This document shows positions 1-64,000 of a stretch of 64,000 bases of DNA, one piece after another. Under the pieces are notes generated by a model that was not told where the DNA came from, searched no databases, and saw nothing but the letters and a program-made list of their open reading frames with translations. The stretch's first letter is position 1. Every line of letters starts with the position of its first letter. The stretch comes from Robertkochia aurantiaca (GTDB taxonomy: Bacteria > Bacteroidota > Bacteroidia > Flavobacteriales > Flavobacteriaceae): assembly GCF_020166495.1 (NCBI RefSeq), contig NZ_JAINZS010000004.1, forward strand, positions 558,001-622,000, written 5' to 3'. The position numbers and the translations under genes are program-made.

Positions 1-545
1 CCGAGTCTAGCGACAGAATAACCCGTATCACTTTAGACCGACCCGATGACTACTTCAGGGCAGAGACCATCAAAGATAGCACTGTAACTGTAAGAACGTA
101 TGATAAAGGCCAATGTACCTTCACCCTTAATGGCCGAAGCGAACTGAGCCAGGATGAGATTGAGACACATCGTGGCAGTTGCGAGCGCACAGCTTTCATG
201 AAAGACTATTACAGCTACCTCTACGGGCTGCCGATGAAATTGCGTGATCCAGGCACACAGCTGCAACCTGAAGTGAAGCTTGACACCTTTCAGAACAAGA
301 CCTATTATGTTTTGAAGGTCTCTTACGACCCCGAAGTGGGTAAAGACACCTGGTCGTTTTATATTAACCCTGAAACCTATGCCATGGAAGCCTACCAGTT
401 CGTGCATAACGACAATGGCAAAGGAGAATATATCCTGCTTGAAGGCCTTGACACCATAAAGGGAATGATGATCCCAAAAGACAGGCACTGGTACACTAAC
501 GAGGGAAAATTTCTGGGCTCTGATCGTCTCAGATCGGCTGAATAA
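1..545 (+). CDS. DUF6503 family protein, 5' end cut off by the window
   Basis: The reading frame is open from base 3 without a stop, so the true start lies before the window. The first in-frame ATG (198) is internal. About 180 residues are visible. The C-terminal half (a stretch beginning DTWSFYINPET and a closing segment with HWYTNEGKFLGSD) resembles the DUF6503 family of Bacteroidota, usually small secreted or lipoprotein-anchored beta-rich proteins of unknown function. The signal peptide, if any, is outside the window. The gene converges on nrdA and ends just before a shared bidirectional terminator. The family assignment comes from recognition of the C-terminal pattern; function is unknown. 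Confidence 0.75.
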   Translation, partial: ESSDRITRITLDRPDDYFRAETIKDSTVTVRTYDKGQCTFTLNGRSELSQDEIETHRGSCERTAFMKDYYSYLYGLPMKLRDPGTQLQPEVKLDTFQNKTYYVLKVSYDPEVGKDTWSFYINPETYAMEAYQFVHNDNGKGEYILLEGLDTIKGMMIPKDRHWYTNEGKFLGSDRLRSAE

Positions 546-551
546 AAACAA

Positions 552-584
552 AAAAAGGGAGCTTCTTTGCAGAGCTCCCTTTTT
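552..584. terminator. bidirectional intrinsic terminator
   Basis: A perfect 12-base inverted repeat (552-563 with 573-584, arm AAAAAGGGAGCT) surrounds a 9-base loop. The A/T ends supply a U-tract on either strand. It lies between the convergent DUF6503 gene and nrdA and can terminate both. Confidence 0.9.
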
Positions 585-599
585 CTGAAAACAGTTAAA

Positions 600-3026
600 C
601 TATGAGCCACACATCAGGCAGTCATCATCTTCGTTCTCTTTGGAACGCTTCAGCATTTCCTTTAACTCCTGTGGGGTAAGTGGCTCAACTGCCACAGGAG
701 AATTCGCAGTTGCTGTTTTCACCTCAGCTGCTTCTTTTGGAACCTCTGCCGTTTTCTTGGTATTGTCAAGGGTGAATTTAATCGCATCCACCGCAGATTT
801 CGTTCTCAGGTAATACATACCGGTTTTCAGACCGCTCTTCCAGGCATAGAAATGCATGGATGTAAGCTTTGCGAAATTCGCTCCCTCCATAAAGAGATTC
901 AACGACTGGCTCTGGTCGATAAAGTATCCACGGTGACGAGACATGTCGATTATATCTTTCATACTCATCTCCCAGACGGTTTTATAAAGCTCCTTGATGT
1001 CCTGAGGAATTCCATCTATATACTGTATCGAGCCATTGGCTCTCATAAGCTCCTGCTTCAGCTCTTCGGTCCATAGACCGAGATTCACCAGGTCTTCCAG
1101 CAAGTGTTTGTTCACCACGATGAATTCACCCGATAACACCCTTCTGGTATAGATGTTTGAGGTATAGGGCTCAAAACATTCGTTGTTCCCCAGTATCTGT
1201 GAGGTAGACGCTGTAGGCATGGGAGCTACCAGCAATGAATTTCGTATCCCGTGCTTTTTAACGTCTTTACGCAGTTTTGCCCAGTCCCAGTTACCGGAAA
1301 GCTCTTCGTCTTTAATCCCCCACATATTATGCTGGAACTCCCCGTTTGAAATAGGCGAACCTTTGTAGGTCTCGTATGGCCCCTCTTCCTTGGCCATTTC
1401 CATCGAAGCGGTCACCGCTGCATAATACAAGGTCTCGAAGATATCCTGGTTTAATTGCTTAGCCTCATCAGAGGTAAAGGGCAGACGCAGTCTGATAAAT
1501 GTGTCTGCCAGACCCTGAACCCCAAGCCCTATCGGACGGTGTCTGAAGTTCGAATTGGCTGCTTCAGGCACAGGGTAATAATTGCGGTCGATCACACGGT
1601 TCAAATTACGGGTCACCCTTTTGGTTACCCTGAACAATTCTTTATGATCAAAGCTTCCGTTCTTTACAAACATCGGGAGTGCAATAGAGGCAAGGTTACA
1701 AACCGCCACTTCGTCAGGAGCCGTATATTCCAATATCTCAGTACAAAGATTGGAAGACTTGATGGTTCCCAGGTTTTTCTGATTCGATTTGCGGTTGGCA
1801 GCATCCTTATACAGCATGTAGGGAGTACCGGTCTCTATCTGAGATTCCAGGATCTTCTCCCAAAGCTCCCGTGCCTTCACCTTTTTTCGTCCCTTTCCTT
1901 CTTCCTCGTAACCGATATAGAGCTTTTCAAAATCATCACCGTAAGCATCTGAAAGTCCCGGACATTCATTCGGGCACATCAGTGTCCAGTAACTGTCGGC
2001 TTCTACGCGCTTCATGAAAAGGTCAGGCATCCACATGGCATAAAACAGGTCACGGGCACGCATTTCTTCTTTACCATGGTTCTTTTTCAGATCGAGAAAA
2101 TCAAAGATATCGGCATGCCATGGTTCGATATAAATGGCAAAGGAACCTTTTCTTTTACCGCCTCCCTGATCGACATAACGGGCTGTATCATTAAAGACCT
2201 TCAGCATGGGAACGATCCCGTTCGAAGTACCATTGGTTCCGGCGATATAACTTCCGGTGGCGCGAACATCATGAATAGAGAGACCGATACCACCGGCAGA
2301 TTGCGAAATCTTCGCTGTTTGCTTCAGGGTATCATAAATACCGTCTATACTGTCTTCTTTCATGGTCAGCAGAAAACAGGATGACATCTGTGGTTTGGGC
2401 GTACCTGAATTGAAAAGGGTGGGCGTAGCGTGTGTGAAATATTTTTTTGACATCAGTTCATAGGTCTCAATGACACTGTCGATGTCGTCGAGATGAATCC
2501 CCACGGCCACGCGCATGAGCATATGCTGCGGACGCTCAACGATCTTCCCGTTCAGTTTCAGCAGGTAGGAACGCTCCAGGGTTTTGAAACCAAAGTAATC
2601 GTAGCCGAAATCGCGGTTGTAGATAATAGTCGAATCAAGACGGTCGGCATGTTCTTTAATCACCTCGTAAACCTCATCTGAAAGCAGGGGTGCCTTCTGA
2701 TTGGTGCGCGGATTGATGTACTCATAGAGATCGGTCATTGTCTCAGAGAATAACTTCTTGGTATTCTTATGGAGATTCGAAACCGATATACGCGCCGCGA
2801 GTTTAGCGTAATCAGGATGGGTGGTCGTCATGGTCGCCGCGATCTCGGCTGCCAGGTTATCGAGTTCTGAAGTCGTCACCCCGTCATAAAGCCCTTCGAT
2901 TACTCTCATGGCTACTTTTACAGGGTCTACGAGTTCGTTAAGACCATAACACAGCTTTCGCACGCGGGCTGTGATTTTGTCGAACATGATCGGCTCTTTG
3001 CGCCCATCTCTTTTTACTACAAACAT
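600..3026 (-). CDS. nrdA: ribonucleoside-diphosphate reductase, alpha subunit (class Ia)
   Basis: Large subunit of aerobic class Ia ribonucleotide reductase, which reduces ribonucleoside diphosphates to deoxyribonucleotides. Residues 1-95 form an ATP-cone, the allosteric activity domain. The catalytic barrel has Cys217, the N-x-C-x-E motif at Asn426, Cys428 and Glu430, and Cys443 as partner of Cys217. PTAS is at 604-607, and Tyr738-Tyr739 match the radical-transfer pair. The flexible C-terminus ends in a CxxC (Cys803, Cys806) that shuttles electrons from thioredoxin or glutaredoxin. The length of 808 residues is normal. The ATG at 3026 precedes a well-formed ATP-cone. nrdB lies 91 bases upstream on the same strand, so the two are probably co-transcribed as nrdB-nrdA. 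Confidence 0.98.
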
Positions 3027-3117
3027 ACGCTACTAGTTTTTTGGTTACAGATGTCCCGGCCCTCATTAAACAAAAGGACGGAAAAGGTTATTTAGTGAAT
3101 TATGATTCTGTAAGAGA

Positions 3118-4098
3118 TCAGAAATCAGCGTCAAAGCTGATCTTCTGCTCGTTGTCATCTTTGTTGAGTACCCCTGCTTTCTGATATTCTGATACACGCT
3201 TCTCAAAGAAGTTTGTTTTACCCTGAAGTGAGATCATATCCATGAAATCGAAGGGGTTCGTGGCATTATATACCTTCTCGCATTCCAGTTCGACCAGCAG
3301 GCGATCTGTTACAAACTCCAGGTATTGAGTCATCAGCTTGGCGTTCATTCCGATAAGGCTCACAGGCAGTGATTCGGTAATAAATTCTCTTTCTATATCA
3401 AGGGCATCGATAATGATCTCCTTGATTCGCTCCTTTGACACTTTATTAACCAGGTGCTTGTTATGCAGGTGAACGGCAAAATCACAGTGCATTCCCTCAT
3501 CTCTTGAGATCAGCTCGTTCGAGAAGGTGAGACCCGGCATAAGACCGCGCTTTTTCAGCCAGAAGATGGAACAGAAGGCACCGGAGAAAAATATTCCCTC
3601 AACCGCAGCGAAAGCGATCAGACGCTCGGCAAAACTCGGTGACTCGATCCATCGAAGCGCCCAGTCGGCCTTTTTCTTGATGGCGGGAAAGTTTTCGATC
3701 GCCTTAAACAAACGACTCTTTTCCTTTTCTTCCTTTACATACGTATCGATCAGCAGGGAGTAGGTTTCAGAATGAATATTCTCCATCATGATCTGGAACC
3801 CGTAGAAGAACTTGGCCTCAGAATACTGTACTTCATTGACGAAATTCTCAGCCAGGTTCTCGTTCACAATCCCGTCAGAAGCTGCGAAAAAAGCCAGGAT
3901 ATGCTTGATAAAATAGCGCTCATCATCATTGAGCTTATGATTCCAGTCATTCAGATCCTGATGAAGATCGATCTCTTCAGCAGTCCAGAAACAGGCTTCC
4001 TGTTTTTTATACCATTCCCAGATATCGTGATGTTGGATAGGGAAAATCACGAAACGATCTTTATTCTCTTGCAAAATTGGCTCTACAGCTTCAGACAT
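3118..4098 (-). CDS. nrdB: ribonucleoside-diphosphate reductase, beta subunit (class Ia)
   Basis: Small, radical-generating subunit of class Ia ribonucleotide reductase, a ferritin-like helical protein of 326 residues. The di-iron ligands are all present: Asp75, Glu106, His109, Glu167, Glu201 and His204. Tyr113, four residues after His109, is the expected radical tyrosine, so this looks like a canonical Tyr-radical enzyme and not a radical-less variant. The C-terminal tail ends in DADF, consistent with docking to the alpha subunit. It is transcribed ahead of nrdA. Its promoter must lie in the 360-base gap upstream, but I found no clear TAnnTTTG box or NrdR box there. Confidence 0.97.
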
Positions 4099-4460
4099 GT
4101 CATTGTTGATTTTAAGGGATTATTAATTTCTAAAAAACAGACTTGATTGGGGACTAACAAATATTTAAAAACCCCCTTGAAATTGAAAGGTTGTTTACCT
4201 GAATAATACCAAAAGTTTTTAACATCAGTTGTTGAAATGTGGAGTCAGAGTTGATGTATAAAGGCTTCCTAATGTTTTGTTAAAGCCATCACGAAAGCTA
4301 CTGCGCAACCCCCTCTTAAACAAAAAGTTAGCCCTCCTTTCAAGCCTTTAAAAACAGGGTCTAATCGATGTAATGTGTAAAAATGCGGATGTATGCACTC
4401 CTCCGGACTTCCTTTCTCGAGGAGATCTTATAAATGTAAAGTAAGCAGGAAAAAAAGACC
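4099..4460. other. intergenic region upstream of nrdB
   Basis: No open frame longer than about ten codons starts with ATG on either strand and no tRNA-like fold is visible. It separates the 5' end of nrdB from the 3' end of the DUF3109 gene, so it must hold the nrdB promoter. I could not identify NrdR boxes or a convincing consensus promoter. Confidence 0.6.
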
Positions 4461-5039
4461 CTATTTCTTCTCATCTCTGAGGCTACGGGCAACCTCTTCG
4501 AGTTCGTCATACCAATCCTGACCGAACTTTCGAATCAAGGCTTCTTTGGTAAACTTATAAACAGGTACCTGCAGCTCTTCTCCCAGGGAACAGGCAGGAT
4601 CGCAGATATACCATTTGTGGTAGTTGACAGCGGCAAAATCCTGGTATTGTTTGACGCGTACCGGATACAGGTGGCAGGACACGGGTTTTTTCCAGTCTAT
4701 ATCACCTGCATTATAGGCCTCCTCAATTCCGCAAAGGGCCGTTCCCTTTTTATCAAAGGTGACATAGGCACATTCACTGCCATTCACCAGGGGAGTTTCC
4801 CATTCACCGTCTTCACCCTTCACATATATGCCTTGCGACTCGATGGCTTTTATTCCTTCCTCTCTAAGGTAAGGCTTTACCTTCTGATAGACCTTTTCCA
4901 GCACTTCAAGCTCAGACTCCTCAACGGGCGCACCCGCTTCTCCGTCTACACAGCAGGCTCCCTTACAGGCAGAAAGATTACAAACAAAGTCATTTTCGAT
5001 AATCTCTTCCGAGACGATGGTTTTGCCTAATTGAAACAT
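4461..5039 (-). CDS. DUF3109 family cysteine-rich protein
   Basis: A 192-residue protein of the DUF3109 family, common in Bacteroidota and related to YkgJ-type Cys-rich proteins. The N-terminal cluster C-x4-C-x3-CC (Cys20, Cys25, Cys29, Cys30) is followed by single cysteines further on (in SECAY, ALCGIEE, VSCHLYP and the CDPAC segment), a pattern expected for a zinc or Fe-S site. Function is unknown. I chose the ATG at 5039 (MFQLGKT), which matches the usual family N-terminus. A start six codons earlier would overlap the TATCTTTG promoter element at 5044-5051. With the chosen start the transcript would be leaderless or nearly so. Confidence 0.88.
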   Translation of the reverse strand: MFQLGKTIVSEEIIENDFVCNLSACKGACCVDGEAGAPVEESELEVLEKVYQKVKPYLREEGIKAIESQGIYVKGEDGEWETPLVNGSECAYVTFDKKGTALCGIEEAYNAGDIDWKKPVSCHLYPVRVKQYQDFAAVNYHKWYICDPACSLGEELQVPVYKFTKEALIRKFGQDWYDELEEVARSLRDEKK

Positions 5040-5043
5040 GCCG

Positions 5044-5051
5044 CAAAGATA
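5044..5051 (-). promoter_or_regulatory. -7 element of the DUF3109 gene promoter
   Basis: TATCTTTG on the minus strand fits the Bacteroidota -7 consensus TAnnTTTG. Its end is 4 bases before the ATG, which puts the expected transcription start at about the A of the start codon. No TTTG is seen at the -33 position, so confidence is moderate. Confidence 0.45.
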
Positions 5052-5164
5052 ACTCAATCATAATTTCCGCCCGGTTTTAAATCGGTATTAAATTTTTGAT
5101 AAGACAGCTGGAGAATCAGATTTGGTTTCATAGCTTTGCACCCATTTTCTAAAGCCTTAATAAT

Positions 5165-5737
5165 ATGAACTTTAGCTTCAGAGAGACCATTACCGCCACC
5201 ATGATCCTTTTTGCCGTGATCGATATCATCGGGAGCATTCCGATTATCGTGGATCTGAGACATAAGGTAGGTCACATTCAATCTGAAAAAGCATCAGTGG
5301 TTGCTGCCGTGATCATGACGGCATTCCTGTTCATCGGGGAAGAGATTCTTAATCTGATCGGGATCGATGTAAATTCGTTCGCCGTAGCAGGGTCTTTTGT
5401 GATCTTTTTCCTTGCCATCGAGATGATACTGGGTATTTCACTATACAAAGATGATGCTCCGGAAACGGCTTCTATTGTACCCCTAGCATTTCCCCTGATA
5501 GCCGGGGCAGGAACGCTCACTTCCTTGCTTTCATTGCGGGCAGAATATCATGTGGAAAATATCATTCTGGCTATTATCATCAATATCATATTTGTCTATC
5601 TCGTACTGAAATCTTCCAACCGTATCGGCCGCTTTCTTGGGAAATCAGGACTGGCCATCATCAGGAAGATCTTCGGGGTCATCTTACTGGCAATCTCTGT
5701 AAAATTGTTCACCAGTAATCTATCCATGCTCTTTTAA
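5165..5737 (+). CDS. MarC family integral membrane protein
   Basis: A 190-residue hydrophobic protein with about six membrane helices, matching the MarC/UPF0056 family. The N-terminal segment FAVIDIIGSIPIIVDL is the family signature (normally DPxGxxPxFL), and AFPLIAGAGTLTSLL near residue 120 is the second conserved half. Early links of MarC to multiple antibiotic resistance were not upheld; transport function is unknown. A TAGCTTTG element at 5131-5138 fits the -7 consensus and would give a leader of roughly 20 bases. No obvious terminator follows, and the next genes run in the same direction. Confidence 0.9.
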   Translation: MNFSFRETITATMILFAVIDIIGSIPIIVDLRHKVGHIQSEKASVVAAVIMTAFLFIGEEILNLIGIDVNSFAVAGSFVIFFLAIEMILGISLYKDDAPETASIVPLAFPLIAGAGTLTSLLSLRAEYHVENIILAIIINIIFVYLVLKSSNRIGRFLGKSGLAIIRKIFGVILLAISVKLFTSNLSMLF

Positions 5738-5806
5738 AAGCATACGGGTTTTTATAAATTGAGCTATCATTAAGAATGAATATCGTTACCTCATAATTGA
5801 ATCGCT

Positions 5807-6010
5807 ATGAAAATTTTCACCATTATACTCCTTCTGTTGGCTGTTGCCCTTATCGGCTACAATGCCACCCTACTAGATTTTGACAACCTCCTTCAGGGAG
5901 ATAGCATGATTGCCCTGATCGGGATCGTAGCGGCTCTATGTGCCGTATTGTTACTGATCATATTCAACCTGTCAAAGAGAATTCAACAAAAACTAAAGGA
6001 TAGAAAATGA
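5807..6010 (+). CDS. small membrane protein, two predicted helices
   Basis: A 67-residue protein with two hydrophobic segments (about residues 3-20 and 35-54), the first possibly signal-like, and a basic C-terminus ending KRIQQKLKDRK. I do not recognise a named family. Its stop overlaps the start of the following FAD oxidoreductase gene by four bases (ATGA), so the two are translationally coupled and likely act together, with this protein perhaps as a membrane anchor. Similar small proteins next to oxidoreductases occur in other Flavobacteriaceae, but the link here rests only on position. Confidence 0.7.
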   Translation: MKIFTIILLLLAVALIGYNATLLDFDNLLQGDSMIALIGIVAALCAVLLLIIFNLSKRIQQKLKDRK

Positions 6011-6612
6011 AATACGATGCCCTGATCATTGGCGGTGGTGCTGCAGGTATGCAATGTGCCCTGGTATTGGGTTCAGCGAAAAATAAAGAGTTCGCTACCG
6101 GCAAAACCGTGGGAATCATCAAACATCAGAAAGCATCTCATCTTCATTCAGCTCTTTTGAATAATGTATTCGGAATTGCGCCGGGAACCACAGGAAAAGA
6201 GGTGTTGGAATTAGCCAATGAACAACTTACTTCCCTCTACCCCCATGTCGATTGCATCGAAAAGGAAAAAGTTCTGGAGGTGAGCGGAACTCCGGGTGAA
6301 TTTATTGTACGAACCAATAAAAACAGCTACCAGGCTGCCCTCGTTGTAGTCGCCCTGGGATACACCAACAATTTCGATATAGAAGGACTCAATCAATATC
6401 TCGAGCCCCATGCCATGGCTAATCCATCGAAAGAACGGGTACAGCTCAGAAATAACAACCACCTGGTAGAGAAGGGAATCTATGTTGCCGGAACTCTGGC
6501 GGGGTGGAGAAGCCAGGTTGCCATCGCTGCGGGAAGCGGTGCACAGGTCGCCACCGATATCCTTACGCTATGGAATAACGGCGAGCATACCAAGGTTCAT
6601 GATAAGGTATGA
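6007..6612 (+). CDS. short FAD-dependent oxidoreductase (thioredoxin-reductase-like, FAD domain only)
   Basis: The protein begins with a Rossmann FAD-binding motif (IIGGGAAGMQCA, residues 7-18). It ends with a second flavin-contacting motif (GIYVAGTLAG followed by a helix AAGSGAQVATDIL, about residues 158-188), as in thioredoxin reductases. At 201 residues it is about 110 shorter than the family norm. The central NADPH-binding domain is missing, and so is the redox CxxC. The N- and C-terminal halves of the FAD domain are joined directly around the segment VVALGYTNNFD. It therefore probably binds FAD but cannot be a classical thioredoxin reductase. Partner and substrate are unknown. Confidence 0.8.
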   Translation: MKYDALIIGGGAAGMQCALVLGSAKNKEFATGKTVGIIKHQKASHLHSALLNNVFGIAPGTTGKEVLELANEQLTSLYPHVDCIEKEKVLEVSGTPGEFIVRTNKNSYQAALVVVALGYTNNFDIEGLNQYLEPHAMANPSKERVQLRNNNHLVEKGIYVAGTLAGWRSQVAIAAGSGAQVATDILTLWNNGEHTKVHDKV

Positions 6613-6639
6613 CCTGACTGTGGGGAGAGTAATAACAGA

Positions 6640-8244
6640 TTAAGGATTCAACTCAGGTTTTCTTTCGCTTAATTCCACCACCTTTCTGATCATCTCATCG
6701 TCTTTCCGCAACAGCCTTTCATAGGCGTTTTTTCCATATAGCTGCTCTGCGATGGTAGCTTTCAGATGATGCCTGAGGTTCTCGTCGTACTTATCCATAT
6801 CGATTTGAAAGTTCAGTTCATCTGCATAGATCGTAAAACGGTCGATCAGGTTATTATCGACATCCACGTTTTCAGCAAACTCCTCGAATGAGAGGTCTTC
6901 GTACTTCTCACGATTTTCGTCAAGGTACTCGAATATAAACCGGGAAACGAATCCTGATTCAAGAATGGCGTTCAGGAAAGATTCTTCCTTGGATTCCTGC
7001 AGCGGCACGAATATATCGGGTATGATTCCGCCCCCTCCATATACGACCTTTCCCTTGGGCGTTCTGAAGACAAGAGAGTCGGCCACTTTTATACTGTCGG
7101 GAGACCGCAGCTCCCCGTTATTGTAACGGTCATAGAACTTTTCGTAATACGCATCGGTACCATCTTCATAAGAACGTTGGATGGAACGGCCCGTGGGGGT
7201 GTAATATCGCGACACCGTAAGCCGTACAGAAGATCCGTCACCCAGCCCCATCTCTCGCTGCACAAGTCCCTTTCCGAATGATCTCCGGCCAACTATTGTA
7301 CCCCTGTCATTATCTTGTAAAGCCCCTGCGACGATCTCACTGGCTGAAGCCGATTTCTCATTGATCATCACGTAGACCTCGTTGTTTTCAAAGCTGCCCT
7401 TACGGGTAGCGAAAGATCGCTCTATGGCACCGCTTTTATTTTTGGTAAAGAGAATCAGCTTATCGTCTTCGAGAAATTCATCTGCGATCTCTTCAGCAAT
7501 ACCGAGGTATCCTCCGGGATTATCCCTGAGGTCAAGCGCCAGCTTCTTCATTCCCTGTTTTTTGAGAGACATGAGTGCGCTTCTGAATTCTTCGTAAGTA
7601 GTCTCTGCAAACCGATTCACGCGTATGTATCCTAACTCAGGCGTTAGCATGTAAAAAGCGTCAACACTCCTGATAGGCACCCTTGAGCGATTTAGTTTCA
7701 CGGTAAGGGTTTTATCTTCCGACGGACGATAAACCTTCAAAGTTACTTTTGAATCTTCCTGCCCCTTAAGTTTGCTGATAATGGTTTCATTTGAGAGTTC
7801 TCTTCCGTAGAGAGTGTCACCATCGGCCACCAGAATGCGGTCGCCGGCCTTTATACCTGCTTCTATGCTGGGCCCTCCCTCCAGGGGACGAACCACAGCC
7901 AGGGTGTCACGGTACATGCGAAAACTGATCCCTACCCCGACAAAATCACCCTTCATGTTCTCTGCGATTCTCCCGGCTTCTTGTTTGGGTATATACACAG
8001 AATGCGGATCAAGCTTATCAAGAATATTATTGACCGTCACATCGACGATACTGTCTGTATTGACCTCATCAACATATTCATAGTCGATATAATCGATCAG
8101 ACGGTTTAATTTATCTTTCTTGGAATTGGTGGTAAAGAGTTTCTCGGGGGTATCGTTAAAATTCAGCTTTCCGCCTATAAAGATGCCCAGCCCTACAGAA
8201 ACTGCGATAACCAGGGGTAATAAATATTTTCGTTTTTTCAACAT
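6640..8244 (-). CDS. S41 family C-terminal processing peptidase
   Basis: A 534-residue tail-specific protease anchored by an N-terminal membrane segment (about residues 8-24) with the catalytic part in the periplasm. A PDZ domain spans roughly residues 85-175 and the S41 domain residues 195-350. The catalytic dyad is Ser300 in the SASASEI motif and Lys325 in SFGKG, exactly 25 residues apart as in CtpA and Prc. The C-terminal extension of about 100 residues is helical and charged, as in other Bacteroidota members. The dCMP deaminase gene lies only 6 bases upstream, so the two are co-transcribed. It converges on the FAD oxidoreductase gene. Confidence 0.95.
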   Translation of the reverse strand: MLKKRKYLLPLVIAVSVGLGIFIGGKLNFNDTPEKLFTTNSKKDKLNRLIDYIDYEYVDEVNTDSIVDVTVNNILDKLDPHSVYIPKQEAGRIAENMKGDFVGVGISFRMYRDTLAVVRPLEGGPSIEAGIKAGDRILVADGDTLYGRELSNETIISKLKGQEDSKVTLKVYRPSEDKTLTVKLNRSRVPIRSVDAFYMLTPELGYIRVNRFAETTYEEFRSALMSLKKQGMKKLALDLRDNPGGYLGIAEEIADEFLEDDKLILFTKNKSGAIERSFATRKGSFENNEVYVMINEKSASASEIVAGALQDNDRGTIVGRRSFGKGLVQREMGLGDGSSVRLTVSRYYTPTGRSIQRSYEDGTDAYYEKFYDRYNNGELRSPDSIKVADSLVFRTPKGKVVYGGGGIIPDIFVPLQESKEESFLNAILESGFVSRFIFEYLDENREKYEDLSFEEFAENVDVDNNLIDRFTIYADELNFQIDMDKYDENLRHHLKATIAEQLYGKNAYERLLRKDDEMIRKVVELSERKPELNP

Positions 8245-8250
8245 GAACTC

Positions 8251-8682
8251 CTATTCTTCAATTTCCTCCATATGTATCAGCTCTACGCCTGCCCTTGCGA
8301 GGAACTCAAGACCTGAATCATCCTTGTAGGCCTTGTGATATACCACCCGGGTAATCCCGGCCTGGTGAACCAGTTTGCTGCATTCCTTACAGGGTGAAAG
8401 CGTGATATACAGAGTTGCACCTTTACAGGACTGTGTCGATCCTGCCACCTTTAAAATGGCGTTGGCCTCTGCATGAAGCACATACCATTTCGTATATCCT
8501 TCCTCGTCTTCACAATAATTCTCAAATCCTGTTGGCGTTCCGTTATAACCATCGGAGATGATCATTCTGTCTTTCACAATAATTGCGCCAACTTGTTTTC
8601 TTTTACAGTAGGATAGTTTCCCCCACTCCATGGCCATACGTATGTAGGCTTTGTCGTACTTCCTTTGTTTTTTTTCAGACAT
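8251..8682 (-). CDS. dCMP deaminase family protein (ComEB-like)
   Basis: A 143-residue zinc-dependent cytidine/deoxycytidylate deaminase. The active-site motif is HAE at residues 70-72 (zinc ligand His70, catalytic Glu72), and PCKEC gives zinc ligands Cys98 and Cys101. The length and the N-terminal KAYIRMAMEWGKLSYCKRKQVGA region fit dCMP deaminases, which feed dUMP to thymidylate synthesis. Strictly it could act on another deoxycytidine nucleotide. It is the promoter-proximal gene of a pair with the S41 protease downstream. Confidence 0.92.
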   Translation of the reverse strand: MSEKKQRKYDKAYIRMAMEWGKLSYCKRKQVGAIIVKDRMIISDGYNGTPTGFENYCEDEEGYTKWYVLHAEANAILKVAGSTQSCKGATLYITLSPCKECSKLVHQAGITRVVYHKAYKDDSGLEFLARAGVELIHMEEIEE

Positions 8683-8697
8683 AGAACATTCAGGGTC

Positions 8698-8723
8698 AAA
8701 AAAAGCAACACCCGGGGTTGCTT
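8698..8723 (-). terminator. intrinsic terminator downstream of hupE-like gene
   Basis: On the minus strand a stem AAGCAAC/GTTGCTT (8717-8723 with 8703-8709) closes a 7-base loop and is followed by a run of T. It lies between the HupE-like gene and the dCMP deaminase gene and would end transcription of the former. Confidence 0.75.
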
Positions 8724-8775
8724 CATAACGAAGATATAAGGTTTGAGACTGATTTACAACCTTCTACAACTATTT

Positions 8776-9363
8776 TTAGAGACCTGCTGCGGTATCTCTT
8801 AATATCGGAATAGCCACCCCGATAACCACTGATGAAATGACCAGTACCCAGTCCCGTTTGTTAAAGCGAAAAACGGTCTGAATCAGGAATCCGAGTATCA
8901 ATACCAGCAGCACGATAATGATCTGGGCAGCTTCAACTCCCAGGGCAAATTCCAGCAGGGTGAGCAGTTTATTGTCTTTTCCGTCGACATTCATTCTGAA
9001 GAAACTGGAAAAACCCAGTCCGTGGATCAGCCCGAAGAAAAGCGTGACAAAAAAATTGATGCCCATCTTCTCCTTTCGCGCTCCCTTTCCGGCAGTGAAT
9101 ACATTGAACAAAGCCGTAATCAATATCGTCACGGGAATCAGAAATTCCACCCAGGCTGAATTCACAGAGATTACGCCATAGGAGGCCAACAGTAAACTAA
9201 GGGAGTGACCTATCGTAAAAACGGTCACCAGCCATAAGGTCTTTTTCCAGTCTTTGAAGGTATAAGGCACCGTAAGTGCAATCAAAAACAGGATGTGATC
9301 GTAGGCATTTATATCGAGTACGTGGGTAAGTCCGAGTTTAAAATAAAACCAGAATTCAGACAT
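8776..9363 (-). CDS. HupE/UreJ family membrane protein
   Basis: A 195-residue polytopic protein with about six or seven membrane helices. It carries the HupE/UreJ_2 signature: histidine and aspartate residues in the first helix region (THVLDINAYDHILF, residues 13-25), GHSLSLL near residue 53, and FGLIHGLGFSS near residue 112. Family members are linked to nickel uptake for hydrogenase or urease. In Bacteroidota the gene is often present without either enzyme, as here, where no hydrogenase or urease genes are nearby, so the transported species is uncertain. It lies downstream of the TerB-DnaJ gene with a 91-base gap. Confidence 0.9.
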   Translation of the reverse strand: MSEFWFYFKLGLTHVLDINAYDHILFLIALTVPYTFKDWKKTLWLVTVFTIGHSLSLLLASYGVISVNSAWVEFLIPVTILITALFNVFTAGKGARKEKMGINFFVTLFFGLIHGLGFSSFFRMNVDGKDNKLLTLLEFALGVEAAQIIIVLLVLILGFLIQTVFRFNKRDWVLVISSVVIGVAIPILRDTAAGL

Positions 9364-9454
9364 GATAAGTGGGGTTTAAACGGCAGTTTCAAACTTACGA
9401 TTATTTCTTAAAATACTTTTTAAGGTTTTATTAAAAATACCGCCTCCGACAGCA

Positions 9455-10183
9455 TCAGAAACCACGCTCGCTTTGGATCTGCTCATAAGCTTTTTGCACT
9501 TCCCTGAATTTTTCCTCTGCACCACGTTTAATTGCTTCATCTGTGGTACGCACTTTATCGGGGTGGTACTTTTTAACCATTTTCCTGTAGGCCTGCTTGA
9601 CCTCTTCTTCAGAAGCCTGCTCATCGATCTCCAATATCTTGTAGGCATTGCCGGTGGCGTCAACGAACATCGCCTTTATGCTTACAAAGTCACGCTGGGC
9701 CACATTGAGATACCCGGCAATTTCCTCGATCTTTTCCGCCTCAGCCTTACTCACAGCGCCATCGGCACGTGCGATATCGAAAAGAAAGTGTAAGAGTTGC
9801 AACCGCACGGCATAACGGGTTCGCTGATTGAGAACCATACAGATGCGGTACGCAGAGATCTCCCTTTTTTTAACCACCTCATTAAAAGTTCTGAAAATGG
9901 CATTGGCTTTCTCCTTTCCGTAATGGGTCAGAAAATAACGTCTTACATAATCCAGCTCAGACTGGCTCACACTGCCATCAGCCTTGATAACAATAGAACA
10001 AAGAGAGATAAGATGCAGTTCGAAATCGGCCGGAGAAACTTCCCGCTCCTGATTACCAAATACCCGGGTAGTGCCTGAGCCATTCATCATATTTTCAAGC
10101 ATACTGCCCAGCAGGAAACCTATAAGGGCCCCGGGCAGCCTGAAAAACATATAGCCGCATAAAGCGACAATCCATTTCCACAT
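9455..10183 (-). CDS. TerB and DnaJ domain co-chaperone (DjlA-like)
   Basis: A 242-residue protein with the layout of membrane co-chaperone DjlA. A glycine-containing hydrophobic N-terminal segment (residues 5-30) probably inserts in the membrane. An all-alpha TerB-like domain spans about residues 50-165, with the repeat-like IKADGSVSQSEL and ARADGAVSKAEA segments typical of TerB. A C-terminal J-domain occupies residues 178-242 with the HPD motif at 207-209, which stimulates DnaK ATPase. It should recruit DnaK to the membrane; its client is unknown. Confidence 0.9.
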   Translation of the reverse strand: MWKWIVALCGYMFFRLPGALIGFLLGSMLENMMNGSGTTRVFGNQEREVSPADFELHLISLCSIVIKADGSVSQSELDYVRRYFLTHYGKEKANAIFRTFNEVVKKREISAYRICMVLNQRTRYAVRLQLLHFLFDIARADGAVSKAEAEKIEEIAGYLNVAQRDFVSIKAMFVDATGNAYKILEIDEQASEEEVKQAYRKMVKKYHPDKVRTTDEAIKRGAEEKFREVQKAYEQIQSERGF

Positions 10184-10388
10184 ACGCAGCTAAAGATTAA
10201 AAGGTCTAAAGGTTGCAAATATAGCCAAAGCGCTATTTACCGGACAACCTTCTGAAATTATGAACTTTCTGATAGGGTTGATTGGAGAGCTGTGCATTAT
10301 TCGAACTGGTCAGGTGTTGGTTTTTACGTATATTTGCGACCAAAATTGTATTACCTAAAATACAGGTTGAACGAAAATAAAAATTGAT

Positions 10389-10799
10389 ATGTATCCGGAA
10401 GAAATAGTAAAACCGATGAAAGAAGACCTGACCTCAGTCGGGTTCAATCAACTGAATACTCCTGAAGAGGTAGACGTAGCCATGGCTCAGAAGGGAACCA
10501 CCCTGGTCGTGGTAAACTCTGTTTGCGGCTGTGCTGCTGCCAATGCCCGTCCTGGAGCCAAGATGAGTCTGCAGAACGCCAGGAGACCTGAAAACCTTTA
10601 CACCGTGTTCGCAGGAGTTGAAAGAGAAGCCACTGATAAGGCCAGAGCTTATATGTTGCCCTTCCCTCCTTCTTCACCCAGCATCGCTTTGTTTAAAGAC
10701 GGCGAACTGGTACACATGCTCGAGAGACATCACATCGAAGGAAGACCGGCAGCAATGATCGCCGACAACCTTATCGATGCCTATAACGAATATTGCTAA
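10389..10799 (+). CDS. BrxA/BrxB family bacilliredoxin
   Basis: A 136-residue thioredoxin-fold protein of the YphP/YqiW (DUF1094) family. The active site is the unusual CGC motif at Cys46-Gly47-Cys48 in VVNSVCGCAAANARPG. In Firmicutes these proteins remove bacillithiol from oxidised proteins. Flavobacteria of this kind are also thought to use bacillithiol-type chemistry, but no bacillithiol genes are in the window. A TATATTTG box at 10329-10336 fits the -7 consensus and would give a leader of about 45 bases; no good -33 box is seen. A strong terminator follows. Confidence 0.95.
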   Translation: MYPEEIVKPMKEDLTSVGFNQLNTPEEVDVAMAQKGTTLVVVNSVCGCAAANARPGAKMSLQNARRPENLYTVFAGVEREATDKARAYMLPFPPSSPSIALFKDGELVHMLERHHIEGRPAAMIADNLIDAYNEYC

Positions 10800-10817
10800 T
10801 ACAGATCTATTATCTGC

Positions 10818-10853
10818 AAAAAAGAACCGCGAATAGCTTCCCGGTTCTTTTTT
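10818..10853 (+). terminator. intrinsic terminator after the bacilliredoxin gene
   Basis: The inverted repeat AAAAAAGAACCG/CGGTTCTTTTTT (10818-10829 with 10842-10853) has a 12-base loop and a following T run. It is 18 bases after the bacilliredoxin stop. Confidence 0.88.
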
Positions 10854-10878
10854 TGTTTATATCCCCTGAGAAATCACT

Positions 10879-11310
10879 ATGCCGAAAACAGACATCTTAT
10901 TTTTGTGTACCGGAAATTACTACCGAAGCCGGTTCGCTGAAATCCTGCTGAATGAAATAGCCAAAGAGGAAAACATTCCTGCAAAAATCTCCTCCCGCGG
11001 TCTGCGTATCTCTGCAAACAACAAGGGAGCCTTATCACCGTATACCACTATCTACATGAGCAAACTGGGAATCGATCTCGGGCCTTACCTGAGAATGCCT
11101 CTTGCTTTTGAACCCGAAAAAATAGACGCTCATACGCGAATCATCGCTCTTGATGAAGAGGAACACCGGCCCATGCTGGAAAAAAACTTCGCACAGATCG
11201 CACCCCGCGTTGAATACTGGAACTTTGTCGATGAGTATATCGTGGGACCGGAAACGGTGCTTCCGGAATTGGAAAAAAAAGTACGTGATCTTGTCATTGA
11301 GCTAAAATAA
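10879..11310 (+). CDS. low-molecular-weight phosphotyrosine phosphatase-like protein
   Basis: A 143-residue protein with the P-loop C-x5-R-S at Cys10-Arg16-Ser17 (LCTGNYYRSRFAE), the signature of the LMW-PTP/arsenate reductase superfamily. It lacks the classical DPY segment. FVDEYI places Asp118 roughly where the general acid should be, so phosphatase activity is possible but not assured. The start is the only sensible ATG. Twenty bases downstream begins an acyltransferase gene on the same strand, followed by an HD hydrolase gene with overlap, so these three form an operon that begins right after the bacilliredoxin terminator. Confidence 0.8.
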   Translation: MPKTDILFLCTGNYYRSRFAEILLNEIAKEENIPAKISSRGLRISANNKGALSPYTTIYMSKLGIDLGPYLRMPLAFEPEKIDAHTRIIALDEEEHRPMLEKNFAQIAPRVEYWNFVDEYIVGPETVLPELEKKVRDLVIELK

Positions 11311-11329
11311 CAGTAATTTCATTCAAGTC

Positions 11330-12079
11330 ATGGCCAAGCTTTTCGCATATCCGCTTACTATTATTTACTACCTGGTCTTCGGACTCACACTGCTTATTTT
11401 TCACCCGATTCAGTGGATCTGTTATAATCTCTTCGGTTACCAGGCACATAAGAAAAGTGTCGATTATCTCAATTTCTGTCTTACAGCCTGTCTTTATATT
11501 CTGGGCCACCGGGTCAGATTTGACTATAAAGCAAAACCGGCAAGGAATATCCCGTCGATCATCGTGGCGAACCATCAAAGTATGAACGACATTCCTCCCA
11601 TAATCTGGCACATGCGAAAGCTGCACCCGAAATTTATCAGCAAAAAAGAACTGGGCAAAGGTATTCCCAGCGTTTCCTATAACCTGCGACACGGAGGCTC
11701 TGTACTGATCGACCGAAAAGACCCCGACCAGGCGATCGCCGAGATTCGCAACATAGCAGCCTATGCAGAGAAGAACAAGCGCGGGGTGGTTATCTTCCCG
11801 GAAGGAACCAGAAGCAGAACAGGGGCTATGAAAAAATTCAGGCGTACCGGAATCAAAACCCTCATTCGAAATATGCCGACGGCACAGATTGTTCCCGTAA
11901 CCGTTAACAATTCGTGGAAAACCCTGAAATACGGCAAATTCCCTATGGGTCTTGGAGCAAAGATTACCTTCACCGTTCACGAACCCCTGCTGGTAAGCAG
12001 TGCCACCCCTAATGAACTGATCGACCTTACAGAAGAAAAAATTGTATCAGCTATTGACCCTAATATCAAGCGTTCATGA
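11330..12079 (+). CDS. 1-acyl-sn-glycerol-3-phosphate acyltransferase (PlsC family)
   Basis: A 249-residue membrane-associated acyltransferase that would convert lysophosphatidic acid to phosphatidic acid or acylate a related lipid. The catalytic H-x4-D is at His82-Asp87 (NHQSMND), and the glycerol-phosphate binding motif FPEGTRS lies near residues 158-164. Two hydrophobic segments occur within the first 60 residues. The last four bases overlap the start of the HD hydrolase gene (ATGA). The family is clear; whether it is the main PlsC or a paralogue for another lipid cannot be told from the sequence. Confidence 0.92.
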   Translation: MAKLFAYPLTIIYYLVFGLTLLIFHPIQWICYNLFGYQAHKKSVDYLNFCLTACLYILGHRVRFDYKAKPARNIPSIIVANHQSMNDIPPIIWHMRKLHPKFISKKELGKGIPSVSYNLRHGGSVLIDRKDPDQAIAEIRNIAAYAEKNKRGVVIFPEGTRSRTGAMKKFRRTGIKTLIRNMPTAQIVPVTVNNSWKTLKYGKFPMGLGAKITFTVHEPLLVSSATPNELIDLTEEKIVSAIDPNIKRS

Positions 12080-12732
12080 GTAATTCAGAGATCATAGAAA
12101 AAACGATAGATTTCGTAAAGGTCACCCTGAAAAATGCCGAGGGAGGGCACGACTGGTTTCATACGGAAAGGGTTTTTAAAAGCGCTCTTTTCATCGCCAA
12201 GGACTATCCGAAGGCAGACCCGCTGGTGGTAGGCCTGGGTGCCTTGCTTCATGACATCGCAGACGCGAAGTTTCATGACGGGAACGAGAATATCGGGCCT
12301 GATAAAGCCCGGGAATTTCTCCAAAGCCTGAAAGTCAGGAAAAGGGTGATCTCTCACGTCGAAAAGATCATTCGAAATATTTCATTCAAGGGAGGAAACT
12401 TTAAGCAGAAGTTCAAATCACTGGAGCTCGATATCATACAGGATGCCGATCGCCTCGATGCCCTGGGCGCTATCGGTATTGCAAGGACCTTTAACTACGG
12501 GGGGTATAAGAACAGACCTTTGTACGATCCCGAGATTCCACCGCAAATGGATATGAGCAAGGAAGAATACAAGAAATCGAAAGCTCCCACCATCAATCAT
12601 TTTTACGAAAAGTTGCTGCTCCTGAAGGACCGGATGAACACTGATACCGGGAAAAAACTGGCCGAAGAACGACACCGGTTCATGGAAGAGTTTTTAGAAC
12701 AGTTCTATGCCGAATGGAACGGGAAACGATAG
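12076..12732 (+). CDS. HD domain phosphohydrolase (YedJ-like)
   Basis: A 218-residue metal-dependent HD-domain protein. The metal ligands are recognisable as His29 (HDWFHTERVF), the His59-Asp60 doublet (LLHDIADAKF) and Asp125 (QDADRLDALG). The arrangement resembles the YedJ group of HD hydrolases, whose substrates are probably nucleotides or phosphate esters. Specificity cannot be read from the sequence. The gene overlaps the acyltransferase gene by four bases and is the last of the three-gene operon. The opposite-strand DUF4269 gene ends one base after its stop. Confidence 0.88.
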   Translation: MSNSEIIEKTIDFVKVTLKNAEGGHDWFHTERVFKSALFIAKDYPKADPLVVGLGALLHDIADAKFHDGNENIGPDKAREFLQSLKVRKRVISHVEKIIRNISFKGGNFKQKFKSLELDIIQDADRLDALGAIGIARTFNYGGYKNRPLYDPEIPPQMDMSKEEYKKSKAPTINHFYEKLLLLKDRMNTDTGKKLAEERHRFMEEFLEQFYAEWNGKR

Positions 12733-12733
12733 T

Positions 12734-13270
12734 CTAGTCCGGATTGATCCTCAACAGTGCCTGATAAGGATCGCCTGTCAGTCCCAACTCCCTGGCAAAG
12801 GCTTCCTCTGTTGACAGCCCCTGTAACTTCAATTCCATTATCTTTTCACGGAACCTCCAATCATGCTTACGAAGCAACACCTCTTCTGCGAGCATATGCA
12901 GATAGGCCGTCTGTTGCTCCACCTTTTTGTGCTGCCCAAAAATTTCCATTTCCATACCGTGATATTCGAAACGAATAATGGTCGCAAGCAAGCCCTCTTT
13001 AAATCGCTGTTTAAGCCGGAATTTACTCAGCACCCCGTAACGGGTTACGACATGCTTCCTGAAAGACACATGATCTCTAACCTCACAGAGTATATCAAGG
13101 TCGCTAAGCGAAGTGATCAAACCTAAGGGGTAAGTTCCGGCTACTGTTGCCTGAAACGGCTTCAGATATGAAAGAAGGCCCAGCTCCCTTAGAAGAAGCC
13201 AGGCCTTTTTTTGTTGTTTACATCCATCTGCCAGCCAACGCATTCTATCGGTCGGTTCGCTCTGCCACAT
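12734..13270 (-). CDS. DUF4269 family nucleotidyltransferase-like protein
   Basis: A 178-residue protein with the pattern VAGTYPLGL...SDLDILCEV (about residues 43-63), resembling the G-S/T and D-x-D site of the nucleotidyltransferase fold. The family DUF4269 is found in Bacteroidota and Firmicutes and has no established function. It begins five bases after the stop of the enoyl-CoA hydratase gene on the same strand, so it is co-transcribed with it. A start nine codons later (MRWLADG) is also possible. Activity is unproven. Confidence 0.85.
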   Translation of the reverse strand: MWQSEPTDRMRWLADGCKQQKKAWLLLRELGLLSYLKPFQATVAGTYPLGLITSLSDLDILCEVRDHVSFRKHVVTRYGVLSKFRLKQRFKEGLLATIIRFEYHGMEMEIFGQHKKVEQQTAYLHMLAEEVLLRKHDWRFREKIMELKLQGLSTEEAFARELGLTGDPYQALLRINPD

Positions 13271-13275
13271 GGAAT

Positions 13276-14052
13276 TTATTTTCCGGTGAATTCGGGCTTT
13301 CTTTTTTGAAGAAAGGCCGTAGTTCCTTCCTTGAAATCTTCGGTGCCAAAACTGGCTCCGAAATTTTCGATCTCCTTTTCATAGCCTTTCTTTCCAAAGC
13401 CTGCATTGACGGCGTCAATAGCTGAAGCGATGGCTTTTGGCGAATTTTTAATGATCTTAGATGCGATCTCCTTACATAGAGGTATCAATTGTTCCTGTGC
13501 CACCATATGATTGATCAGTCCGCTCAAATGTGCCTGTTCGGTACCGATCATTCCGCCTGTCATGATCATTTCCATGGCGCGGCCCTTTCCAACCAGCTGT
13601 GGTAAGCGCTGAGTACCTCCATAGCCGGGTATCACACCCAACGACACTTCAGGCAATCCCATTCTGGCATTATCGCTGGCCACTCTGAAATGACAGGCCA
13701 TGGCCAGTTCAAGGCCTCCGCCGAGCGCGAATCCATTGATGGCCGCAATAACAGGCGTGCTTAAATTCTCTATAAAATCAAACAAAAGCCGCTGGCCTTT
13801 GGCTGCCAACTGCTTTCCTTCTGCTGCTGAAAAATCTGAAAACTCGGCGATATCAGCTCCTGCTACAAAAGCTTTGGTACCCGATCCGGTAATAATGATG
13901 GCGCGTACCTGCTCATCCTGATCCAGGCTTTTCAACGCCTCGTGAAGCTCTTCAATGGTTTTTCGATTGAGCGCATTGAGCTTATCGGGACGATTCACCG
14001 TTACTACGCTGATATGATCTTCGGTATCTACAATAATATTCTGATAATCCAT
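13276..14052 (-). CDS. enoyl-CoA hydratase/isomerase family protein
   Basis: A 258-residue crotonase-fold enzyme. The oxyanion-hole segments are AFVAGADIAEF (from residue 61) and NGFALGGGLELAMAC (106-120). Both catalytic glutamates of true hydratases are present, Glu115 and Glu135, spaced 20 residues apart as in the rat enzyme. It most likely hydrates short-chain enoyl-CoA such as crotonyl-CoA in beta-oxidation or butyrate metabolism. The histidine kinase gene is 22 bases upstream and DUF4269 5 bases downstream on the same strand, an operon whose members have no obvious common task. Confidence 0.94.
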   Translation of the reverse strand: MDYQNIIVDTEDHISVVTVNRPDKLNALNRKTIEELHEALKSLDQDEQVRAIIITGSGTKAFVAGADIAEFSDFSAAEGKQLAAKGQRLLFDFIENLSTPVIAAINGFALGGGLELAMACHFRVASDNARMGLPEVSLGVIPGYGGTQRLPQLVGKGRAMEMIMTGGMIGTEQAHLSGLINHMVAQEQLIPLCKEIASKIIKNSPKAIASAIDAVNAGFGKKGYEKEIENFGASFGTEDFKEGTTAFLQKRKPEFTGK

Positions 14053-14074
14053 ATGCGATATTTATAGTTGCTGA

Positions 14075-15535
14075 TTATGATTCGTTTTCACAGCGCGGGA
14101 AATTTACGGTAAAGACCGAACCCTTACCCTCGACAGTTGTAAAAGTAATGGTTCCCTTATAGGTCTCCACGATGTTCTTCACCATACCCAGGCCAAGGCC
14201 CATCCCGCTGCTCTTCGTGGTAAATTTGGGTTCAAATATCTTTTGCCGGTTGATTTCACTGATTCCATGTCCGTTATCAGCCACCGATATCAATACCCGG
14301 TCAGATTCTCCATAAACGTTTACCACAACTTTCGGCTCCCGGTCTTCGGGTATTGCCTGAACGGCATTTTTTACCAGGTTAGTCACCACCCTGATGAGCT
14401 GCGTGCGGTCAAGTTTGGCGATCAGTGGTTTTTCCGGAGGAATGTACTTGATATAATCTTCATTGAAGATATCAAGCGCCAGTTCTGTGACCATGCCCAC
14501 ATCAAGCGTTTCATTTTGTTGGGCAGGCATCTCTGCAAAGTTACTAAATGCTGAGGCAATACTGCTAAGCGTATCGATTTGTTGGATCATGGTATTGGCG
14601 AACTGATCGATATGATCACCAGCCTTAGGATCTTCAGGGTTGAATTTACGCTGGAAGCTTTGCAAGCTTAAACGCATTGGGGTAAGCGGGTTCTTGATCT
14701 CATGCGCCACCTGTTTGGCCATTTCGCGCCATGCCTGCTCCCTTTCGCTCTTGGCCAGTAACGCGGCACTCTCCTCCAGATCATCGATCATGGCATTATA
14801 GGCATTGACCAAAGCTCCTATCTCTTCGCTGGGGTGTTCCAGATATATCTTTTCATTCCTTTTTGTAAGCCGGGTCTGATCCAGTTTCCTGCTGATCGCC
14901 TTCAGGGATCGGGTGATATAGGTCGAGATCAGATAGGCCAGCACCAGGGCTATGATCAATATAATAAGATATACCCCACCCAGGCGCCAGAGGAACTCGC
15001 GCAGTTCATAATTACTCAGGGAATCGTCTTCAAAATAGGGAATATTGAGAATTCCGATCGGTTTAAAGCGCTGGTCGAGTATGAAGGTGTAAGATGACTG
15101 ATAGCGGTTACCGGCCGCGATCTTCTTCTGAACATACCGCTTGTCCTGACTGGAATTGAGCTTCTGTAAGATCTCTTCAGGAATATCGGCCACCACTGCC
15201 TCGTTCTGCAGGAAGGGCCGGGAACTTTTGATAAGTTTCCCATCGAGGTCAAAAATATTGAAGCTCAGACTCTGAACATCGGCGATCTCATAGATCAGGT
15301 CTTTAAAAATATACTGAAGGTTCTCGGTCGTTACTTCGTAAGTGGTGTTACGCAGTATATAGTCGATCTGATTCTTGATCTGCCGTTCCTTTCGTTCCAG
15401 ACGCTCACGGTGGTAGTCAACGGCCTGCTCCTTATACTGGTAAATAGTCACCCCGGCTATAAGCACCGAAGCGATGACCACCAACAGGATCATGGTAATG
15501 AATATACGCGATCGTAAGGATAGCTTTCTGTACAC
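14075..15535 (-). CDS. sensor histidine kinase with HAMP domain (NtrY-like)
   Basis: A 486-residue membrane sensor kinase with a first membrane helix at about residues 11-31 and a periplasmic sensing loop of about 150 residues. A second helix lies at about 187-207, with HAMP at 208-258. A short HisKA has the phospho-acceptor His278 in VAHEIKNPLTPMRLS, a sequence typical of NtrY-type kinases. The HATPase_c domain shows N-box VTNLVKNAVQAI, G1 VADNGHGIS and G2 SSGMGLGLGMV. No response regulator gene is adjacent, so it is an orphan here. The start is GTG at 15535; a stop codon follows two codons further upstream, and no in-frame ATG precedes the first membrane helix. Confidence 0.93.
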   Translation of the reverse strand: MYRKLSLRSRIFITMILLVVIASVLIAGVTIYQYKEQAVDYHRERLERKERQIKNQIDYILRNTTYEVTTENLQYIFKDLIYEIADVQSLSFNIFDLDGKLIKSSRPFLQNEAVVADIPEEILQKLNSSQDKRYVQKKIAAGNRYQSSYTFILDQRFKPIGILNIPYFEDDSLSNYELREFLWRLGGVYLIILIIALVLAYLISTYITRSLKAISRKLDQTRLTKRNEKIYLEHPSEEIGALVNAYNAMIDDLEESAALLAKSEREQAWREMAKQVAHEIKNPLTPMRLSLQSFQRKFNPEDPKAGDHIDQFANTMIQQIDTLSSIASAFSNFAEMPAQQNETLDVGMVTELALDIFNEDYIKYIPPEKPLIAKLDRTQLIRVVTNLVKNAVQAIPEDREPKVVVNVYGESDRVLISVADNGHGISEINRQKIFEPKFTTKSSGMGLGLGMVKNIVETYKGTITFTTVEGKGSVFTVNFPRCENES

Positions 15536-15591
15536 CGTGGTTTATTTTTTGTCAATCGCCCGCAAGAACCAAGCCAAAGACCGTTATTTTA

Positions 15592-16143
15592 TCAGGCCTC
15601 AGGATTCTTATCCCGGATCTTTTTATACAACCGAATTCCCAGCATCAGGAATACCAGTAATCCCAGTAATCCGAAAAGACCGAACATCCAGTCGATGGCA
15701 CTCTTCAGAATGACCAGAAAGACCACGGCAAAAAGAATGATGGTCGCCCCTTCATTCCAGATTCGCATAAACGAAGAAGAGTAACGGTATTTATCCTGTT
15801 GCAGTTCCCTGAACATCAGGTGGCATTTCCAGTGGTATGCGAAGAGCAACAGCACGAAAAACAACTTCACATGCATCCAGCCCTGTTGCAACCATCCCGG
15901 AGAGATCCATAACAACAACACAGCCGTAAGGGTTGTAAGTACTGCAGAGGGCCATGTGATAATAAACCAAAGACGCCTGGTCATCAGCTTTAGCTGTTCG
16001 GTCAGGATTTCACGATCGGGCTGCGGTTTTTCACTGGCCTCGATCTGATAGATGAACAACCTGGGGATATAAAACAACCCGGCGAACCAGGTTGTTACAA
16101 ATATCAGATGCAGTGCCTTTATGTAATTATAATATTCAATCAT
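15592..16143 (-). CDS. hemJ: CopD/HemJ family protein, probable protoporphyrinogen IX oxidase
   Basis: A 183-residue membrane protein with four or five helices and the features of HemJ: an early His12 in KALHLIFVTTWFAGLFYIPRLF, Lys93 in the WMHVKLFF helix and His104. HemJ oxidises protoporphyrinogen IX in bacteria that lack HemG and HemY. The presence in this window of hemA-F, hemB and hemH supports the assignment. A strict CopD copper role is the alternative but there is no copper gene nearby. Its start codon overlaps the stop of the propeller gene upstream by one base (TAATG), suggesting coupling. Confidence 0.8.
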   Translation of the reverse strand: MIEYYNYIKALHLIFVTTWFAGLFYIPRLFIYQIEASEKPQPDREILTEQLKLMTRRLWFIITWPSAVLTTLTAVLLLWISPGWLQQGWMHVKLFFVLLLFAYHWKCHLMFRELQQDKYRYSSSFMRIWNEGATIILFAVVFLVILKSAIDWMFGLFGLLGLLVFLMLGIRLYKKIRDKNPEA

Positions 16144-19100
16144 TATTCACCTACAAACAGGTAGTTGAGATTCTTTTGATTAAAGGCCTCGTTGAACCTG
16201 GCAACTTCTTCATCGAGCACCGAATTCAACTGATTCAATTCTTCTTCGATCTCGGTGGTGAGCTGGTTCTTAACCGCTATATCCTGTTCGGTGGGAGCAA
16301 AGTCTCCAAGGGTCACCAAACTGTTCAGATGCGCAAGCTTGTTGGTAAGCCTGATCGGAAAGTTCAACGGATCCTGTCGGCTACGGTTCTGGGTCTGGTA
16401 AAGAGCTTCTTCAACCTCGGTCAGTTTTTCCTCCATGGCTTTTGCCTGTTCGACCAGGTCAGAAACCGAATCATTCCCGGCATATTGAGTCGAAAATGCC
16501 TTTAACTGATCTTTTACCTTTCTGATCCTTTTGATCGCTTTATGCGCCTCATCAACGGTCTCATTCACGTCTGCCACAAAATCGAACTGTTGCTGCATTT
16601 CTTCAACGGTAGACTCTGCACGGGGATCAGGTACGATGGTGAAATCCTGTGACTGGTCATTGCCATTCACATTCAGTCTCACCTCATAGGTTCCCGGAAC
16701 TGCCTTAGCTCCCTCCAGACTCGCCCACCAGAGAATCATTCCTTCAAAGTCGGTGGCGCCATCATAACGCGTATCCCACACAAAGGTATTACCCCCTTTG
16801 ACAAGGTCAGGCAGTTTGTTCTCTTTGCTGTGATTCGAATACGACTTGATCGTATCACCTGCCTTATCCAGATAGGTCAGGGCTATGGTATCGTTTTCCT
16901 TATCAAACTCCTTCAGATAAAAATGAGTGATCACTCCGTTAGGGTGATTGGTACCGGCCGAATTCGACTTGATACCTCCACGGCCGCCCATTCGGTAGGT
17001 ATCGGCCGGTTTAAACAAAATGGCATCCTTTTCCCGGCTGCTATCATCGAGCTGATGCAAAACACCCAGGTCATCGATGATCCAAAGGCTGCGCCCCTGA
17101 GTCGCCACGATCAGGTCATTGTCTTTTATGGCCAGGTCAGTAACAGGAACAACAGGAAGGTTCAGCTGGAAGGGTTTCCAATTCTTACCATCGTCGAATG
17201 AGATATACATTCCTGTCTCGGTACCGGCATAAAGCAAGCCCTCACGATTCGGATCGGCTCTCAGAACGCGGGTAAAATGCTCTTCGGCTATCCCGTTGGT
17301 GATCTTTTCCCAACTCTTTCCATAGTTGGTCGTTTTATACAGGTAGGGTGAGAAGTCGCCTTCTTTATACAGGGTTCCGGCCACATAACAAGTACCCTCA
17401 TCGAAAGGCGATGGCTCAATGCTGTTGATCATAAGCCATTTGGGTGCATCTTTCGGAGTGACATCTCCCCAGTTTTGTCCGCCATCCTGAGAGATATGTA
17501 CCAGACCATCGTCGCTACCCACCCACAGCAGTCCTTCTTTCAGCGGACTTTCGTTGGCGGCAAAAATGGTACAGTAATATTCCACCCCGGTATTATCCTG
17601 GGTGATCGGTCCTCCTGAAGATTTCAGCTTTTCAGGATCGTTACGCGTAAGATCCGGACTGATCACTTCCCAGCTTTGGCCTTCGTTCTCACTTACATGA
17701 ACGTGGTTCGAAAAAGTATAAAGCCTGTCAGGATTGTGTTTGCTGAAAAGAATGGGGAAGTTCCACTGGAAGCGGTATTTCATCCCTTCAGCCCCGTAAC
17801 CCATCGGGTTATCAGGCCATACATTGACGGCACGCACCGTATTTTTTTCGTGATTCACACGGGTAAGGAAACCGCCATAACTTCCTCCGTAAACGACATC
17901 GTTATTCTCGGGATCAACGGCTATATGAGCAGACTCCCCTCCTGCTGTAGGCTCCCAGTCGTCTTCAGAAATAAATCTGCCATCGGTACGGTGCTGTATT
18001 CTTACCGTCGAATTATCCTGTTGTGCTGCATAGATGCGGTAAGGAAAGTGATTGTCGGTGGTTACCCGGTAGAACTGAGCGGTCGGCTGATTGTGATAAG
18101 TACTCCAGGTGGCACCCCCGTCATAACTTACCTGTGCCCCTCCGTCATCTCCAATGATCATGCGTTGCGGGTCTTCAGGTGCAATCCAAAGATCGTGGTG
18201 ATCTCCGTGTGGTGCATTGTTGCTGCTGAAGGTTCTTCCGCCATCTTCAGATTTGTGGTATGAAACATTTACCACATATACGATATCTTCGTCCTGCGTA
18301 TCAGCATAAATACGGCTGTAATACCAGGCCCGTTGTCTCAGGTTGCGGTCATCATTAATATGGGACCAGGTTTTTCCTCCATCATCAGAGCGGTAAACAC
18401 CCCCTTCTTCCTTATTTTCTACAATGGCCCAGACCCTGTCTGAATTCACCGGAGATACGGTTACCCCAATGATTCCAAGAGTGCCTTTGGCAAAACCTTC
18501 GTTTTTAGAGATCTCAGTCCAGGTCTCCCCGTTATCAGTACTCTTCCATAGTGCAGACCCTTCGCCTCCACTGCTCAGGCTGTAAGGTGTACGCTGCACT
18601 CTCCAGGTAGACGCATATAATACTCGGGGGTTGTTGGGGTCCATTTGCAGATCGACCACCCCGGCCTGGTCGTTCACGAACAGCTTTTTGGTCCAGGTAT
18701 TACCACCATCGGTACTTTTATAAATACCCCTGTCTTCAGTTCCTTTATAGATGTTTCCCATCACCCCGGCAAATACGATATCGGGATTGTCCGGGTGTAT
18801 AACGATACGCGGGATATGACGGCTGGAAGTAAGTCCTTTCTGTTCCCAGGTTTTTCCGCCATCGACAGTTTTCCAGATCCCGTACCCTGAAGAAACATTT
18901 CCTCTCACGGTCTTTTCTCCGCCGCCTACATAGATCACATTATGATCACTGGGAGCCACTTTTACTGCTCCGATACTTCCTCCGAAAAATCCGTCGGAGA
19001 TATTTTCCCACGAACGGCCACCATTTTCAGTTTTCCATACACCTCCGCCGGCGGCACCGAAATAAAACAGATTAGGCTCTCCCGGCACGCCGGTAACTGC

Positions 19101-19259
19101 AGCAGAACGCCCGCCCCTGAATGGCCCAACCAGCCTGTATTCAAGTGATCCGTACAATTCTTCTGGAAAAGAAGCATCGCTCTTCTTGCGTTGCGCCTGT
19201 GAAGTGAAAACCATGGCCAAAGCCATGATCATGGTAAAAATGATCGGTTTTTTATTCAT
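16143..19259 (-). CDS. secreted BNR/VPS10-type beta-propeller protein (glycosyl hydrolase-like)
   Basis: A 1038-residue protein with an N-terminal signal peptide (residues 1-22, cleavage after SQA). Residues 30-770 carry about ten BNR/Asp-box repeats of the form S-x-D-x-G-x-x-W, for example WKTENGGRSW, YKSTDGGNTW and YRSDDGGKTW, as in sortilin/VPS10-like and sialidase-like propellers. A C-terminal part includes a charged coiled-coil-prone segment (about residues 890-1030). Such proteins are often annotated as glycosyl hydrolases, but no catalytic residues can be assigned, so substrate and activity are unknown. A paralogue of similar design lies at 53093-55945. It is probably periplasmic or exported. 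Confidence 0.88.
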   Translation of the reverse strand: MNKKPIIFTMIMALAMVFTSQAQRKKSDASFPEELYGSLEYRLVGPFRGGRSAAVTGVPGEPNLFYFGAAGGGVWKTENGGRSWENISDGFFGGSIGAVKVAPSDHNVIYVGGGEKTVRGNVSSGYGIWKTVDGGKTWEQKGLTSSRHIPRIVIHPDNPDIVFAGVMGNIYKGTEDRGIYKSTDGGNTWTKKLFVNDQAGVVDLQMDPNNPRVLYASTWRVQRTPYSLSSGGEGSALWKSTDNGETWTEISKNEGFAKGTLGIIGVTVSPVNSDRVWAIVENKEEGGVYRSDDGGKTWSHINDDRNLRQRAWYYSRIYADTQDEDIVYVVNVSYHKSEDGGRTFSSNNAPHGDHHDLWIAPEDPQRMIIGDDGGAQVSYDGGATWSTYHNQPTAQFYRVTTDNHFPYRIYAAQQDNSTVRIQHRTDGRFISEDDWEPTAGGESAHIAVDPENNDVVYGGSYGGFLTRVNHEKNTVRAVNVWPDNPMGYGAEGMKYRFQWNFPILFSKHNPDRLYTFSNHVHVSENEGQSWEVISPDLTRNDPEKLKSSGGPITQDNTGVEYYCTIFAANESPLKEGLLWVGSDDGLVHISQDGGQNWGDVTPKDAPKWLMINSIEPSPFDEGTCYVAGTLYKEGDFSPYLYKTTNYGKSWEKITNGIAEEHFTRVLRADPNREGLLYAGTETGMYISFDDGKNWKPFQLNLPVVPVTDLAIKDNDLIVATQGRSLWIIDDLGVLHQLDDSSREKDAILFKPADTYRMGGRGGIKSNSAGTNHPNGVITHFYLKEFDKENDTIALTYLDKAGDTIKSYSNHSKENKLPDLVKGGNTFVWDTRYDGATDFEGMILWWASLEGAKAVPGTYEVRLNVNGNDQSQDFTIVPDPRAESTVEEMQQQFDFVADVNETVDEAHKAIKRIRKVKDQLKAFSTQYAGNDSVSDLVEQAKAMEEKLTEVEEALYQTQNRSRQDPLNFPIRLTNKLAHLNSLVTLGDFAPTEQDIAVKNQLTTEIEEELNQLNSVLDEEVARFNEAFNQKNLNYLFVGE

Positions 19260-19298
19260 TACTTGTAGTTTTAGTCAGCGACTAAAAATAGAAATTTA

Positions 19299-20657
19299 TT
19301 ACGAAACCGTTGCACCCTCAAAGAGATTCCTTTTCACCTCGCGGTTCAGGAAATAAGCCGTAACCAGGGTAGAAAGCAGGTCGGCAACAGGAAAGGAGAT
19401 CCACACTCCGAGCTCTCCGTACATTTTTGGAAGGATGAGTATGAGAGGGATAAAGAAAAAACCCTGTCGCGTCAGGGTCAGAAAAAGAGCCGGTATGGCT
19501 TTGCCCACTGCCTGAAAATAGGCAGACCCGATAAGCTGCACCACTACGATAGGGGTAGCCGCGAAGGCCCATCTCATAGCGTCTGGTGCTTCCCTGAGCA
19601 CCGCTTCATCCTGGGTAAACACCCGGGTGATGATATCGGGAAAACTCATTATGAGCAGGAATATCACAAACCCCAGTAAGGCTGCGTATTTGATCGCCGT
19701 TTGAATAGATTCACGAACCCGGTCGTACTTCTCAGCTCCGTAATTATAACCGGCGATCGGGAGAAATCCCTGGGTAATTCCCAAAACAGGGAAAAGAGCA
19801 AACATAAGCATCCTGCCAATGATCGCATAGACCGTCACCGAATCGGCACCCCCCAGGTCGTAAAGAATATTGTTCACAAACAGATATGTGATGCTCACCA
19901 CAGCCTGCCTGGCCAGGGTAACCCCTCCCAGGGATGCGATCTCACGGGTCACCGACAGATCAAGGTTGAAATGACTGAAATCAATCTTCAGTTCAGAGCG
20001 GCCCGAGAGAAAAAACCAAAGGATATACAGGAAGCAACACAGATAGGAGCCGGTGGTGGCCCATGCCGCTCCCAGCATCCCCATGTCAAGCACATTGATC
20101 AGCAAAATATCGAGCAGCAGGTTTCCTACAGAAGGAATGATCATGGCGATCATTGCAAAGCGCGGTTTACCTTCAGCCCGGATCACCGCATTTCCCATCA
20201 TACAAAGTGCCAGAAAGGGAACCCCGTAAAGCACGACAGTATAGTAGATCTTAGCAGGCTCAAAAATAGGACCCTTCCCTCCGAAACTGGGAATGATACT
20301 ATCTGCAAAAAGCAGCCCTAACACCACCAGGGTGGTGGTCAGGAGCAAGGTCAGGGTAAGCTGATTTCCGAAGGTCTTGAAGGCGCGGTCGTTATTGCGG
20401 GCTCCCAGGGACCTCGAAATGATCGATGCCCCTCCGATACCTATTGACATTCCCAGAGCAGCGATGAAGAAAGAAACAGGCAGAACCACATTGATGGCTG
20501 CGATGGCAACCGAACCGATCCAGTTACCAACAAATATGGTATCGACCAGGATATTGAGCGACATGACGAGTATGCCTATGGAAGCGGGAACAGCCTGTTT
20601 TACCAACAGCTTTCCGATACTTTCGGTTCCCAGCTCCTCAGAAGATACTCTCGCCAT
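19299..20657 (-). CDS. MATE family efflux transporter
   Basis: A 452-residue inner membrane antiporter with twelve predicted helices in two homologous halves, matching the multidrug and toxin extrusion (MATE, NorM/DinF type) family. The N-terminal LLVKQAVPASIGILVMSLNILVD stretch and the internal IGGASIISRSLGARN and MFALFPVLGITQGFLPIAGYNYGA segments are family landmarks. It likely exports cationic compounds by Na+ or H+ antiport. It lies between ferrochelatase and the propeller gene on the same strand, with a gap of only 28 bases to hemH upstream. Substrate is not predictable. Confidence 0.95.
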   Translation of the reverse strand: MARVSSEELGTESIGKLLVKQAVPASIGILVMSLNILVDTIFVGNWIGSVAIAAINVVLPVSFFIAALGMSIGIGGASIISRSLGARNNDRAFKTFGNQLTLTLLLTTTLVVLGLLFADSIIPSFGGKGPIFEPAKIYYTVVLYGVPFLALCMMGNAVIRAEGKPRFAMIAMIIPSVGNLLLDILLINVLDMGMLGAAWATTGSYLCCFLYILWFFLSGRSELKIDFSHFNLDLSVTREIASLGGVTLARQAVVSITYLFVNNILYDLGGADSVTVYAIIGRMLMFALFPVLGITQGFLPIAGYNYGAEKYDRVRESIQTAIKYAALLGFVIFLLIMSFPDIITRVFTQDEAVLREAPDAMRWAFAATPIVVVQLIGSAYFQAVGKAIPALFLTLTRQGFFFIPLILILPKMYGELGVWISFPVADLLSTLVTAYFLNREVKRNLFEGATVS

Positions 20658-20685
20658 CTGCTTTCCTATCTGTCGTTAATTGGTT

Positions 20686-21705
20686 TCAGGAAGAATGCGC
20701 CCATTCATCGATCCATCTTGACAGTACCTTTACCCATTCCTGGTCATCGTTCAGACAGGGGATCACGTGAAATTCTTCTCCGCCGCGCTCTTCGAACTCC
20801 TCTTTGGCTTCCATCCCGATCTCTTCGAGGGTCTCCAAACAGTCTGAAACAAATGCAGGGGTAACAACTGCCATTTTTCGTACTCCTTTCTCGGCAAAAC
20901 CATTTACGGTCTTATCGGTATAGGGTTGAAGCCAAGGATCAATGCCAAGCCGAGACTGAAAAGAAGTGGAATAACTGTCTTCCTTCAGCTCCAGGTATTC
21001 AGCCACCCTCTTGGTGGTCATATAACACTGATGCCTGTAACAGAACTGATGTGCCGGGGAAGAACTAAAACAACATTGTCCGTCTATTTTACAATGTGAG
21101 CGGGTGATATCAGATTTTTTGATATGTCTTTCCGGCACCCCGTGATAAGAGAATAAAAGGTGCTCCCACTCTTTATCTTTCAGATGCTCGTGTATAGAAT
21201 TTGCCAGCACCCTGATATAATCATCATGATTGTAAAAGGCAGGAATGTTGGTGAAAGACATATGCGGAAAATGCTTTTGACGCAATTCTTCGGCCAGCAC
21301 CAGGATGGTCTCGGTGGTTGCCATGGCGAACTGTGGGTACAAAGGAATAAGCAATACCTCATCAACTCCCTTTTTATCCAATTCATCAAGACCTGCCTTG
21401 ATCGAAGGGTTACCGTACCTCATGGCCAGGCTCACCGGTACCGAGGTGAGATCCTGTACTTTCTCCTGCAATCTTTCGGAGAGAACGATCAAGGGAGAAC
21501 CTTCGTCCCACCAGATTTTGGAATAGGCTTCTGCCGATTTTTTTGGCCGGGTGTTGAGTATAATACCTCTCACCACAAAAGTCCTCAGCCAACCGGGTAA
21601 GTCGATCACCCGTTCATCCATGAGGAATTCATCCAAATACTTTTTAACATCCTTGGGATCAGTCGAATCAGGCGATCCAAGGTTTACGAGTAAAACTCCT
21701 TTCAT
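20686..21705 (-). CDS. hemH: ferrochelatase with an internal cysteine cluster
   Basis: A 339-residue ferrochelatase, which inserts Fe(II) into protoporphyrin IX, the final protoheme step. The catalytic His188 is in SYHGVPERH, and the acidic SDCLETLEEI motif (Glu291, Glu294) is present. Between residues 205 and 227 lie five cysteines (205, 211, 212, 222, 227) in the form C-x5-CC-x9-C-x4-C. Some bacterial ferrochelatases carry a [2Fe-2S] cluster bound by internal cysteines, and this insert is a candidate for the same. It is separated from the hem operon by ThuA and AraC genes and runs the opposite way. Confidence 0.97.
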   Translation of the reverse strand: MKGVLLVNLGSPDSTDPKDVKKYLDEFLMDERVIDLPGWLRTFVVRGIILNTRPKKSAEAYSKIWWDEGSPLIVLSERLQEKVQDLTSVPVSLAMRYGNPSIKAGLDELDKKGVDEVLLIPLYPQFAMATTETILVLAEELRQKHFPHMSFTNIPAFYNHDDYIRVLANSIHEHLKDKEWEHLLFSYHGVPERHIKKSDITRSHCKIDGQCCFSSSPAHQFCYRHQCYMTTKRVAEYLELKEDSYSTSFQSRLGIDPWLQPYTDKTVNGFAEKGVRKMAVVTPAFVSDCLETLEEIGMEAKEEFEERGGEEFHVIPCLNDDQEWVKVLSRWIDEWAHSS

Positions 21706-21804
21706 TATCTGAGCAATTTTTAATGCAAATTTAAGGGTTTAAACCGAGTATAAAACCCGGCTGCAGAGCAGTTATAGCAATTATGTGATAACGAATATCA
21801 ATGC

Positions 21805-22545
21805 TTACTCCAAACACCAAAGCATACCTCCCCTAAGGTGCTGCACAAAACCGGGTTCGCTGTAGGAAGCAGCCGTGTGCCCTCCCGCAGTGTAAAAAAC
21901 CCTGGCTCCTGCCGGTTCATGATACCAGGCAATGGGATGGTCGGGGCCGTTGGTTCCTCCTTCATAAGAGCTTTCTTCCAGATTCAGCAAAGTATTCACT
22001 GAAGGATTAAAATTTTTGAAATTATACCATTCGTCTCTCCGGGTCCATGTATCATTTAAGTGGGCGGTTGCCGGGTGGTCAGGATCGACTACGGTTATGA
22101 GTGCCTCCTGTATGGAAGGGTGACTATCAAAATAAGCACCGACCAGTTCTCCGTACCAGGGCCAGTCATATTCTGTATCGGTTGCCGCATGAATCCCCAT
22201 AAAAGCTCCTCCCTGCCCGATATAATTTTCAAAGGCGGTCTGCTGTTCGTTATTGAGAATATCACCGGTAGTCGATAGAAAAATAACCAGATCGAACGAC
22301 GGGAGATCGTCTGAATTAAACACCCCTGCGTTCTCGGTATGGGTAAGCGCAATATCTTCTTCCTCTGCAAGACCCTTGAACAGGGCCACCCCGTCTGAAA
22401 TCGAGCTGTGTCTGAATCCTTCGGTTTTGGTGAAAATCAGAACCTGCTTCCGCGGATCATCCGGATCGACATTCACCTCATTCCCATCATCTCCGCAACC
22501 CCATACGAACAGCAATACAAGAAATTGCCAGTACATTTGATTCAT
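21805..22545 (-). CDS. ThuA domain lipoprotein
   Basis: A 246-residue protein with a short hydrophobic N-terminus ending in a lipobox-like VWGC, so Cys17 is probably lipidated and the protein membrane-anchored. Residues 33-245 match the ThuA/trehalose-utilisation domain, a glutamine-amidotransferase-like fold (VLIFTKTEGFRHSSI at the start, MGIHAATDTEYDWPWYGELVGA, RVFYTAGGHT near the end). ThuA proteins are tied to sugar (trehalose or glycan) use, but catalysis is not established. The start lies 2 bases after the stop of the AraC gene, so the two are co-transcribed. Confidence 0.9.
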   Translation of the reverse strand: MNQMYWQFLVLLFVWGCGDDGNEVNVDPDDPRKQVLIFTKTEGFRHSSISDGVALFKGLAEEEDIALTHTENAGVFNSDDLPSFDLVIFLSTTGDILNNEQQTAFENYIGQGGAFMGIHAATDTEYDWPWYGELVGAYFDSHPSIQEALITVVDPDHPATAHLNDTWTRRDEWYNFKNFNPSVNTLLNLEESSYEGGTNGPDHPIAWYHEPAGARVFYTAGGHTAASYSEPGFVQHLRGGMLWCLE

Positions 22546-22547
22546 AA

Positions 22548-23441
22548 TTATGCATTTAGTGATAAAAGATATTTTTTTGGGGTAGTTCCGTATTTTTTCT
22601 TGAAGGCCGAAATAAAATGACTTGAGGTACTGTATCCGACCCGGTGACCTACCTCATTCACATTATGCTCTCCGCTTTCGAGCATCTTCCGTGCAAACTC
22701 CATCTTGTAATCGAACAGAAAACTATACACCGAATCTCCATACAATTGTTTGAATCCCTCTTTGAGTTTTTTGAGATTCAACCCGATCTCTTCAGAAAGC
22801 TCCTGCAAGGTAGGCGGTTCGGCCATTCGGGAAATAACGATGTCTTTCGCCCGCTTGATACGACGCACATTGTCTTCGTCTATCAAAAAAGGACATTGTT
22901 CCACATTGGCGTCTTCAGCCTTGTTAAAGTACAGGCCCAGCAATTCATACAATTTCCCCTTAAGGTACAGATTCTTAACCGTAGGATGCAGACCATAGTT
23001 CATGATCTGACTCAGCACCACCGATATAGCAGGGTTGAAGGGCGATATGTCGTAGTATTTCCGGTCCCTGTTCTCGAGACTTAAAAATGGTATATAATCG
23101 GCTTCCATAGAGATCAGGCTATGAAATTTTTTAATGGAGATAAGCACCGAAACCACCCAGGTACCCGGATCGATATGCAAATTCATCGGAAGGTCCCGCT
23201 GCGGATTATACAATAACAGCGCATCTTCCTGTTTTACTTCAAGCTGGTAGCGCCCCTGATTAAAATGGAAAGTCATATGCCCCTTGAGACAGAAATGGAA
23301 CTGTATAAAGCTGCTGTCCACATTCTTTTCAATGCTTTGCAGCTCGTTACTGCTGTTCTGCAAACGAAGCAGCACCATATCGTCTTCAAAACACCATTCT
23401 TCAGCAACCCCTTCAGCGATATTTTTTTGAACGTCTTCCAT
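22548..23441 (-). CDS. AraC family transcriptional regulator, divergent from hemA
   Basis: A 297-residue regulator. The N-terminal half (about residues 20-190) is a cupin-like ligand or dimerisation domain. The C-terminal AraC/XylS DNA-binding domain occupies about residues 190-295, with two helix-turn-helix units (PTLQELSEEIGLNLKKLKEGF and VNEVGHRVGYSTSSHFISAFKKKYGTTPKKY). It is transcribed divergently from the heme operon across 200 bases that contain a direct repeat suited to AraC-type binding, so it is a candidate regulator of heme synthesis. A TATTTTTG box at 23527-23534 on this strand may be its own -7 element. The inducer is unknown. ThuA follows 2 bases later. Confidence 0.94.
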   Translation of the reverse strand: MEDVQKNIAEGVAEEWCFEDDMVLLRLQNSSNELQSIEKNVDSSFIQFHFCLKGHMTFHFNQGRYQLEVKQEDALLLYNPQRDLPMNLHIDPGTWVVSVLISIKKFHSLISMEADYIPFLSLENRDRKYYDISPFNPAISVVLSQIMNYGLHPTVKNLYLKGKLYELLGLYFNKAEDANVEQCPFLIDEDNVRRIKRAKDIVISRMAEPPTLQELSEEIGLNLKKLKEGFKQLYGDSVYSFLFDYKMEFARKMLESGEHNVNEVGHRVGYSTSSHFISAFKKKYGTTPKKYLLSLNA

Positions 23442-23560
23442 AAATCTCTTTCTTGTTTTTATTTAGAATCAATCTAAACTATTTGGCTCAAAAGCCTTAT
23501 AAACCCTAAATATGCCGGGATTTTACCAAAAATACTACGAAAAGAATTGCAAATCACTTT

Positions 23561-23590
23561 TAGCGTTATAAAAAGTTCCTATAGCGTTAT
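23561..23590 (+). promoter_or_regulatory. putative operator: direct repeat TAGCGTTAT, 21-base period
   Basis: TAGCGTTAT occurs at 23561-23569 and again at 23582-23590. The period of 21 bases is two helix turns, the geometry of AraC-family (and LytTR-family) sites. The proximal copy ends 20 bases before the hemA -7 box, so it covers the place of the -33 element, as in class II activation. The site is seen directly; the binding protein is inferred from the adjacent araC-type gene. Confidence 0.55.
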
Positions 23591-23610
23591 TTTTTTTTAA
23601 AGAGCCCCCG

Positions 23611-23618
23611 TAATTTTG
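23611..23618 (+). promoter_or_regulatory. -7 element of the hem operon promoter
   Basis: TAATTTTG fits TAnnTTTG. There is no TTTG at the -33 position, which is occupied by the end of the TAGCGTTAT repeat, suggesting dependence on an activator. The expected leader is about 17 bases. Confidence 0.6.
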
Positions 23619-23641
23619 GAGCCGATTTCAGAAATAACTGG

Positions 23642-24895
23642 ATGAAAGCATATAATATCTCTAAACATAACTCCTTTTATGTTGTTGGGTTGAGCTACAA
23701 GAAAGCCGATGCAGAGGTAAGGGGTAAATTCAGTTTAGGTGATCAGGCCCAGGATTCGCTGTTAAAGCAGGCTCATTCGTCGGGTATTGATGGCCTCATG
23801 GTGATTTCTACCTGTAACCGCACCGAATTATACGGGTTCGCTCAGCATCCTTACCAGCTGATTCAGCTGCTGTGTGGCAACACCAATGGTACTGTTGAAG
23901 AATTTCAAAGCGTGGGCTACGTATACAAAAACAACCACGCCATCTCTCATATCTTTAAGGTGGGTACCGGGCTGGACAGTCAGATACTCGGTGATTTCGA
24001 GATCATCTCCCAATTAAAGCAAGGATTTCTTAAGTCACGCAGCAATGAGATCGCCAACCCTTTTCTCGAGCGACTCATCAACTCGGTGATTCAGGCGAGC
24101 AAACGCATAAAGAATGAGACTGAGATCTCTTCGGGAGCCACTTCAGTCGCATTTGCATCGGTACAATACATCCTGGCCAGGGTACCCGATATTTCCAATA
24201 AGAATATCGTACTCTTCGGAACCGGTAAAATCGGAAGAAATACCTGTGAAAACCTGGTTAAACATACCGATAATGATCATATCGTACTGATCAACCGCAC
24301 CAAAGACCGTGCAGAAAAAGTAGCCGGTAAATTCAATTTGCTGGTGAAGACTTATGAGCAATTACAGGAGGAGATCGCCAAAGCCGATGTGCTTATCGTA
24401 GCCACCGGATCTCAGCGGCCTACCGTCAATAAAGACCTCATTCACACCGACAAAGACCTGTTGATTCTGGACCTGTCTATCCCTAAAAATGTCGATGACA
24501 ATGTGGAAGATCTGGCTAATGTCACTTTGGTACACCTGGACCGGCTTTCTCAGATCACCGACGAAACCCTGAAAAGGAGGGAGAAATTTATTCCCAAAGC
24601 AGAGAAGATCATTGAAGAGGTCGAGAACGACTTCAGGCAATGGCTGGAAACGCGAAAATTCGCTCCGACCATCAAGGCTCTCAAAAAGAAGTTGAAAAAC
24701 ATGAAAGATGCCGAGATCGATTTTCAACGTAAAAAGATAGATGGTTTTAATGAAGAGCAGGCCGAAGTTCTGAGCAACCGTATCATTCAAAAGATCACGA
24801 CTCACTTCGCCAATCACCTGAGGGAAAGTCCGAATTCTTCTGATGAAAGTCTGGAACTCATCAAAAAGGTATTTCAACTAGAAAACAACAAATGA
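23642..24895 (+). CDS. hemA: glutamyl-tRNA reductase
   Basis: A 417-residue NADPH-dependent enzyme that makes glutamate-1-semialdehyde from glutamyl-tRNA, the first committed and usually regulated step of C5-route tetrapyrrole synthesis. The catalytic Cys58 is in STCNRTELYG. The N-terminal catalytic domain is followed by an NADPH-binding Rossmann domain (LFGTGKIGRNT, glycines at 193, 195 and 198) and a long helical dimerisation domain from about residue 310. It is the first gene of the heme operon; its last four bases overlap the start of hemC (ATGA). hemL, needed for the next step, is not in the window. Confidence 0.98.
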   Translation: MKAYNISKHNSFYVVGLSYKKADAEVRGKFSLGDQAQDSLLKQAHSSGIDGLMVISTCNRTELYGFAQHPYQLIQLLCGNTNGTVEEFQSVGYVYKNNHAISHIFKVGTGLDSQILGDFEIISQLKQGFLKSRSNEIANPFLERLINSVIQASKRIKNETEISSGATSVAFASVQYILARVPDISNKNIVLFGTGKIGRNTCENLVKHTDNDHIVLINRTKDRAEKVAGKFNLLVKTYEQLQEEIAKADVLIVATGSQRPTVNKDLIHTDKDLLILDLSIPKNVDDNVEDLANVTLVHLDRLSQITDETLKRREKFIPKAEKIIEEVENDFRQWLETRKFAPTIKALKKKLKNMKDAEIDFQRKKIDGFNEEQAEVLSNRIIQKITTHFANHLRESPNSSDESLELIKKVFQLENNK

Positions 24896-25824
24896 ACCGA
24901 CCTATACGAATCGGAACCCGCGATAGCGAGCTCGCTATGTGGCAGGCCCGACATGTTCAAAAAAAGCTTTCAGATGCCGGTTACGACTGCGAACTGGTTC
25001 CGGTTAAATCGACCGGAGATATCGTCTTAGATAAACCTTTGTATGAGTTAGGTATCACGGGTATTTTTACCAAGACCCTCGATGTGGCCCTGCTCAATAA
25101 AGATATAGATATTGCGGTTCACAGCATGAAAGATGTGCCGACGGCACTGCCCAAAGGAATCGTACAGGCTGCGGTTCTTGAAAGAGAAGTGACCAGTGAT
25201 ATCCTGGTACATAAGGGCGACCTGAGCTTTCTCAGCAAAAAAGGCACCATCGCCACGGGAAGTCTCAGAAGGAAGGCTCAATGGCTGCATCGCTACCCAA
25301 AACATCAGGTGGAAGACCTGAGAGGAAACGTGAACAGCAGGCTGCAAAAATTAAAGGATAATTCCTGGGACGGAGCCATCTTCGCTGAAGCCGGTCTCAA
25401 ACGCATCGATCTTTTACCAAAGGAACATGAAGTGCTTGACTGGATGATCCCCGCTCCTGCACAAGGAGCCATGATGGTTGTTTGCCGGGGGGAAGACAAA
25501 GGCCTGTTCAAAGTGGTAAACAGCATCAATCACTACGATACCGAGATCTGTACGACCATAGAACGAGATTTTCTGAGAACGCTCGAAGGCGGGTGTACCG
25601 CTCCGATCGGCGCCCATGCTTATATCGACATCGATTACCTCCATTTTAAGGGGGCCCTTTTCTCCCTTGACGGAAAGAAAAAGGTCGATATCGAACAATC
25701 TGTCCTCATAGAAAACGTAGAAGGACTGGGCGTCATCAGCGCCAGGGAAATCCTTAACAACGGCGGAGCGGCTTTGATGACGAAGATCAAAAAGAAACTG
25801 GAGAAGAACGGGGTTAAACAATAG
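24892..25824 (+). CDS. hemC: hydroxymethylbilane synthase (porphobilinogen deaminase)
   Basis: A 310-residue cytosolic enzyme that joins four porphobilinogen units into hydroxymethylbilane. The N-terminus RIGTRDSELAMWQA, the catalytic Asp81 in HSMKDVP, and the dipyrromethane cofactor attachment site Cys235 in LEGGCTAPIGAHA are all present. The length is normal for the family. It overlaps hemA by four bases and precedes hemD by five bases, so it is in the middle of a tightly coupled operon. Confidence 0.98.
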   Translation: MNRPIRIGTRDSELAMWQARHVQKKLSDAGYDCELVPVKSTGDIVLDKPLYELGITGIFTKTLDVALLNKDIDIAVHSMKDVPTALPKGIVQAAVLEREVTSDILVHKGDLSFLSKKGTIATGSLRRKAQWLHRYPKHQVEDLRGNVNSRLQKLKDNSWDGAIFAEAGLKRIDLLPKEHEVLDWMIPAPAQGAMMVVCRGEDKGLFKVVNSINHYDTEICTTIERDFLRTLEGGCTAPIGAHAYIDIDYLHFKGALFSLDGKKKVDIEQSVLIENVEGLGVISAREILNNGGAALMTKIKKKLEKNGVKQ

Positions 25825-25829
25825 CTTTT

Positions 25830-26501
25830 ATGCCTGAGAATCCTCGAATACTGAGCACCAAAATTCTCAGTCCTCCACAGCAGGAAAGACTGCTTCATGC
25901 GGGGTTTTCGCTGGTTCAGCTGGCCTTTATTAAAGTGTCTCTTTCTGCCATATCAGAGCCGGTACGGGCGAAACATGCCATTCTCACCAGTAAGAATGCG
26001 GTAAAGGCGATTCAGCAAAACCGGATTATCGTTGAAAACGCCTATTGCGTGGGAGAAAAAACCGCGGCTATGACAAGCAGCCTGGGCATTCCCGTGAAAG
26101 TAGTGGCAGAAACTTCCAAAGAACTGGCCGGCATTATCGCAGAACATTACTCAGAAAACAAATACGTCTATTTTTGCGGAAATCTGCGCAGACCAGACCT
26201 TCCGCAGATACTGAGAAAAAGCAAGGTCGATTTCGATGAAGTCACCGTGTACCATACCGAAAGAGTACCCCATGAAGTCAAGGGATCTTTCGACGGCATC
26301 CTTTTTTTCAGTCCCAGCGCTGTGGAAAGTTATGCTCAAAACAATAAATTTGGTAACCCGGTTTGTTTTTCCATCGGACCTACCACTTCTGACGCCCTGA
26401 AAAATCATACCTCAAGAATTATCACCGCAAAGAAGCCATCTGCTGAACATGTCGTTCTGGAGGTGTTAAAAGAGTTTAAACCCAATATGCTAAAAAAATA
26501 A
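25830..26501 (+). CDS. hemD: uroporphyrinogen-III synthase
   Basis: A 223-residue protein with the two-domain, poorly conserved pattern of Hem[12 protein letters not shown] (about residues 51-61) in one domain and [12 protein letters not shown] (about 155-166) in the other. It cyclises hydroxymethylbilane with inversion of ring D. Sequence conservation in this family is low, so the position between hemC and hemE, five and four bases away, is strong support. The protein is slightly shorter than the E. coli enzyme, as usual in Bacteroidota. Confidence 0.93.
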
Positions 26502-26505
26502 TGTC

Positions 26506-27534
26506 ATGATAAAGAACGATCTATTTTTAAGAGCCCTGAAAGGTGAAACGGTTTCCAGACCCCCGGTCTGGATGATGCGACAAGCAGGGAGGTATCTCCC
26601 TGAATTCATGGCATTGAAAGAGAAGTACGATTTCTTCACCCGTTGCCGAACTCCGGAGCTGGCGGCTGAGATAACCGTACAACCCATTCGTATCGTAAAA
26701 CCCGATGCAGCCATACTTTTTTCTGACATCCTGGTGATCCCACAGGCTATGAATATAGATGTTGAAATGAAACCGGGCGTAGGACCCTGGTTACCATCAC
26801 CTGTGCGCACTGCTCAGGATGTGGAAAATGTGCGGGTTCCTGAGATCATGGAAACCCTGGGATACGTAATGGATGCCATTACCCTTACTAAGGAAATGCT
26901 TGAAGACGAGGTTCCCCTGATCGGTTTTGCCGGTTCCCCCTGGACCATCTTGTGCTACGCTGTTGAAGGAAAGGGATCCAAGAGCTTCGATCAGGCCAAA
27001 GGCTTTTGCTTTTCCAATCCGGAGGCCGCCCATAAGTTATTGCAAAAGATCACCGATACCACAATCGCCTATCTGAAGCAAAAAGTGGCCCATGGGGTCA
27101 ATGCCGTACAAATATTCGATTCATGGGGAGGTATGTTATCACCCGAAGATTATCGTGAATTCTCATGGAAATATATCGACCAGATCATTGAAGCCCTTGC
27201 GCCGCTCACCGAAGTGATCGTATTTGGTAAAGGGTGCTGGTTCGCCCTTCCTGAGATGGCGAAGAGCAAGGCAAGTGCACTGGGGGTTGACTGGACCTGT
27301 TCACCTGAAAAGGCACGGGAGTTTACCGGAGGAAAGATCACACTGCAGGGGAATTTTGACCCCTCCAGATTACTCACACCCGTTCCGCAACTGAAGAACA
27401 TGGTCTGGGATATGATCGACAGATTTGGAAAAGACCGCTACATGGCAAATCTGGGACATGGTATATTACCTAATATCCCTGTAGATCATGCCAAAGCGTT
27501 TATAGATGCAGTAAAGGAATACGAAAATCGCTGA
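26506..27534 (+). CDS. hemE: uroporphyrinogen decarboxylase
   Basis: A 342-residue cytosolic enzyme that converts uroporphyrinogen III to coproporphyrinogen III. The substrate-binding N-terminal motif [15 protein letters not shown] contains Arg25 and Arg29, and Asp74 in LFSDIL is the key catalytic aspartate. [19 protein letters not shown] follows near residue 140. The ATG at 26506 lies four bases after hemD; an earlier ATG at 26501 is out of frame. The stop shares a base with the DUF6973 start (TGATG), so translation is coupled. Confidence 0.98.
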
Positions 27535-28031
27535 TGAGCACAGGGAAGGTCCTTCGGTCATTACGTCCAGAGGTCGTATGGAAGACCTCCCGGTATTTCC
27601 TCACCCGCCCTGCAGGAATGCTGGCCGCCTTTTTGGCTACCCGCAGCTGCCTGAAACTGTCAGGTGAACTCTTTGGAAAAGCCCATCACAGAAATGGAAA
27701 GGCCAATGCCTTCAGGCAGGCCCTTTGGAATATGCTCATCATTAAATACAGCATGAAGATGGGTTATTCTACAGAAAGAGCGCTGAAGTGGGCCGATGAG
27801 ATCACCCTGCACCACGAAGACCTGTCTCCCAACCCACCCCTGGCCAGGATCATGGACCTGCACAATAACCGTATCGGCAGAGACCTCTGGACGGGTATCA
27901 ATTGCACCGCCTCAGACCCTGACGGGTTACTGGCAGAAAACGTCATGAACTTATTAAAATCTGCGGTCAGGGTTAGCAGTCTTGAGGATACCGGAAAGCA
28001 TCCGGAAAAATTGATTTATATTGAAGATTGA
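27534..28031 (+). CDS. DUF6973 domain protein embedded in the heme operon
   Basis: A 165-residue basic protein of the DUF6973 type, with no known function. It carries a clustered set of polar residues that looks like an active or metal site: KANAFRQALWN (Arg61, Trp65, Asn66), HHED (93-96) and MDLHNNRIGR (Asp108, His110, Asn111, Asn112). The N-terminal 45 residues are amphipathic and could associate with the membrane. Its start shares a base with the hemE stop and hemF begins two bases after its stop, so it is translated in step with heme enzymes. No signal peptide is evident. A helper role in coproporphyrinogen handling is a guess. Confidence 0.85.
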   Translation: MSTGKVLRSLRPEVVWKTSRYFLTRPAGMLAAFLATRSCLKLSGELFGKAHHRNGKANAFRQALWNMLIIKYSMKMGYSTERALKWADEITLHHEDLSPNPPLARIMDLHNNRIGRDLWTGINCTASDPDGLLAENVMNLLKSAVRVSSLEDTGKHPEKLIYIED

Positions 28032-28032
28032 A

Positions 28033-30444
<2,412 letters not shown>

Positions 30445-30488
30445 TCAAAAACGGTTTAAAATTCATAAATTCGTAGAAAGCATCGATC

Positions 30489-31643
30489 ATGACCTTACTT
30501 ATTATTTACGCCGTAGTGTCGATCTTGTTCTCGTTTCTCTGTTCGATACTTGAGGCCGTATTTTTAAGTGTGACCCCGACTTACATCAACGTAAAAAAAC
30601 AGGAAGGAAAGCGATACGCCTTTACACTCGAAAATCTGAAAAAGGATGTAGACGAACCGCTTATAGCGATCCTTACCCTGAACACCATTGCCCACACCGT
30701 CGGTGCGATCCTGGTTGGGGTGCAAGCCGAAAAACTCCCTTATTCAATCGATATTTTCGGAGTGAACATCGTTGGAATCGTTTCGGCCATTATGACCTTT
30801 CTGATCCTGGTGGTTTCCGAAATCATACCGAAGACCATCGGTGCCACCCATTGGAAAAGCCTGGCCAACTTTACCTCCAAGGCCCTGACTGCCATGATAT
30901 TTCCTCTCAAGTACAGCGGCATTCTCTGGCTGCTCAAACTCACTACCAAAGTGATCGGAGGCAAAAAAGCTCATGGTTCGGTATTTAACCGGGAAGACTT
31001 TTCAGCCATGGCAGAGATCGCTCATGAGGAAGGCGTTTTCCAGGAGTCGGAATCAAAAGTGATCAAGAACCTGGTGCGATTTAATGAAATCAAGATCAGC
31101 GATATCATGACCCCGCGAAGTGTCATGAAGACCGCTTCAGAAGATCAGCCGATAGAAAGTTTTTTCCAGGAGAATCCGAAATTACGTTTCTCAAGAATCC
31201 CGGTATTTAAAAACAAAGTCGATAATATCACCGGTTTCGTATTAAAAGACCAGGTACTGGAAGAGATGATCAACGGAAAGGGCAGCAATACCCTCGGATC
31301 GTTAAGGAGGGATATCATGGTGGCCAATCGCGACCTTCCCATCCCCCGACTTTTTGAAAAACTGATCGATAAAAAAGACCATATCGCACTGGTGGTTGAC
31401 GAATACGGGTCGATCAGCGGGTTGGTCACCATGGAAGATATCATTGAGACCCTACTGGGTCTCGAGATCGTAGATGAGAGCGACAATGTGGAGGATCTGC
31501 AGGTTCTGGCCCGCCGGAACTGGGAGATCAGAGCAGAACGCATGGGAATTCTTGAAGACCTGAAAAAAGAAGAATTCGAAAATCATGAAAATCACCCGAA
31601 TCCTGACCCCGCTGGGAACAGCGACGATAAAGGGAGACCATAA
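30489..31643 (+). CDS. CNNM/HlyC-CorC family transporter-like protein
   Basis: A 384-residue membrane protein with a DUF21/CNNM transmembrane domain (about residues 1-165, four hydrophobic segments) and a CBS-domain pair (about residues 200-320). ISDIMTPRSVM opens the first CBS and HIALVVDEYGSISGLVTMEDIIETLLGLEIVDE closes the second. Such proteins are linked to Mg2+ or Co2+ export. The usual CorC_HlyC C-terminal domain is absent; the chain ends in a short polar tail. The final 59 bases overlap the next gene in another frame. It follows the DinB gene by 44 bases. Confidence 0.92.
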   Translation: MTLLIIYAVVSILFSFLCSILEAVFLSVTPTYINVKKQEGKRYAFTLENLKKDVDEPLIAILTLNTIAHTVGAILVGVQAEKLPYSIDIFGVNIVGIVSAIMTFLILVVSEIIPKTIGATHWKSLANFTSKALTAMIFPLKYSGILWLLKLTTKVIGGKKAHGSVFNREDFSAMAEIAHEEGVFQESESKVIKNLVRFNEIKISDIMTPRSVMKTASEDQPIESFFQENPKLRFSRIPVFKNKVDNITGFVLKDQVLEEMINGKGSNTLGSLRRDIMVANRDLPIPRLFEKLIDKKDHIALVVDEYGSISGLVTMEDIIETLLGLEIVDESDNVEDLQVLARRNWEIRAERMGILEDLKKEEFENHENHPNPDPAGNSDDKGRP

Positions 31644-32064
31644 CGGAATCGCTGAGATCAGTATACTTGACAGTTCTGATGTTGAACCTTCTGAAAGCGT
31701 AGCGCCAGAACTGGCATTATGTGCGCAGGAACTGCAGCGATATTTTCAAGGTACCCTCGAAAACTTCAGCTTTAAGATGAACCCCGCAGGTAGTGGTTTC
31801 CAGAAAGAAGTCTGGAAACAACTTTCGGCAATCCCTTACGGAAAAACCATTTCTTACCTCGAGCTGGCACAGAGAATGGGCGACAGCAAAAAAACCAGAG
31901 CTGTTGCAGCAGCCAATGCAGCAAACCCCTTATGGATCGTCGTTCCCTGTCATCGGGTGATCGGTTCAGATGGCAGTCTCACCGGTTACGCCGGAGGATT
32001 GTGGAGAAAGAAATGGCTGCTGGCACATGAGCAGGGATCTATACAAACCGTTTTGTTTGAGTAA
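31585..32064 (+). CDS. ogt: methylated-DNA--protein-cysteine methyltransferase
   Basis: A 159-residue suicide DNA-repair protein that removes alkyl groups from O6-alkylguanine. The acceptor Cys122 is in the IVVPCHRVIGSDG motif, preceded by the helix-turn-helix region IPYGKTISYLELAQRMGDSKKTRAVAAANAANP. The next methionine (FKMNPAG) is 64 codons on, so the start at 31585 is needed for a complete N-terminal domain, even though it overlaps the preceding CNNM gene by 59 bases. It is the last gene of the strand-continuous run that begins at hemA. Confidence 0.95.
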   Translation: MKITRILTPLGTATIKGDHNGIAEISILDSSDVEPSESVAPELALCAQELQRYFQGTLENFSFKMNPAGSGFQKEVWKQLSAIPYGKTISYLELAQRMGDSKKTRAVAAANAANPLWIVVPCHRVIGSDGSLTGYAGGLWRKKWLLAHEQGSIQTVLFE

Positions 32065-32134
32065 ACACAGCAAATAGTAACCTCCATATTTCAAAACAAA
32101 TTATCTCTATATTTATTCTCCTGATTCATAGCCT

Positions 32135-33298
32135 ATGAAATATTTACGCCAACTTCTTAAAGCTGTTTTGTTGCTTTTTGCACTTCTGGTTGCTTTCTTA
32201 TACATCTTTGATTATGACTACCTTCTCAAAGCAGTAAGGGTCACCTATCTTACAGGACACAAAACAGCCTTCTTAGATGATTACAGCTATTTCGACAACA
32301 GACCTGTTTCTAATGAAGCAGCCGAAATACAGCCCTGGCCGGAACATAAGGCATATAACACCATAACGCCCCCTGACACCCTGCAACGCCTTCACGACGC
32401 ATACGGCACTGTTGCCTTCCTCATCATTAAGAATGACAGCCTGTGGCATGAGTCTTATTTTCAAGGCTACCATGAAGACAGCATCAGCAATTCCTTTTCG
32501 ATGGCAAAGACCATGGTCTCTGCCATGCTGGGAAGAGCCATCATGCAGGGAAAGATCAGCAGTCTTGAGCAGCCTGTGGGTGATTTCATTCCTGAATTCA
32601 AACGGGGTTCAGCCGGGGAGCTCACCGTGGGAGATCTCTCTTCAATGGCCAGCGGTCTGAATTGGGACGAGTCATACTACTCTCCCTTTTCAGTCACTAC
32701 CCGTGCTTATTTTGACTCTGAACTGCGACCGGTCATTAAAGACCTTCAGGTGGTTGAAAAACCGGGAGTTTCCTTTAAATACCTCAGCGGGAACACCCAG
32801 CTATTGGGTATGGTACTGGAAAAAGCGACCGGCATGACCCTTTCAGAATACCTGTCCAGGGAGTTCTGGAGACCCATGGGAGCCGAACACCCTGCCCTGT
32901 GGCAGATCGATTCCCGCAATTCCGGGATGGAAAAGGCGTATTGCTGTATAGCCGCCACAGCCAGGGATTTTGCCCGTTTTGGTAAACTCTACAAAGACGC
33001 AGGAAATTGGAACGGCCAGCAACTTATACCGGCGTCTTTTGCTTCGCTTTCAACCCGGCCACGCTTTGAGGCATCTCCGGAATATGGTTACGGACTTTGG
33101 CTGGTACAACATCGTAATAAACACTTTTTTATGCTGAAAGGCCATCTGGGTCAGTATGTGATCGTTCAGCCGGAAGACAACCTTATCATCGTACGTCTGG
33201 GACGCAGTAATGCTGAAAAAAGCAATGAAAAGAAACATCGTACCGACATATATGGATACATAGATGCAGCCTATAAAATGATCGAAAATGCTTCATAA
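32135..33298 (+). CDS. serine hydrolase, class C beta-lactamase family
   Basis: A 387-residue protein with an N-terminal membrane segment or uncleaved signal (residues 5-27). The penicillin-binding fold follows, with S-x-x-K at Ser122-Lys125 (FSMAKTMVSAMLG). A Tyr-containing second motif is at KYLSGNTQ, followed by a large C-terminal region with YGYGLWLVQH. Such family members act on D-amino-acid peptides, esters or other substrates; beta-lactam resistance is unlikely to be the main role. Two further members are in this window (42637 and 60197). The gene ends 11 bases inside the exonuclease gene. Confidence 0.9.
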   Translation: MKYLRQLLKAVLLLFALLVAFLYIFDYDYLLKAVRVTYLTGHKTAFLDDYSYFDNRPVSNEAAEIQPWPEHKAYNTITPPDTLQRLHDAYGTVAFLIIKNDSLWHESYFQGYHEDSISNSFSMAKTMVSAMLGRAIMQGKISSLEQPVGDFIPEFKRGSAGELTVGDLSSMASGLNWDESYYSPFSVTTRAYFDSELRPVIKDLQVVEKPGVSFKYLSGNTQLLGMVLEKATGMTLSEYLSREFWRPMGAEHPALWQIDSRNSGMEKAYCCIAATARDFARFGKLYKDAGNWNGQQLIPASFASLSTRPRFEASPEYGYGLWLVQHRNKHFFMLKGHLGQYVIVQPEDNLIIVRLGRSNAEKSNEKKHRTDIYGYIDAAYKMIENAS

Positions 33299-34001
33299 GA
33301 TCATTCTTGAAAATCTGTTGTTTCTCGACATAGAAACGGTACCCGGACATGCTTCCTTTGATGACCTTCCCGAAGAGGAACGGGAATTGTTCAGCGACAA
33401 AACCGCTTATCGCAGAAAACCCGAGGAAACTGCTGCATCATTCTACCATCAGGCGGGAATCTGGGCCGAATTTGGAAAGATTATTTGTATTTCAGTCGGC
33501 TACTTCCATCACAAAGGGGGAACACTTGAATTCCGCACAAAGTCGTTCTATGAAGAAGAGAAAATCCTGCTGCAACAGTTCGCCAATTTGCTTGACACCC
33601 ATTTTGCAGGAGACCAATTCCTAATGTGCGGTCACAATATTAAAGAATTTGACATCCCTTACATCGCTAGAAGAATGCTGATTAATGGTATTGCCCTGCC
33701 GGCTAAACTAAACCTTTTTGGTAAGAAACCCTGGGAAATACCCCACCTTGATACCATGGAACTTTGGAAATTCGGAGATTACAAGCATTATACCTCTCTG
33801 AAACTTCTTACCCACGTTTTAGGCGTACCCTCGCCGAAAGAAGACATCGATGGAAGCATGGTACGAAGTGTCTATTACGATGACAATGATCTCGATAAGA
33901 TCATTATCTACTGTGAACGCGACGTAGTAGCCGTAGCACAGGTGATATTGCGACTTAAAGGAATGCCCCTTTTAGACGAAAGCGATATCAGACATGTTTA
34001 A
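33288..34001 (+). CDS. 3'-5' exonuclease (DEDD, PolB-exonuclease-like)
   Basis: A 237-residue RNase H-fold exonuclease. Motif Exo I is LFLDIETVPG (Asp14 and Glu16), Exo II is in CGHNIKEFDIPYIARRM, and Exo III is in IYCERDVVAVAQ. The family is a common Bacteroidota single-domain protein related to the proofreading domain of B-family polymerases; the role in repair or processing is not known. It overlaps the serine hydrolase gene upstream by 11 bases. Its stop codon shares the tetranucleotide TTAA with the stop of the convergent S8 peptidase gene. Confidence 0.9.
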   Translation: MLHKIILENLLFLDIETVPGHASFDDLPEEERELFSDKTAYRRKPEETAASFYHQAGIWAEFGKIICISVGYFHHKGGTLEFRTKSFYEEEKILLQQFANLLDTHFAGDQFLMCGHNIKEFDIPYIARRMLINGIALPAKLNLFGKKPWEIPHLDTMELWKFGDYKHYTSLKLLTHVLGVPSPKEDIDGSMVRSVYYDDNDLDKIIIYCERDVVAVAQVILRLKGMPLLDESDIRHV

Positions 34002-36952
34002 CGAAGAAGGAATTTCTTCCCTTCGAATCCTTCCAGATCTTCAATGGTCAGTACATACACCCCACGGGCATTACCCGAAAGGTCTATAGGTACAGAAAGA
34101 TCATTTCCCGATTTCAACAGTTGTCCTGTCATGGTGTATATTGCGTAGTTAAGCCTGGTGTTGACCAGTCCCACTAACTCCAGGGTGTTGTCAAAAGGGT
34201 CATGTACCAGCTGAACCTCTTCGCTGACCGATTCAGAACCGGTTGCCTGCTGCCTTTCCAGCTTCCCGAGTCGGGTGAGCTTATCTTCAGGCATTGCCAT
34301 ATTCCGAACGCCATATATGGTCACGTCATCAAGCATCACTACGGTGCCGCGATTTCCGATATCTGTGTTTATTCTCATATAGACCTGATCCAGGTCTGAG
34401 TAGGTTCTTGCAGGTATGGAAGCGTATACTTCATACATATAGTAAGGCTCAAGGTCTTCTACCATGCGGTAAGAAGAAATGGCCTGCCAGGAGTAACCAT
34501 CACCGATCTCAACCAATAAGCGGTCAAGGGGTGAAGAAATATAGGTAGCCACGTAGAACCTTATTTCAATAAAATCGTATTCTGAGGCAGGTAATTCGGG
34601 TGACATGACCCTGAATGAGCCAAGGCCTGAAGCAGCGGCAGAACGAGAACCGTCATTAGGAAGGTTGAAATTACTCATCGACCAGCTACCGGATTCGCTC
34701 CAATTCGACCATCCCGTTTCAAAGTTAAGGTGAGCCAGTTCATCACGAACAGCCATTGCGTTGAGGGTAGTTATAGTAACCTCTTCACTCATTTCGCTGA
34801 CGTTCCCCTCACTGTCTCCGGTCTGTACCGAAAAGACATAGGTAGTTTCAGGAAGTAGCCCTGAGATCTGAAAACCATTGGAATCAGTCGAACCAATTAG
34901 CTCCCCGTTCTGATAAATATAGTAGGTCACCCCCTCGGTACCGCGCAGACTACTGTACCAGTACAGCTCTACCGAGGTCCCGGTAAGGTTCTGAAATACC
35001 AGGTCGGTTACCGGTGGCAATATATCGTCGGCAGGCGCAGCCGTGGTATAGCTCACAGGCTCACTGTATTCTGAGGCAAGAAGAGCCGAACACAGCGCTC
35101 TTACTTTAAACTGATAGGTGGTTTCGAATTCCAGTTCATCCAGATCCACTGAGTTGGTGTCACTCATCACCCCGGTCCAGGTTTCCCCATTGTCTTTTGA
35201 CCACGCAAGCTCATACATGGCGTCTGGTATCTCTTCCCAGGAAACCCGCACCTTCCCGTCGGGCTGTGGTTCTGTTTGCAGTCCACCCGGGGTTACCACC
35301 TCACAGTCATCTGCCTTGATGCCCGATATGATCAGGGAATAATCCTGCTGATCGTTAAAAAGGCCGGCTTTATGACGCACTGTTATGGTGTAGGTACCTG
35401 AGGCGTTGGGTATTTCGATCTTTTCAAAAGGATCGACCGTATTATCACCCTGAACCGCGGCACCCCCAAGATCAGATTTGTCAAGCATCCAGGGATGATA
35501 TTGCTTACCCCCCTGAGTCACGATAATATCAAGGTCGTTGATCAGCACAGATTCTGTATTGTTTTCCTCACCCATTCTTTTCTCAAAAGGCGCATCGGTC
35601 CATGAGAGTGAAACCATCAGGGTCTCCCCCTCTTCGGCCTCAACTTCCATGGTGAATGAACTGTCGTTCACCAGGGTCTGTTCCTTTAAAAGAGAGGTGT
35701 GTTCATTATTGGCGATCAGGCTGGCCGCTTTGCGGGCATTGAGTATACCCCAGCCGAATCTGGCATCAGGCCCGGGGTATGCTCCTGCCTCATCGGCTGT
35801 ATGAAGAACCAATCCTTTCAGGGTGGCAGCTCTGAGCCACTCTCCGTAGATCGTATTATAATATTGCTGTAAAAGCAACAGGGATCCTGTTACCCCGGGG
35901 GCCGCCATAGAGGTTCCGGAAATACTTCGGTAGCTGTCTGATGAATCACCATAAGACGAATAGACATTTACACCGGCCCCGGTAATATCCGGTTTGATGC
36001 GACCGTCATCTGTGGGTCCATAATTACTGAAATCAGCAATACCGGTCTGTTGAAGATTTCCCTCCTGATCGATAATTATATCATCAGCAGCAGCGACGGT
36101 AATTCCGTTTTTGGCTACTGCAAAACCCAACAGCATGTCATAACCATCCTGAGTGGTGCCGTATACAGGTTTCTTATTGTAATTCATTTGCCGGGTATTC
36201 CCTGCTGCGGTAACCATGAGATAGTAGGGGGCGTTATACATAATCTCGTCCCAGTCCTGAGCCTGATAGATATAGGCTCCAAAATACCAGTCGGGTATGG
36301 TTCGGGCACTTAAACCATATGAATGATTGGAAACCAACATACCTTCTGAAGCTGCATCGGTCACTTCTCCTTCATCTCTTGTCCAGTCGTAAGTCAGACC
36401 AGAGGCATTAAAAGCCACTCCTCTGGCTTTCTGATCGACGCCTGAAGCCAAAAGGGTACCCATCACATGTGTCGCGTGTCCGCTAATTCGGGATGCATTG
36501 TCTGCAGAGGTTACGCGACCATCGAACTCCTGATGGTCTTCGAGAGCCTTCCCGCTATCCCATACACCTACCTGCATTCCGATACCATCGATCTGCATAT
36601 CCAGAAAGATATCATCATAGAGAAAATTGGACCGGGATGTTTGTACCACAACATCATTATAGGTCGTATAGTACAATGGGGCGCCATCCGGTCCAATTCT
36701 TTGGAGCTCAACCATTCCTCCGTCTTTAAGTTCTTTTTTCAGTTTCCAGCCGTGCTTGAGGGCTAAAATCCGGGCTTTTTCTTTTTCGAAGATGGCGGTT
36801 TCATGAAGTTTCTTAGAAAGCGCTTTCAGCTTGGCCAGGTTCGATGAGCTATATGGCACCTTAGTCCATTTTCGTTCCTGAGCCGAAAGCGCTTGGGGTC
36901 CTAAACTGAACAAATAAAAAAAGAATAAAGCTGTAAGCAGATTAATTCTCAT
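33998..36952 (-). CDS. secreted S8 (subtilisin-like) serine peptidase with type IX secretion C-terminus
   Basis: A 984-residue exported protease. A signal peptide ends near residue 24 (ALSAQ), and a propeptide-like segment precedes the catalytic domain (about 110-420). The catalytic triad is Asp132 (VGVWDSG), His159 (SGHATHV) and Ser348 (SGTSMAAPG). Two fibronectin type III-like domains follow (about 550-640 and 645-735), then a beta-sandwich region. The last 75 residues resemble a type IX secretion C-terminal sorting domain (YTMTGQLLKSG, GVYVLTIEDLEG, ending KKFLLR). It probably degrades extracellular protein. A direct-repeat element lies 70 bases upstream. Confidence 0.95.
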   Translation of the reverse strand: MRINLLTALFFFYLFSLGPQALSAQERKWTKVPYSSSNLAKLKALSKKLHETAIFEKEKARILALKHGWKLKKELKDGGMVELQRIGPDGAPLYYTTYNDVVVQTSRSNFLYDDIFLDMQIDGIGMQVGVWDSGKALEDHQEFDGRVTSADNASRISGHATHVMGTLLASGVDQKARGVAFNASGLTYDWTRDEGEVTDAASEGMLVSNHSYGLSARTIPDWYFGAYIYQAQDWDEIMYNAPYYLMVTAAGNTRQMNYNKKPVYGTTQDGYDMLLGFAVAKNGITVAAADDIIIDQEGNLQQTGIADFSNYGPTDDGRIKPDITGAGVNVYSSYGDSSDSYRSISGTSMAAPGVTGSLLLLQQYYNTIYGEWLRAATLKGLVLHTADEAGAYPGPDARFGWGILNARKAASLIANNEHTSLLKEQTLVNDSSFTMEVEAEEGETLMVSLSWTDAPFEKRMGEENNTESVLINDLDIIVTQGGKQYHPWMLDKSDLGGAAVQGDNTVDPFEKIEIPNASGTYTITVRHKAGLFNDQQDYSLIISGIKADDCEVVTPGGLQTEPQPDGKVRVSWEEIPDAMYELAWSKDNGETWTGVMSDTNSVDLDELEFETTYQFKVRALCSALLASEYSEPVSYTTAAPADDILPPVTDLVFQNLTGTSVELYWYSSLRGTEGVTYYIYQNGELIGSTDSNGFQISGLLPETTYVFSVQTGDSEGNVSEMSEEVTITTLNAMAVRDELAHLNFETGWSNWSESGSWSMSNFNLPNDGSRSAAASGLGSFRVMSPELPASEYDFIEIRFYVATYISSPLDRLLVEIGDGYSWQAISSYRMVEDLEPYYMYEVYASIPARTYSDLDQVYMRINTDIGNRGTVVMLDDVTIYGVRNMAMPEDKLTRLGKLERQQATGSESVSEEVQLVHDPFDNTLELVGLVNTRLNYAIYTMTGQLLKSGNDLSVPIDLSGNARGVYVLTIEDLEGFEGKKFLLR

Positions 36953-37323
36953 GATTAGGGGATTTGGTTGGCTTAACTAATGTAGGAGTTAGTTTACAAA
37001 AACAGATTAAGTGATATGTTTTTTCGATGAAATGCACTTGACATTTCGATAAAGTGCATATTTACCGAGATTTTGTAGTTATTTTCTGCATAATATTTAC
37101 CTATAAATAACATATTTTAACACCATTTAGCTGAAAAATCGAACCGATCATCGATAAAAGTCCTATCGATATTAAACGCTTGTGAGAAAATCCACATTCA
37201 TTTCTATTTGCCATTTTTGTTGTAATCGGTTAAGCTGCCAACTATATGATTTAGTGCTGCGGTACGGGTCAGACAGGTGGATGATAATTTTCAAATCATT
37301 ACCTTTGTTTCATATATTTATGT
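36953..37323. other. divergent intergenic region between S8 peptidase and hflX
   Basis: No gene. It holds the direct repeat annotated below and two nearby TCGAT repeats (37151 and 37166). TACCTTTG at 37300-37307 is a likely hflX -7 element with a leader of about 10 bases. No RNA gene is recognised. Confidence 0.7.
37019..37059. repeat. tandem direct repeat TTCGATRAARTGCA, 22-base period
   Basis: TTCGATGAAATGCA begins at 37023 and TTCGATAAAGTGCA at 37045, two differences in 14 bases, with a 22-base period. The first copy with its T-run (37019-37039) is identical over 21 bases to 62556-62576. The spacing on one helix face suggests an operator bound by a dimer. The regulator is unknown. Confidence 0.6.
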
Positions 37324-38541
37324 ATGCTAGAAAGGAAGAGTCTTGATTATGAAAAAGTAGTGCTCATCGGTATTATCAACCAGGAGCAGGATGAAGAAAA
37401 GGTGGAGGAGTATCTCGACGAGCTCGAGTTCCTGGCGTATACTGCCGGAGGAGAAGTGGTTGAACGATTCACCCAACGCATTGAGATCCCCAATCCGAAA
37501 ACCTTTATCGGTACCGGGAAAATGGAAGATGTGCGCAAATTCGTCAAAGAAAACGATGTGGGTACCGTCATTTTTGATGATGAGCTCAGTCCGGCCCAGC
37601 AGAAAAATATTGAAAAGATACTCCGTTCCAAGGTACTGGACCGTACCTCTTTGATTTTAGATATATTCGCCCAACGGGCACAAACCTCATATGCCCGTAC
37701 TCAGGTAGAGCTGGCCCAATACCAGTATCTGTTACCACGGCTCGCGGGACTATGGACTCACCTTGAAAGACAACGTGGTGGTATCGGAATGCGTGGTCCG
37801 GGTGAAACAGAAATCGAGACTGACCGCCGTATCGTAAGAGATCGTATCGCCCTGTTAAAAAAGAAACTGGCTAAGATCGATAAACAGATGGAAACCCAGC
37901 GTGGGAATCGCGGATCACTGGTCAGAGTCGCATTGATAGGTTATACCAATGTGGGGAAATCCACCCTGATGAACGTAATCAGTAAAAGCGATGTTTTCGC
38001 AGAGAATAAGCTATTTGCTACCCTTGACACTACGGTCAGGAAAGTTGTGATCGGCAACCTGCCATTCCTGCTGAGTGATACCGTAGGATTTATCAGAAAG
38101 CTGCCCACTCAATTGGTGGAATCTTTTAAAAGCACCCTTGACGAAGTCCGGGAGGCTGACCTCTTGTTACATGTGGTGGATATTTCACACCCCAATTTTG
38201 AAGAACATATCGAATCTGTTAACCAGATCCTTTCTGAGATAGACAGCATGGATAAACCCACCGTTATGGTGTTCAACAAGATCGATCAGTATACCCATAA
38301 GACCATAGATGAAGACGACCTGGTTACAGAGAAGACCGGTGAACACTTCACTCTTGAAGAATGGCATAACACCTGGATGAACCGTCTGGGCAATAACGTA
38401 CTGTTCATTTCAGCTTTGAACCGCGAAAATCTGCAGGATTTCCGCAAAAAAGTCTACGAAGAGGTACGAAAGATCCACATCACACGATTCCCGTACAACA
38501 ATTTCCTTTATCCGGAAATAATCGAAGAGGAAGAAGAATAG
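37324..38541 (+). CDS. hflX: GTPase HflX
   Basis: A 405-residue ribosome-associated GTPase that rescues stalled or heat-damaged ribosomes. The N-terminal HflX domain (about residues 1-190) contains the signature RGGIGMRGPGETEIETDRR (151-169). The G-domain has G1 GYTNVGKST (206-214), G3 SDTVGF near 250 and G4 FNKID near 318. A C-terminal acidic tail ends EEEEE. A TACCTTTG box 17 bases before the start implies a very short leader. It converges on the DUF3078 gene 12 bases later. Confidence 0.97.
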   Translation: MLERKSLDYEKVVLIGIINQEQDEEKVEEYLDELEFLAYTAGGEVVERFTQRIEIPNPKTFIGTGKMEDVRKFVKENDVGTVIFDDELSPAQQKNIEKILRSKVLDRTSLILDIFAQRAQTSYARTQVELAQYQYLLPRLAGLWTHLERQRGGIGMRGPGETEIETDRRIVRDRIALLKKKLAKIDKQMETQRGNRGSLVRVALIGYTNVGKSTLMNVISKSDVFAENKLFATLDTTVRKVVIGNLPFLLSDTVGFIRKLPTQLVESFKSTLDEVREADLLLHVVDISHPNFEEHIESVNQILSEIDSMDKPTVMVFNKIDQYTHKTIDEDDLVTEKTGEHFTLEEWHNTWMNRLGNNVLFISALNRENLQDFRKKVYEEVRKIHITRFPYNNFLYPEIIEEEEE

Positions 38542-38553
38542 AAGTCAGGTTTT

Positions 38554-39486
38554 TTAAAAGCTGTAGTTCAGTCCGAATAACCAATAAGTCTGCAAATTGT
38601 TATCGACTGTGTCAAAGGTTTCATCAGGCATTCCCAGAGTGTTTACGGCATAATTCAGCGCTTCCTGTTTATTATCACGCAGGCCGAACTCGAAGCCCAG
38701 TCCGATGCCCTTCCAGATGGTATATCCAAATACATTGGTCCAGGTCCAGTTGGAGTAATTCGAATCGCGATAACTGTAAAAGCCCGAAAACTTCGAGTTT
38801 ATCTTCAGTTTCCCGATCTGTTTGATATAATCGGCCAGAACTTTAGCACCGGCCGAAGAGTTGAAAATATCATCGCCATTATCACTGAAAACCAGGTTAT
38901 AGTTCAGAGGATGAACCACAATCACCAATTCATTTTCAATAGCTGTCCACGTTACCCCCACACCAAGGTCAAGATAACCCGGGTCATTGAAATTACTGAG
39001 TATTGTGGTACGGTATTCTCCCAATGCTGATAGCGCTAACTTATCTGTTAGCTTATACCCATACAATGAAGTCAGGTTAAACACATCGGTGGCTTCACGG
39101 TATCCCTCTTCATCATCCGGATCATCGAGATCATCGAATTTGATCCACTGCAGGTTTATATTAGCCGAATTTCGCCAGAAAAAAGATTCCCTGTCAAGGT
39201 TCGCATACCCGTTAAAGGTAAACCCGATCTTTCCTGAATTCACATTGGGTGTTCCCTGGGCATACCAGTTATCGAATTGTGACAAACTAAAACCTACCGT
39301 TCCTATGGCACCATATTTCCAGCCAGGAAATTTTTTGATTCTGGCGGTCAGGTCATCTATATCAGATTGAAGAGCGTCGACCGAATCCTGTTTCCGGTCA
39401 CGTATCTCCTTAAGTTCATCAACGGTCTGAGCAACAGAAAAAAAACTGCAGCCAAGAAAAGCCAGCAGGCAGATAATTCGTTTCAT
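38554..39486 (-). CDS. DUF3078 outer-membrane beta-barrel protein
   Basis: A 310-residue protein with a signal peptide (about residues 1-19, ending VAQ), a short coiled coil (about 20-52, rich in E, K and D) and a beta-rich domain ending in an aromatic residue (LFGLNYSF), as in outer-membrane barrels. It matches the DUF3078 family of Bacteroidota, of unknown function. It is the last gene downstream of the suf cluster on this strand, 101 bases after DUF2480. Similar order is common in Flavobacteriaceae as far as I recall, so a functional link to Fe-S assembly is possible but not shown. Confidence 0.88.
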   Translation of the reverse strand: MKRIICLLAFLGCSFFSVAQTVDELKEIRDRKQDSVDALQSDIDDLTARIKKFPGWKYGAIGTVGFSLSQFDNWYAQGTPNVNSGKIGFTFNGYANLDRESFFWRNSANINLQWIKFDDLDDPDDEEGYREATDVFNLTSLYGYKLTDKLALSALGEYRTTILSNFNDPGYLDLGVGVTWTAIENELVIVVHPLNYNLVFSDNGDDIFNSSAGAKVLADYIKQIGKLKINSKFSGFYSYRDSNYSNWTWTNVFGYTIWKGIGLGFEFGLRDNKQEALNYAVNTLGMPDETFDTVDNNLQTYWLFGLNYSF

Positions 39487-39587
39487 AGCTTTGGCGGTAT
39501 TTTTTTATATCAAAAAAGAATCAAACAGCTGATTCTGTGTCAAATATACACAATACTGTAGTGCGAAACCCCGCAAAACATCGAATA

Positions 39588-40091
39588 TTATTTACGTTTA
39601 TAGAGTGGTACGGAAGAACACGCTTCGCCATACAGAAGACTTTTCACCAGGGGCTGAAGGTGTTGAATAAGCAAAAGATAGGCATTCTGAGGCACGGGCT
39701 TTTCTGAACATCCCTTAACGATCACCGGCTTATCCTTCAGGTGACTGAAGTCTGTGTTCGCCAGGGTCTCCTGGTAAATGGAAGCCTCAAGAGCTTCGAG
39801 ATCACCATAAAAAACCCTTCTGGCATAGGGTGCTGCCTGTGCAGTGATGAGCATATAAGCCCAGGCGGGGATAATAGCATCAGAAGTGCAATACACAGCA
39901 AGGAATGCATGTTCATATTGTTCCCAATCATGCGCTTTTACGGCGTCCCTGAATTCCTTTTCCTTTAAAATAAAGCCTTCGTACAACCACTCACTGATAT
40001 CGAGAGACCGGCGTGAACCAGGTTGATAGTAGTCTTCCAGGTTCACCGTTACGAGTTTGCTTTCTGCCACTCTGTTTCTAATCTCTTCCAA
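39588..40091 (-). CDS. DUF2480 family protein, suf-linked, TTG start
   Basis: A 167-residue protein of the DUF2480 family, found mainly in Bacteroidota next to SUF genes. Conserved-looking features are LDISEWLYEGFILKEKEFRDAVKAHDW near the N-terminus and AVYCTSDAIIPAWAYMLIT around Cys68. Further cysteines at about 127 and 157 could bind metal. No ATG is available: upstream in frame there are only non-start codons back to a stop, so TTG at 40091 is the start. Function is unknown; its position suggests an accessory role in Fe-S assembly or delivery. Confidence 0.88.
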   Translation of the reverse strand: MEEIRNRVAESKLVTVNLEDYYQPGSRRSLDISEWLYEGFILKEKEFRDAVKAHDWEQYEHAFLAVYCTSDAIIPAWAYMLITAQAAPYARRVFYGDLEALEASIYQETLANTDFSHLKDKPVIVKGCSEKPVPQNAYLLLIQHLQPLVKSLLYGEACSSVPLYKRK

Positions 40092-40406
40092 AACGCAAAT
40101 CTTTAATTTTACTTATCAGATGTCAGGCTACCGCTTGCTGCTTCCGCCAGACAGACTGCATATGTGACTAATTACATTGTTGCTTGATTCGAAGCAGGAG
40201 GTTCATCGGGTCATAAATCTTACATTAAATCTTCTGTTTGCTGGAAAACACAGCACCCTCTGTAAGATCAAAAATTTACAACCGGCTTCAGATATTTTTG
40301 AGATCTAAGCTCATTGCAGCGACCTTTTGCATTACTGAATAAGGCAGGAAATCCTGCTCCTTCGTCACTACAAGACCGGGAAACATCATCCTCGGCCCGG
40401 TGTAAC
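40092..40406. other. intergenic region between sufT-like gene and DUF2480
   Basis: No gene or tRNA is visible. It contains a short palindrome GCAGGA-aa-TCCTGC (40344-40357). An inverted repeat ACCGGG/CCCGGT (40375-40380 with 40396-40401) just after the sufT-like stop could form a hairpin, without a T-run. The DUF2480 promoter must be here; I see no clear consensus box. Confidence 0.6.
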
Positions 40407-40733
40407 CTATAAAAGCCCCAGCTCCAGCTTCGCCTCCTCGCTCATGAGGTCCTGGCTCCATGGCGGATCAAAGGTGATCTCCACTTCAGCATCTTTTACC
40501 TCATTGATCGACTTTATCTTTTCTTCGACCTCCACAGGCAGGGTCTCAGCTACGGGACAATTGGGCGTGGTGAGGGTCATCAGGATCTTTACATCATAAT
40601 CTTCATTCACAAAAACGTCATAGATCAGGCCAAGCTCGTAGATATCTACAGGAATTTCCGGATCGTAAATGGTTTTCAGAACCTTCACGATCTTTTCTCC
40701 CAGTTCTGTGGTATTTATGGTTGTTTCACTCAT
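40407..40733 (-). CDS. SufT-like Fe-S assembly protein (DUF59/MIP18 family)
   Basis: A 108-residue DUF59-domain protein with the DPEIPVDIYELGLIY motif (residues 24-38) and the invariant Cys59 in TTPNCP. Homologues such as SufT, PaaD and MIP18 help insert Fe-S clusters into target proteins. It lies 33 bases downstream of sufE on the same strand, so it is part of the suf transcript driven from the promoter before sufE. The family is certain; equating it with SufT is based on its place in the suf cluster. Confidence 0.93.
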   Translation of the reverse strand: MSETTINTTELGEKIVKVLKTIYDPEIPVDIYELGLIYDVFVNEDYDVKILMTLTTPNCPVAETLPVEVEEKIKSINEVKDAEVEITFDPPWSQDLMSEEAKLELGLL

Positions 40734-40766
40734 TTTTTAATTCTTTAACTGTTATTACCCGGCTGC

Positions 40767-41189
40767 TTAATTCAGCTGTGTCTGGTATGCTATGGCATAC
40801 ATTTTAAGCTCCTTGATCATACTGACAAGGCCGTTGGCACGGGTGGGCGAAAGATGTTCCTTCAACCCGATCTGATCGATAAAGGCCGTATCGGCATCTA
40901 TGATGTCCTGTGGTTTCTGATTGGAAAATGCACGTATCAGAATCGCGATGATTCCCTTGGTGATAATGGCATCGCTATCTGCCGTAAATACCAGTTTATC
41001 ATCATTCAGCTCAGCATGAACCCATACCCGGCTCTGACATCCTTTTATCAGGTTATCATCCACCTTGTATTTTTCGTCGATAAGCGGCAATGATTTTCCC
41101 AGTTCGATCATGTACTCATATCGCTGCATCCAATCGTCGAACATCGCGAACTCATCAACTATATCATCCTGTATCTCTGCTATGGTCAT
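40767..41189 (-). CDS. sufE: SufE, cysteine desulfurase sulfur acceptor
   Basis: A 140-residue SufE-fold protein that takes persulfide sulfur from SufS and passes it to SufBCD. With the ATG at 41189 the acceptor cysteine is Cys51 in LIKGCQSRVWV, the same number as in E. coli SufE, which supports this start over the upstream in-frame TTG at 41210. That TTG also falls inside the -7 box. The gene is 127 bases upstream of the sufS stop, with its own promoter in between. Confidence 0.96.
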   Translation of the reverse strand: MTIAEIQDDIVDEFAMFDDWMQRYEYMIELGKSLPLIDEKYKVDDNLIKGCQSRVWVHAELNDDKLVFTADSDAIITKGIIAILIRAFSNQKPQDIIDADTAFIDQIGLKEHLSPTRANGLVSMIKELKMYAIAYQTQLN

Positions 41190-41207
41190 ACCTGCGTTTA
41201 TTTTTGA

Positions 41208-41238
41208 CAAAAATACAACAACCCGGACTGGTATTCAA
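41208..41238 (-). promoter_or_regulatory. sufE-sufT promoter
   Basis: On the minus strand TATTTTTG (41215 to 41208) is preceded after 20 bases by TTG (41238 to 41236), a good match to the Bacteroidota consensus. Transcription would start about 12 bases before the sufE ATG, separately from sufS. Confidence 0.65.
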
Positions 41239-41337
41239 CTGTTTCTGCTGATGCATCAATAGCCACAGCTAATGGTCGTTCTTGTACACCCTAACTTACA
41301 CTGTCAATGCCGGGCACTGCTTTTCAACAACCTGCCA

Positions 41338-42552
41338 TCACAGCAGCATCTTTCTTGCTCTTTCCACGGCTTCCACCAGCCGGTCTATTTCCTCCTTGGT
41401 GTTATAGAATGCAAAACTGGCTCTCACCGTTCCGGGTATCTTATAATACTCCATGATGGGTTGTGCGCAATGATGACCCGTTCTTACAGCAATACCGAGC
41501 TTGTCGATAATCGTTCCTATGTCGTATGGGTGAAGCCCGTCAATATTGAACGAAATAACAGAGGTCTTTTCAGTGGCGGTGCCATAGATCTTAAGCCCTT
41601 TTATCTGTTGCAATTTCTCTGTTCCGTAGTCCAACAGTTCCTTTTCCCAGGCTGCGATCTCATCCATTCCGACCTCATTGAGATAGTCGATTGCAGCGCC
41701 AAAGGCGATTCCCCCGGCAATATTTGGCGTACCGGCCTCGAATTTATGTGGAAGATCTGCATAGGTTGTCTTTTCCCAGGTTACCTCAGCGATCATTTCA
41801 CCCCCTCCCTGGTAAGGGGGCAGCTTTTTCAGCCATTCTTCTTTTCCATAAAGCACCCCTACTCCGGTAGGTCCACACATCTTATGAGCAGAAACCGTAT
41901 AAAAATCAACCCCCAGTTCCTGCAGGTCGGGTTTCAGGTGCGGACAAGCCTGAGCACCATCGATCAATACCGCAGCACCCACTTTATGTGCCTTCTCTAT
42001 GATCTGTTTAATGGGATTCACGGTTCCCAGCGCATTGGATATATGGTTGCAAAAAACCATTCGGGTTCTCAACGAAAGCAACCTTTCGAAGGCATCCATT
42101 TCGAGCTCTCCTTTCTCGTTCATGGGAATCACTTTCAGTATGGCCCCGGTCTTTTCGGCAAGCATTTGCCACGGAACAATATTGGAATGATGCTCCATAG
42201 CCGAAACCAGGAGTTCATCGCCTTCATTCAACAAACTCGAAAAGCCCGAAGCCACCAGGTTGATACCGTGGGTGGTTCCTGAAGTGAAGATCACCTCATG
42301 TGTTTTCCGAATATTGAAATGTTGCTGAATCTTCTTCCGGGCCTCCTCATATTTGTCTGTCGCTTCCTGTGAAAGCGTATGTACACCCCGGTGAATGTTC
42401 GCATTGTAATTGGAATAATAATCGACTATAGTGTCGATCACCTTTTTAGGAGTTTGTGAGGTGGCTGCATTATCAAAATACACCAGCGGATACCCGTTTA
42501 TCTCACGTTTTAAAATCGGAAAGTCGCTTCTGATTTTCTCGATATCGATCAT
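41338..42552 (-). CDS. sufS: SufS cysteine desulfurase
   Basis: A 404-residue PLP enzyme of the SufS (group II) class that converts cysteine to alanine and a protein-bound persulfide. The PLP lysine is Lys224 in VSAHKMCGP. The catalytic Cys362 is in RTGHHCAQPIM, the short SufS-type loop. The ATG at 42552 (MIDIEKIRSDFP) gives the usual N-terminus. An upstream TATTTTTG element at 42567-42574 on this strand suggests its own promoter with a leader of under ten bases. It is separated from sufD by a plus-strand serine hydrolase gene. Confidence 0.97.
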   Translation of the reverse strand: MIDIEKIRSDFPILKREINGYPLVYFDNAATSQTPKKVIDTIVDYYSNYNANIHRGVHTLSQEATDKYEEARKKIQQHFNIRKTHEVIFTSGTTHGINLVASGFSSLLNEGDELLVSAMEHHSNIVPWQMLAEKTGAILKVIPMNEKGELEMDAFERLLSLRTRMVFCNHISNALGTVNPIKQIIEKAHKVGAAVLIDGAQACPHLKPDLQELGVDFYTVSAHKMCGPTGVGVLYGKEEWLKKLPPYQGGGEMIAEVTWEKTTYADLPHKFEAGTPNIAGGIAFGAAIDYLNEVGMDEIAAWEKELLDYGTEKLQQIKGLKIYGTATEKTSVISFNIDGLHPYDIGTIIDKLGIAVRTGHHCAQPIMEYYKIPGTVRASFAFYNTKEEIDRLVEAVERARKMLL

Positions 42553-42636
42553 AACAATTCTTTGCACAAAAATAAAAAGTTAATATGAGTAGATTGGTTA
42601 TATTAGGATTTATTTAAACCCTTAAAAACCGGTACT

Positions 42637-43983
42637 TTGAAAAGAGTTTTGAAATATCTGCTCTTATTATTCGTTTTCTTTGGCCTTGTGGTGGCAGGTC
42701 TGGTCATTATCAAATATCCTCAACTTGACATCCTCACCGGTTATGCTTCAAAGAATGCCTGTTCCTGCCTGTTCCTTGCTGACCGTGATCCGGCACTTAT
42801 CGACATACAGGACAACGGATTCATGCCTGTTAAGCTGGCTGAAGAAACCGTAAATCCTTCCGAAGGGTCGACACAATCTTCGGTTATCGGTGTAAAATCC
42901 CGTAAAGCTGTTTATCACGAAGGCCTGGGCTGCACCCTTCTCCCTCCGGGATTTAAACAATACGACCCACAAGCAGTACCTGAAAGATCACAAACCGATA
43001 GTCTGGCCGACTTCCCTTTTAATCTTGACAGCTTGCCAGGATCAGAACTTTCTCAGGAACACTTGAACGATATTCGTTCGATTGCCGACCAGGCTTTCGA
43101 GCACAATGACGAAAAGCAAACCCGGGCATTGCTGGTTTGGCACAAAGACCGTCTGATCTATGAACGATATGCCAAGGGCATCGACGAAAACACACGGTTG
43201 CTGGGCTGGTCGATGACTAAGAGCGTTTTGGCTACGCTTTACGGCATTCTGATCAGTCGCGGCGAGCTCGACATGGATGAAAAACCAGATATTCCCGAAT
43301 GGCAGAATGATAAGCGCAAACTTATTAGTTACCGCAATCTGTTGCAGATGAGCAGCGGACTGGCATGGGATGAAAATTACAACGCCCTGTCTGACGTAAC
43401 ACGAATGCTTTTCAAAGCCCCTGATATGGCAGCAGTACAAAAAGGAAAACCTCTTGAACATGTTCCGGGCGATTTCTGGCTCTATTCATCAGGCACCACC
43501 AACCTGTTATCCGGCCTGCTGGCCGAACGCTTTGACAACAGACAGGAATACCTGAATTTCCCCTATAAGGAGCTGATCGACCGCATAGGAATGAACAGCA
43601 TGGTCATGGAAACCGACCCCAGCTTAAATTACGTGGGCTCCTCATACGGCTGGGCCAGAGCCCGCGACTGGCTGAAGTTTGGTTTGCTTTACCTCAAGGA
43701 AGGTGACTGGTACGGAACCCGTATATTCGACCCGGAATGGGCAGAATTTGTTCAAACCCCCGCCATCGATTCAAAGGGGACCTACGGGGGGCATTTCTGG
43801 CTGAACAGCTCAGGAGTCATGCCCGATGTGCCCTTAGATGCCTATTATGCGAATGGTTATCAGGGACAAAGAGTTATGATCGTACCTTCAAAAGAACTGG
43901 TGATCGTCAGACTCGGACTTGGTGATGAATCGGTATTTGATTTTAATTATTTCTTCGGGGAAATCTGCAAATCCCTGCCATAA
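42637..43983 (+). CDS. serine hydrolase, class C beta-lactamase family, inside the suf cluster
   Basis: A 448-residue protein with a strong N-terminal membrane or signal segment (residues 6-25) and the S-x-x-K motif at Ser192-Lys195 (GWSMTKSVLATLYG). The second motif YSSGTTN follows, and GYQGQRVMIVPSKELVIVRLG occupies the C-terminal part. No ATG precedes the signal segment; TTG at 42637 is the best start. It lies on the opposite strand between sufD and sufS, splitting an otherwise collinear suf set, and ends at a strong bidirectional terminator shared with sufD. Substrate is unknown; its relation to Fe-S assembly is probably only positional. Confidence 0.88.
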   Translation: MKRVLKYLLLLFVFFGLVVAGLVIIKYPQLDILTGYASKNACSCLFLADRDPALIDIQDNGFMPVKLAEETVNPSEGSTQSSVIGVKSRKAVYHEGLGCTLLPPGFKQYDPQAVPERSQTDSLADFPFNLDSLPGSELSQEHLNDIRSIADQAFEHNDEKQTRALLVWHKDRLIYERYAKGIDENTRLLGWSMTKSVLATLYGILISRGELDMDEKPDIPEWQNDKRKLISYRNLLQMSSGLAWDENYNALSDVTRMLFKAPDMAAVQKGKPLEHVPGDFWLYSSGTTNLLSGLLAERFDNRQEYLNFPYKELIDRIGMNSMVMETDPSLNYVGSSYGWARARDWLKFGLLYLKEGDWYGTRIFDPEWAEFVQTPAIDSKGTYGGHFWLNSSGVMPDVPLDAYYANGYQGQRVMIVPSKELVIVRLGLGDESVFDFNYFFGEICKSLP

Positions 43984-44018
43984 AAAAAGCCTGTGATCTG
44001 CAAAGATCACAGGCCTTT
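43982..44018. terminator. bidirectional intrinsic terminator
   Basis: A stem GCCTGTGATC/GATCACAGGC (43989-43998 with 44005-44014) closes a 6-base loop and is flanked by an A-run and TTT. It lies between the convergent serine hydrolase and sufD genes and can serve both strands. Confidence 0.88.
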
Positions 44019-44043
44019 AAGCCTTTATCGCTTATCCTGATGC

Positions 44044-45357
44044 TCAGAGATCGAATCCAAGGCTCACACCTAATTTCATAGCGATTAGTTTGTTTATACG
44101 ATTCTTCAGTTCGGGAATCTTAACGCTGTCGAGTACACTGTTTGAAAAAGCATACATAAGAAGAGCCGTAGCTTCCTTTTTCGGAATACCCCGTGAACGA
44201 AGATACAGAAGTGCTTCATCATCAAGCTGACCGATTGTACATCCGTGAGAACACTTTACATCATCTGCAAAGATCTCAAGCTGTGGTTTGGCATTAATGG
44301 TGGCAGTGTCATCGATCAGGATATTGTTGTTCTGCTGAAAACCATTGGTCTTCTGAGCTTCCTTTTCAACGATGATTCTACCATTAAATACCCCCGTACT
44401 GTGGTCGGCATAGATGCCTTTATAGTCCTGATGCGATTCACAATTAGGTTGTGCATGATGCACCAGGGTACTGTGATCAACATGCTGCTTGTCTCCGATC
44501 AGCGTAATACCTTTCAGGGTAGAATCGAGTCGCTCTCCCTCGTGGAAGAACTGAAGATTGTTACGGGTTAGTTTCCCGCCGAGTGAGAACGTGTGTACCG
44601 AAACATGACTCTGCTCCTTCTGAGATATGAAGGTGTTATCGATAAGCGAAGCATTGAGACGATCGTTCTGTATCTTATAATAATCAACGATGGCACGTTT
44701 CTTCGCAAAGATCTCAGTGACTCCGTTGGTTAGTACTTCGTTATCTGTGAGGCTTTGATGCCTTTCGATGATCTGAACATGTGAATTTTCTCCTGCAACG
44801 ATCAGGTTTCTCGGCTGAACCAAAAGATTTGCTTCATTCCCGGTCGAAAAATGCAGGATCTGAATTGGTTTATCTACCACCTTCCCCTTCGGGATATTGA
44901 TGAATGCTCCCTCTCTGGAGAATGCAGTATTCAGGGAGTTCAGACTGTCTTTGGGAGCCACCTTATTGAAATAATTCTCAATCACCAGCCTGTATTTAGG
45001 CTTGGTAAGGGCAGCACTCATCAGACAAACATCCAGTCCCTCGTGAGTAGTCTGACTCAGATAGGAACTGTACACCCCATCTACAAAGACAATTTTGTAA
45101 GAATCTATCTCATGAATGAAATACTTCTTTACATCTTTAAATTCCAGAGCGCTTTCCAGCTTAGGATACACACTATACTGTTTTTTAAAGTAAGGGTTCA
45201 GGGAAGTATACTTCCAGAACTCATTCTTTTTAGAGGGCAGATGTTCCTTTTCAAATTGCTTTATGGCTTCAGTTCTGATATCATGAATGGGGTTTTCCAC
45301 ATCCACATGATCTTCAAAAGCCATAAAAGACGATATCATGTTCTCTTTAAAATCCAT
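44044..45357 (-). CDS. sufD: SufD, Fe-S scaffold complex subunit
   Basis: A 437-residue subunit of the SufBC2D scaffold. The C-terminal beta-helix region is typical, with HVDHSTLVHHAQPNCESHQDYKGIYADHSTGVFNGRIIV and the following KCSHGCTIGQLDDEALLYLRSRGI, which includes the conserved His and Cys residues near the SufB interface. I chose the ATG at 45357 (MDFKENMISSFMAFE) because it fits the family N-terminus and length. An ATG eight codons earlier at 45381 would overlap sufC and is the alternative. Confidence 0.95.
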   Translation of the reverse strand: MDFKENMISSFMAFEDHVDVENPIHDIRTEAIKQFEKEHLPSKKNEFWKYTSLNPYFKKQYSVYPKLESALEFKDVKKYFIHEIDSYKIVFVDGVYSSYLSQTTHEGLDVCLMSAALTKPKYRLVIENYFNKVAPKDSLNSLNTAFSREGAFINIPKGKVVDKPIQILHFSTGNEANLLVQPRNLIVAGENSHVQIIERHQSLTDNEVLTNGVTEIFAKKRAIVDYYKIQNDRLNASLIDNTFISQKEQSHVSVHTFSLGGKLTRNNLQFFHEGERLDSTLKGITLIGDKQHVDHSTLVHHAQPNCESHQDYKGIYADHSTGVFNGRIIVEKEAQKTNGFQQNNNILIDDTATINAKPQLEIFADDVKCSHGCTIGQLDDEALLYLRSRGIPKKEATALLMYAFSNSVLDSVKIPELKNRINKLIAMKLGVSLGFDL

Positions 45358-45370
45358 TTCTGTAGGGGTT

Positions 45371-46123
45371 TTAGACAGCATGTTCCTGCTTGATCCAGTC
45401 ATATCCTTTTTCTTCCAGCTGCAGGGCCAGTTCTTTTCCTCCTGATTTAACGATTTTCCCGTTCAGCAGTACATGCACATAATCGGGAACGATGTATTCC
45501 AGCAAACGCTGGTAGTGGGTGATGACCACCACGGCATTATCAGCACGCTTTAGTCGGTTCACTCCGTTTGCAACGATCTTGAGAGCATCGATGTCAAGAC
45601 CGGAATCTGTCTCATCAAGTATGGCAAGCTTCGGGTCAAGCATAGCCATCTGGAAGATCTCATTTCTCTTCTTCTCCCCCCCTGAAAAACCTTCATTCAG
45701 CGAACGTGACAAGAACTTACGGTCGATATCAAGCATCTCTGCTTTCTCCCTGATCTGTTTCAGCATTTCATTGGCACGCATCTCCTCCATTCCACGCGCT
45801 TTCCGTGTTTCATTTATCGCTGTCTTCATAAAATTGGTAACCGAGACTCCGGGAATCTCCACCGGGTACTGAAAAGACAGGAATATTCCCTTATGAGCAC
45901 GCTCTTCAGGAGCGAGTTCCTCTATATTTTCACCTTCGTAGTAAATAGCTCCTTTGGTGATCTCAAAATCTTCATTCCCTGCGATCACTGAAGAAAGTGT
46001 ACTTTTTCCGGAACCGTTCGGTCCCATTATGGCATGAACTTCTCCGGGCTTCACCTCCAGATTAATACCTTTCAATATTTCCTTATCCTCTACGCTGGCG
46101 TGTAAATTTTCAATCTTTAACAT
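45371..46123 (-). CDS. sufC: SufC ATPase
   Basis: A 250-residue ABC-type ATPase that drives conformational change in the SufBCD scaffold. The Walker A motif is GPNGSGKS (34-41), the signature is FSGGEKKR, and the Walker B segment is LAILDETDSGLD, with the SufC-type wording. Start chosen at ATG 46123 (MLKIENLHASVEDK); the TTG two codons earlier is unlikely. It is 41 bases downstream of sufB and 13 bases before the preferred sufD start. Confidence 0.97.
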   Translation of the reverse strand: MLKIENLHASVEDKEILKGINLEVKPGEVHAIMGPNGSGKSTLSSVIAGNEDFEITKGAIYYEGENIEELAPEERAHKGIFLSFQYPVEIPGVSVTNFMKTAINETRKARGMEEMRANEMLKQIREKAEMLDIDRKFLSRSLNEGFSGGEKKRNEIFQMAMLDPKLAILDETDSGLDIDALKIVANGVNRLKRADNAVVVITHYQRLLEYIVPDYVHVLLNGKIVKSGGKELALQLEEKGYDWIKQEHAV

Positions 46124-46164
46124 ATACAACTATTAGTTCTCTGTTGAGAAAAGTTTTTTATTAA

Positions 46165-47610
46165 TTATCCTACAGACCCCTCCAGGGAGATCTCCAACAA
46201 TTTCTGAGCTTCCACTGCAAATTCCATAGGAAGCTTATTTAGTACCTCTTTGCTGAAACCGTTTACAATAAGGGCGATGGCCTTTTCGGTATCAATACCT
46301 CGCTGATTACAATAGAAGATCTGATCTTCTCCGATCTTACTCGTAGTCGCCTCGTGCTCTATCTGAGCTGTTTTGTTTTTAGCTTCGATATACGGGAAGG
46401 TGTGAGCACCACATTTATTGCCCATCAGCAGCGAATCGCACTGGGAAAAATTACGGGCATTGGTTGCCCGTCTATTAATCTGGACCAATCCACGGTAACT
46501 GTTCTGCGACTGTCCGGCCGAAATTCCCTTCGATATGATGGTACTCTTTGTGTTTTTACCCAGATGGATCATCTTGGTACCGGTATCAGCCTGCTGCCAG
46601 TTATTGGTCACGGCTATTGAATAGAACTCGCCTATGGAGTTATCTCCCTTCAGAATACATGAGGGGTACTTCCAGGTAACGGCTGATCCGGTCTCTACCT
46701 GGGTCCAGCTGATCTTCGAATTCTTCTCACATAATCCGCGTTTGGTCACGAAGTTATACACCCCGCCTTTCCCCTCTTTATTTCCGGGGAACCAGTTTTG
46801 TACGGTAGAATATTTGATCTCGGCATCGTCTAAGGCGATAAGCTCCACCACCGCTGCATGCAGTTGATTTTCATCACGCATCGGGGCGGTACAGCCTTCG
46901 AGGTAACTCACATAACTTTCCTTATCTGCGATAACCAGGGTTCTTTCGAACTGTCCGGTTCCGGCCTGATTGATCCTGAAATAGGTAGAGAGTTCCATCG
47001 GACACCTGACTCCTTTAGGAATATAACAGAAAGACCCATCTGAAAAAACAGCGGAATTCAATGCTGCGTAGAAGTTGTCGGTTCGTGGTACGACCGTTCC
47101 TAGGTATTTCTTAACCAAATCAGGATGCTCCTTTATAGCCTCGGATATCGAACAGAAAATGATGCCCTTTTCAGCAAGTGTTTTCTTGAAGGTGGTAGCC
47201 ACCGAAACAGAATCCATTACGACATCAACCGCAACTCCGGCAAGCTTCTTTTGTTCCTCAAGAGAGATACCCAGCTTATTGAAGGTGTCAAGCAGTTCCG
47301 GATCGACCTCATCAAGACTATCGTACTGCGGCTTCTTTTTAGGAGCCGAATAATAAGATATCTTTTGAAAGTCAGGCTTGGTATACTTTACGTTCGCCCA
47401 TTCAGGCTCGACCATCTCGCTCCAGATGCGAAAAGCCTCCAAACGCCATTCTGTCATCCATTCGGGTTCATTCTTCTTCTTGGAGATGGCCCGAACGATG
47501 TCTTCATTCAGCCCAACAGGCAGGGTATCGGATTCTATATCAGTATAAAAGCCGTACTCATACTCCTTGGTCTCCAGTTCTTTTTTTAACTCTTCTTCAG
47601 TATAAGCCAT
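46165..47610 (-). CDS. sufB: SufB, Fe-S scaffold complex subunit
   Basis: A 481-residue scaffold subunit on which clusters are built. Conserved segments include [41 protein letters not shown]-type regions (about 175-215), the ACS-like [22 protein letters not shown] (about 240-262) and [33 protein letters not shown]-type motif near 395-425, with the ligand-forming Cys and Glu. It follows sufA by 16 bases and precedes sufC by 41, so the order of the main transcript is sufA-sufB-sufC-sufD. Confidence 0.97.
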
Positions 47611-47626
47611 GATAGTTTTTTAAAGA

Positions 47627-47956
47627 TTATAGCGAAAAGCTTTCCCCGCAACCGCAGGTTCGCTGAGCATTCGGGTTGTTAAATACAAACCCTTTACCAT
47701 TCAACCCTCCTGAATATTCAAGAGTGGTGCCTACCAGGTACAAAAAGCTTCGTTTATCAACGATGATCTTCACATCGTTATCTTCAAATACCTTGTCGCC
47801 TTCAGTAGTTTCCCGGTCGAATTTTAACTCATAAGAAAGGCCGCTGCAGCCACCGCTTTTTACACCGACTCTAACAAAGTCGTTACCAACGGTATAGCCA
47901 TCGTCGCTCATCAACTCAGCAAGCTTTTTTTTAGCCGTTTCAGAAACCTTTATCAT
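47627..47956 (-). CDS. sufA: SufA/IscA-type Fe-S carrier
   Basis: A 109-residue A-type carrier with the three invariant cysteines Cys37 (SGGCSGLSYEL), Cys101 and Cys103 (TCGCGESF). It accepts clusters from SufBCD and passes them to target apoproteins. It is the first gene of the suf transcript. A TATTTTTG box about 30 bases before the start is the likely -7 element and a 16-base palindrome lies just upstream. Confidence 0.95.
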   Translation of the reverse strand: MIKVSETAKKKLAELMSDDGYTVGNDFVRVGVKSGGCSGLSYELKFDRETTEGDKVFEDNDVKIIVDKRSFLYLVGTTLEYSGGLNGKGFVFNNPNAQRTCGCGESFSL

Positions 47957-47985
47957 TTTTAACTAGATTATTTCTAAATAGTCCA

Positions 47986-47993
47986 CAAAAATA
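47986..47993 (-). promoter_or_regulatory. -7 element of the suf operon promoter
   Basis: TATTTTTG on the minus strand fits TAnnTTTG, 30 bases before the sufA start. The -33 position (about 48013-48016) has no TTTG, which hints at activator dependence. Confidence 0.55.
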
Positions 47994-48028
47994 AGACATC
48001 TGCCATGAATAACCATAGACAGTGACAT

Positions 48029-48044
48029 CAGATTATACAATCTG
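48029..48044. promoter_or_regulatory. palindrome CAGATT-atac-AATCTG upstream of sufA
   Basis: Perfect 6-base arms with a 4-base centre. It lies 35 bases upstream of the suf -7 box, where an activator would bind. A candidate operator, binding protein unknown. Confidence 0.45.
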
Positions 48045-48100
48045 TTCATAATAATTTGTTATCAGTTATGCAGCAAAAAATATACCAGCACTCAATAAAC

Positions 48101-48116
48101 TGACAAGTCCTTGTCA
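48101..48116. promoter_or_regulatory. palindrome TGACAAG-tc-CTTGTCA upstream of thiL
   Basis: Perfect 7-base arms with a 2-base centre, followed at 48122-48128 by a further TGTCAAA that repeats 48112-48118 with a 10-base period. It is 25 bases upstream of the thiL -33 box and lies in the sufA/thiL divergent region. Confidence 0.45.
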
Positions 48117-48140
48117 AAGAGTGTCAAATAATTGTTCAAT

Positions 48141-48173
48141 TTTGCCGGAATGCCGGTGTCGTTTGTATTTTTG
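48141..48173 (+). promoter_or_regulatory. thiL promoter, leaderless type
   Basis: TTTG (48141-48144), a 21-base spacer and TATTTTTG (48166-48173) match the Bacteroidota consensus. The ATG starts 5 bases after the -7 box, so the transcript should begin at or within a few bases of the start codon. Confidence 0.75.
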
Positions 48174-48177
48174 CAAT

Positions 48178-49251
48178 ATGTTAGAAGATAAGAATCCACA
48201 GCGCACCCCTCTATCTGAATACGGGGAATTCGGTCTGATCGACCATCTTACCCAAAATTTTGAATTGCAGCAGGAATCAAGCCATACAGGCATTGGAGAC
48301 GATGCTGCCGTTATTGATCCCGGTTCTGACAAGATTGTCGTTTCAACCGACCTCCTCATGGAAGGGGTACACTTCGACCTTGGGTTTGCTCCCCTGAAGC
48401 ACCTTGGTTACAAGGCAGTAATGGTCAATCTTTCCGACATCTATGCCATGAACGCCACCCCGACTCAGATCACGGTCTCCATTGCGGTTTCCAACCGGTT
48501 TCCTGTAGAAGCCCTTGAAGAGCTTTATGACGGAATTCACCTGGCCTGTAAGATTTACAAGGTTGATCTGGTAGGAGGTGATACAACTTCTTCACAACAG
48601 GGTCTCGCTATCTCGATCACGGCCATCGGTAAGGCCGGCGAAGAAACCCTGGTCTATCGCAATGGTGCCAAACCAAACGATCTGCTGGTGGTAAGCGGCG
48701 ATTTGGGTGCAGCCTATTTAGGGCTACAAGTTCTGAAAAGAGAACAGGAAGTATTCAAGGTAAACCCGCAAAACCAACCTGACCTTCAGCCATATACCTA
48801 CCTGGTGGAAAGACAACTGAAGCCTGAAGCCAGAGGCGACATCAAAGAACTGCTGGCAGAACTTGGCGTGAAACCCACCTCTATGATCGATATCAGTGAC
48901 GGTCTTTCGTCAGAGATCATACATCTTTGCAAGTCATCAAAAGTTGGTTGCAACCTGTTTGAAGACAAGATTCCGCTCGATCCGCAGGTTATCTCGACCT
49001 GTGAGGAATTTCAGATGAGCAGTTCGACCGTTGCTCTTGGAGGCGGTGAAGATTACGAATTGCTTTTTACGATAAGCCAGGACGACTATCAGAAGATCAA
49101 GGCAAACCCGAACTTATCGGTTATAGGCCACATGACCGAAGAAAAGGAAGGAATACATCTCATCACTCGAATGAACACAAAGATCCCTTTGCAGGCACGT
49201 GGTTGGAACGCCCTGAATGATGAGGGGAAAGAAATCTCAAAAGACGATTAA
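48178..49251 (+). CDS. thiL: thiamine-monophosphate kinase
   Basis: A 357-residue ATP-dependent kinase that converts thiamine monophosphate to the active diphosphate. The PurM-like fold motifs are visible: GIGDDAAVIDPG (metal-binding aspartates, about residues 39-50), STDLLMEGVHFD, NLSDIYAMNATP and DLVGGDTTSS, and ISDGLSSEI in the C-terminal half. The ATG at 48178 is the first in-frame one near the promoter; earlier start codons would lie upstream of the -7 box. It is divergent from sufA. The transcript probably lacks a 5' leader. Confidence 0.95.
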   Translation: MLEDKNPQRTPLSEYGEFGLIDHLTQNFELQQESSHTGIGDDAAVIDPGSDKIVVSTDLLMEGVHFDLGFAPLKHLGYKAVMVNLSDIYAMNATPTQITVSIAVSNRFPVEALEELYDGIHLACKIYKVDLVGGDTTSSQQGLAISITAIGKAGEETLVYRNGAKPNDLLVVSGDLGAAYLGLQVLKREQEVFKVNPQNQPDLQPYTYLVERQLKPEARGDIKELLAELGVKPTSMIDISDGLSSEIIHLCKSSKVGCNLFEDKIPLDPQVISTCEEFQMSSSTVALGGGEDYELLFTISQDDYQKIKANPNLSVIGHMTEEKEGIHLITRMNTKIPLQARGWNALNDEGKEISKDD

Positions 49252-49252
49252 A

Positions 49253-49489
49253 TCATGCGACGGTCTTGAGGCTGTAGCGCTTTCTGTAGAAATGCGCAAG
49301 GGTCTCATTGATCTCTTTCAGCTCCGGGGTAAGCGGATCTAAACGACCGTTCACTGTTGAAGTGATTTCCTGCTTACAACAGCTGCATTGATATTCCGTA
49401 ATGTGATGGGTGATTTTTCGTGTAATTCTGTAGCGATGTCCGAAAACATTGCACAGCATTCTTGCGAATGGATTTGTAGGTGTTTTCAT
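49253..49489 (-). CDS. small cysteine-containing protein of unknown function
   Basis: A 78-residue protein with an N-terminal Cys13-x4-His18 and a C-S-C-C cluster (Cys35, Cys37, Cys38) in EYQCSCCKQE, followed by a helical C-terminus. This spacing suggests a zinc-ribbon-like or other metal site, but I do not recognise the family. The start ATG at 49489 is clear. It lies convergent to thiL with a one-base gap and is 46 bases downstream of the alpha/beta hydrolase gene on the same strand. Coding is supported by its tight packing and codon use like its neighbours. Confidence 0.7.
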   Translation of the reverse strand: MKTPTNPFARMLCNVFGHRYRITRKITHHITEYQCSCCKQEITSTVNGRLDPLTPELKEINETLAHFYRKRYSLKTVA

Positions 49490-49535
49490 GGTTATTAGTT
49501 TTGGGCCATCTAATTTAATTTTTATATCAACAAAA

Positions 49536-50315
49536 TCAAATTTTTTTTAGGAAATTTCCAATATTTTCTTTAAGAGCTTCCCTGTTTTCAATAAAACTCA
49601 TGTGCCCATCGGGCAAAACCACGATATCTGCAGCAGATCTTTTTAAACGCTCTGCCAGCGAGTTAGCATCTACCACCGGATCTTTTGCCCCGAGTATAAC
49701 CATTTTAGGATAGGGGGTGAAATACATGATCACCTCTCTGTCGAGCCTGATCTTCATACCTTCCAGGGCAGCGACGATTCCCTGAAGGGGCGTTTTCAAA
49801 GCCTCTTCTTTGAGGGTATTGATCTCTTCCCTGAAAATTTTCCGGTTCTTAGGCCGGAACAGGTTGGAGACAGACACCCTTATGAAGTTTTTATGATTAT
49901 GCTTCACTGCGGCTATAGCGCGATCGCGGTTCTTTTTCTTTTCTTCAGAATCTGCCAGGGGCGTCGAATTTATCAGAATCAGTGCTTTGGGCAATTCAGG
50001 GTATTTTTCCGACAGCGCCAGTGCAACGTAGCCTCCCATGGAATGCCCGGCGAGTACTGCTCTTCTTATACGCAGATGATCCAACACAGCTTTGACGCTC
50101 TCTGCCATAAATTCCATGGTATGTATATAGCCATTGCAACCGCTGTTTCCGTGTCCGGGCAAATCGATTCGAATAACCCTGTATCGATCGCTGAAGGCCG
50201 CTGTCAAATCATCCCAAATACCCGAATGTTCTAAAAAACCATGCAACAGAATCAGTGCGGTTCCTTTCCCTTCCTCGCGGTAAAAAATCGGAGTTCCCTT
50301 ATACTTCAATTCCAT
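49536..50315 (-). CDS. alpha/beta hydrolase
   Basis: A 259-residue alpha/beta-hydrolase fold protein. The oxyanion motif is LLHGFLEHSGIWDDL, the nucleophile Ser92 is in AGHSMGGY, a late aspartate is in LGAKDPVVDA and the catalytic His is in LPDGHMSFIEN. The ATG at 50315 (MELKYKG) gives the family N-terminus; earlier in-frame codons form an unrelated sequence. It is divergent from brnQ with a 64-base gap. The fold is clear but the substrate (ester, lactone or other) is not. Confidence 0.92.
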   Translation of the reverse strand: MELKYKGTPIFYREEGKGTALILLHGFLEHSGIWDDLTAAFSDRYRVIRIDLPGHGNSGCNGYIHTMEFMAESVKAVLDHLRIRRAVLAGHSMGGYVALALSEKYPELPKALILINSTPLADSEEKKKNRDRAIAAVKHNHKNFIRVSVSNLFRPKNRKIFREEINTLKEEALKTPLQGIVAALEGMKIRLDREVIMYFTPYPKMVILGAKDPVVDANSLAERLKRSAADIVVLPDGHMSFIENREALKENIGNFLKKI

Positions 50316-50379
50316 AATTATACTATCTTTCGAAGACCATTTTAAGTTCGTTTCTCCTTGCCTCAAAGATACTGCGCTT

Positions 50380-51663
50380 ATGAACAAAACCCAGCAGACC
50401 CTGGCCACCGGCTTTACTCTTTTCGCTCTCTTTTTTGGCGCAGGTAATCTGATCCTGCCCCCTTATCTGGGTTTACAGGCAGGAGAATCATGGTTTTTCA
50501 CAGCCATGGGATTTGCGGTATCGGCGGTCTGCATTCCCATACTCGGGATCTATGCCCATGCCCGTCTTCAGGGCACCATGCTTGATTTTGCCAACAAGGT
50601 TTCTCCCCTGTTCAGCATTGTATTCTGCTCGCTCATATACCTGATCTCTGCGACCATTCCTTCCCCCCGAACAGCCTCGGTCACGCATGAAATGGCTGTT
50701 GCCCCCTTATTCGATATTCCATCATGGGTTACCTCGGGTATCTATTTCACCCTCGTATTCGCCGTAGCTGTGAAGCGCAACAGCATCATCGATATCGTAG
50801 GCAAGTACCTGACACCGGTGATACTGACCCTGCTGGCGGTCATGATCGTCCTGAGTTTCACTCTCCCTCTCGAGACTGCCGGTACCGCCCTGATGTCTCC
50901 GGGATTCTCCGGCGGATTGCTGGAAGGCTATCAGACTTTTGATGCTATGGGGGCTGTGGTAGTTGGAGCTGTGATCATTATATCGTTGAGCCTGAGAGGA
51001 GAAGATTCATTCGAATCCAGAAAAAGGCTGATAACCCGTGCAGGCATTCTGGCTGGAAGCGGCCTGCTGATCACTTATGGAGGTCTGATCGCTGCAGGTG
51101 CCCTCTTCAGTGGCAACACAGGAGCTGAAATCAGCCGAACCGAACTATTGAATTTGATCGCCCAGCAAACCCTGGGTGCCCCGGGCAGAATTTTCCTGAG
51201 CCTGCTGATTTCCCTTGCCTGCTTCACCACCGCCGTGGGTATCGTCACAGGTACGGCAGATCATATTCAGGGGGTATTAAAAGGTGGCAAAGGTACGTTT
51301 ACGATCTCAGCGGCCCTGGCGAGCCTGATCGGCATCCTGGTAGGTTCGCTTAATGTGGGTTTTATCATCGATGTGGCTTACCCTATCCTGCTGCTCATTT
51401 ACCCGCTTATCATCGTATACATTTTTCTGAACAGCCTGCCCGATTTTATGACCGGCAAAACAGTGTTCAGAATACTCACCTTTGTCGTTGTACTATTCAG
51501 CATTCCCGACGCACTGAAAGCTATTTTATCTCCCGAACAGGTTCCGCCCTGGCTTGATCTTATGCCCCTCTCTGAGTATCAGATGGGGTGGCTGCTGCCG
51601 GTGGTGGCCACATATGTATTTTTGATCATAAAAAAACCGGCTGACAAAAATCAGCCGGTCTGA
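50380..51663 (+). CDS. brnQ: branched-chain amino acid transport carrier (LIVCS family)
   Basis: A 427-residue inner-membrane symporter with twelve predicted helices that takes up leucine, isoleucine and valine with a cation. The N-terminal TGFTLFALFFGAGNLILPPYLG is the family signature. The 3' end encodes a polar tail (KKPADKNQPV) and contains a strong hairpin that acts as terminator for the opposite-strand aminopeptidase gene. Confidence 0.96.
   Translation: MNKTQQTLATGFTLFALFFGAGNLILPPYLGLQAGESWFFTAMGFAVSAVCIPILGIYAHARLQGTMLDFANKVSPLFSIVFCSLIYLISATIPSPRTASVTHEMAVAPLFDIPSWVTSGIYFTLVFAVAVKRNSIIDIVGKYLTPVILTLLAVMIVLSFTLPLETAGTALMSPGFSGGLLEGYQTFDAMGAVVVGAVIIISLSLRGEDSFESRKRLITRAGILAGSGLLITYGGLIAAGALFSGNTGAEISRTELLNLIAQQTLGAPGRIFLSLLISLACFTTAVGIVTGTADHIQGVLKGGKGTFTISAALASLIGILVGSLNVGFIIDVAYPILLLIYPLIIVYIFLNSLPDFMTGKTVFRILTFVVVLFSIPDALKAILSPEQVPPWLDLMPLSEYQMGWLLPVVATYVFLIIKKPADKNQPV
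51631..51659 (-). terminator. terminator of aminopeptidase gene, inside brnQ 3' end
   Basis: A stem ACCGGCTGA/TCAGCCGGT (51636-51644 with 51651-51659) has a 6-base loop. On the minus strand it is followed by a run of six T. It lies in the last codons of brnQ, so the two genes share this sequence. Confidence 0.75.
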
Positions 51664-51682
51664 ATCAGTTTAATTCAACTGA

Positions 51683-52975
51683 TCATTTATTCATCCACTC
51701 TTCGATCTCTTCGGTTTCGATAGGAATATCGGCCATCAGGTTCTTAGGCTCTCCACGTTCCTGTATCACCACATCGTCTTCCAGTCGAATTCCCATATTT
51801 TCCTCAGGAATATAAATTCCGGGCTCAACGGTAAAGACCATATTCGCGGTCATCGGGCGCTTTAAAGGCCCGTAATCATGGGTGTCAAGACCGATATGAT
51901 GACTGGTACCATGCATAAAATATTTCTTGTAAGCAGGCCAGTCAGGATCTTCATTCTGCACATCTGCCTTATCAAGCAGACCAAGACCCAGCAGCTCGCT
52001 GGTCATCAGCTTACCAACCTCCTCATGATACTCTTTCCAGAGCGTTCCGGGAACCAGCATTTTAGTCGCTTCGTTCTTAACGCGCAAGACCGCATCGTAA
52101 ACCTCTTTCTGTCTCTTGGTAAAACGACCGTTCACAGGAATGGTTCTGGTCATATCGCTGGCGTAAAGGGCATATTCAGCTCCGACATCCATCAAGAGCA
52201 TATCACCGTCTTTACACTCACCCTTATTTTCTATATAATGCAGCACATTGGCATTATTTCCTGAGGCGATAATCGGGGTATAAGCAAACCCCCGGGAACG
52301 GTTGATCAGAAACTCATGCATATAAGCCGCTTCTATTTCATACTCCATGACGCCCGGCCTGACCATTTGCAATACACGCTTAAAGCCTTTTTCGGTGATC
52401 TTGCAGGCTTTAGCCATGACCTCGATCTCTTCAGGTTCTTTGGTCCCTCTTAGCTGTTGCAATATCTGATTGCTCTTTTCCCATTTATGTGCCGGAAATT
52501 TTTCCTTGCACCACTTTATAAACCGATCTTCGCGGGTTTCTGTTTCTACCGACTGCCTGTAATGTTCGTTGGTATTGAAATAAACCGTTTCAGCCTCGGT
52601 CATAATATCAAAAAACACCTTATCAAATTCCTTCAGCCAGTACACGGTTTTAATACCACTCACTTCAAAAGCCTTCTCCTTTGTGAGCTTTTCGCCTTCC
52701 CATACGGCAATATGGTCATTGGTTTCCCTCAGGAAAAGAATTTCACGATGCTTTTTTTCAATCGCATCGGGAAACAACACCAGTATACTTTCTTCCTGGT
52801 CTACCCCGCTCAGATAGTACAGGTCTCTGGCCTGTTGAAAAGGCATGGTACTGTCTGAACCGATTGGATATATATCATTTGAATTGAATACAGCTATGCT
52901 GGAAGGCTTCATTTCAGCCATGAATTTCCTGCGATTCTTTATGAAAAGATCGCTGCTGATAGGGTCGTATCTCAT
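51683..52975 (-). CDS. Xaa-Pro aminopeptidase (aminopeptidase P family)
   Basis: A 430-residue M24-family metallopeptidase that removes an N-terminal residue before proline. An N-terminal aminopeptidase P domain (1-170) is followed by the pita-bread domain. The two-metal site is complete: Asp263, Asp274, His359, Glu384 and Glu399, in LMDVGAEY, YASDMTRT, HGTSHHIGLDTHD, TVEPGIY and RLEDD. No signal peptide is present, so it is cytoplasmic. TACTTTTG at 52992-52999 on this strand may be its -7 element. It is divergent from the propeller gene. Confidence 0.95.
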   Translation of the reverse strand: MRYDPISSDLFIKNRRKFMAEMKPSSIAVFNSNDIYPIGSDSTMPFQQARDLYYLSGVDQEESILVLFPDAIEKKHREILFLRETNDHIAVWEGEKLTKEKAFEVSGIKTVYWLKEFDKVFFDIMTEAETVYFNTNEHYRQSVETETREDRFIKWCKEKFPAHKWEKSNQILQQLRGTKEPEEIEVMAKACKITEKGFKRVLQMVRPGVMEYEIEAAYMHEFLINRSRGFAYTPIIASGNNANVLHYIENKGECKDGDMLLMDVGAEYALYASDMTRTIPVNGRFTKRQKEVYDAVLRVKNEATKMLVPGTLWKEYHEEVGKLMTSELLGLGLLDKADVQNEDPDWPAYKKYFMHGTSHHIGLDTHDYGPLKRPMTANMVFTVEPGIYIPEENMGIRLEDDVVIQERGEPKNLMADIPIETEEIEEWMNK

Positions 52976-53092
52976 GTTTTGTGAATTTTTTCAAAAGTAA
53001 TAAGATTCAAAGCCTCATCTGTTAAACTTCATTTAAATGTTTTGACACTATTTTAACATATGGTATTTTCCGAAGCAAATACCTATCTAATT

Positions 53093-55945
53093 ATGAAATC
53101 AATATCCCTGACCTTCGGGTTTTTCATGTGCGCATTAATTGCCTACGCACAACCTGAACCCACCTCTCCCGGGACGATCACCCAGGCTCTCGAGAAAAAA
53201 GAACAAATGGAGAACGAATCCCTGATACGGGATCTGCCTGCCCGCAATGCCGGACCCACTATAATGAGTGGCCGGGTGGTAGACCTGGCTGTCAACCCCG
53301 ATAATCCAATAGAGTTTTATGTGGCCTATGCCTCCGGAGGTCTTTGGTACACCAATAACAACGGAATCAGTTTTGAGCCGGTGATGGACAAAGCCCCTAC
53401 TCTCATAATCGGAGATATCGATGTGAACTGGGAAACCGGTGACATCTGGGTCGGAACCGGAGAAAATAATGCCTCCCGTTCATCATACAGCGGTGCCGGT
53501 ATCTTCAGATCATCTGATCATGGGGAAAGCTGGGAATACAAAGGTCTACCCGACTCCCATCATATCGGGCGTATTCTGATCAACCCGGAAAACCCTTCAG
53601 AAGTGATTGCAGGGGTTACCGGACACCTGTATTCAGTTAACGAGCACCGGGGAATCTATAAAACCACCGATGGCGGAGAAACCTGGGAAAAAACCCTTCA
53701 CATAAATGACAGCACCGGGATCATTGACCTGGTGATGGAGCCCGGAAATTTTGAAACCCTCTATGCCACAGCCTGGGAAAAAGACCGTAAGGCGTGGAAC
53801 TTCAAAGGGAGCGGAGCCGCTTCAGGGATCTATAAAAGCACCGATGGAGGCGACACCTGGACGCGGATTTCAGATGAGAACAGCGGATTTCCGACCGGAG
53901 ACGGGGTAGGCCGTATCGGGCTGGCCGTTTTTGATCAAAACACCATATATGCAGTACATGACAGCCAGTTCCACCGGGAAAAAGAAGAAGATAAAGAATC
54001 TTTTGCCGAAGATGGTTTGAAAAAGGAAGATTTCAAAGACATGACGGAAGAGAGATTCCTTGAACTGGACAATAAAAAACTAAATGATTTTCTGAAGACC
54101 AATGGCTTCCAGGAAAAATATCGGGCCGAAAATGTAAAACAACTGGTTCGCAGCGGATCGGTCAAGCCGGCAGACCTGGCAAAATATCTGGAAGACGCCA
54201 ATGCCATGTTATTCGATACGCCGGTGATCGGAGCTGAGGTCTATAAAAGTACCGACGGCGGAGAAACCTGGCAAAAAACTCATGAAGGCTATATCGACGA
54301 CCTTTTTTACAGCTATGGTTACTACTTTGCTCAAATCGCCGTAGACCCAAGAAACGCTGACAAACTTTATGTTGGTGGTGTTCCTATCATACGCTCAGAT
54401 GACGGAGGTAAAACCTGGAAATCGATCAATGGCGAAAACGTACATTCAGACCATCATGCCATCTGGATAAATCCAAACCGCACCGGCCATATCATAAACG
54501 GAAATGATGGTGGGGTCAACATCAGCTACGACGATGGAGAAACATGGTCCAAGCACAATTCGAATTCGGTAGGTCAGTTCTATGCCGTGAATATCGACCA
54601 TCAGAAACCTTATAATATTTACGGAGGCCTGCAAGACAACGGCGTTTGGAAAGGACCCCATAATGCCAGAGAATCTGACGCATGGCACGGTGAAGGTGAA
54701 TACCCGTGGAAACGTATCATGGGAGGCGACGGTATGCAGGTACAGATCGATTCCAGAAATCCTGATATCGTTTACACAGGATTTCAGTTTGGTAATTATT
54801 ACAGACTTGACCTGGCGAACGGGAAACAAACCTATATTCAGCCAAAACACGAACTGGGAGAATCTCCCTACCGCTTTAACTGGCAGACACCTATCCTGCT
54901 ATCTCCCCACAACCAGGATATTTTGTATCTCGGTGGTAACAAATTAATGCGCTCGATGAATCAGGGCGATGACTGGACTGCCATCTCACCCGATCTGACC
55001 AAAGGGGGACGACCCGGAAATGTGGCCTACGGGACCATCACCAGCATCAGTGAATCACCTTTCGACTTCGGTCACATCTATGTGGGCACTGATGACGGTC
55101 TCCTGCATGTGACAAGGAATTCGGGGGGTGACTGGAAAGACATATCAGAATCTTTCCCGGAAGATCTTTGGGTAAGCCGGGTGATCGCTTCAGAACATGA
55201 TAAAGAAAGGGTTTACGCAACGCTCAACGGATACCGATGGGATGACTTCACACCTTATGTTTACCGCAGTGACGATGGCGGAAATACCTGGAAAAATATC
55301 GGCAGCAACCTGCCCCAATCTCCCGTAAATGTCATCAAAGAAGATCCGCACAATGAAGAGCTGCTTTACCTCGGTACCGATAACGGTTTGTATGTGTCGC
55401 TGAACGGAGGTGATAGCTGGGTTCCCCATGTAAAAGACCTGCCTTATGTAGCGGTTCACGATCTGGTTGTTCAACCCGAGGCACTGGATCTTATTGTGGG
55501 TACCCACGGCCGCAGCGTATATGTGATCGATATTGCACCCCTGAGCGGGTTCAATGAAGAAGTACGCGAAAAAGAGCTACACCTGTATGCCCCTGAAAAA
55601 ATAAGGCATTCTTCAAGATGGGGTGCTTCCTGGAGCAGCTGGATGGAACCGTACGAGCCGGAGATTCATTTTGATATCTACAGCCGCAGCGAAGGAGCTG
55701 CCACCATCACCATCGTTCATGAAAGCGGAGTTGAAGCTGCAAGTCTGAAAGAAAATCTGACTAAAGGCTTTAACAAGATCAGCTACGATCTGACCATTGA
55801 TGAAAAGGCATCGAAGGCACTGAACAAAAAGAGTGTTGAGACAACCACCTCATCCAATAAAAAGATCTACCTGCCAAAAGGCTCGTATACCGTAACCGTT
55901 AGCCGCAACGGAAAGCAGGATCAGCAAACACTGGTACTGGAGTAA
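53093..55945 (+). CDS. secreted BNR/VPS10-type beta-propeller protein, with helical insert
   Basis: A 950-residue paralogue of the propeller protein at 16143-19259, with a signal peptide (about residues 1-19, ending AYAQ). BNR/Asp-box repeats recur in blades, for example FRSSDHGESW, YKTTDGGETW, YKSTDGGDTW and YRSDDGGNTW. Unlike the paralogue it has an insert of about 85 residues (about 293-378), charged and helical, between two strands of a blade. A C-terminal domain follows (about 830-950). I chose the ATG at 53093 because the 11 codons before it are not part of the signal. No catalytic residues can be assigned. A long inverted repeat follows the stop. Confidence 0.88.
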   Translation: MKSISLTFGFFMCALIAYAQPEPTSPGTITQALEKKEQMENESLIRDLPARNAGPTIMSGRVVDLAVNPDNPIEFYVAYASGGLWYTNNNGISFEPVMDKAPTLIIGDIDVNWETGDIWVGTGENNASRSSYSGAGIFRSSDHGESWEYKGLPDSHHIGRILINPENPSEVIAGVTGHLYSVNEHRGIYKTTDGGETWEKTLHINDSTGIIDLVMEPGNFETLYATAWEKDRKAWNFKGSGAASGIYKSTDGGDTWTRISDENSGFPTGDGVGRIGLAVFDQNTIYAVHDSQFHREKEEDKESFAEDGLKKEDFKDMTEERFLELDNKKLNDFLKTNGFQEKYRAENVKQLVRSGSVKPADLAKYLEDANAMLFDTPVIGAEVYKSTDGGETWQKTHEGYIDDLFYSYGYYFAQIAVDPRNADKLYVGGVPIIRSDDGGKTWKSINGENVHSDHHAIWINPNRTGHIINGNDGGVNISYDDGETWSKHNSNSVGQFYAVNIDHQKPYNIYGGLQDNGVWKGPHNARESDAWHGEGEYPWKRIMGGDGMQVQIDSRNPDIVYTGFQFGNYYRLDLANGKQTYIQPKHELGESPYRFNWQTPILLSPHNQDILYLGGNKLMRSMNQGDDWTAISPDLTKGGRPGNVAYGTITSISESPFDFGHIYVGTDDGLLHVTRNSGGDWKDISESFPEDLWVSRVIASEHDKERVYATLNGYRWDDFTPYVYRSDDGGNTWKNIGSNLPQSPVNVIKEDPHNEELLYLGTDNGLYVSLNGGDSWVPHVKDLPYVAVHDLVVQPEALDLIVGTHGRSVYVIDIAPLSGFNEEVREKELHLYAPEKIRHSSRWGASWSSWMEPYEPEIHFDIYSRSEGAATITIVHESGVEAASLKENLTKGFNKISYDLTIDEKASKALNKKSVETTTSSNKKIYLPKGSYTVTVSRNGKQDQQTLVLE

Positions 55946-55968
55946 AAAACACTGGTTTAACAGAATTT

Positions 55969-56037
55969 AACACCTCTTGTTTAAGAATTACCGCTCAATT
56001 ACATCGTTTGAGGGGTCCTGATTAAACAAGAGGTGTT
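55969..56037 (+). repeat. long inverted repeat, structured 3' element of the propeller gene
   Basis: A 16-base perfect inverted repeat (55969-55984 with 56022-56037) encloses a 37-base loop. Inside is a second stem CTCAA/TTGAG (55994-55998 with 56008-56012), extended by CC/GG across a mismatch. It may terminate transcription before the sdh promoter, but there is no T-run of the usual kind. Confidence 0.6.
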
Positions 56038-56083
56038 TATATTTTAAATTCATTCTAAATTCCCTTTAAAAGCAGAGTCAAAG

Positions 56084-56115
56084 TTTGTTAAACAATAGGC
56101 TGTACAGTATTTTTG
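56084..56115 (+). promoter_or_regulatory. sdhCAB promoter
   Basis: TTTG (56084-56087), a 20-base spacer and TATTTTTG (56108-56115) match the Bacteroidota consensus closely. The expected start is about 17 bases before the sdhC ATG. Confidence 0.75.
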
Positions 56116-56138
56116 TGTGTCTTAAATAAAAAAAACTA

Positions 56139-56798
56139 ATGAGCGGATTATTAAAATCTTCGATTGCCAGGAAAGTGGCTATGGCTTTATCTGGTCTTTT
56201 TCTTATAATTTTTCTTATACAACATTTCACCATCAATTTCACATCGGTCATAAGCGCTGACCTTTTTAACGAATTCTCCCACTTTATGGGAACCAACTTT
56301 GTAGTGCAGGCGCTTTTGCAACCCGTTCTGATATTTGGTGTTATCTTTCATTTTGTGATGGGCTTTATGCTGGAGATCAAAAACCGTCAGGCCCGGGGCG
56401 TGAAATACGTTCAATTCAACGGTTCAGCCAATTCCAGCTGGGCTTCAAGAAACATGATCATAAGCGGTGCTGTGGTTCTGGCCTTTCTGGCCCTGCACTT
56501 TTACGATTTCTGGGTGCCTGAAATGCTCTACAAATATGTAGAAGCCAATCCCGAAGATCCTTCCCGTTATTATGCTGAACTGGTGCATAAATTTGAAAGC
56601 CCCGTGCGAACCGGCATCTACGCCCTGGCATTCGTTCTTCTGGCCTTTCACCTCTGGCATGGATTCAGCTCTGCCTTTCAGACGATGGGAGTAAACAACA
56701 AGTATACTCCTTTCATCAAAAAATTCGGCTATACCTATGCCGTTGTGATTCCTGCCGGATTCATCTTCATCGCCCTGTTTCACTATTTTAATCATTAA
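56139..56798 (+). CDS. sdhC: succinate dehydrogenase cytochrome b subunit (type B)
   Basis: A 219-residue membrane subunit with five hydrophobic helices, the single-anchor arrangement of type-B succinate:quinone oxidoreductases (no separate sdhD). Histidines suited to bind two b-hemes fall within the helices: His29, His71, His120 and His171. It docks SdhAB and passes electrons to menaquinone. The start is 11 bases upstream of sdhA on the same operon, driven by the consensus promoter just before it. Confidence 0.96.
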
Positions 56799-56809
56799 AG
56801 AAAAAAATT

Positions 56810-58813
56810 ATGTCAGTTCTAGAATCACATATTCCTGAAGGCCCTCTGGCCGAAAAATGGACCAATCATAAAAACGACATCAACCTGGTAAACCCGGCGA
56901 ATAAACGTAACATCGATGTGATCGTTGTGGGAACGGGACTGGCAGGCGGATCAGCAGCAGCTACCCTTGCAGAACTCGGTTACAACGTTAAGACCTTTTG
57001 CTACCAGGATTCACCCCGCAGAGCGCACTCTATTGCAGCCCAGGGAGGGATCAACGCCGCCAAGAACTATCAGGGTGACGGAGATTCGGTTTACAGACTG
57101 TTTTACGATACAGTAAAAGGAGGCGATTACCGCTCAAGAGAGGCGAATGTTTACCGACTGGCTGAAGTTTCAGCCAATATCATTGACCAGTGCGTGGCGC
57201 AGGGAGTACCCTTCGCCCGTGAATACGGCGGATTGCTGGATAACCGTTCGTTTGGTGGTGTGCTCGTTTCAAGAACTTTTTACGCAAAAGGGCAGACCGG
57301 ACAGCAATTGTTACTGGGAGCTTATGCTGCCATGAACCGCCAGATAAACAGAGGAAAGATCACTCCTTTCAACCGTCATGAAATGCTCGACCTGGTAGTG
57401 GTAGACGGAAAAGCAAGAGGAATTATCGCCAGAAACCTGGTGACAGGTGAGATCGAAAGACATTCTGCTCACGCAGTGGTAATAGCTTCAGGAGGCTATG
57501 GAAACGTATTCTTCCTATCGACCAATGCCATGGGAAGCAACGTAACCGCTGCCTGGAAAATTCATAAAAAAGGCGCTTTTTTCGCCAACCCATGCTTTAC
57601 CCAGATTCACCCGACCTGTATTCCGGTATCGGGGGATCATCAGTCAAAACTGACCCTGATGTCTGAGTCTTTGAGAAATGACGGACGCATCTGGGTTCCG
57701 AAGAAAAAAGAAGATGCTGAGGCGATCAGACAAGGGAAACTCAAACCTACCGAACTGTCTGAAGAAGATCGTGATTACTACCTTGAGCGCAGGTACCCTT
57801 CATTCGGTAACCTGGTACCAAGAGACGTGGCTTCAAGAGCTGCCAAAGAGCGATGTGATGCGGGTTACGGCGTGAACAAGACCGGAGAAGCGGTCTTCCT
57901 TGACTTCGAATCTGCGATCATGCGTTACGGCAGGGAAAAAGCCGTTTCATCAGGAAACCCCGACGCCAGCGATGCCGAGATCAGAAGACTGGGAGAAGAA
58001 ATCATCGAATCAAAATACGGAAACCTTTTCCAGATGTATGAAAAGATCGTTGATGAAAATCCGTATAAAACACCTATGAAAATATATCCTGCCGTTCACT
58101 ATACCATGGGCGGTGTATGGGTTGATTATAACCTGATGACCACCATTCCCGGATGTTACGCGGCGGGAGAGGCAAACTTCTCAGACCATGGTGCCAACAG
58201 GCTTGGAGCCTCGGCATTGATGCAGGGACTTGCAGATGGTTATTTCGTACTTCCTTATACCATCGGTGATTACCTGGCAAAGGATATCAGAACGGGCGAG
58301 ATCTCTACCGATCTTCCTGAATTTGAAGAGGCCGAAAAGAACGTAAGAGATCAGATCGACCGACTGGTAAACAATAACGGAAAGCATTCCGTTGACTATT
58401 ACCACAAGAAACTCGGGAAGATTATGTGGAACAAATGCGGTATGGCCAGAAACGCTGAAGGCCTTAAGGAGGCTATCGAAGAGATCAAAGCTCTTCGTGA
58501 TGACTTCTACGCAAATGTAAAAGTTCCGGGAGAAGGGAACAGCAAGAACACAGAACTGGAGAAAGCCATGCGTGTGGCAGACTTCCTTGAACTGGGCGAA
58601 CTCTTCGCTAAAGACGCACTTCACCGAAACGAATCGTGTGGAGGGCATTTCCGTGAAGAATACCAGACGGAAGAAGGAGAAGCCCTTCGTGACGACGAGA
58701 ATTTCAAGTACGTAGCCGCCTGGGAATACAAAGGAGAACCCAGTGAAGCCGTATTGCACAAAGAGCAACTCGAGTACAACAATATCGAATTAAAAACAAG
58801 AAGCTATAAGTAA
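56810..58813 (+). CDS. sdhA: succinate dehydrogenase flavoprotein subunit
   Basis: A 667-residue FAD subunit that oxidises succinate to fumarate in the TCA cycle. The dinucleotide-binding motif is [19 protein letters not shown] (39-57), the covalent FAD histidine is His73 in [11 protein letters not shown], and HPTCIPVSG lies in the active-site region. The extra N-terminal length and the FADs of type-B enzymes fit. It starts 11 bases after sdhC and ends 69 bases before sdhB. Confidence 0.98.
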
Positions 58814-58882
58814 CAAACCAAATACAGGAATAGCATTTGGTTGAACTATCCCGGATCACCGGGGCTTTAAAACAAAAAAGAT

Positions 58883-59629
58883 ATGAACTTAAAACTCAAA
58901 ATATGGCGTCAGAAAGATGCCAATACCAAAGGAAAAATGGTTGATTACCAGATCAGCGATGTTTCTCCCGACATGTCTTTTCTCGAAATGCTCGATGTCT
59001 TGAACGAAGAGCTTATCGAAAAGGGAGAAGATCCGGTCGAATTTGACCACGACTGTCGTGAAGGAATCTGCGGCTCGTGTTCCCTTCAGATCAACGGGGA
59101 ACCACATGGCCCGGATCGCGGTATCACAACCTGCCAGCTGCATATGCGCATGTTCAAAGATGGCGATACCATAACGATAGAGCCTTTCAGAGCAAAAGCA
59201 TTCCCGGTAATTCGTGACCTGATCGTAGACCGTTCTTCTTTCGATCGTATTCAACAGGCCGGGGGATATATTTCAGTGAACACCTCCGGAAACACTATTG
59301 ATGCCAATGCCATCCCCGTGAACAAGCACGATGCCGATAAGGCTTTCGACGCAGCGACCTGTATCGGTTGCGGAGCTTGTGTGGCAGCTTGTAAAAACGC
59401 AAGCGCCATGTTGTTTACCTCGGCTAAGGTTTCACAATTCGCCCTGCTTCCGCAAGGTCGGGTTGAAGCCACTCAGCGTGTTTTGAACATGGTGAAGCAA
59501 ATGGATCTTGAAGGATTCGGAAACTGCACCAATACGGGTGCCTGCGAGATAGAATGTCCGAAAGGAATCTCTCTGGAGAATATCGCAAGAATGAACAGTG
59601 AATACCTCAGCGCTAGTCTGGAAGGATAA
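58883..59629 (+). CDS. sdhB: succinate dehydrogenase iron-sulfur subunit
   Basis: A 248-residue subunit carrying electrons from FAD to the cytochrome b anchor. The [2Fe-2S] ligands are Cys58, Cys63, Cys66 and Cys84 (CREGICGSC...TTCQLH). The second domain has Cys160, Cys163, Cys166 and Cys170 ([11 protein letters not shown]) and Cys215, Cys221 and Cys225 ([11 protein letters not shown]) for the [4Fe-4S] and [3Fe-4S] centres. It is the last gene of the sdhCAB operon and is followed by a terminator. Its clusters depend on SUF assembly, encoded elsewhere in this window. Confidence 0.98.
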
Positions 59630-59651
59630 GAATAGAAACTCTATATAACAC

Positions 59652-59677
59652 AAAAGGCCCTTTCGGGGCCTTTTTTT
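59652..59677. terminator. bidirectional terminator after sdhB
   Basis: A stem AAAAGGCCC/GGGCCTTTT (59652-59660 with 59666-59674) closes a 5-base loop and continues into a T-run. It lies between sdhB and the convergent GNAT gene and can serve both. Confidence 0.9.
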
Positions 59678-59679
59678 AT

Positions 59680-60213
59680 TCAGCGAATCTTAAACCGCAT
59701 AATCCAGTCGGTCTGAATATCTGTACCTATGGCGTAGGGATGTTCGCCCGTCTTTTTGAATCCATACCTCTTATATAGTTCGATAGCACGTGTGTTGTGC
59801 TCCCAAACCCCCAGCCATAAATAGTCCAATCCTCTCTCCCAGGCCATTTGCACCACCCTGTCAAGTAGTTTGGTTCCATAGCCAAGGCCCTGAAAAGCCC
59901 CGATAACATAAATACGTTCCAGTTCCAGGGCATCTGTTTCCTCCAGATCACTCTGTGCGCCCGGCATATTGATCTTAAAATAACCGATACGTTCGGCTCC
60001 GGCATAACAAAAATAAAACTCACTGCCCCGGGTATTTAATTCAGACTTCAGCCTTTCCATGCTAAAGGCCTCCTTCATATATCGTTCGAAATCTTCAGGG
60101 ATATTTTGTTTCTCAAAGGCCTCTCTGAAGGTATCCGAAGAGAAACGCTGCAACACCTCAAGATCTTCTTCGCCGCAACGCTCAATAATAAGCGGTTTAA
60201 TCTTCGATGGCAT
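59680..60213 (-). CDS. GNAT family N-acetyltransferase
   Basis: A 177-residue acetyltransferase of the GNAT fold. The acetyl-CoA binding segment is ERIYVIGAFQGLGYGTKLLDRVVQMA (about 92-117, the Q/R-x-x-G-x-G/A motif as QGLGYG). LGVWEHNTRAIELYKRYGFKKTGEH follows, as in many RimI/PaiA-like members. The ATG at 60213 (MPSKIKPLIIERC) is the better start; the gene overlaps the upstream serine hydrolase gene by 17 bases, so it is co-transcribed with it. The substrate is unknown. Confidence 0.92.
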   Translation of the reverse strand: MPSKIKPLIIERCGEEDLEVLQRFSSDTFREAFEKQNIPEDFERYMKEAFSMERLKSELNTRGSEFYFCYAGAERIGYFKINMPGAQSDLEETDALELERIYVIGAFQGLGYGTKLLDRVVQMAWERGLDYLWLGVWEHNTRAIELYKRYGFKKTGEHPYAIGTDIQTDWIMRFKIR

Positions 60214-61366
60214 CGTATACAAGATCAATAAATTCATCTATTTGAGAAGGTTCCAGCCAGCGGGTTACCACTACTAGCTTCCTTTCCTGGTCTACTATAA
60301 CGAAATTTCCGCCGAAACCAGCAGCATAAAAAACCTTATCGCCTGCCTTCTTCCATTTACGGTCACTGTTGAGCCACCACATGAAACCATAATCTTCCTT
60401 AGCCTTTGAAGGAGTGGTCGCCATTTCGATATACGAGGGGTCGATGAGTTGCTGATCAATCCACTTCCCGTTATTCATAAACAACAAACCGAAACGGGCA
60501 TGATCTGCCGTGTTTATGAAGATCCCGCCACCCGAATGGCCGCCGCCGGTAACAGATTTCATCTGTAAGCCGTCTACAACGGTCCATGCCTGATCATAAC
60601 CAAACCATCGCCAGGTTGCACTGGCGCCAATGGGATCCATTATGCTTTCCTTAAGCACCATAGGCAGGGGCTTTCTTAAAACCTGCAACAGGGAATAGGC
60701 CAGAAGATTCACCCGAACGTCATTATATTCAAAAAAACTACCCGGTTCCCGCAATTCACGGGCCCTCCAATCATCGATAGCGCCATCCCGTGGCGGACGA
60801 TCGGCCCAGTCATGACCTCCCCATAAAGTTCCGTACCAGTCAGAAGACTGGTTCAAAAGATATCTCCAGGTAATCTTACTGTTATGCTCGCCATCAAAAC
60901 TTCCGTCCCAGAGATATTCTGAAACAGGATCATCTACCGAACGAATTGCTCCGGTTTGAAGTGCGATTGCAGCCACCGTAGACAAATAGCTCTTGGTGAC
61001 GCTGAAAGTCATTTCTACGCGTTCGGTATCGCCCCAGGAGGTTACCAAATAGCCATTCTTCAAAACCATCCCGGCCGGACCACCTCTTTTCTTTACCGGC
61101 CCCATAATTTTGTGATAGGGTTCCCGTTCGAAACCCTTTAATATGGCAATCCTAAGGTCTCTGGAACCCGAATACTCATTTTTAAGGGCATATTCGACGG
61201 CTTTCTCCAGCCTGGATTTATTAAACCCGGCTTTCGAGACATCTATCTTTTCCCAGTCAGCATTTCTTTCAGGGAAATAAAGATCACTTTGAGCGTGAAG
61301 ATCAACAGTTATGGTTCCTAACAGACCGAGGAAAATGAAAAGTATACGAAGCATTCTGAATTGCAT
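60197..61366 (-). CDS. serine hydrolase, class C beta-lactamase family
   Basis: A 389-residue exported protein with a signal peptide (about residues 1-25, ending LHAQ). S-x-x-K is at Ser122-Lys125 (TFSVTKSYL), a Tyr-based second motif is in FFEYNDVRVNLLAY, and the C-terminal triad-like GGGHSGGG segment is near residue 280. It is the third such enzyme of the window. A start four codons later (MLRILF) is possible. It is the first gene of a pair with the GNAT downstream. Activity on peptides or esters is likely, with beta-lactam hydrolysis less so. Confidence 0.9.
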   Translation of the reverse strand: MQFRMLRILFIFLGLLGTITVDLHAQSDLYFPERNADWEKIDVSKAGFNKSRLEKAVEYALKNEYSGSRDLRIAILKGFEREPYHKIMGPVKKRGGPAGMVLKNGYLVTSWGDTERVEMTFSVTKSYLSTVAAIALQTGAIRSVDDPVSEYLWDGSFDGEHNSKITWRYLLNQSSDWYGTLWGGHDWADRPPRDGAIDDWRARELREPGSFFEYNDVRVNLLAYSLLQVLRKPLPMVLKESIMDPIGASATWRWFGYDQAWTVVDGLQMKSVTGGGHSGGGIFINTADHARFGLLFMNNGKWIDQQLIDPSYIEMATTPSKAKEDYGFMWWLNSDRKWKKAGDKVFYAAGFGGNFVIVDQERKLVVVTRWLEPSQIDEFIDLVYDAIED

Positions 61367-61502
61367 AGGTTTAGTTTTAAGTAAAAATAACGATTCATAA
61401 TGAGTGACCGAACACCTTAGAGAAAATACGGGATTACTTGTCTGATTATTAGCTCTTTATATGCTCTTTTTCAGTATCTTAGAAGAAATAAACAAAAGTA
61501 AA

Positions 61503-62114
61503 ATGAAAACAATCACACATTACCTGCTTGCATTTCTTATGATAAGCACCTCCATGTTTGCTCAAAATGGAGACGGTATCAGCAGAGACGATAAGAAAAG
61601 GGCTGTTAATTCACTGGAAAAAGCCAAAGAAGAAACTCTTGATTTGGTAGAAGGCTTATCAAAAGAACAACTGAGCTTCAAACCTTCAGAAGACTCCTGG
61701 TCTATTGCCGAGTGTGTAGAACACCTTGCTATTACTGAGGAAATGATGCTCGATATGATAGCCAAAACCCTGGAGCAGGAAGGAGATCCTGCTAAAAAAG
61801 CACAGATCAAAGATGATAAAGACATCTACGGTATGATCACCGATCGGTCTCAGAAGGTAAAAACTTCAGAGCCCATGGAGCCATCGAACAAATACGGTTC
61901 ATTTAAGGATACAAGAAAGGCCTTTGCCAAGAACCGTTCGGCTACGGTGAAATACCTCGAGAAAACCGATGCGAACCTCAGAAATCATTTCCAGGATATG
62001 CCTTTCGGTCCTGTAGACGCTTATCAGCTATTTCTTTTCGATGCCGGTCATAACATACGCCATAACGAACAGATAAAAGAGATTATGGCGCACTCAGAAT
62101 ATCCCGCCAAATAA
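61503..62114 (+). CDS. DinB family protein, exported
   Basis: A 203-residue protein with a signal peptide (about residues 1-20, ending FAQ) and a DinB/YfiT four-helix domain. The conserved SFKPSEDSWSIAECVEHLAITEEMM stretch holds the first histidine, and AGHNIRHNEQIKEIM near the end the others. The ATG at 61503 (MKTITHYLLAF) gives the signal peptide; an upstream in-frame ATG at 61461 would precede it with unrelated sequence. Function unknown, perhaps a metal-dependent thiol transferase. A bidirectional terminator follows. Confidence 0.9.
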   Translation: MKTITHYLLAFLMISTSMFAQNGDGISRDDKKRAVNSLEKAKEETLDLVEGLSKEQLSFKPSEDSWSIAECVEHLAITEEMMLDMIAKTLEQEGDPAKKAQIKDDKDIYGMITDRSQKVKTSEPMEPSNKYGSFKDTRKAFAKNRSATVKYLEKTDANLRNHFQDMPFGPVDAYQLFLFDAGHNIRHNEQIKEIMAHSEYPAK

Positions 62115-62135
62115 CATCAGAAAGATTAATAAATT

Positions 62136-62173
62136 AAAAAGGAGACACGAACCGCAGTCAGTGTCTCCTTTTT
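62136..62173. terminator. bidirectional terminator downstream of the DinB gene
   Basis: A stem AAAAAGGAGACAC/GTGTCTCCTTTTT (62136-62148 with 62161-62173) closes a 12-base loop and a T-run follows. Its symmetry fits a transcript coming from the minus strand as well, i.e. the small gene at 62214-62354. Confidence 0.88.
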
Positions 62174-62213
62174 TTAATGGCTAGTCAACTTTTGGGGCAA
62201 TGCTTAATGGGGC

Positions 62214-62354
62214 TTAAAGCATAAATAGTTTTCTAGCGACCTGTGACAAGTTTTTTAACAGTTCGACCATGTCGTTTACATTCTCTACGAATCCTTTGAC
62301 AAATGATCTTTTTGGGGCCTCGTCACGGCTGTAGGTTAATTCAAATTCACTCAT
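62214..62354 (-). CDS. small protein of 46 residues, unknown function
   Basis: An ATG-to-TAA frame of 46 codons on the minus strand, beginning MSEFELTYSRDEAPKRSF and ending ARKLFML; an ATG two codons earlier (62360) is possible. The protein has an acidic start, a basic APKRSFVKGF patch and an amphipathic helix (NVNDMVELLKNLSQVARKLF). Codon use resembles the neighbouring genes, a TATATTTA box at 62396-62403 on this strand resembles a -7 element, and a terminator of the right orientation lies 40 bases after the stop. No family is recognised. Confidence 0.5.
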   Translation of the reverse strand: MSEFELTYSRDEAPKRSFVKGFVENVNDMVELLKNLSQVARKLFML

Positions 62355-62421
62355 AGTCATAAGCAGTCATTCAGTATTCAAGATTAAAGGCGAAATAAAT
62401 ATAACACAGCTTTTTCAAGTC

Positions 62422-62458
62422 ACCACATAATTGTTGTGAAGCCTACAATTCTTGTGGT
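62422..62458. repeat. imperfect inverted repeat upstream of the 46-residue gene
   Basis: ACCACA and AATTGT (62422-62427, 62429-62434) pair with ACAATT and TGTGGT (62445-62450, 62453-62458), giving a 12-base-pair stem with a small internal loop and a 10-base hairpin loop. It lies just upstream of the presumed promoter of the small gene. Confidence 0.5.
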
Positions 62459-62555
62459 CAGGCTATTATCACCCATAAATTATGAACGATTCAGTTCAGG
62501 TATCAACCTTTCTCAAATCTAGAATATTTTTTGAATCATACGTTAATCTGTATCA

Positions 62556-62576
62556 TTTTTTCGATGAAATGCACTT
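62556..62576. repeat. 21-base string identical to 37019-37039
   Basis: Six T followed by CGATGAAATGCACTT, identical to the copy upstream of the S8 peptidase gene. Here there is only one clear copy of the TTCGATGAAATGCA unit. Confidence 0.6.
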
Positions 62577-62629
62577 TTGAGTATAAAATATTGTAAACAG
62601 ACGCTTATCTCCTTACGTATAACCTTATG

Positions 62630-62800
62630 CCTGGCCACGGTTTCACTGTAGCGGGAAGGCAGACTGCATGAGTCATGCAATACGCTCACCGCTGTTCAGG
62701 GGCCTTTATACCGACGGTAAGGCTCACCCATAGCAAACCACCGGATCGCTACTGCAAAAGCATACCTCAGCAGCACGAAACTCGAGAAGGGTCTCAACAT
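62630..62800. ncRNA. possible structured non-coding RNA
   Basis: This part is less AT-rich than usual intergenic DNA here and has no open frame. It shows TGCATGA-g-TCATGCA (62665-62679) enclosed by AGCGG/CCGCT (62650-62654 with 62689-62693), TACCG-a-CGGTA (62709-62719) and TAGC/GCTA (62731-62734 with 62748-62751). It matches no RNA class that I can name, and strand is unknown. Confidence 0.3.
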
Positions 62801-62811
62801 ACAGTTGACAC

Positions 62812-62840
62812 AAAAAAATAAGGCAGAAACCTGCCTTATT
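62812..62840 (-). terminator. terminator of the CoA-transferase genes
   Basis: A stem AATAAGGCAG/CTGCCTTATT (62817-62826 with 62831-62840) closes a 4-base loop. On the minus strand it runs into a T-tract. It is 24 bases after the subunit B stop. Confidence 0.88.
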
Positions 62841-62863
62841 CGATCTGAGATATGTTAGTACGA

Positions 62864-63520
62864 TTATAATTTCATTTCCGGTACCTCATCAGGAATGACC
62901 AGTCTCCCGGCTGTAGCCTCTTTGATTTCTTCAACACTGACCCCGGGGGCTCGTTCCAAAAGAAGAAAACCTTTATCGGTCACCTCAAGCACGGCAAGGT
63001 TGGTCACAATCTTTTTAACGCACCTGACTCCGGTCAGGGGAAGGGTACATTCTGTTAGCAGCTTTGATTCTCCCGCTTTATTGGTATGCATCATCGCCAC
63101 GATAATATTTTCGGCCGAGGCCACCAGATCCATGGCACCTCCCATACCCTTTACCATTTTTCCAGGTATCTTCCAGTTTGCGATATCGCCATTATCGGCT
63201 ACCTCCATGGCTCCCAGTATGGTCAGATCAACATGTTGCCCCCTGATCATGCCAAAACTAAGTGCAGAATCGAAAAAGGAGGCTCCCGGAAGTGTGGTGA
63301 TGGTTTGCTTACCCGCATTGATCACATCGGGATCTGCTTCCCCCTCTAAAGGAAAGGGACCCATACCCAGCACGCCGTTCTCACTTTGAAATTCGACAGA
63401 GATATCGTCACGCACAAAATTAGCTACCAGGGTGGGTATTCCGATTCCCAGGTTTACGTAATACCCGTCTTTAACTTCTTTGGCAATACGCTGTGCTATT
63501 TGTTCTTTGCTAAGGCTCAT
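62864..63520 (-). CDS. 3-oxoacid CoA-transferase subunit B
   Basis: A 218-residue beta subunit of a SCOT-type CoA-transferase, which moves CoA from succinyl-CoA to acetoacetate or a similar acid. The catalytic glutamate lies in [12 protein letters not shown], the classical motif near residue 47. GIGIPTLV opens the nucleotide/CoA-binding half. The gene overlaps subunit A by four bases (ATGA), so the two are coupled, and a terminator follows. Acetoacetate is the likely substrate but other 3-oxoacids are possible. Confidence 0.95.
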
Positions 63521-64000
63521 GATGTGGCTTTTCTTACGGTTAACTTTTCGATTCTCTTCTCATAACGCTCTCCCTGGAAAATTCTTTGCACAAAAATTCC
63601 CGGAATGTGAATCCGGTTCGGATCCAGCGTACCTGCCGGAACCAATTCTTCAACCTCTACCACGGTGGTTCTGGCTGCACCGCACATATTCGGATTAAAA
63701 TTTCGGGCGGTTCCCTTAAAAATTATATTCCCTGCCTCATCCCCCTTCCAGGCTTTTATAAATGCAAAGTCGGCATCAAAAGCATGCTCCAGTATATGCA
63801 TCTTTCCGTTAAACATACGGCTTTCCTTCCCCTCTCCTACTTCGGTTCCATAACCGGCAGGAGTAAAGAAAGCAGGAATACCTGCCTGGGCTGCCCGGCA
63901 TCTTTCCGCCAGGGTACCCTGTGGCATGAGCTCCACCTCCAGTTCCCCGCTGAGCATTTGCCTTTCAAACTCATCGTTCTCTCCCACATAGGAGGAAATC
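63517..64000 (-). CDS. 3-oxoacid CoA-transferase subunit A, 5' end cut off by the window
   Basis: The frame is open to the window edge, and the visible upstream codons read [16 protein letters not shown], which is internal to SCOT subunit A. The true start therefore lies beyond 64000. Visible motifs include [30 protein letters not shown] and [15 protein letters not shown]. It ends with a four-base overlap into subunit B. Together the two form the heteromeric enzyme for ketone-body or 3-oxoacid activation, linked to the TCA cycle through succinyl-CoA. Confidence 0.95.

Follow-up and report, generated by a model that had tools for sequence, protein, structure and literature searches.

The window, by which we mean the whole 64,000-nucleotide stretch of DNA analysed here, carries a gene for an AraC-family regulator, hereafter araC, which is divergent to a series of heme-synthesis genes that begins with hemA. 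The features of the locus are listed below, with positions counted from the first letter of the window.

20686..21705, minus strand: hemH, ferrochelatase (Pfam Ferrochelatase), on the same strand as araC and downstream of it
22548..23441, minus strand: araC, AraC-family regulator of 297 aa with an HTH_18 match, divergent to hemA; Cys183-Pro184 and His107 are invariant in orthologs
23462..23478, no strand: Fur-box palindrome TTTAGA-N5-TCTAAA, 5' of araC, the sole exact match in its own genome
23527..23534, minus strand: possible -7 box of araC, the nearest TAnnTTTG (TATTTTTG on the minus strand); uncertain
23557..23573, plus strand: distal half-site of the putative operator, C-N6-CG-N2-A, which holds TAGCGTTAT at 23561-23569
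23575..23594, plus strand: proximal half-site, GTTC-N3-TAGCGTTATTTTT, which holds TAGCGTTAT at 23582-23590 and occupies the expected place of the -33 box
23611..23618, plus strand: -7 box of hemA, TAATTTTG; TAnnTTTG lies 27 bp past the start of GCGTT in 89 of 100 sequences
23642..24895, plus strand: hemA, glutamyl-tRNA reductase (TIGR01035, above cut-off)
24892..25824, plus strand: hemC (TIGR00212, above cut-off)
25830..26501, plus strand: hemD-like gene, uroporphyrinogen-III synthase (NCBIfam matches below cut-off)
26506..27534, plus strand: hemE (TIGR01464, above cut-off)
28030..28938, plus strand: hemF, oxygen-dependent coproporphyrinogen oxidase (NF003727, above cut-off)
28904..29926, plus strand: hemB, porphobilinogen synthase (NF006762, above cut-off)

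From hemA, the gene order is hemC, the hemD-like gene, hemE, an unnamed ORF, hemF and hemB. A ThuA-family gene (21805-22545 of the window) lies between araC and hemH, while in other relatives hemH is directly 3' of araC. On the same strand and at most 200 bp 3' of araC, hemH was found in 53 of 204 regulator loci, many of which are too short to tell.

A sequence-only reading of the window had claimed that TAGCGTTAT occurs twice with a 21-base period between the divergent AraC gene and hemA, and that the proximal copy ends at the place of the -33 box, 20 bases before TAATTTTG. Both claims held. The two copies are at 23561-23569 and 23582-23590, and TAATTTTG (23611-23618) begins 20 bases past the proximal one. 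When the 200-bp region was shuffled by mononucleotides, a 9-mer with at least three G/C was repeated exactly at a spacing of 10-40 in 170 of 20,000 shuffles. The repeat by itself is merely mildly unusual, and it is the comparison with relatives that puts it far from chance.

The regulator was searched in the genomes of named species, which gave at least 576 relatives, and the best 80, with titles mostly of Flavobacteriaceae, were kept. A second search took one genome from each of 199 genera of the same family; 193 gave a match of some kind at E 0.001, a count that includes paralogs, and 30 were fetched. araC and hemA are divergent in all of the 111 first loci, which are the best-scoring ones and contain some species twice and the window's own genome twice. 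Merging identical intergenic regions reduced 112 entries, including that of the window, to 101 distinct regions, mostly from Flavobacteriaceae. A GCGTT core, defined as GCGTT followed by A, G or T and then by C or T, is located 5' of the hemA -7 box in 100 of the 101; the remaining region, L068, has ACGTTAT in place of the core pattern and was excluded from the columns of the 100 sequences. The first -7 match is found 27 bp past the start of GCGTT in 89 of the 100, at 28 bp in two and elsewhere in six, and it is absent in three. CG occurs exactly 21 bp 5' of the core in 78 of the 100, and at no other upstream offset from 5 to 59 does it occur in more than 30. Each CG is preceded by a C at a distance of 7 bp, in 89 of 100 for the distal half-site (position -28) and in 99 of 100 for the proximal one (position -7), and GTTC precedes the proximal half-site in this intergenic footprint. 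The conserved unit is a C-N6-CG-N2-A half-site repeated with a 21-bp period, of which the 9-mers noticed in the window are the inner part. The sequence-only reading had proposed its own check, namely that relatives sharing this gene pair should conserve the repeat. The site spaced at 21 bp passed that check and the exact 9-mer pair failed it; the pair was rejected as the conserved unit, because of the 101 distinct regions only that of the window has it. Since the relatives are not independent of one another, these counts are a description of the footprint and not a proof of it, and the scan of 199 genomes uses one genome per genus. A further CG is present at +38, near the start site, in 47 of 100, at a spacing that is off the 21-bp period. 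In several of the divergent relatives L115-L121, the presumed start site just past the hemA -7 box is overlapped by one more copy resembling TCGATACTTAT.

A matrix of 38 columns was built without the window, with a threshold of -8.6 bits that corresponds to 99% of mononucleotide shuffles. The main regions served to build it, and their 101 of 101 is therefore no test. The site in the window scores 40.4 bits and is the only match above 8 bits in the 64 kb. The matrix finds the site in 24 of 25 further divergent hemA regions of the same family that have the regulator, L236 being the one that has the regulator and no match. Above threshold are also 5 of 12 regions of other families with araC and hemA, where the letters differ, and 9 of 14 regions in which the regulator does not face hemA. 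No matrix site was found in any of 30 hemA upstream regions from genomes without an orthologous regulator. These 30 come from 29 genomes and remain from 32 such loci, L205 and L209 having no usable hemA match; 28 are from other families and only two (L112 and L124) from the same family, so that distance may explain part of the absence. In a test of spacing that is blind to the motif, 21 is the top value in the divergent same-family set with araC and hemA (z 5.3, n = 25) and in the corresponding set of other families (z 4.3, n = 12). It is not raised in the regulator-free hemA set (z 0.3, n = 30), nor significant in the whole 14-locus set without a facing hemA (z 1.3), where 20 scores higher. 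Taken one by one, only 6 of 25 sequences of the same family and 3 of 12 of other families have 21 as their best spacing. The 21-bp period persists where the letters have changed. A stricter regular expression gave no match in 26 further loci; the pattern is probably too strict and was left out of the counts.

Allowing one mismatch, the site pattern gave 119 matches in 118 of the 199 genomes, and the reversed-pattern control gave three. On contigs with a listed regulator, 114 of 115 matches lie at most 188 bp from it and one lies at 1.7 kb. Four matches have no listed regulator coordinate: those in genomes G002 and G003 are hemA-side sites, and those in G092 and at G050:C12 are unexplained, G050 also carrying the main site beside its regulator. 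In its own genome, the window's site is the sole exact match, and up to three mismatches there are 16 matches compared with 27 for the reversed-pattern control. A wider regulon in this genome has no support, the 16 weaker matches being below the control. The site is near-single-target, and the regulator looks local.

The regulator is not beside hemA in four genomes (G122, G025, G149 and G055). Three of these four unlinked hemA upstream regions have the site (L113, 14.9 bits; L125, 25.5 bits; L126, 9.8 bits), which begins 49-82 bp before the start. At L123 (G025), where the regulator is likewise unlinked, no promoter-proximal site was found at hemA. L125 and L126 keep the operator before a HemA that is only 28-30% identical to that of the window, with araC elsewhere. 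Furthermore, hemA was not found in five regulator-bearing Flavobacteriaceae (G008, G062, G106, G147 and G128), and in G048 the only match was weak and partial. The completeness of G008, G062, G106, G147, G128 and G048 is 99, 84, 95, 73, 99 and 82%, respectively, so the absence of hemA is not certain in all of them. In four of these six, G048, G062, G106 and G147, the regulator faces a TonB-dependent receptor, with sites of 27.4, 14.9, 23.6 and 20.7 bits, respectively. The contig ends in G008, and no divergent gene was called in G128, which has a site of 20.3 bits. Among 28 lower-scoring regulator loci, hemA is next door in 16 and not in 12. L241 has a strong site (27.9 bits) and a next called gene that resembles ribose-phosphate pyrophosphokinase, neither hemA nor a receptor; L245 has no site, and its regulator faces neither of the two. 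The presence of hemA in the genomes of L241 and L245 was not sought.

A receptor is likewise opposite the regulator in four loci from two other families (L163, L213, where the receptor is the second gene, L227 and L228); genome-wide absence of hemA is not part of the result for these four. Within the 14-locus set mentioned above, a receptor was recognised by Pfam or NCBIfam in L249, L253, L255, L257, L163, L213, L227 and L228, L168 has a plastocyanin-like gene opposite the regulator, and for L164-L166, L214 and L229 the grouping rests on how alike their first genes are. HmuY (PF14064, above cut-off) is encoded in eight of the nine receptor regions fetched, and that of L295 has no HmuY ORF. The T9SS-secreted first gene in L164/L213 was rejected as HmuY, having no HmuY match; in these loci HmuY is encoded further along. 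Models of B12, siderophore and hemin receptors match the receptors only below cut-off, and heme as the substrate thus rests mainly on HmuY. A relative of the regulator is retained in the small genomes of genus g247 (L223-L226), where no hemA and no TonB receptor was recognised adjoining it.

These data bear on a rival explanation, in which the footprint is owed to another conserved protein or is a sigma-factor element, with the AraC gene as a mere bystander. In its favour, proximity alone is no proof of binding, a promoter element could include the T-run that adjoins the proximal half-site, and most comparisons without araC are phylogenetically distant. Against it, none of 30 upstream regions without the regulator has the site; the site stays with the unlinked hemA in three of four cases, and it stays with the regulator where the search gave no full hemA match (four of four receptor loci of the family, and L258); and matches are nearly single-copy per genome, unlike those of a sigma element. 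We regard the bystander explanation as very unlikely. The earlier claim that the repeat is an operator of an AraC-type regulator is supported by the conservation of the 21-bp-spaced site and by the absence of that site at 30 of 30 hemA upstream regions without the regulator, 28 of them from other families, with binding itself inferred.

The palindrome TTTAGA-N5-TCTAAA found 5' of araC is exact in 92 of the 101 regions and within one mismatch in 99, and shuffles gave no exact match. It corresponds to the Fur box ATTTAGAATTATTCTAAAT of Riemerella anatipestifer, for which EMSA showed binding of Fur to fragments with the putative box (PMC5609570); the abstract of that paper instead gives the classic E. 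coli-type Fur box. The box is common to both systems, but here it precedes a second-tier regulator gene rather than standing directly at iron-uptake genes, and Fur binding is inferred. The link to iron, which had only been guessed in the sequence-only reading, is supported by this palindrome. Within one mismatch and on both strands, the window's own genome has 30 palindrome matches, which do not exceed the 48 matches to the reversed control. One-mismatch palindromes of this genome are found near a lipoprotein gene (two copies, L265/L266) and before sdhC-like (L261), TonB receptor-like (L267) and Mrp-like (L272) genes, these likenesses being judged by eye. On the araC strand, the distance from the start of TAnnTTTG to the start of the palindrome that follows it is 38 bp in 42 of 101 regions and 24 bp in 16, and in 33 no such box precedes the palindrome. 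In the window, the nearest such box is at an offset of 56, which is seen once in 101; since it is at 56 and not at 38, the araC promoter of the window is uncertain. The earlier suggestion of autoregulation through the distal copy is neither supported nor excluded. Location of the palindrome downstream of the araC promoter suggests that Fur, whose action is inferred, might act there as a repressor. The palindrome is present within one mismatch in 1 of 14 non-hemA loci, 6 of 12 hemA loci of other families and 16 of 25 divergent hemA loci of the same family. It also occurs within one mismatch in 6 of the 30 hemA upstream regions without the regulator (L182, L190, L200, L202, L203 and L208), where shuffles predict 0.25. 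This suggests direct control by iron at those regulator-free promoters.

The layout expected for class II activation, with a 21-bp period and 27 bp to the -7 box, is met at hemA; activation itself is inferred, without expression data. The sequence-only reading had also read a good -7 box without a -33 box, overlapped by a direct repeat, as the layout of class II activation. TTG is found at the -33 place in 7 of 99 hemA promoters with the regulator and in 2 of 25 without it. The missing -33 box is not diagnostic and was rejected as proof of an activator. In a second rival explanation, the same regulator, bound to the same operator and made under low iron, would block the hemA promoter when iron is lacking for heme. 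In favour of such a repressor, the operator directly adjoins the promoter, the Fur box 5' of araC suggests that araC is on under low iron, and the regulator-free hemA promoters are also without TTG, so that an activator may not be needed. Against it, the regulator is opposite heme-uptake receptors in genomes without a full hemA match, where repression under heme need would make little sense; this pairing with heme uptake argues for activation. Moreover, the site lies on the -33 position at a fixed distance of 27 bp from the -7 box, which is the layout of AraC-type class II activators. The main doubt is about direction, since repression of araC by Fur together with activation of hemA by AraC would mean that low iron raises heme synthesis, an unusual logic. 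For this reason we keep the repressor role open, while considering it unlikely.

The regulator has a C-terminal DNA-binding domain of AraC/XylS type with two HTH motifs (HTH_18, E 1.8e-17, above cut-off), and it matches the fold of DNA-binding domains such as 3oio and 3lsg with a TM of 0.75-0.82 by target. The N-terminal domain is cupin-like, with predicted β-strands in 12-102 plus helices, and matches the sensor domains of AraC and BgaR with a TM of about 0.5 by target. Superpositions of the full-length model are poor (TM about 0.3). The AlphaFold model, which has a mean pLDDT of 80, comprises the cupin-like barrel, helices and the HTH domain. Cys183, Pro184, His107 and Glu166, along with some residues of the DNA-binding domain, are invariant in 189 of 189 distinct orthologs. 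None of 20 paralogs, of which two are partial ORFs, has the Cys-Pro, and one has an aligned His107. Cys-Pro was the first recognised heme regulatory motif (PMC11442138), and Cys-Pro together with the His forms a candidate heme-sensing motif. Heme binding and sensing are inferred; the inference is reasonable and remains a possibility. The linker of residues 175-187, which contains Cys183, has low confidence in the model, and a heme pocket therefore cannot be modelled. It could equally be, as a third rival explanation has it, that the cupin-like domain of the regulator senses not heme but iron, oxygen, a precursor or a lipid and that Cys-Pro is structural. The best-ranked fold matches, the AraC-family proteins ToxT and Rns, with several entries that have bound fatty acids, speak for this, as does the position of Cys183 within a low-confidence linker. 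The strict, ortholog-only conservation of Cys-Pro and His107 and the fact that recognised neighbours are mostly for heme supply speak against it. We see little to choose between this explanation and its negation.

Our preferred reading of the whole is that the repeat is the operator of an AraC-family activator of heme supply that is gated by iron through Fur, which we consider likely (probability about 0.72). The computation gives the footprint, its phasing, the near-single target, the way the site goes with the regulator, the pairing with heme-uptake genes at loci that lack an adjacent hemA, the conservation of Cys-Pro and His, and the Fur palindrome. Binding, activation rather than repression, heme sensing and the action of Fur are inferences, in the absence of binding or expression data. 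In the proposed mechanism, the repeat would be the operator of the divergent regulator, and its two half-sites, 21 bp or about two DNA turns apart, would hold two subunits side by side. With the proximal half-site at the -33 place and the -7 box 27 bp 3' of it, the regulator would recruit RNA polymerase by class II activation to the genes hemA-C-D-E-(orf)-F-B. It would turn this target on when heme is short, and heme binding, perhaps through Cys183-Pro184 with His107, would release or inactivate it. Iron would gate araC itself through Fur bound just 5' of the gene. The regulator would thus probably match heme supply to need, and the strict, near-single-copy operator together with the invariant Cys-Pro motif makes it a directly testable candidate heme sensor.

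A bolder reading is a single joint claim with two parts. The regulator would be a heme sensor of the AraC family, common across the Flavobacteriaceae and also present in related families, and an activator with a near-single target, gated by iron through Fur and binding heme through the invariant linker Cys-Pro and His107. In addition, a lineage that loses heme synthesis would keep the regulator and its 21-bp operator and exchange hemA for a TonB receptor/HmuY operon. We hold this claim tentatively, the odds being slightly against its being right in all its parts. The regulator's pairing with heme uptake in genomes without a full hemA match would be a case of regulation tied to a need and not to a pathway.

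The best-known counterpart is AraC at araBAD of E. coli. The araI1-I2 layout of AraC, the geometry of class II activation and the Bacteroidota -33/-7 consensus are established background. Shared with that system are the AraC-family domains, the direct-repeat half-sites 21 bp apart and the location of the proximal half-site at the upstream promoter element. The present system differs in its heme-supply target, its Bacteroidota -7 promoter, its half-site and probably its ligand, and there is no evidence of looping. Irr of Bradyrhizobium (PMC11442138) likewise links iron and heme status to heme synthesis and has a Cys-Pro heme regulatory motif. However, Irr is a Fur-family protein that acts on hemB, whereas here an AraC-family protein with Cys-Pro in its linker, for which heme binding is inferred, is found at hemA. 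No paper on this regulator was found in the open-access literature searched, subscription papers and curated regulon databases being outside the scope. The main text of a 2024 review of bacterial heme homeostasis (PMC11442138) has no occurrence of 'AraC', 'Bacteroid' or 'Flavobacter', and control of heme synthesis in Bacteroidota is likely to be little described. The heme-uptake systems hmuY-hmuR and hfpR-hfpY of Bacteroidota (PMC9331221) have the same types of gene that face the regulator where it is not beside hemA; the main text of that paper names no AraC-type regulator (0 occurrences of 'AraC'). As a minor observation on the uptake regions, a gene of about 230 aa, without a Pfam match in its L294 copy and membrane-like by eye, is located near the TonB receptor/HmuY genes in several lineages (L294:4736-5422, L295:3054-3749, L300:3299-4000 and L301:3116-3817).
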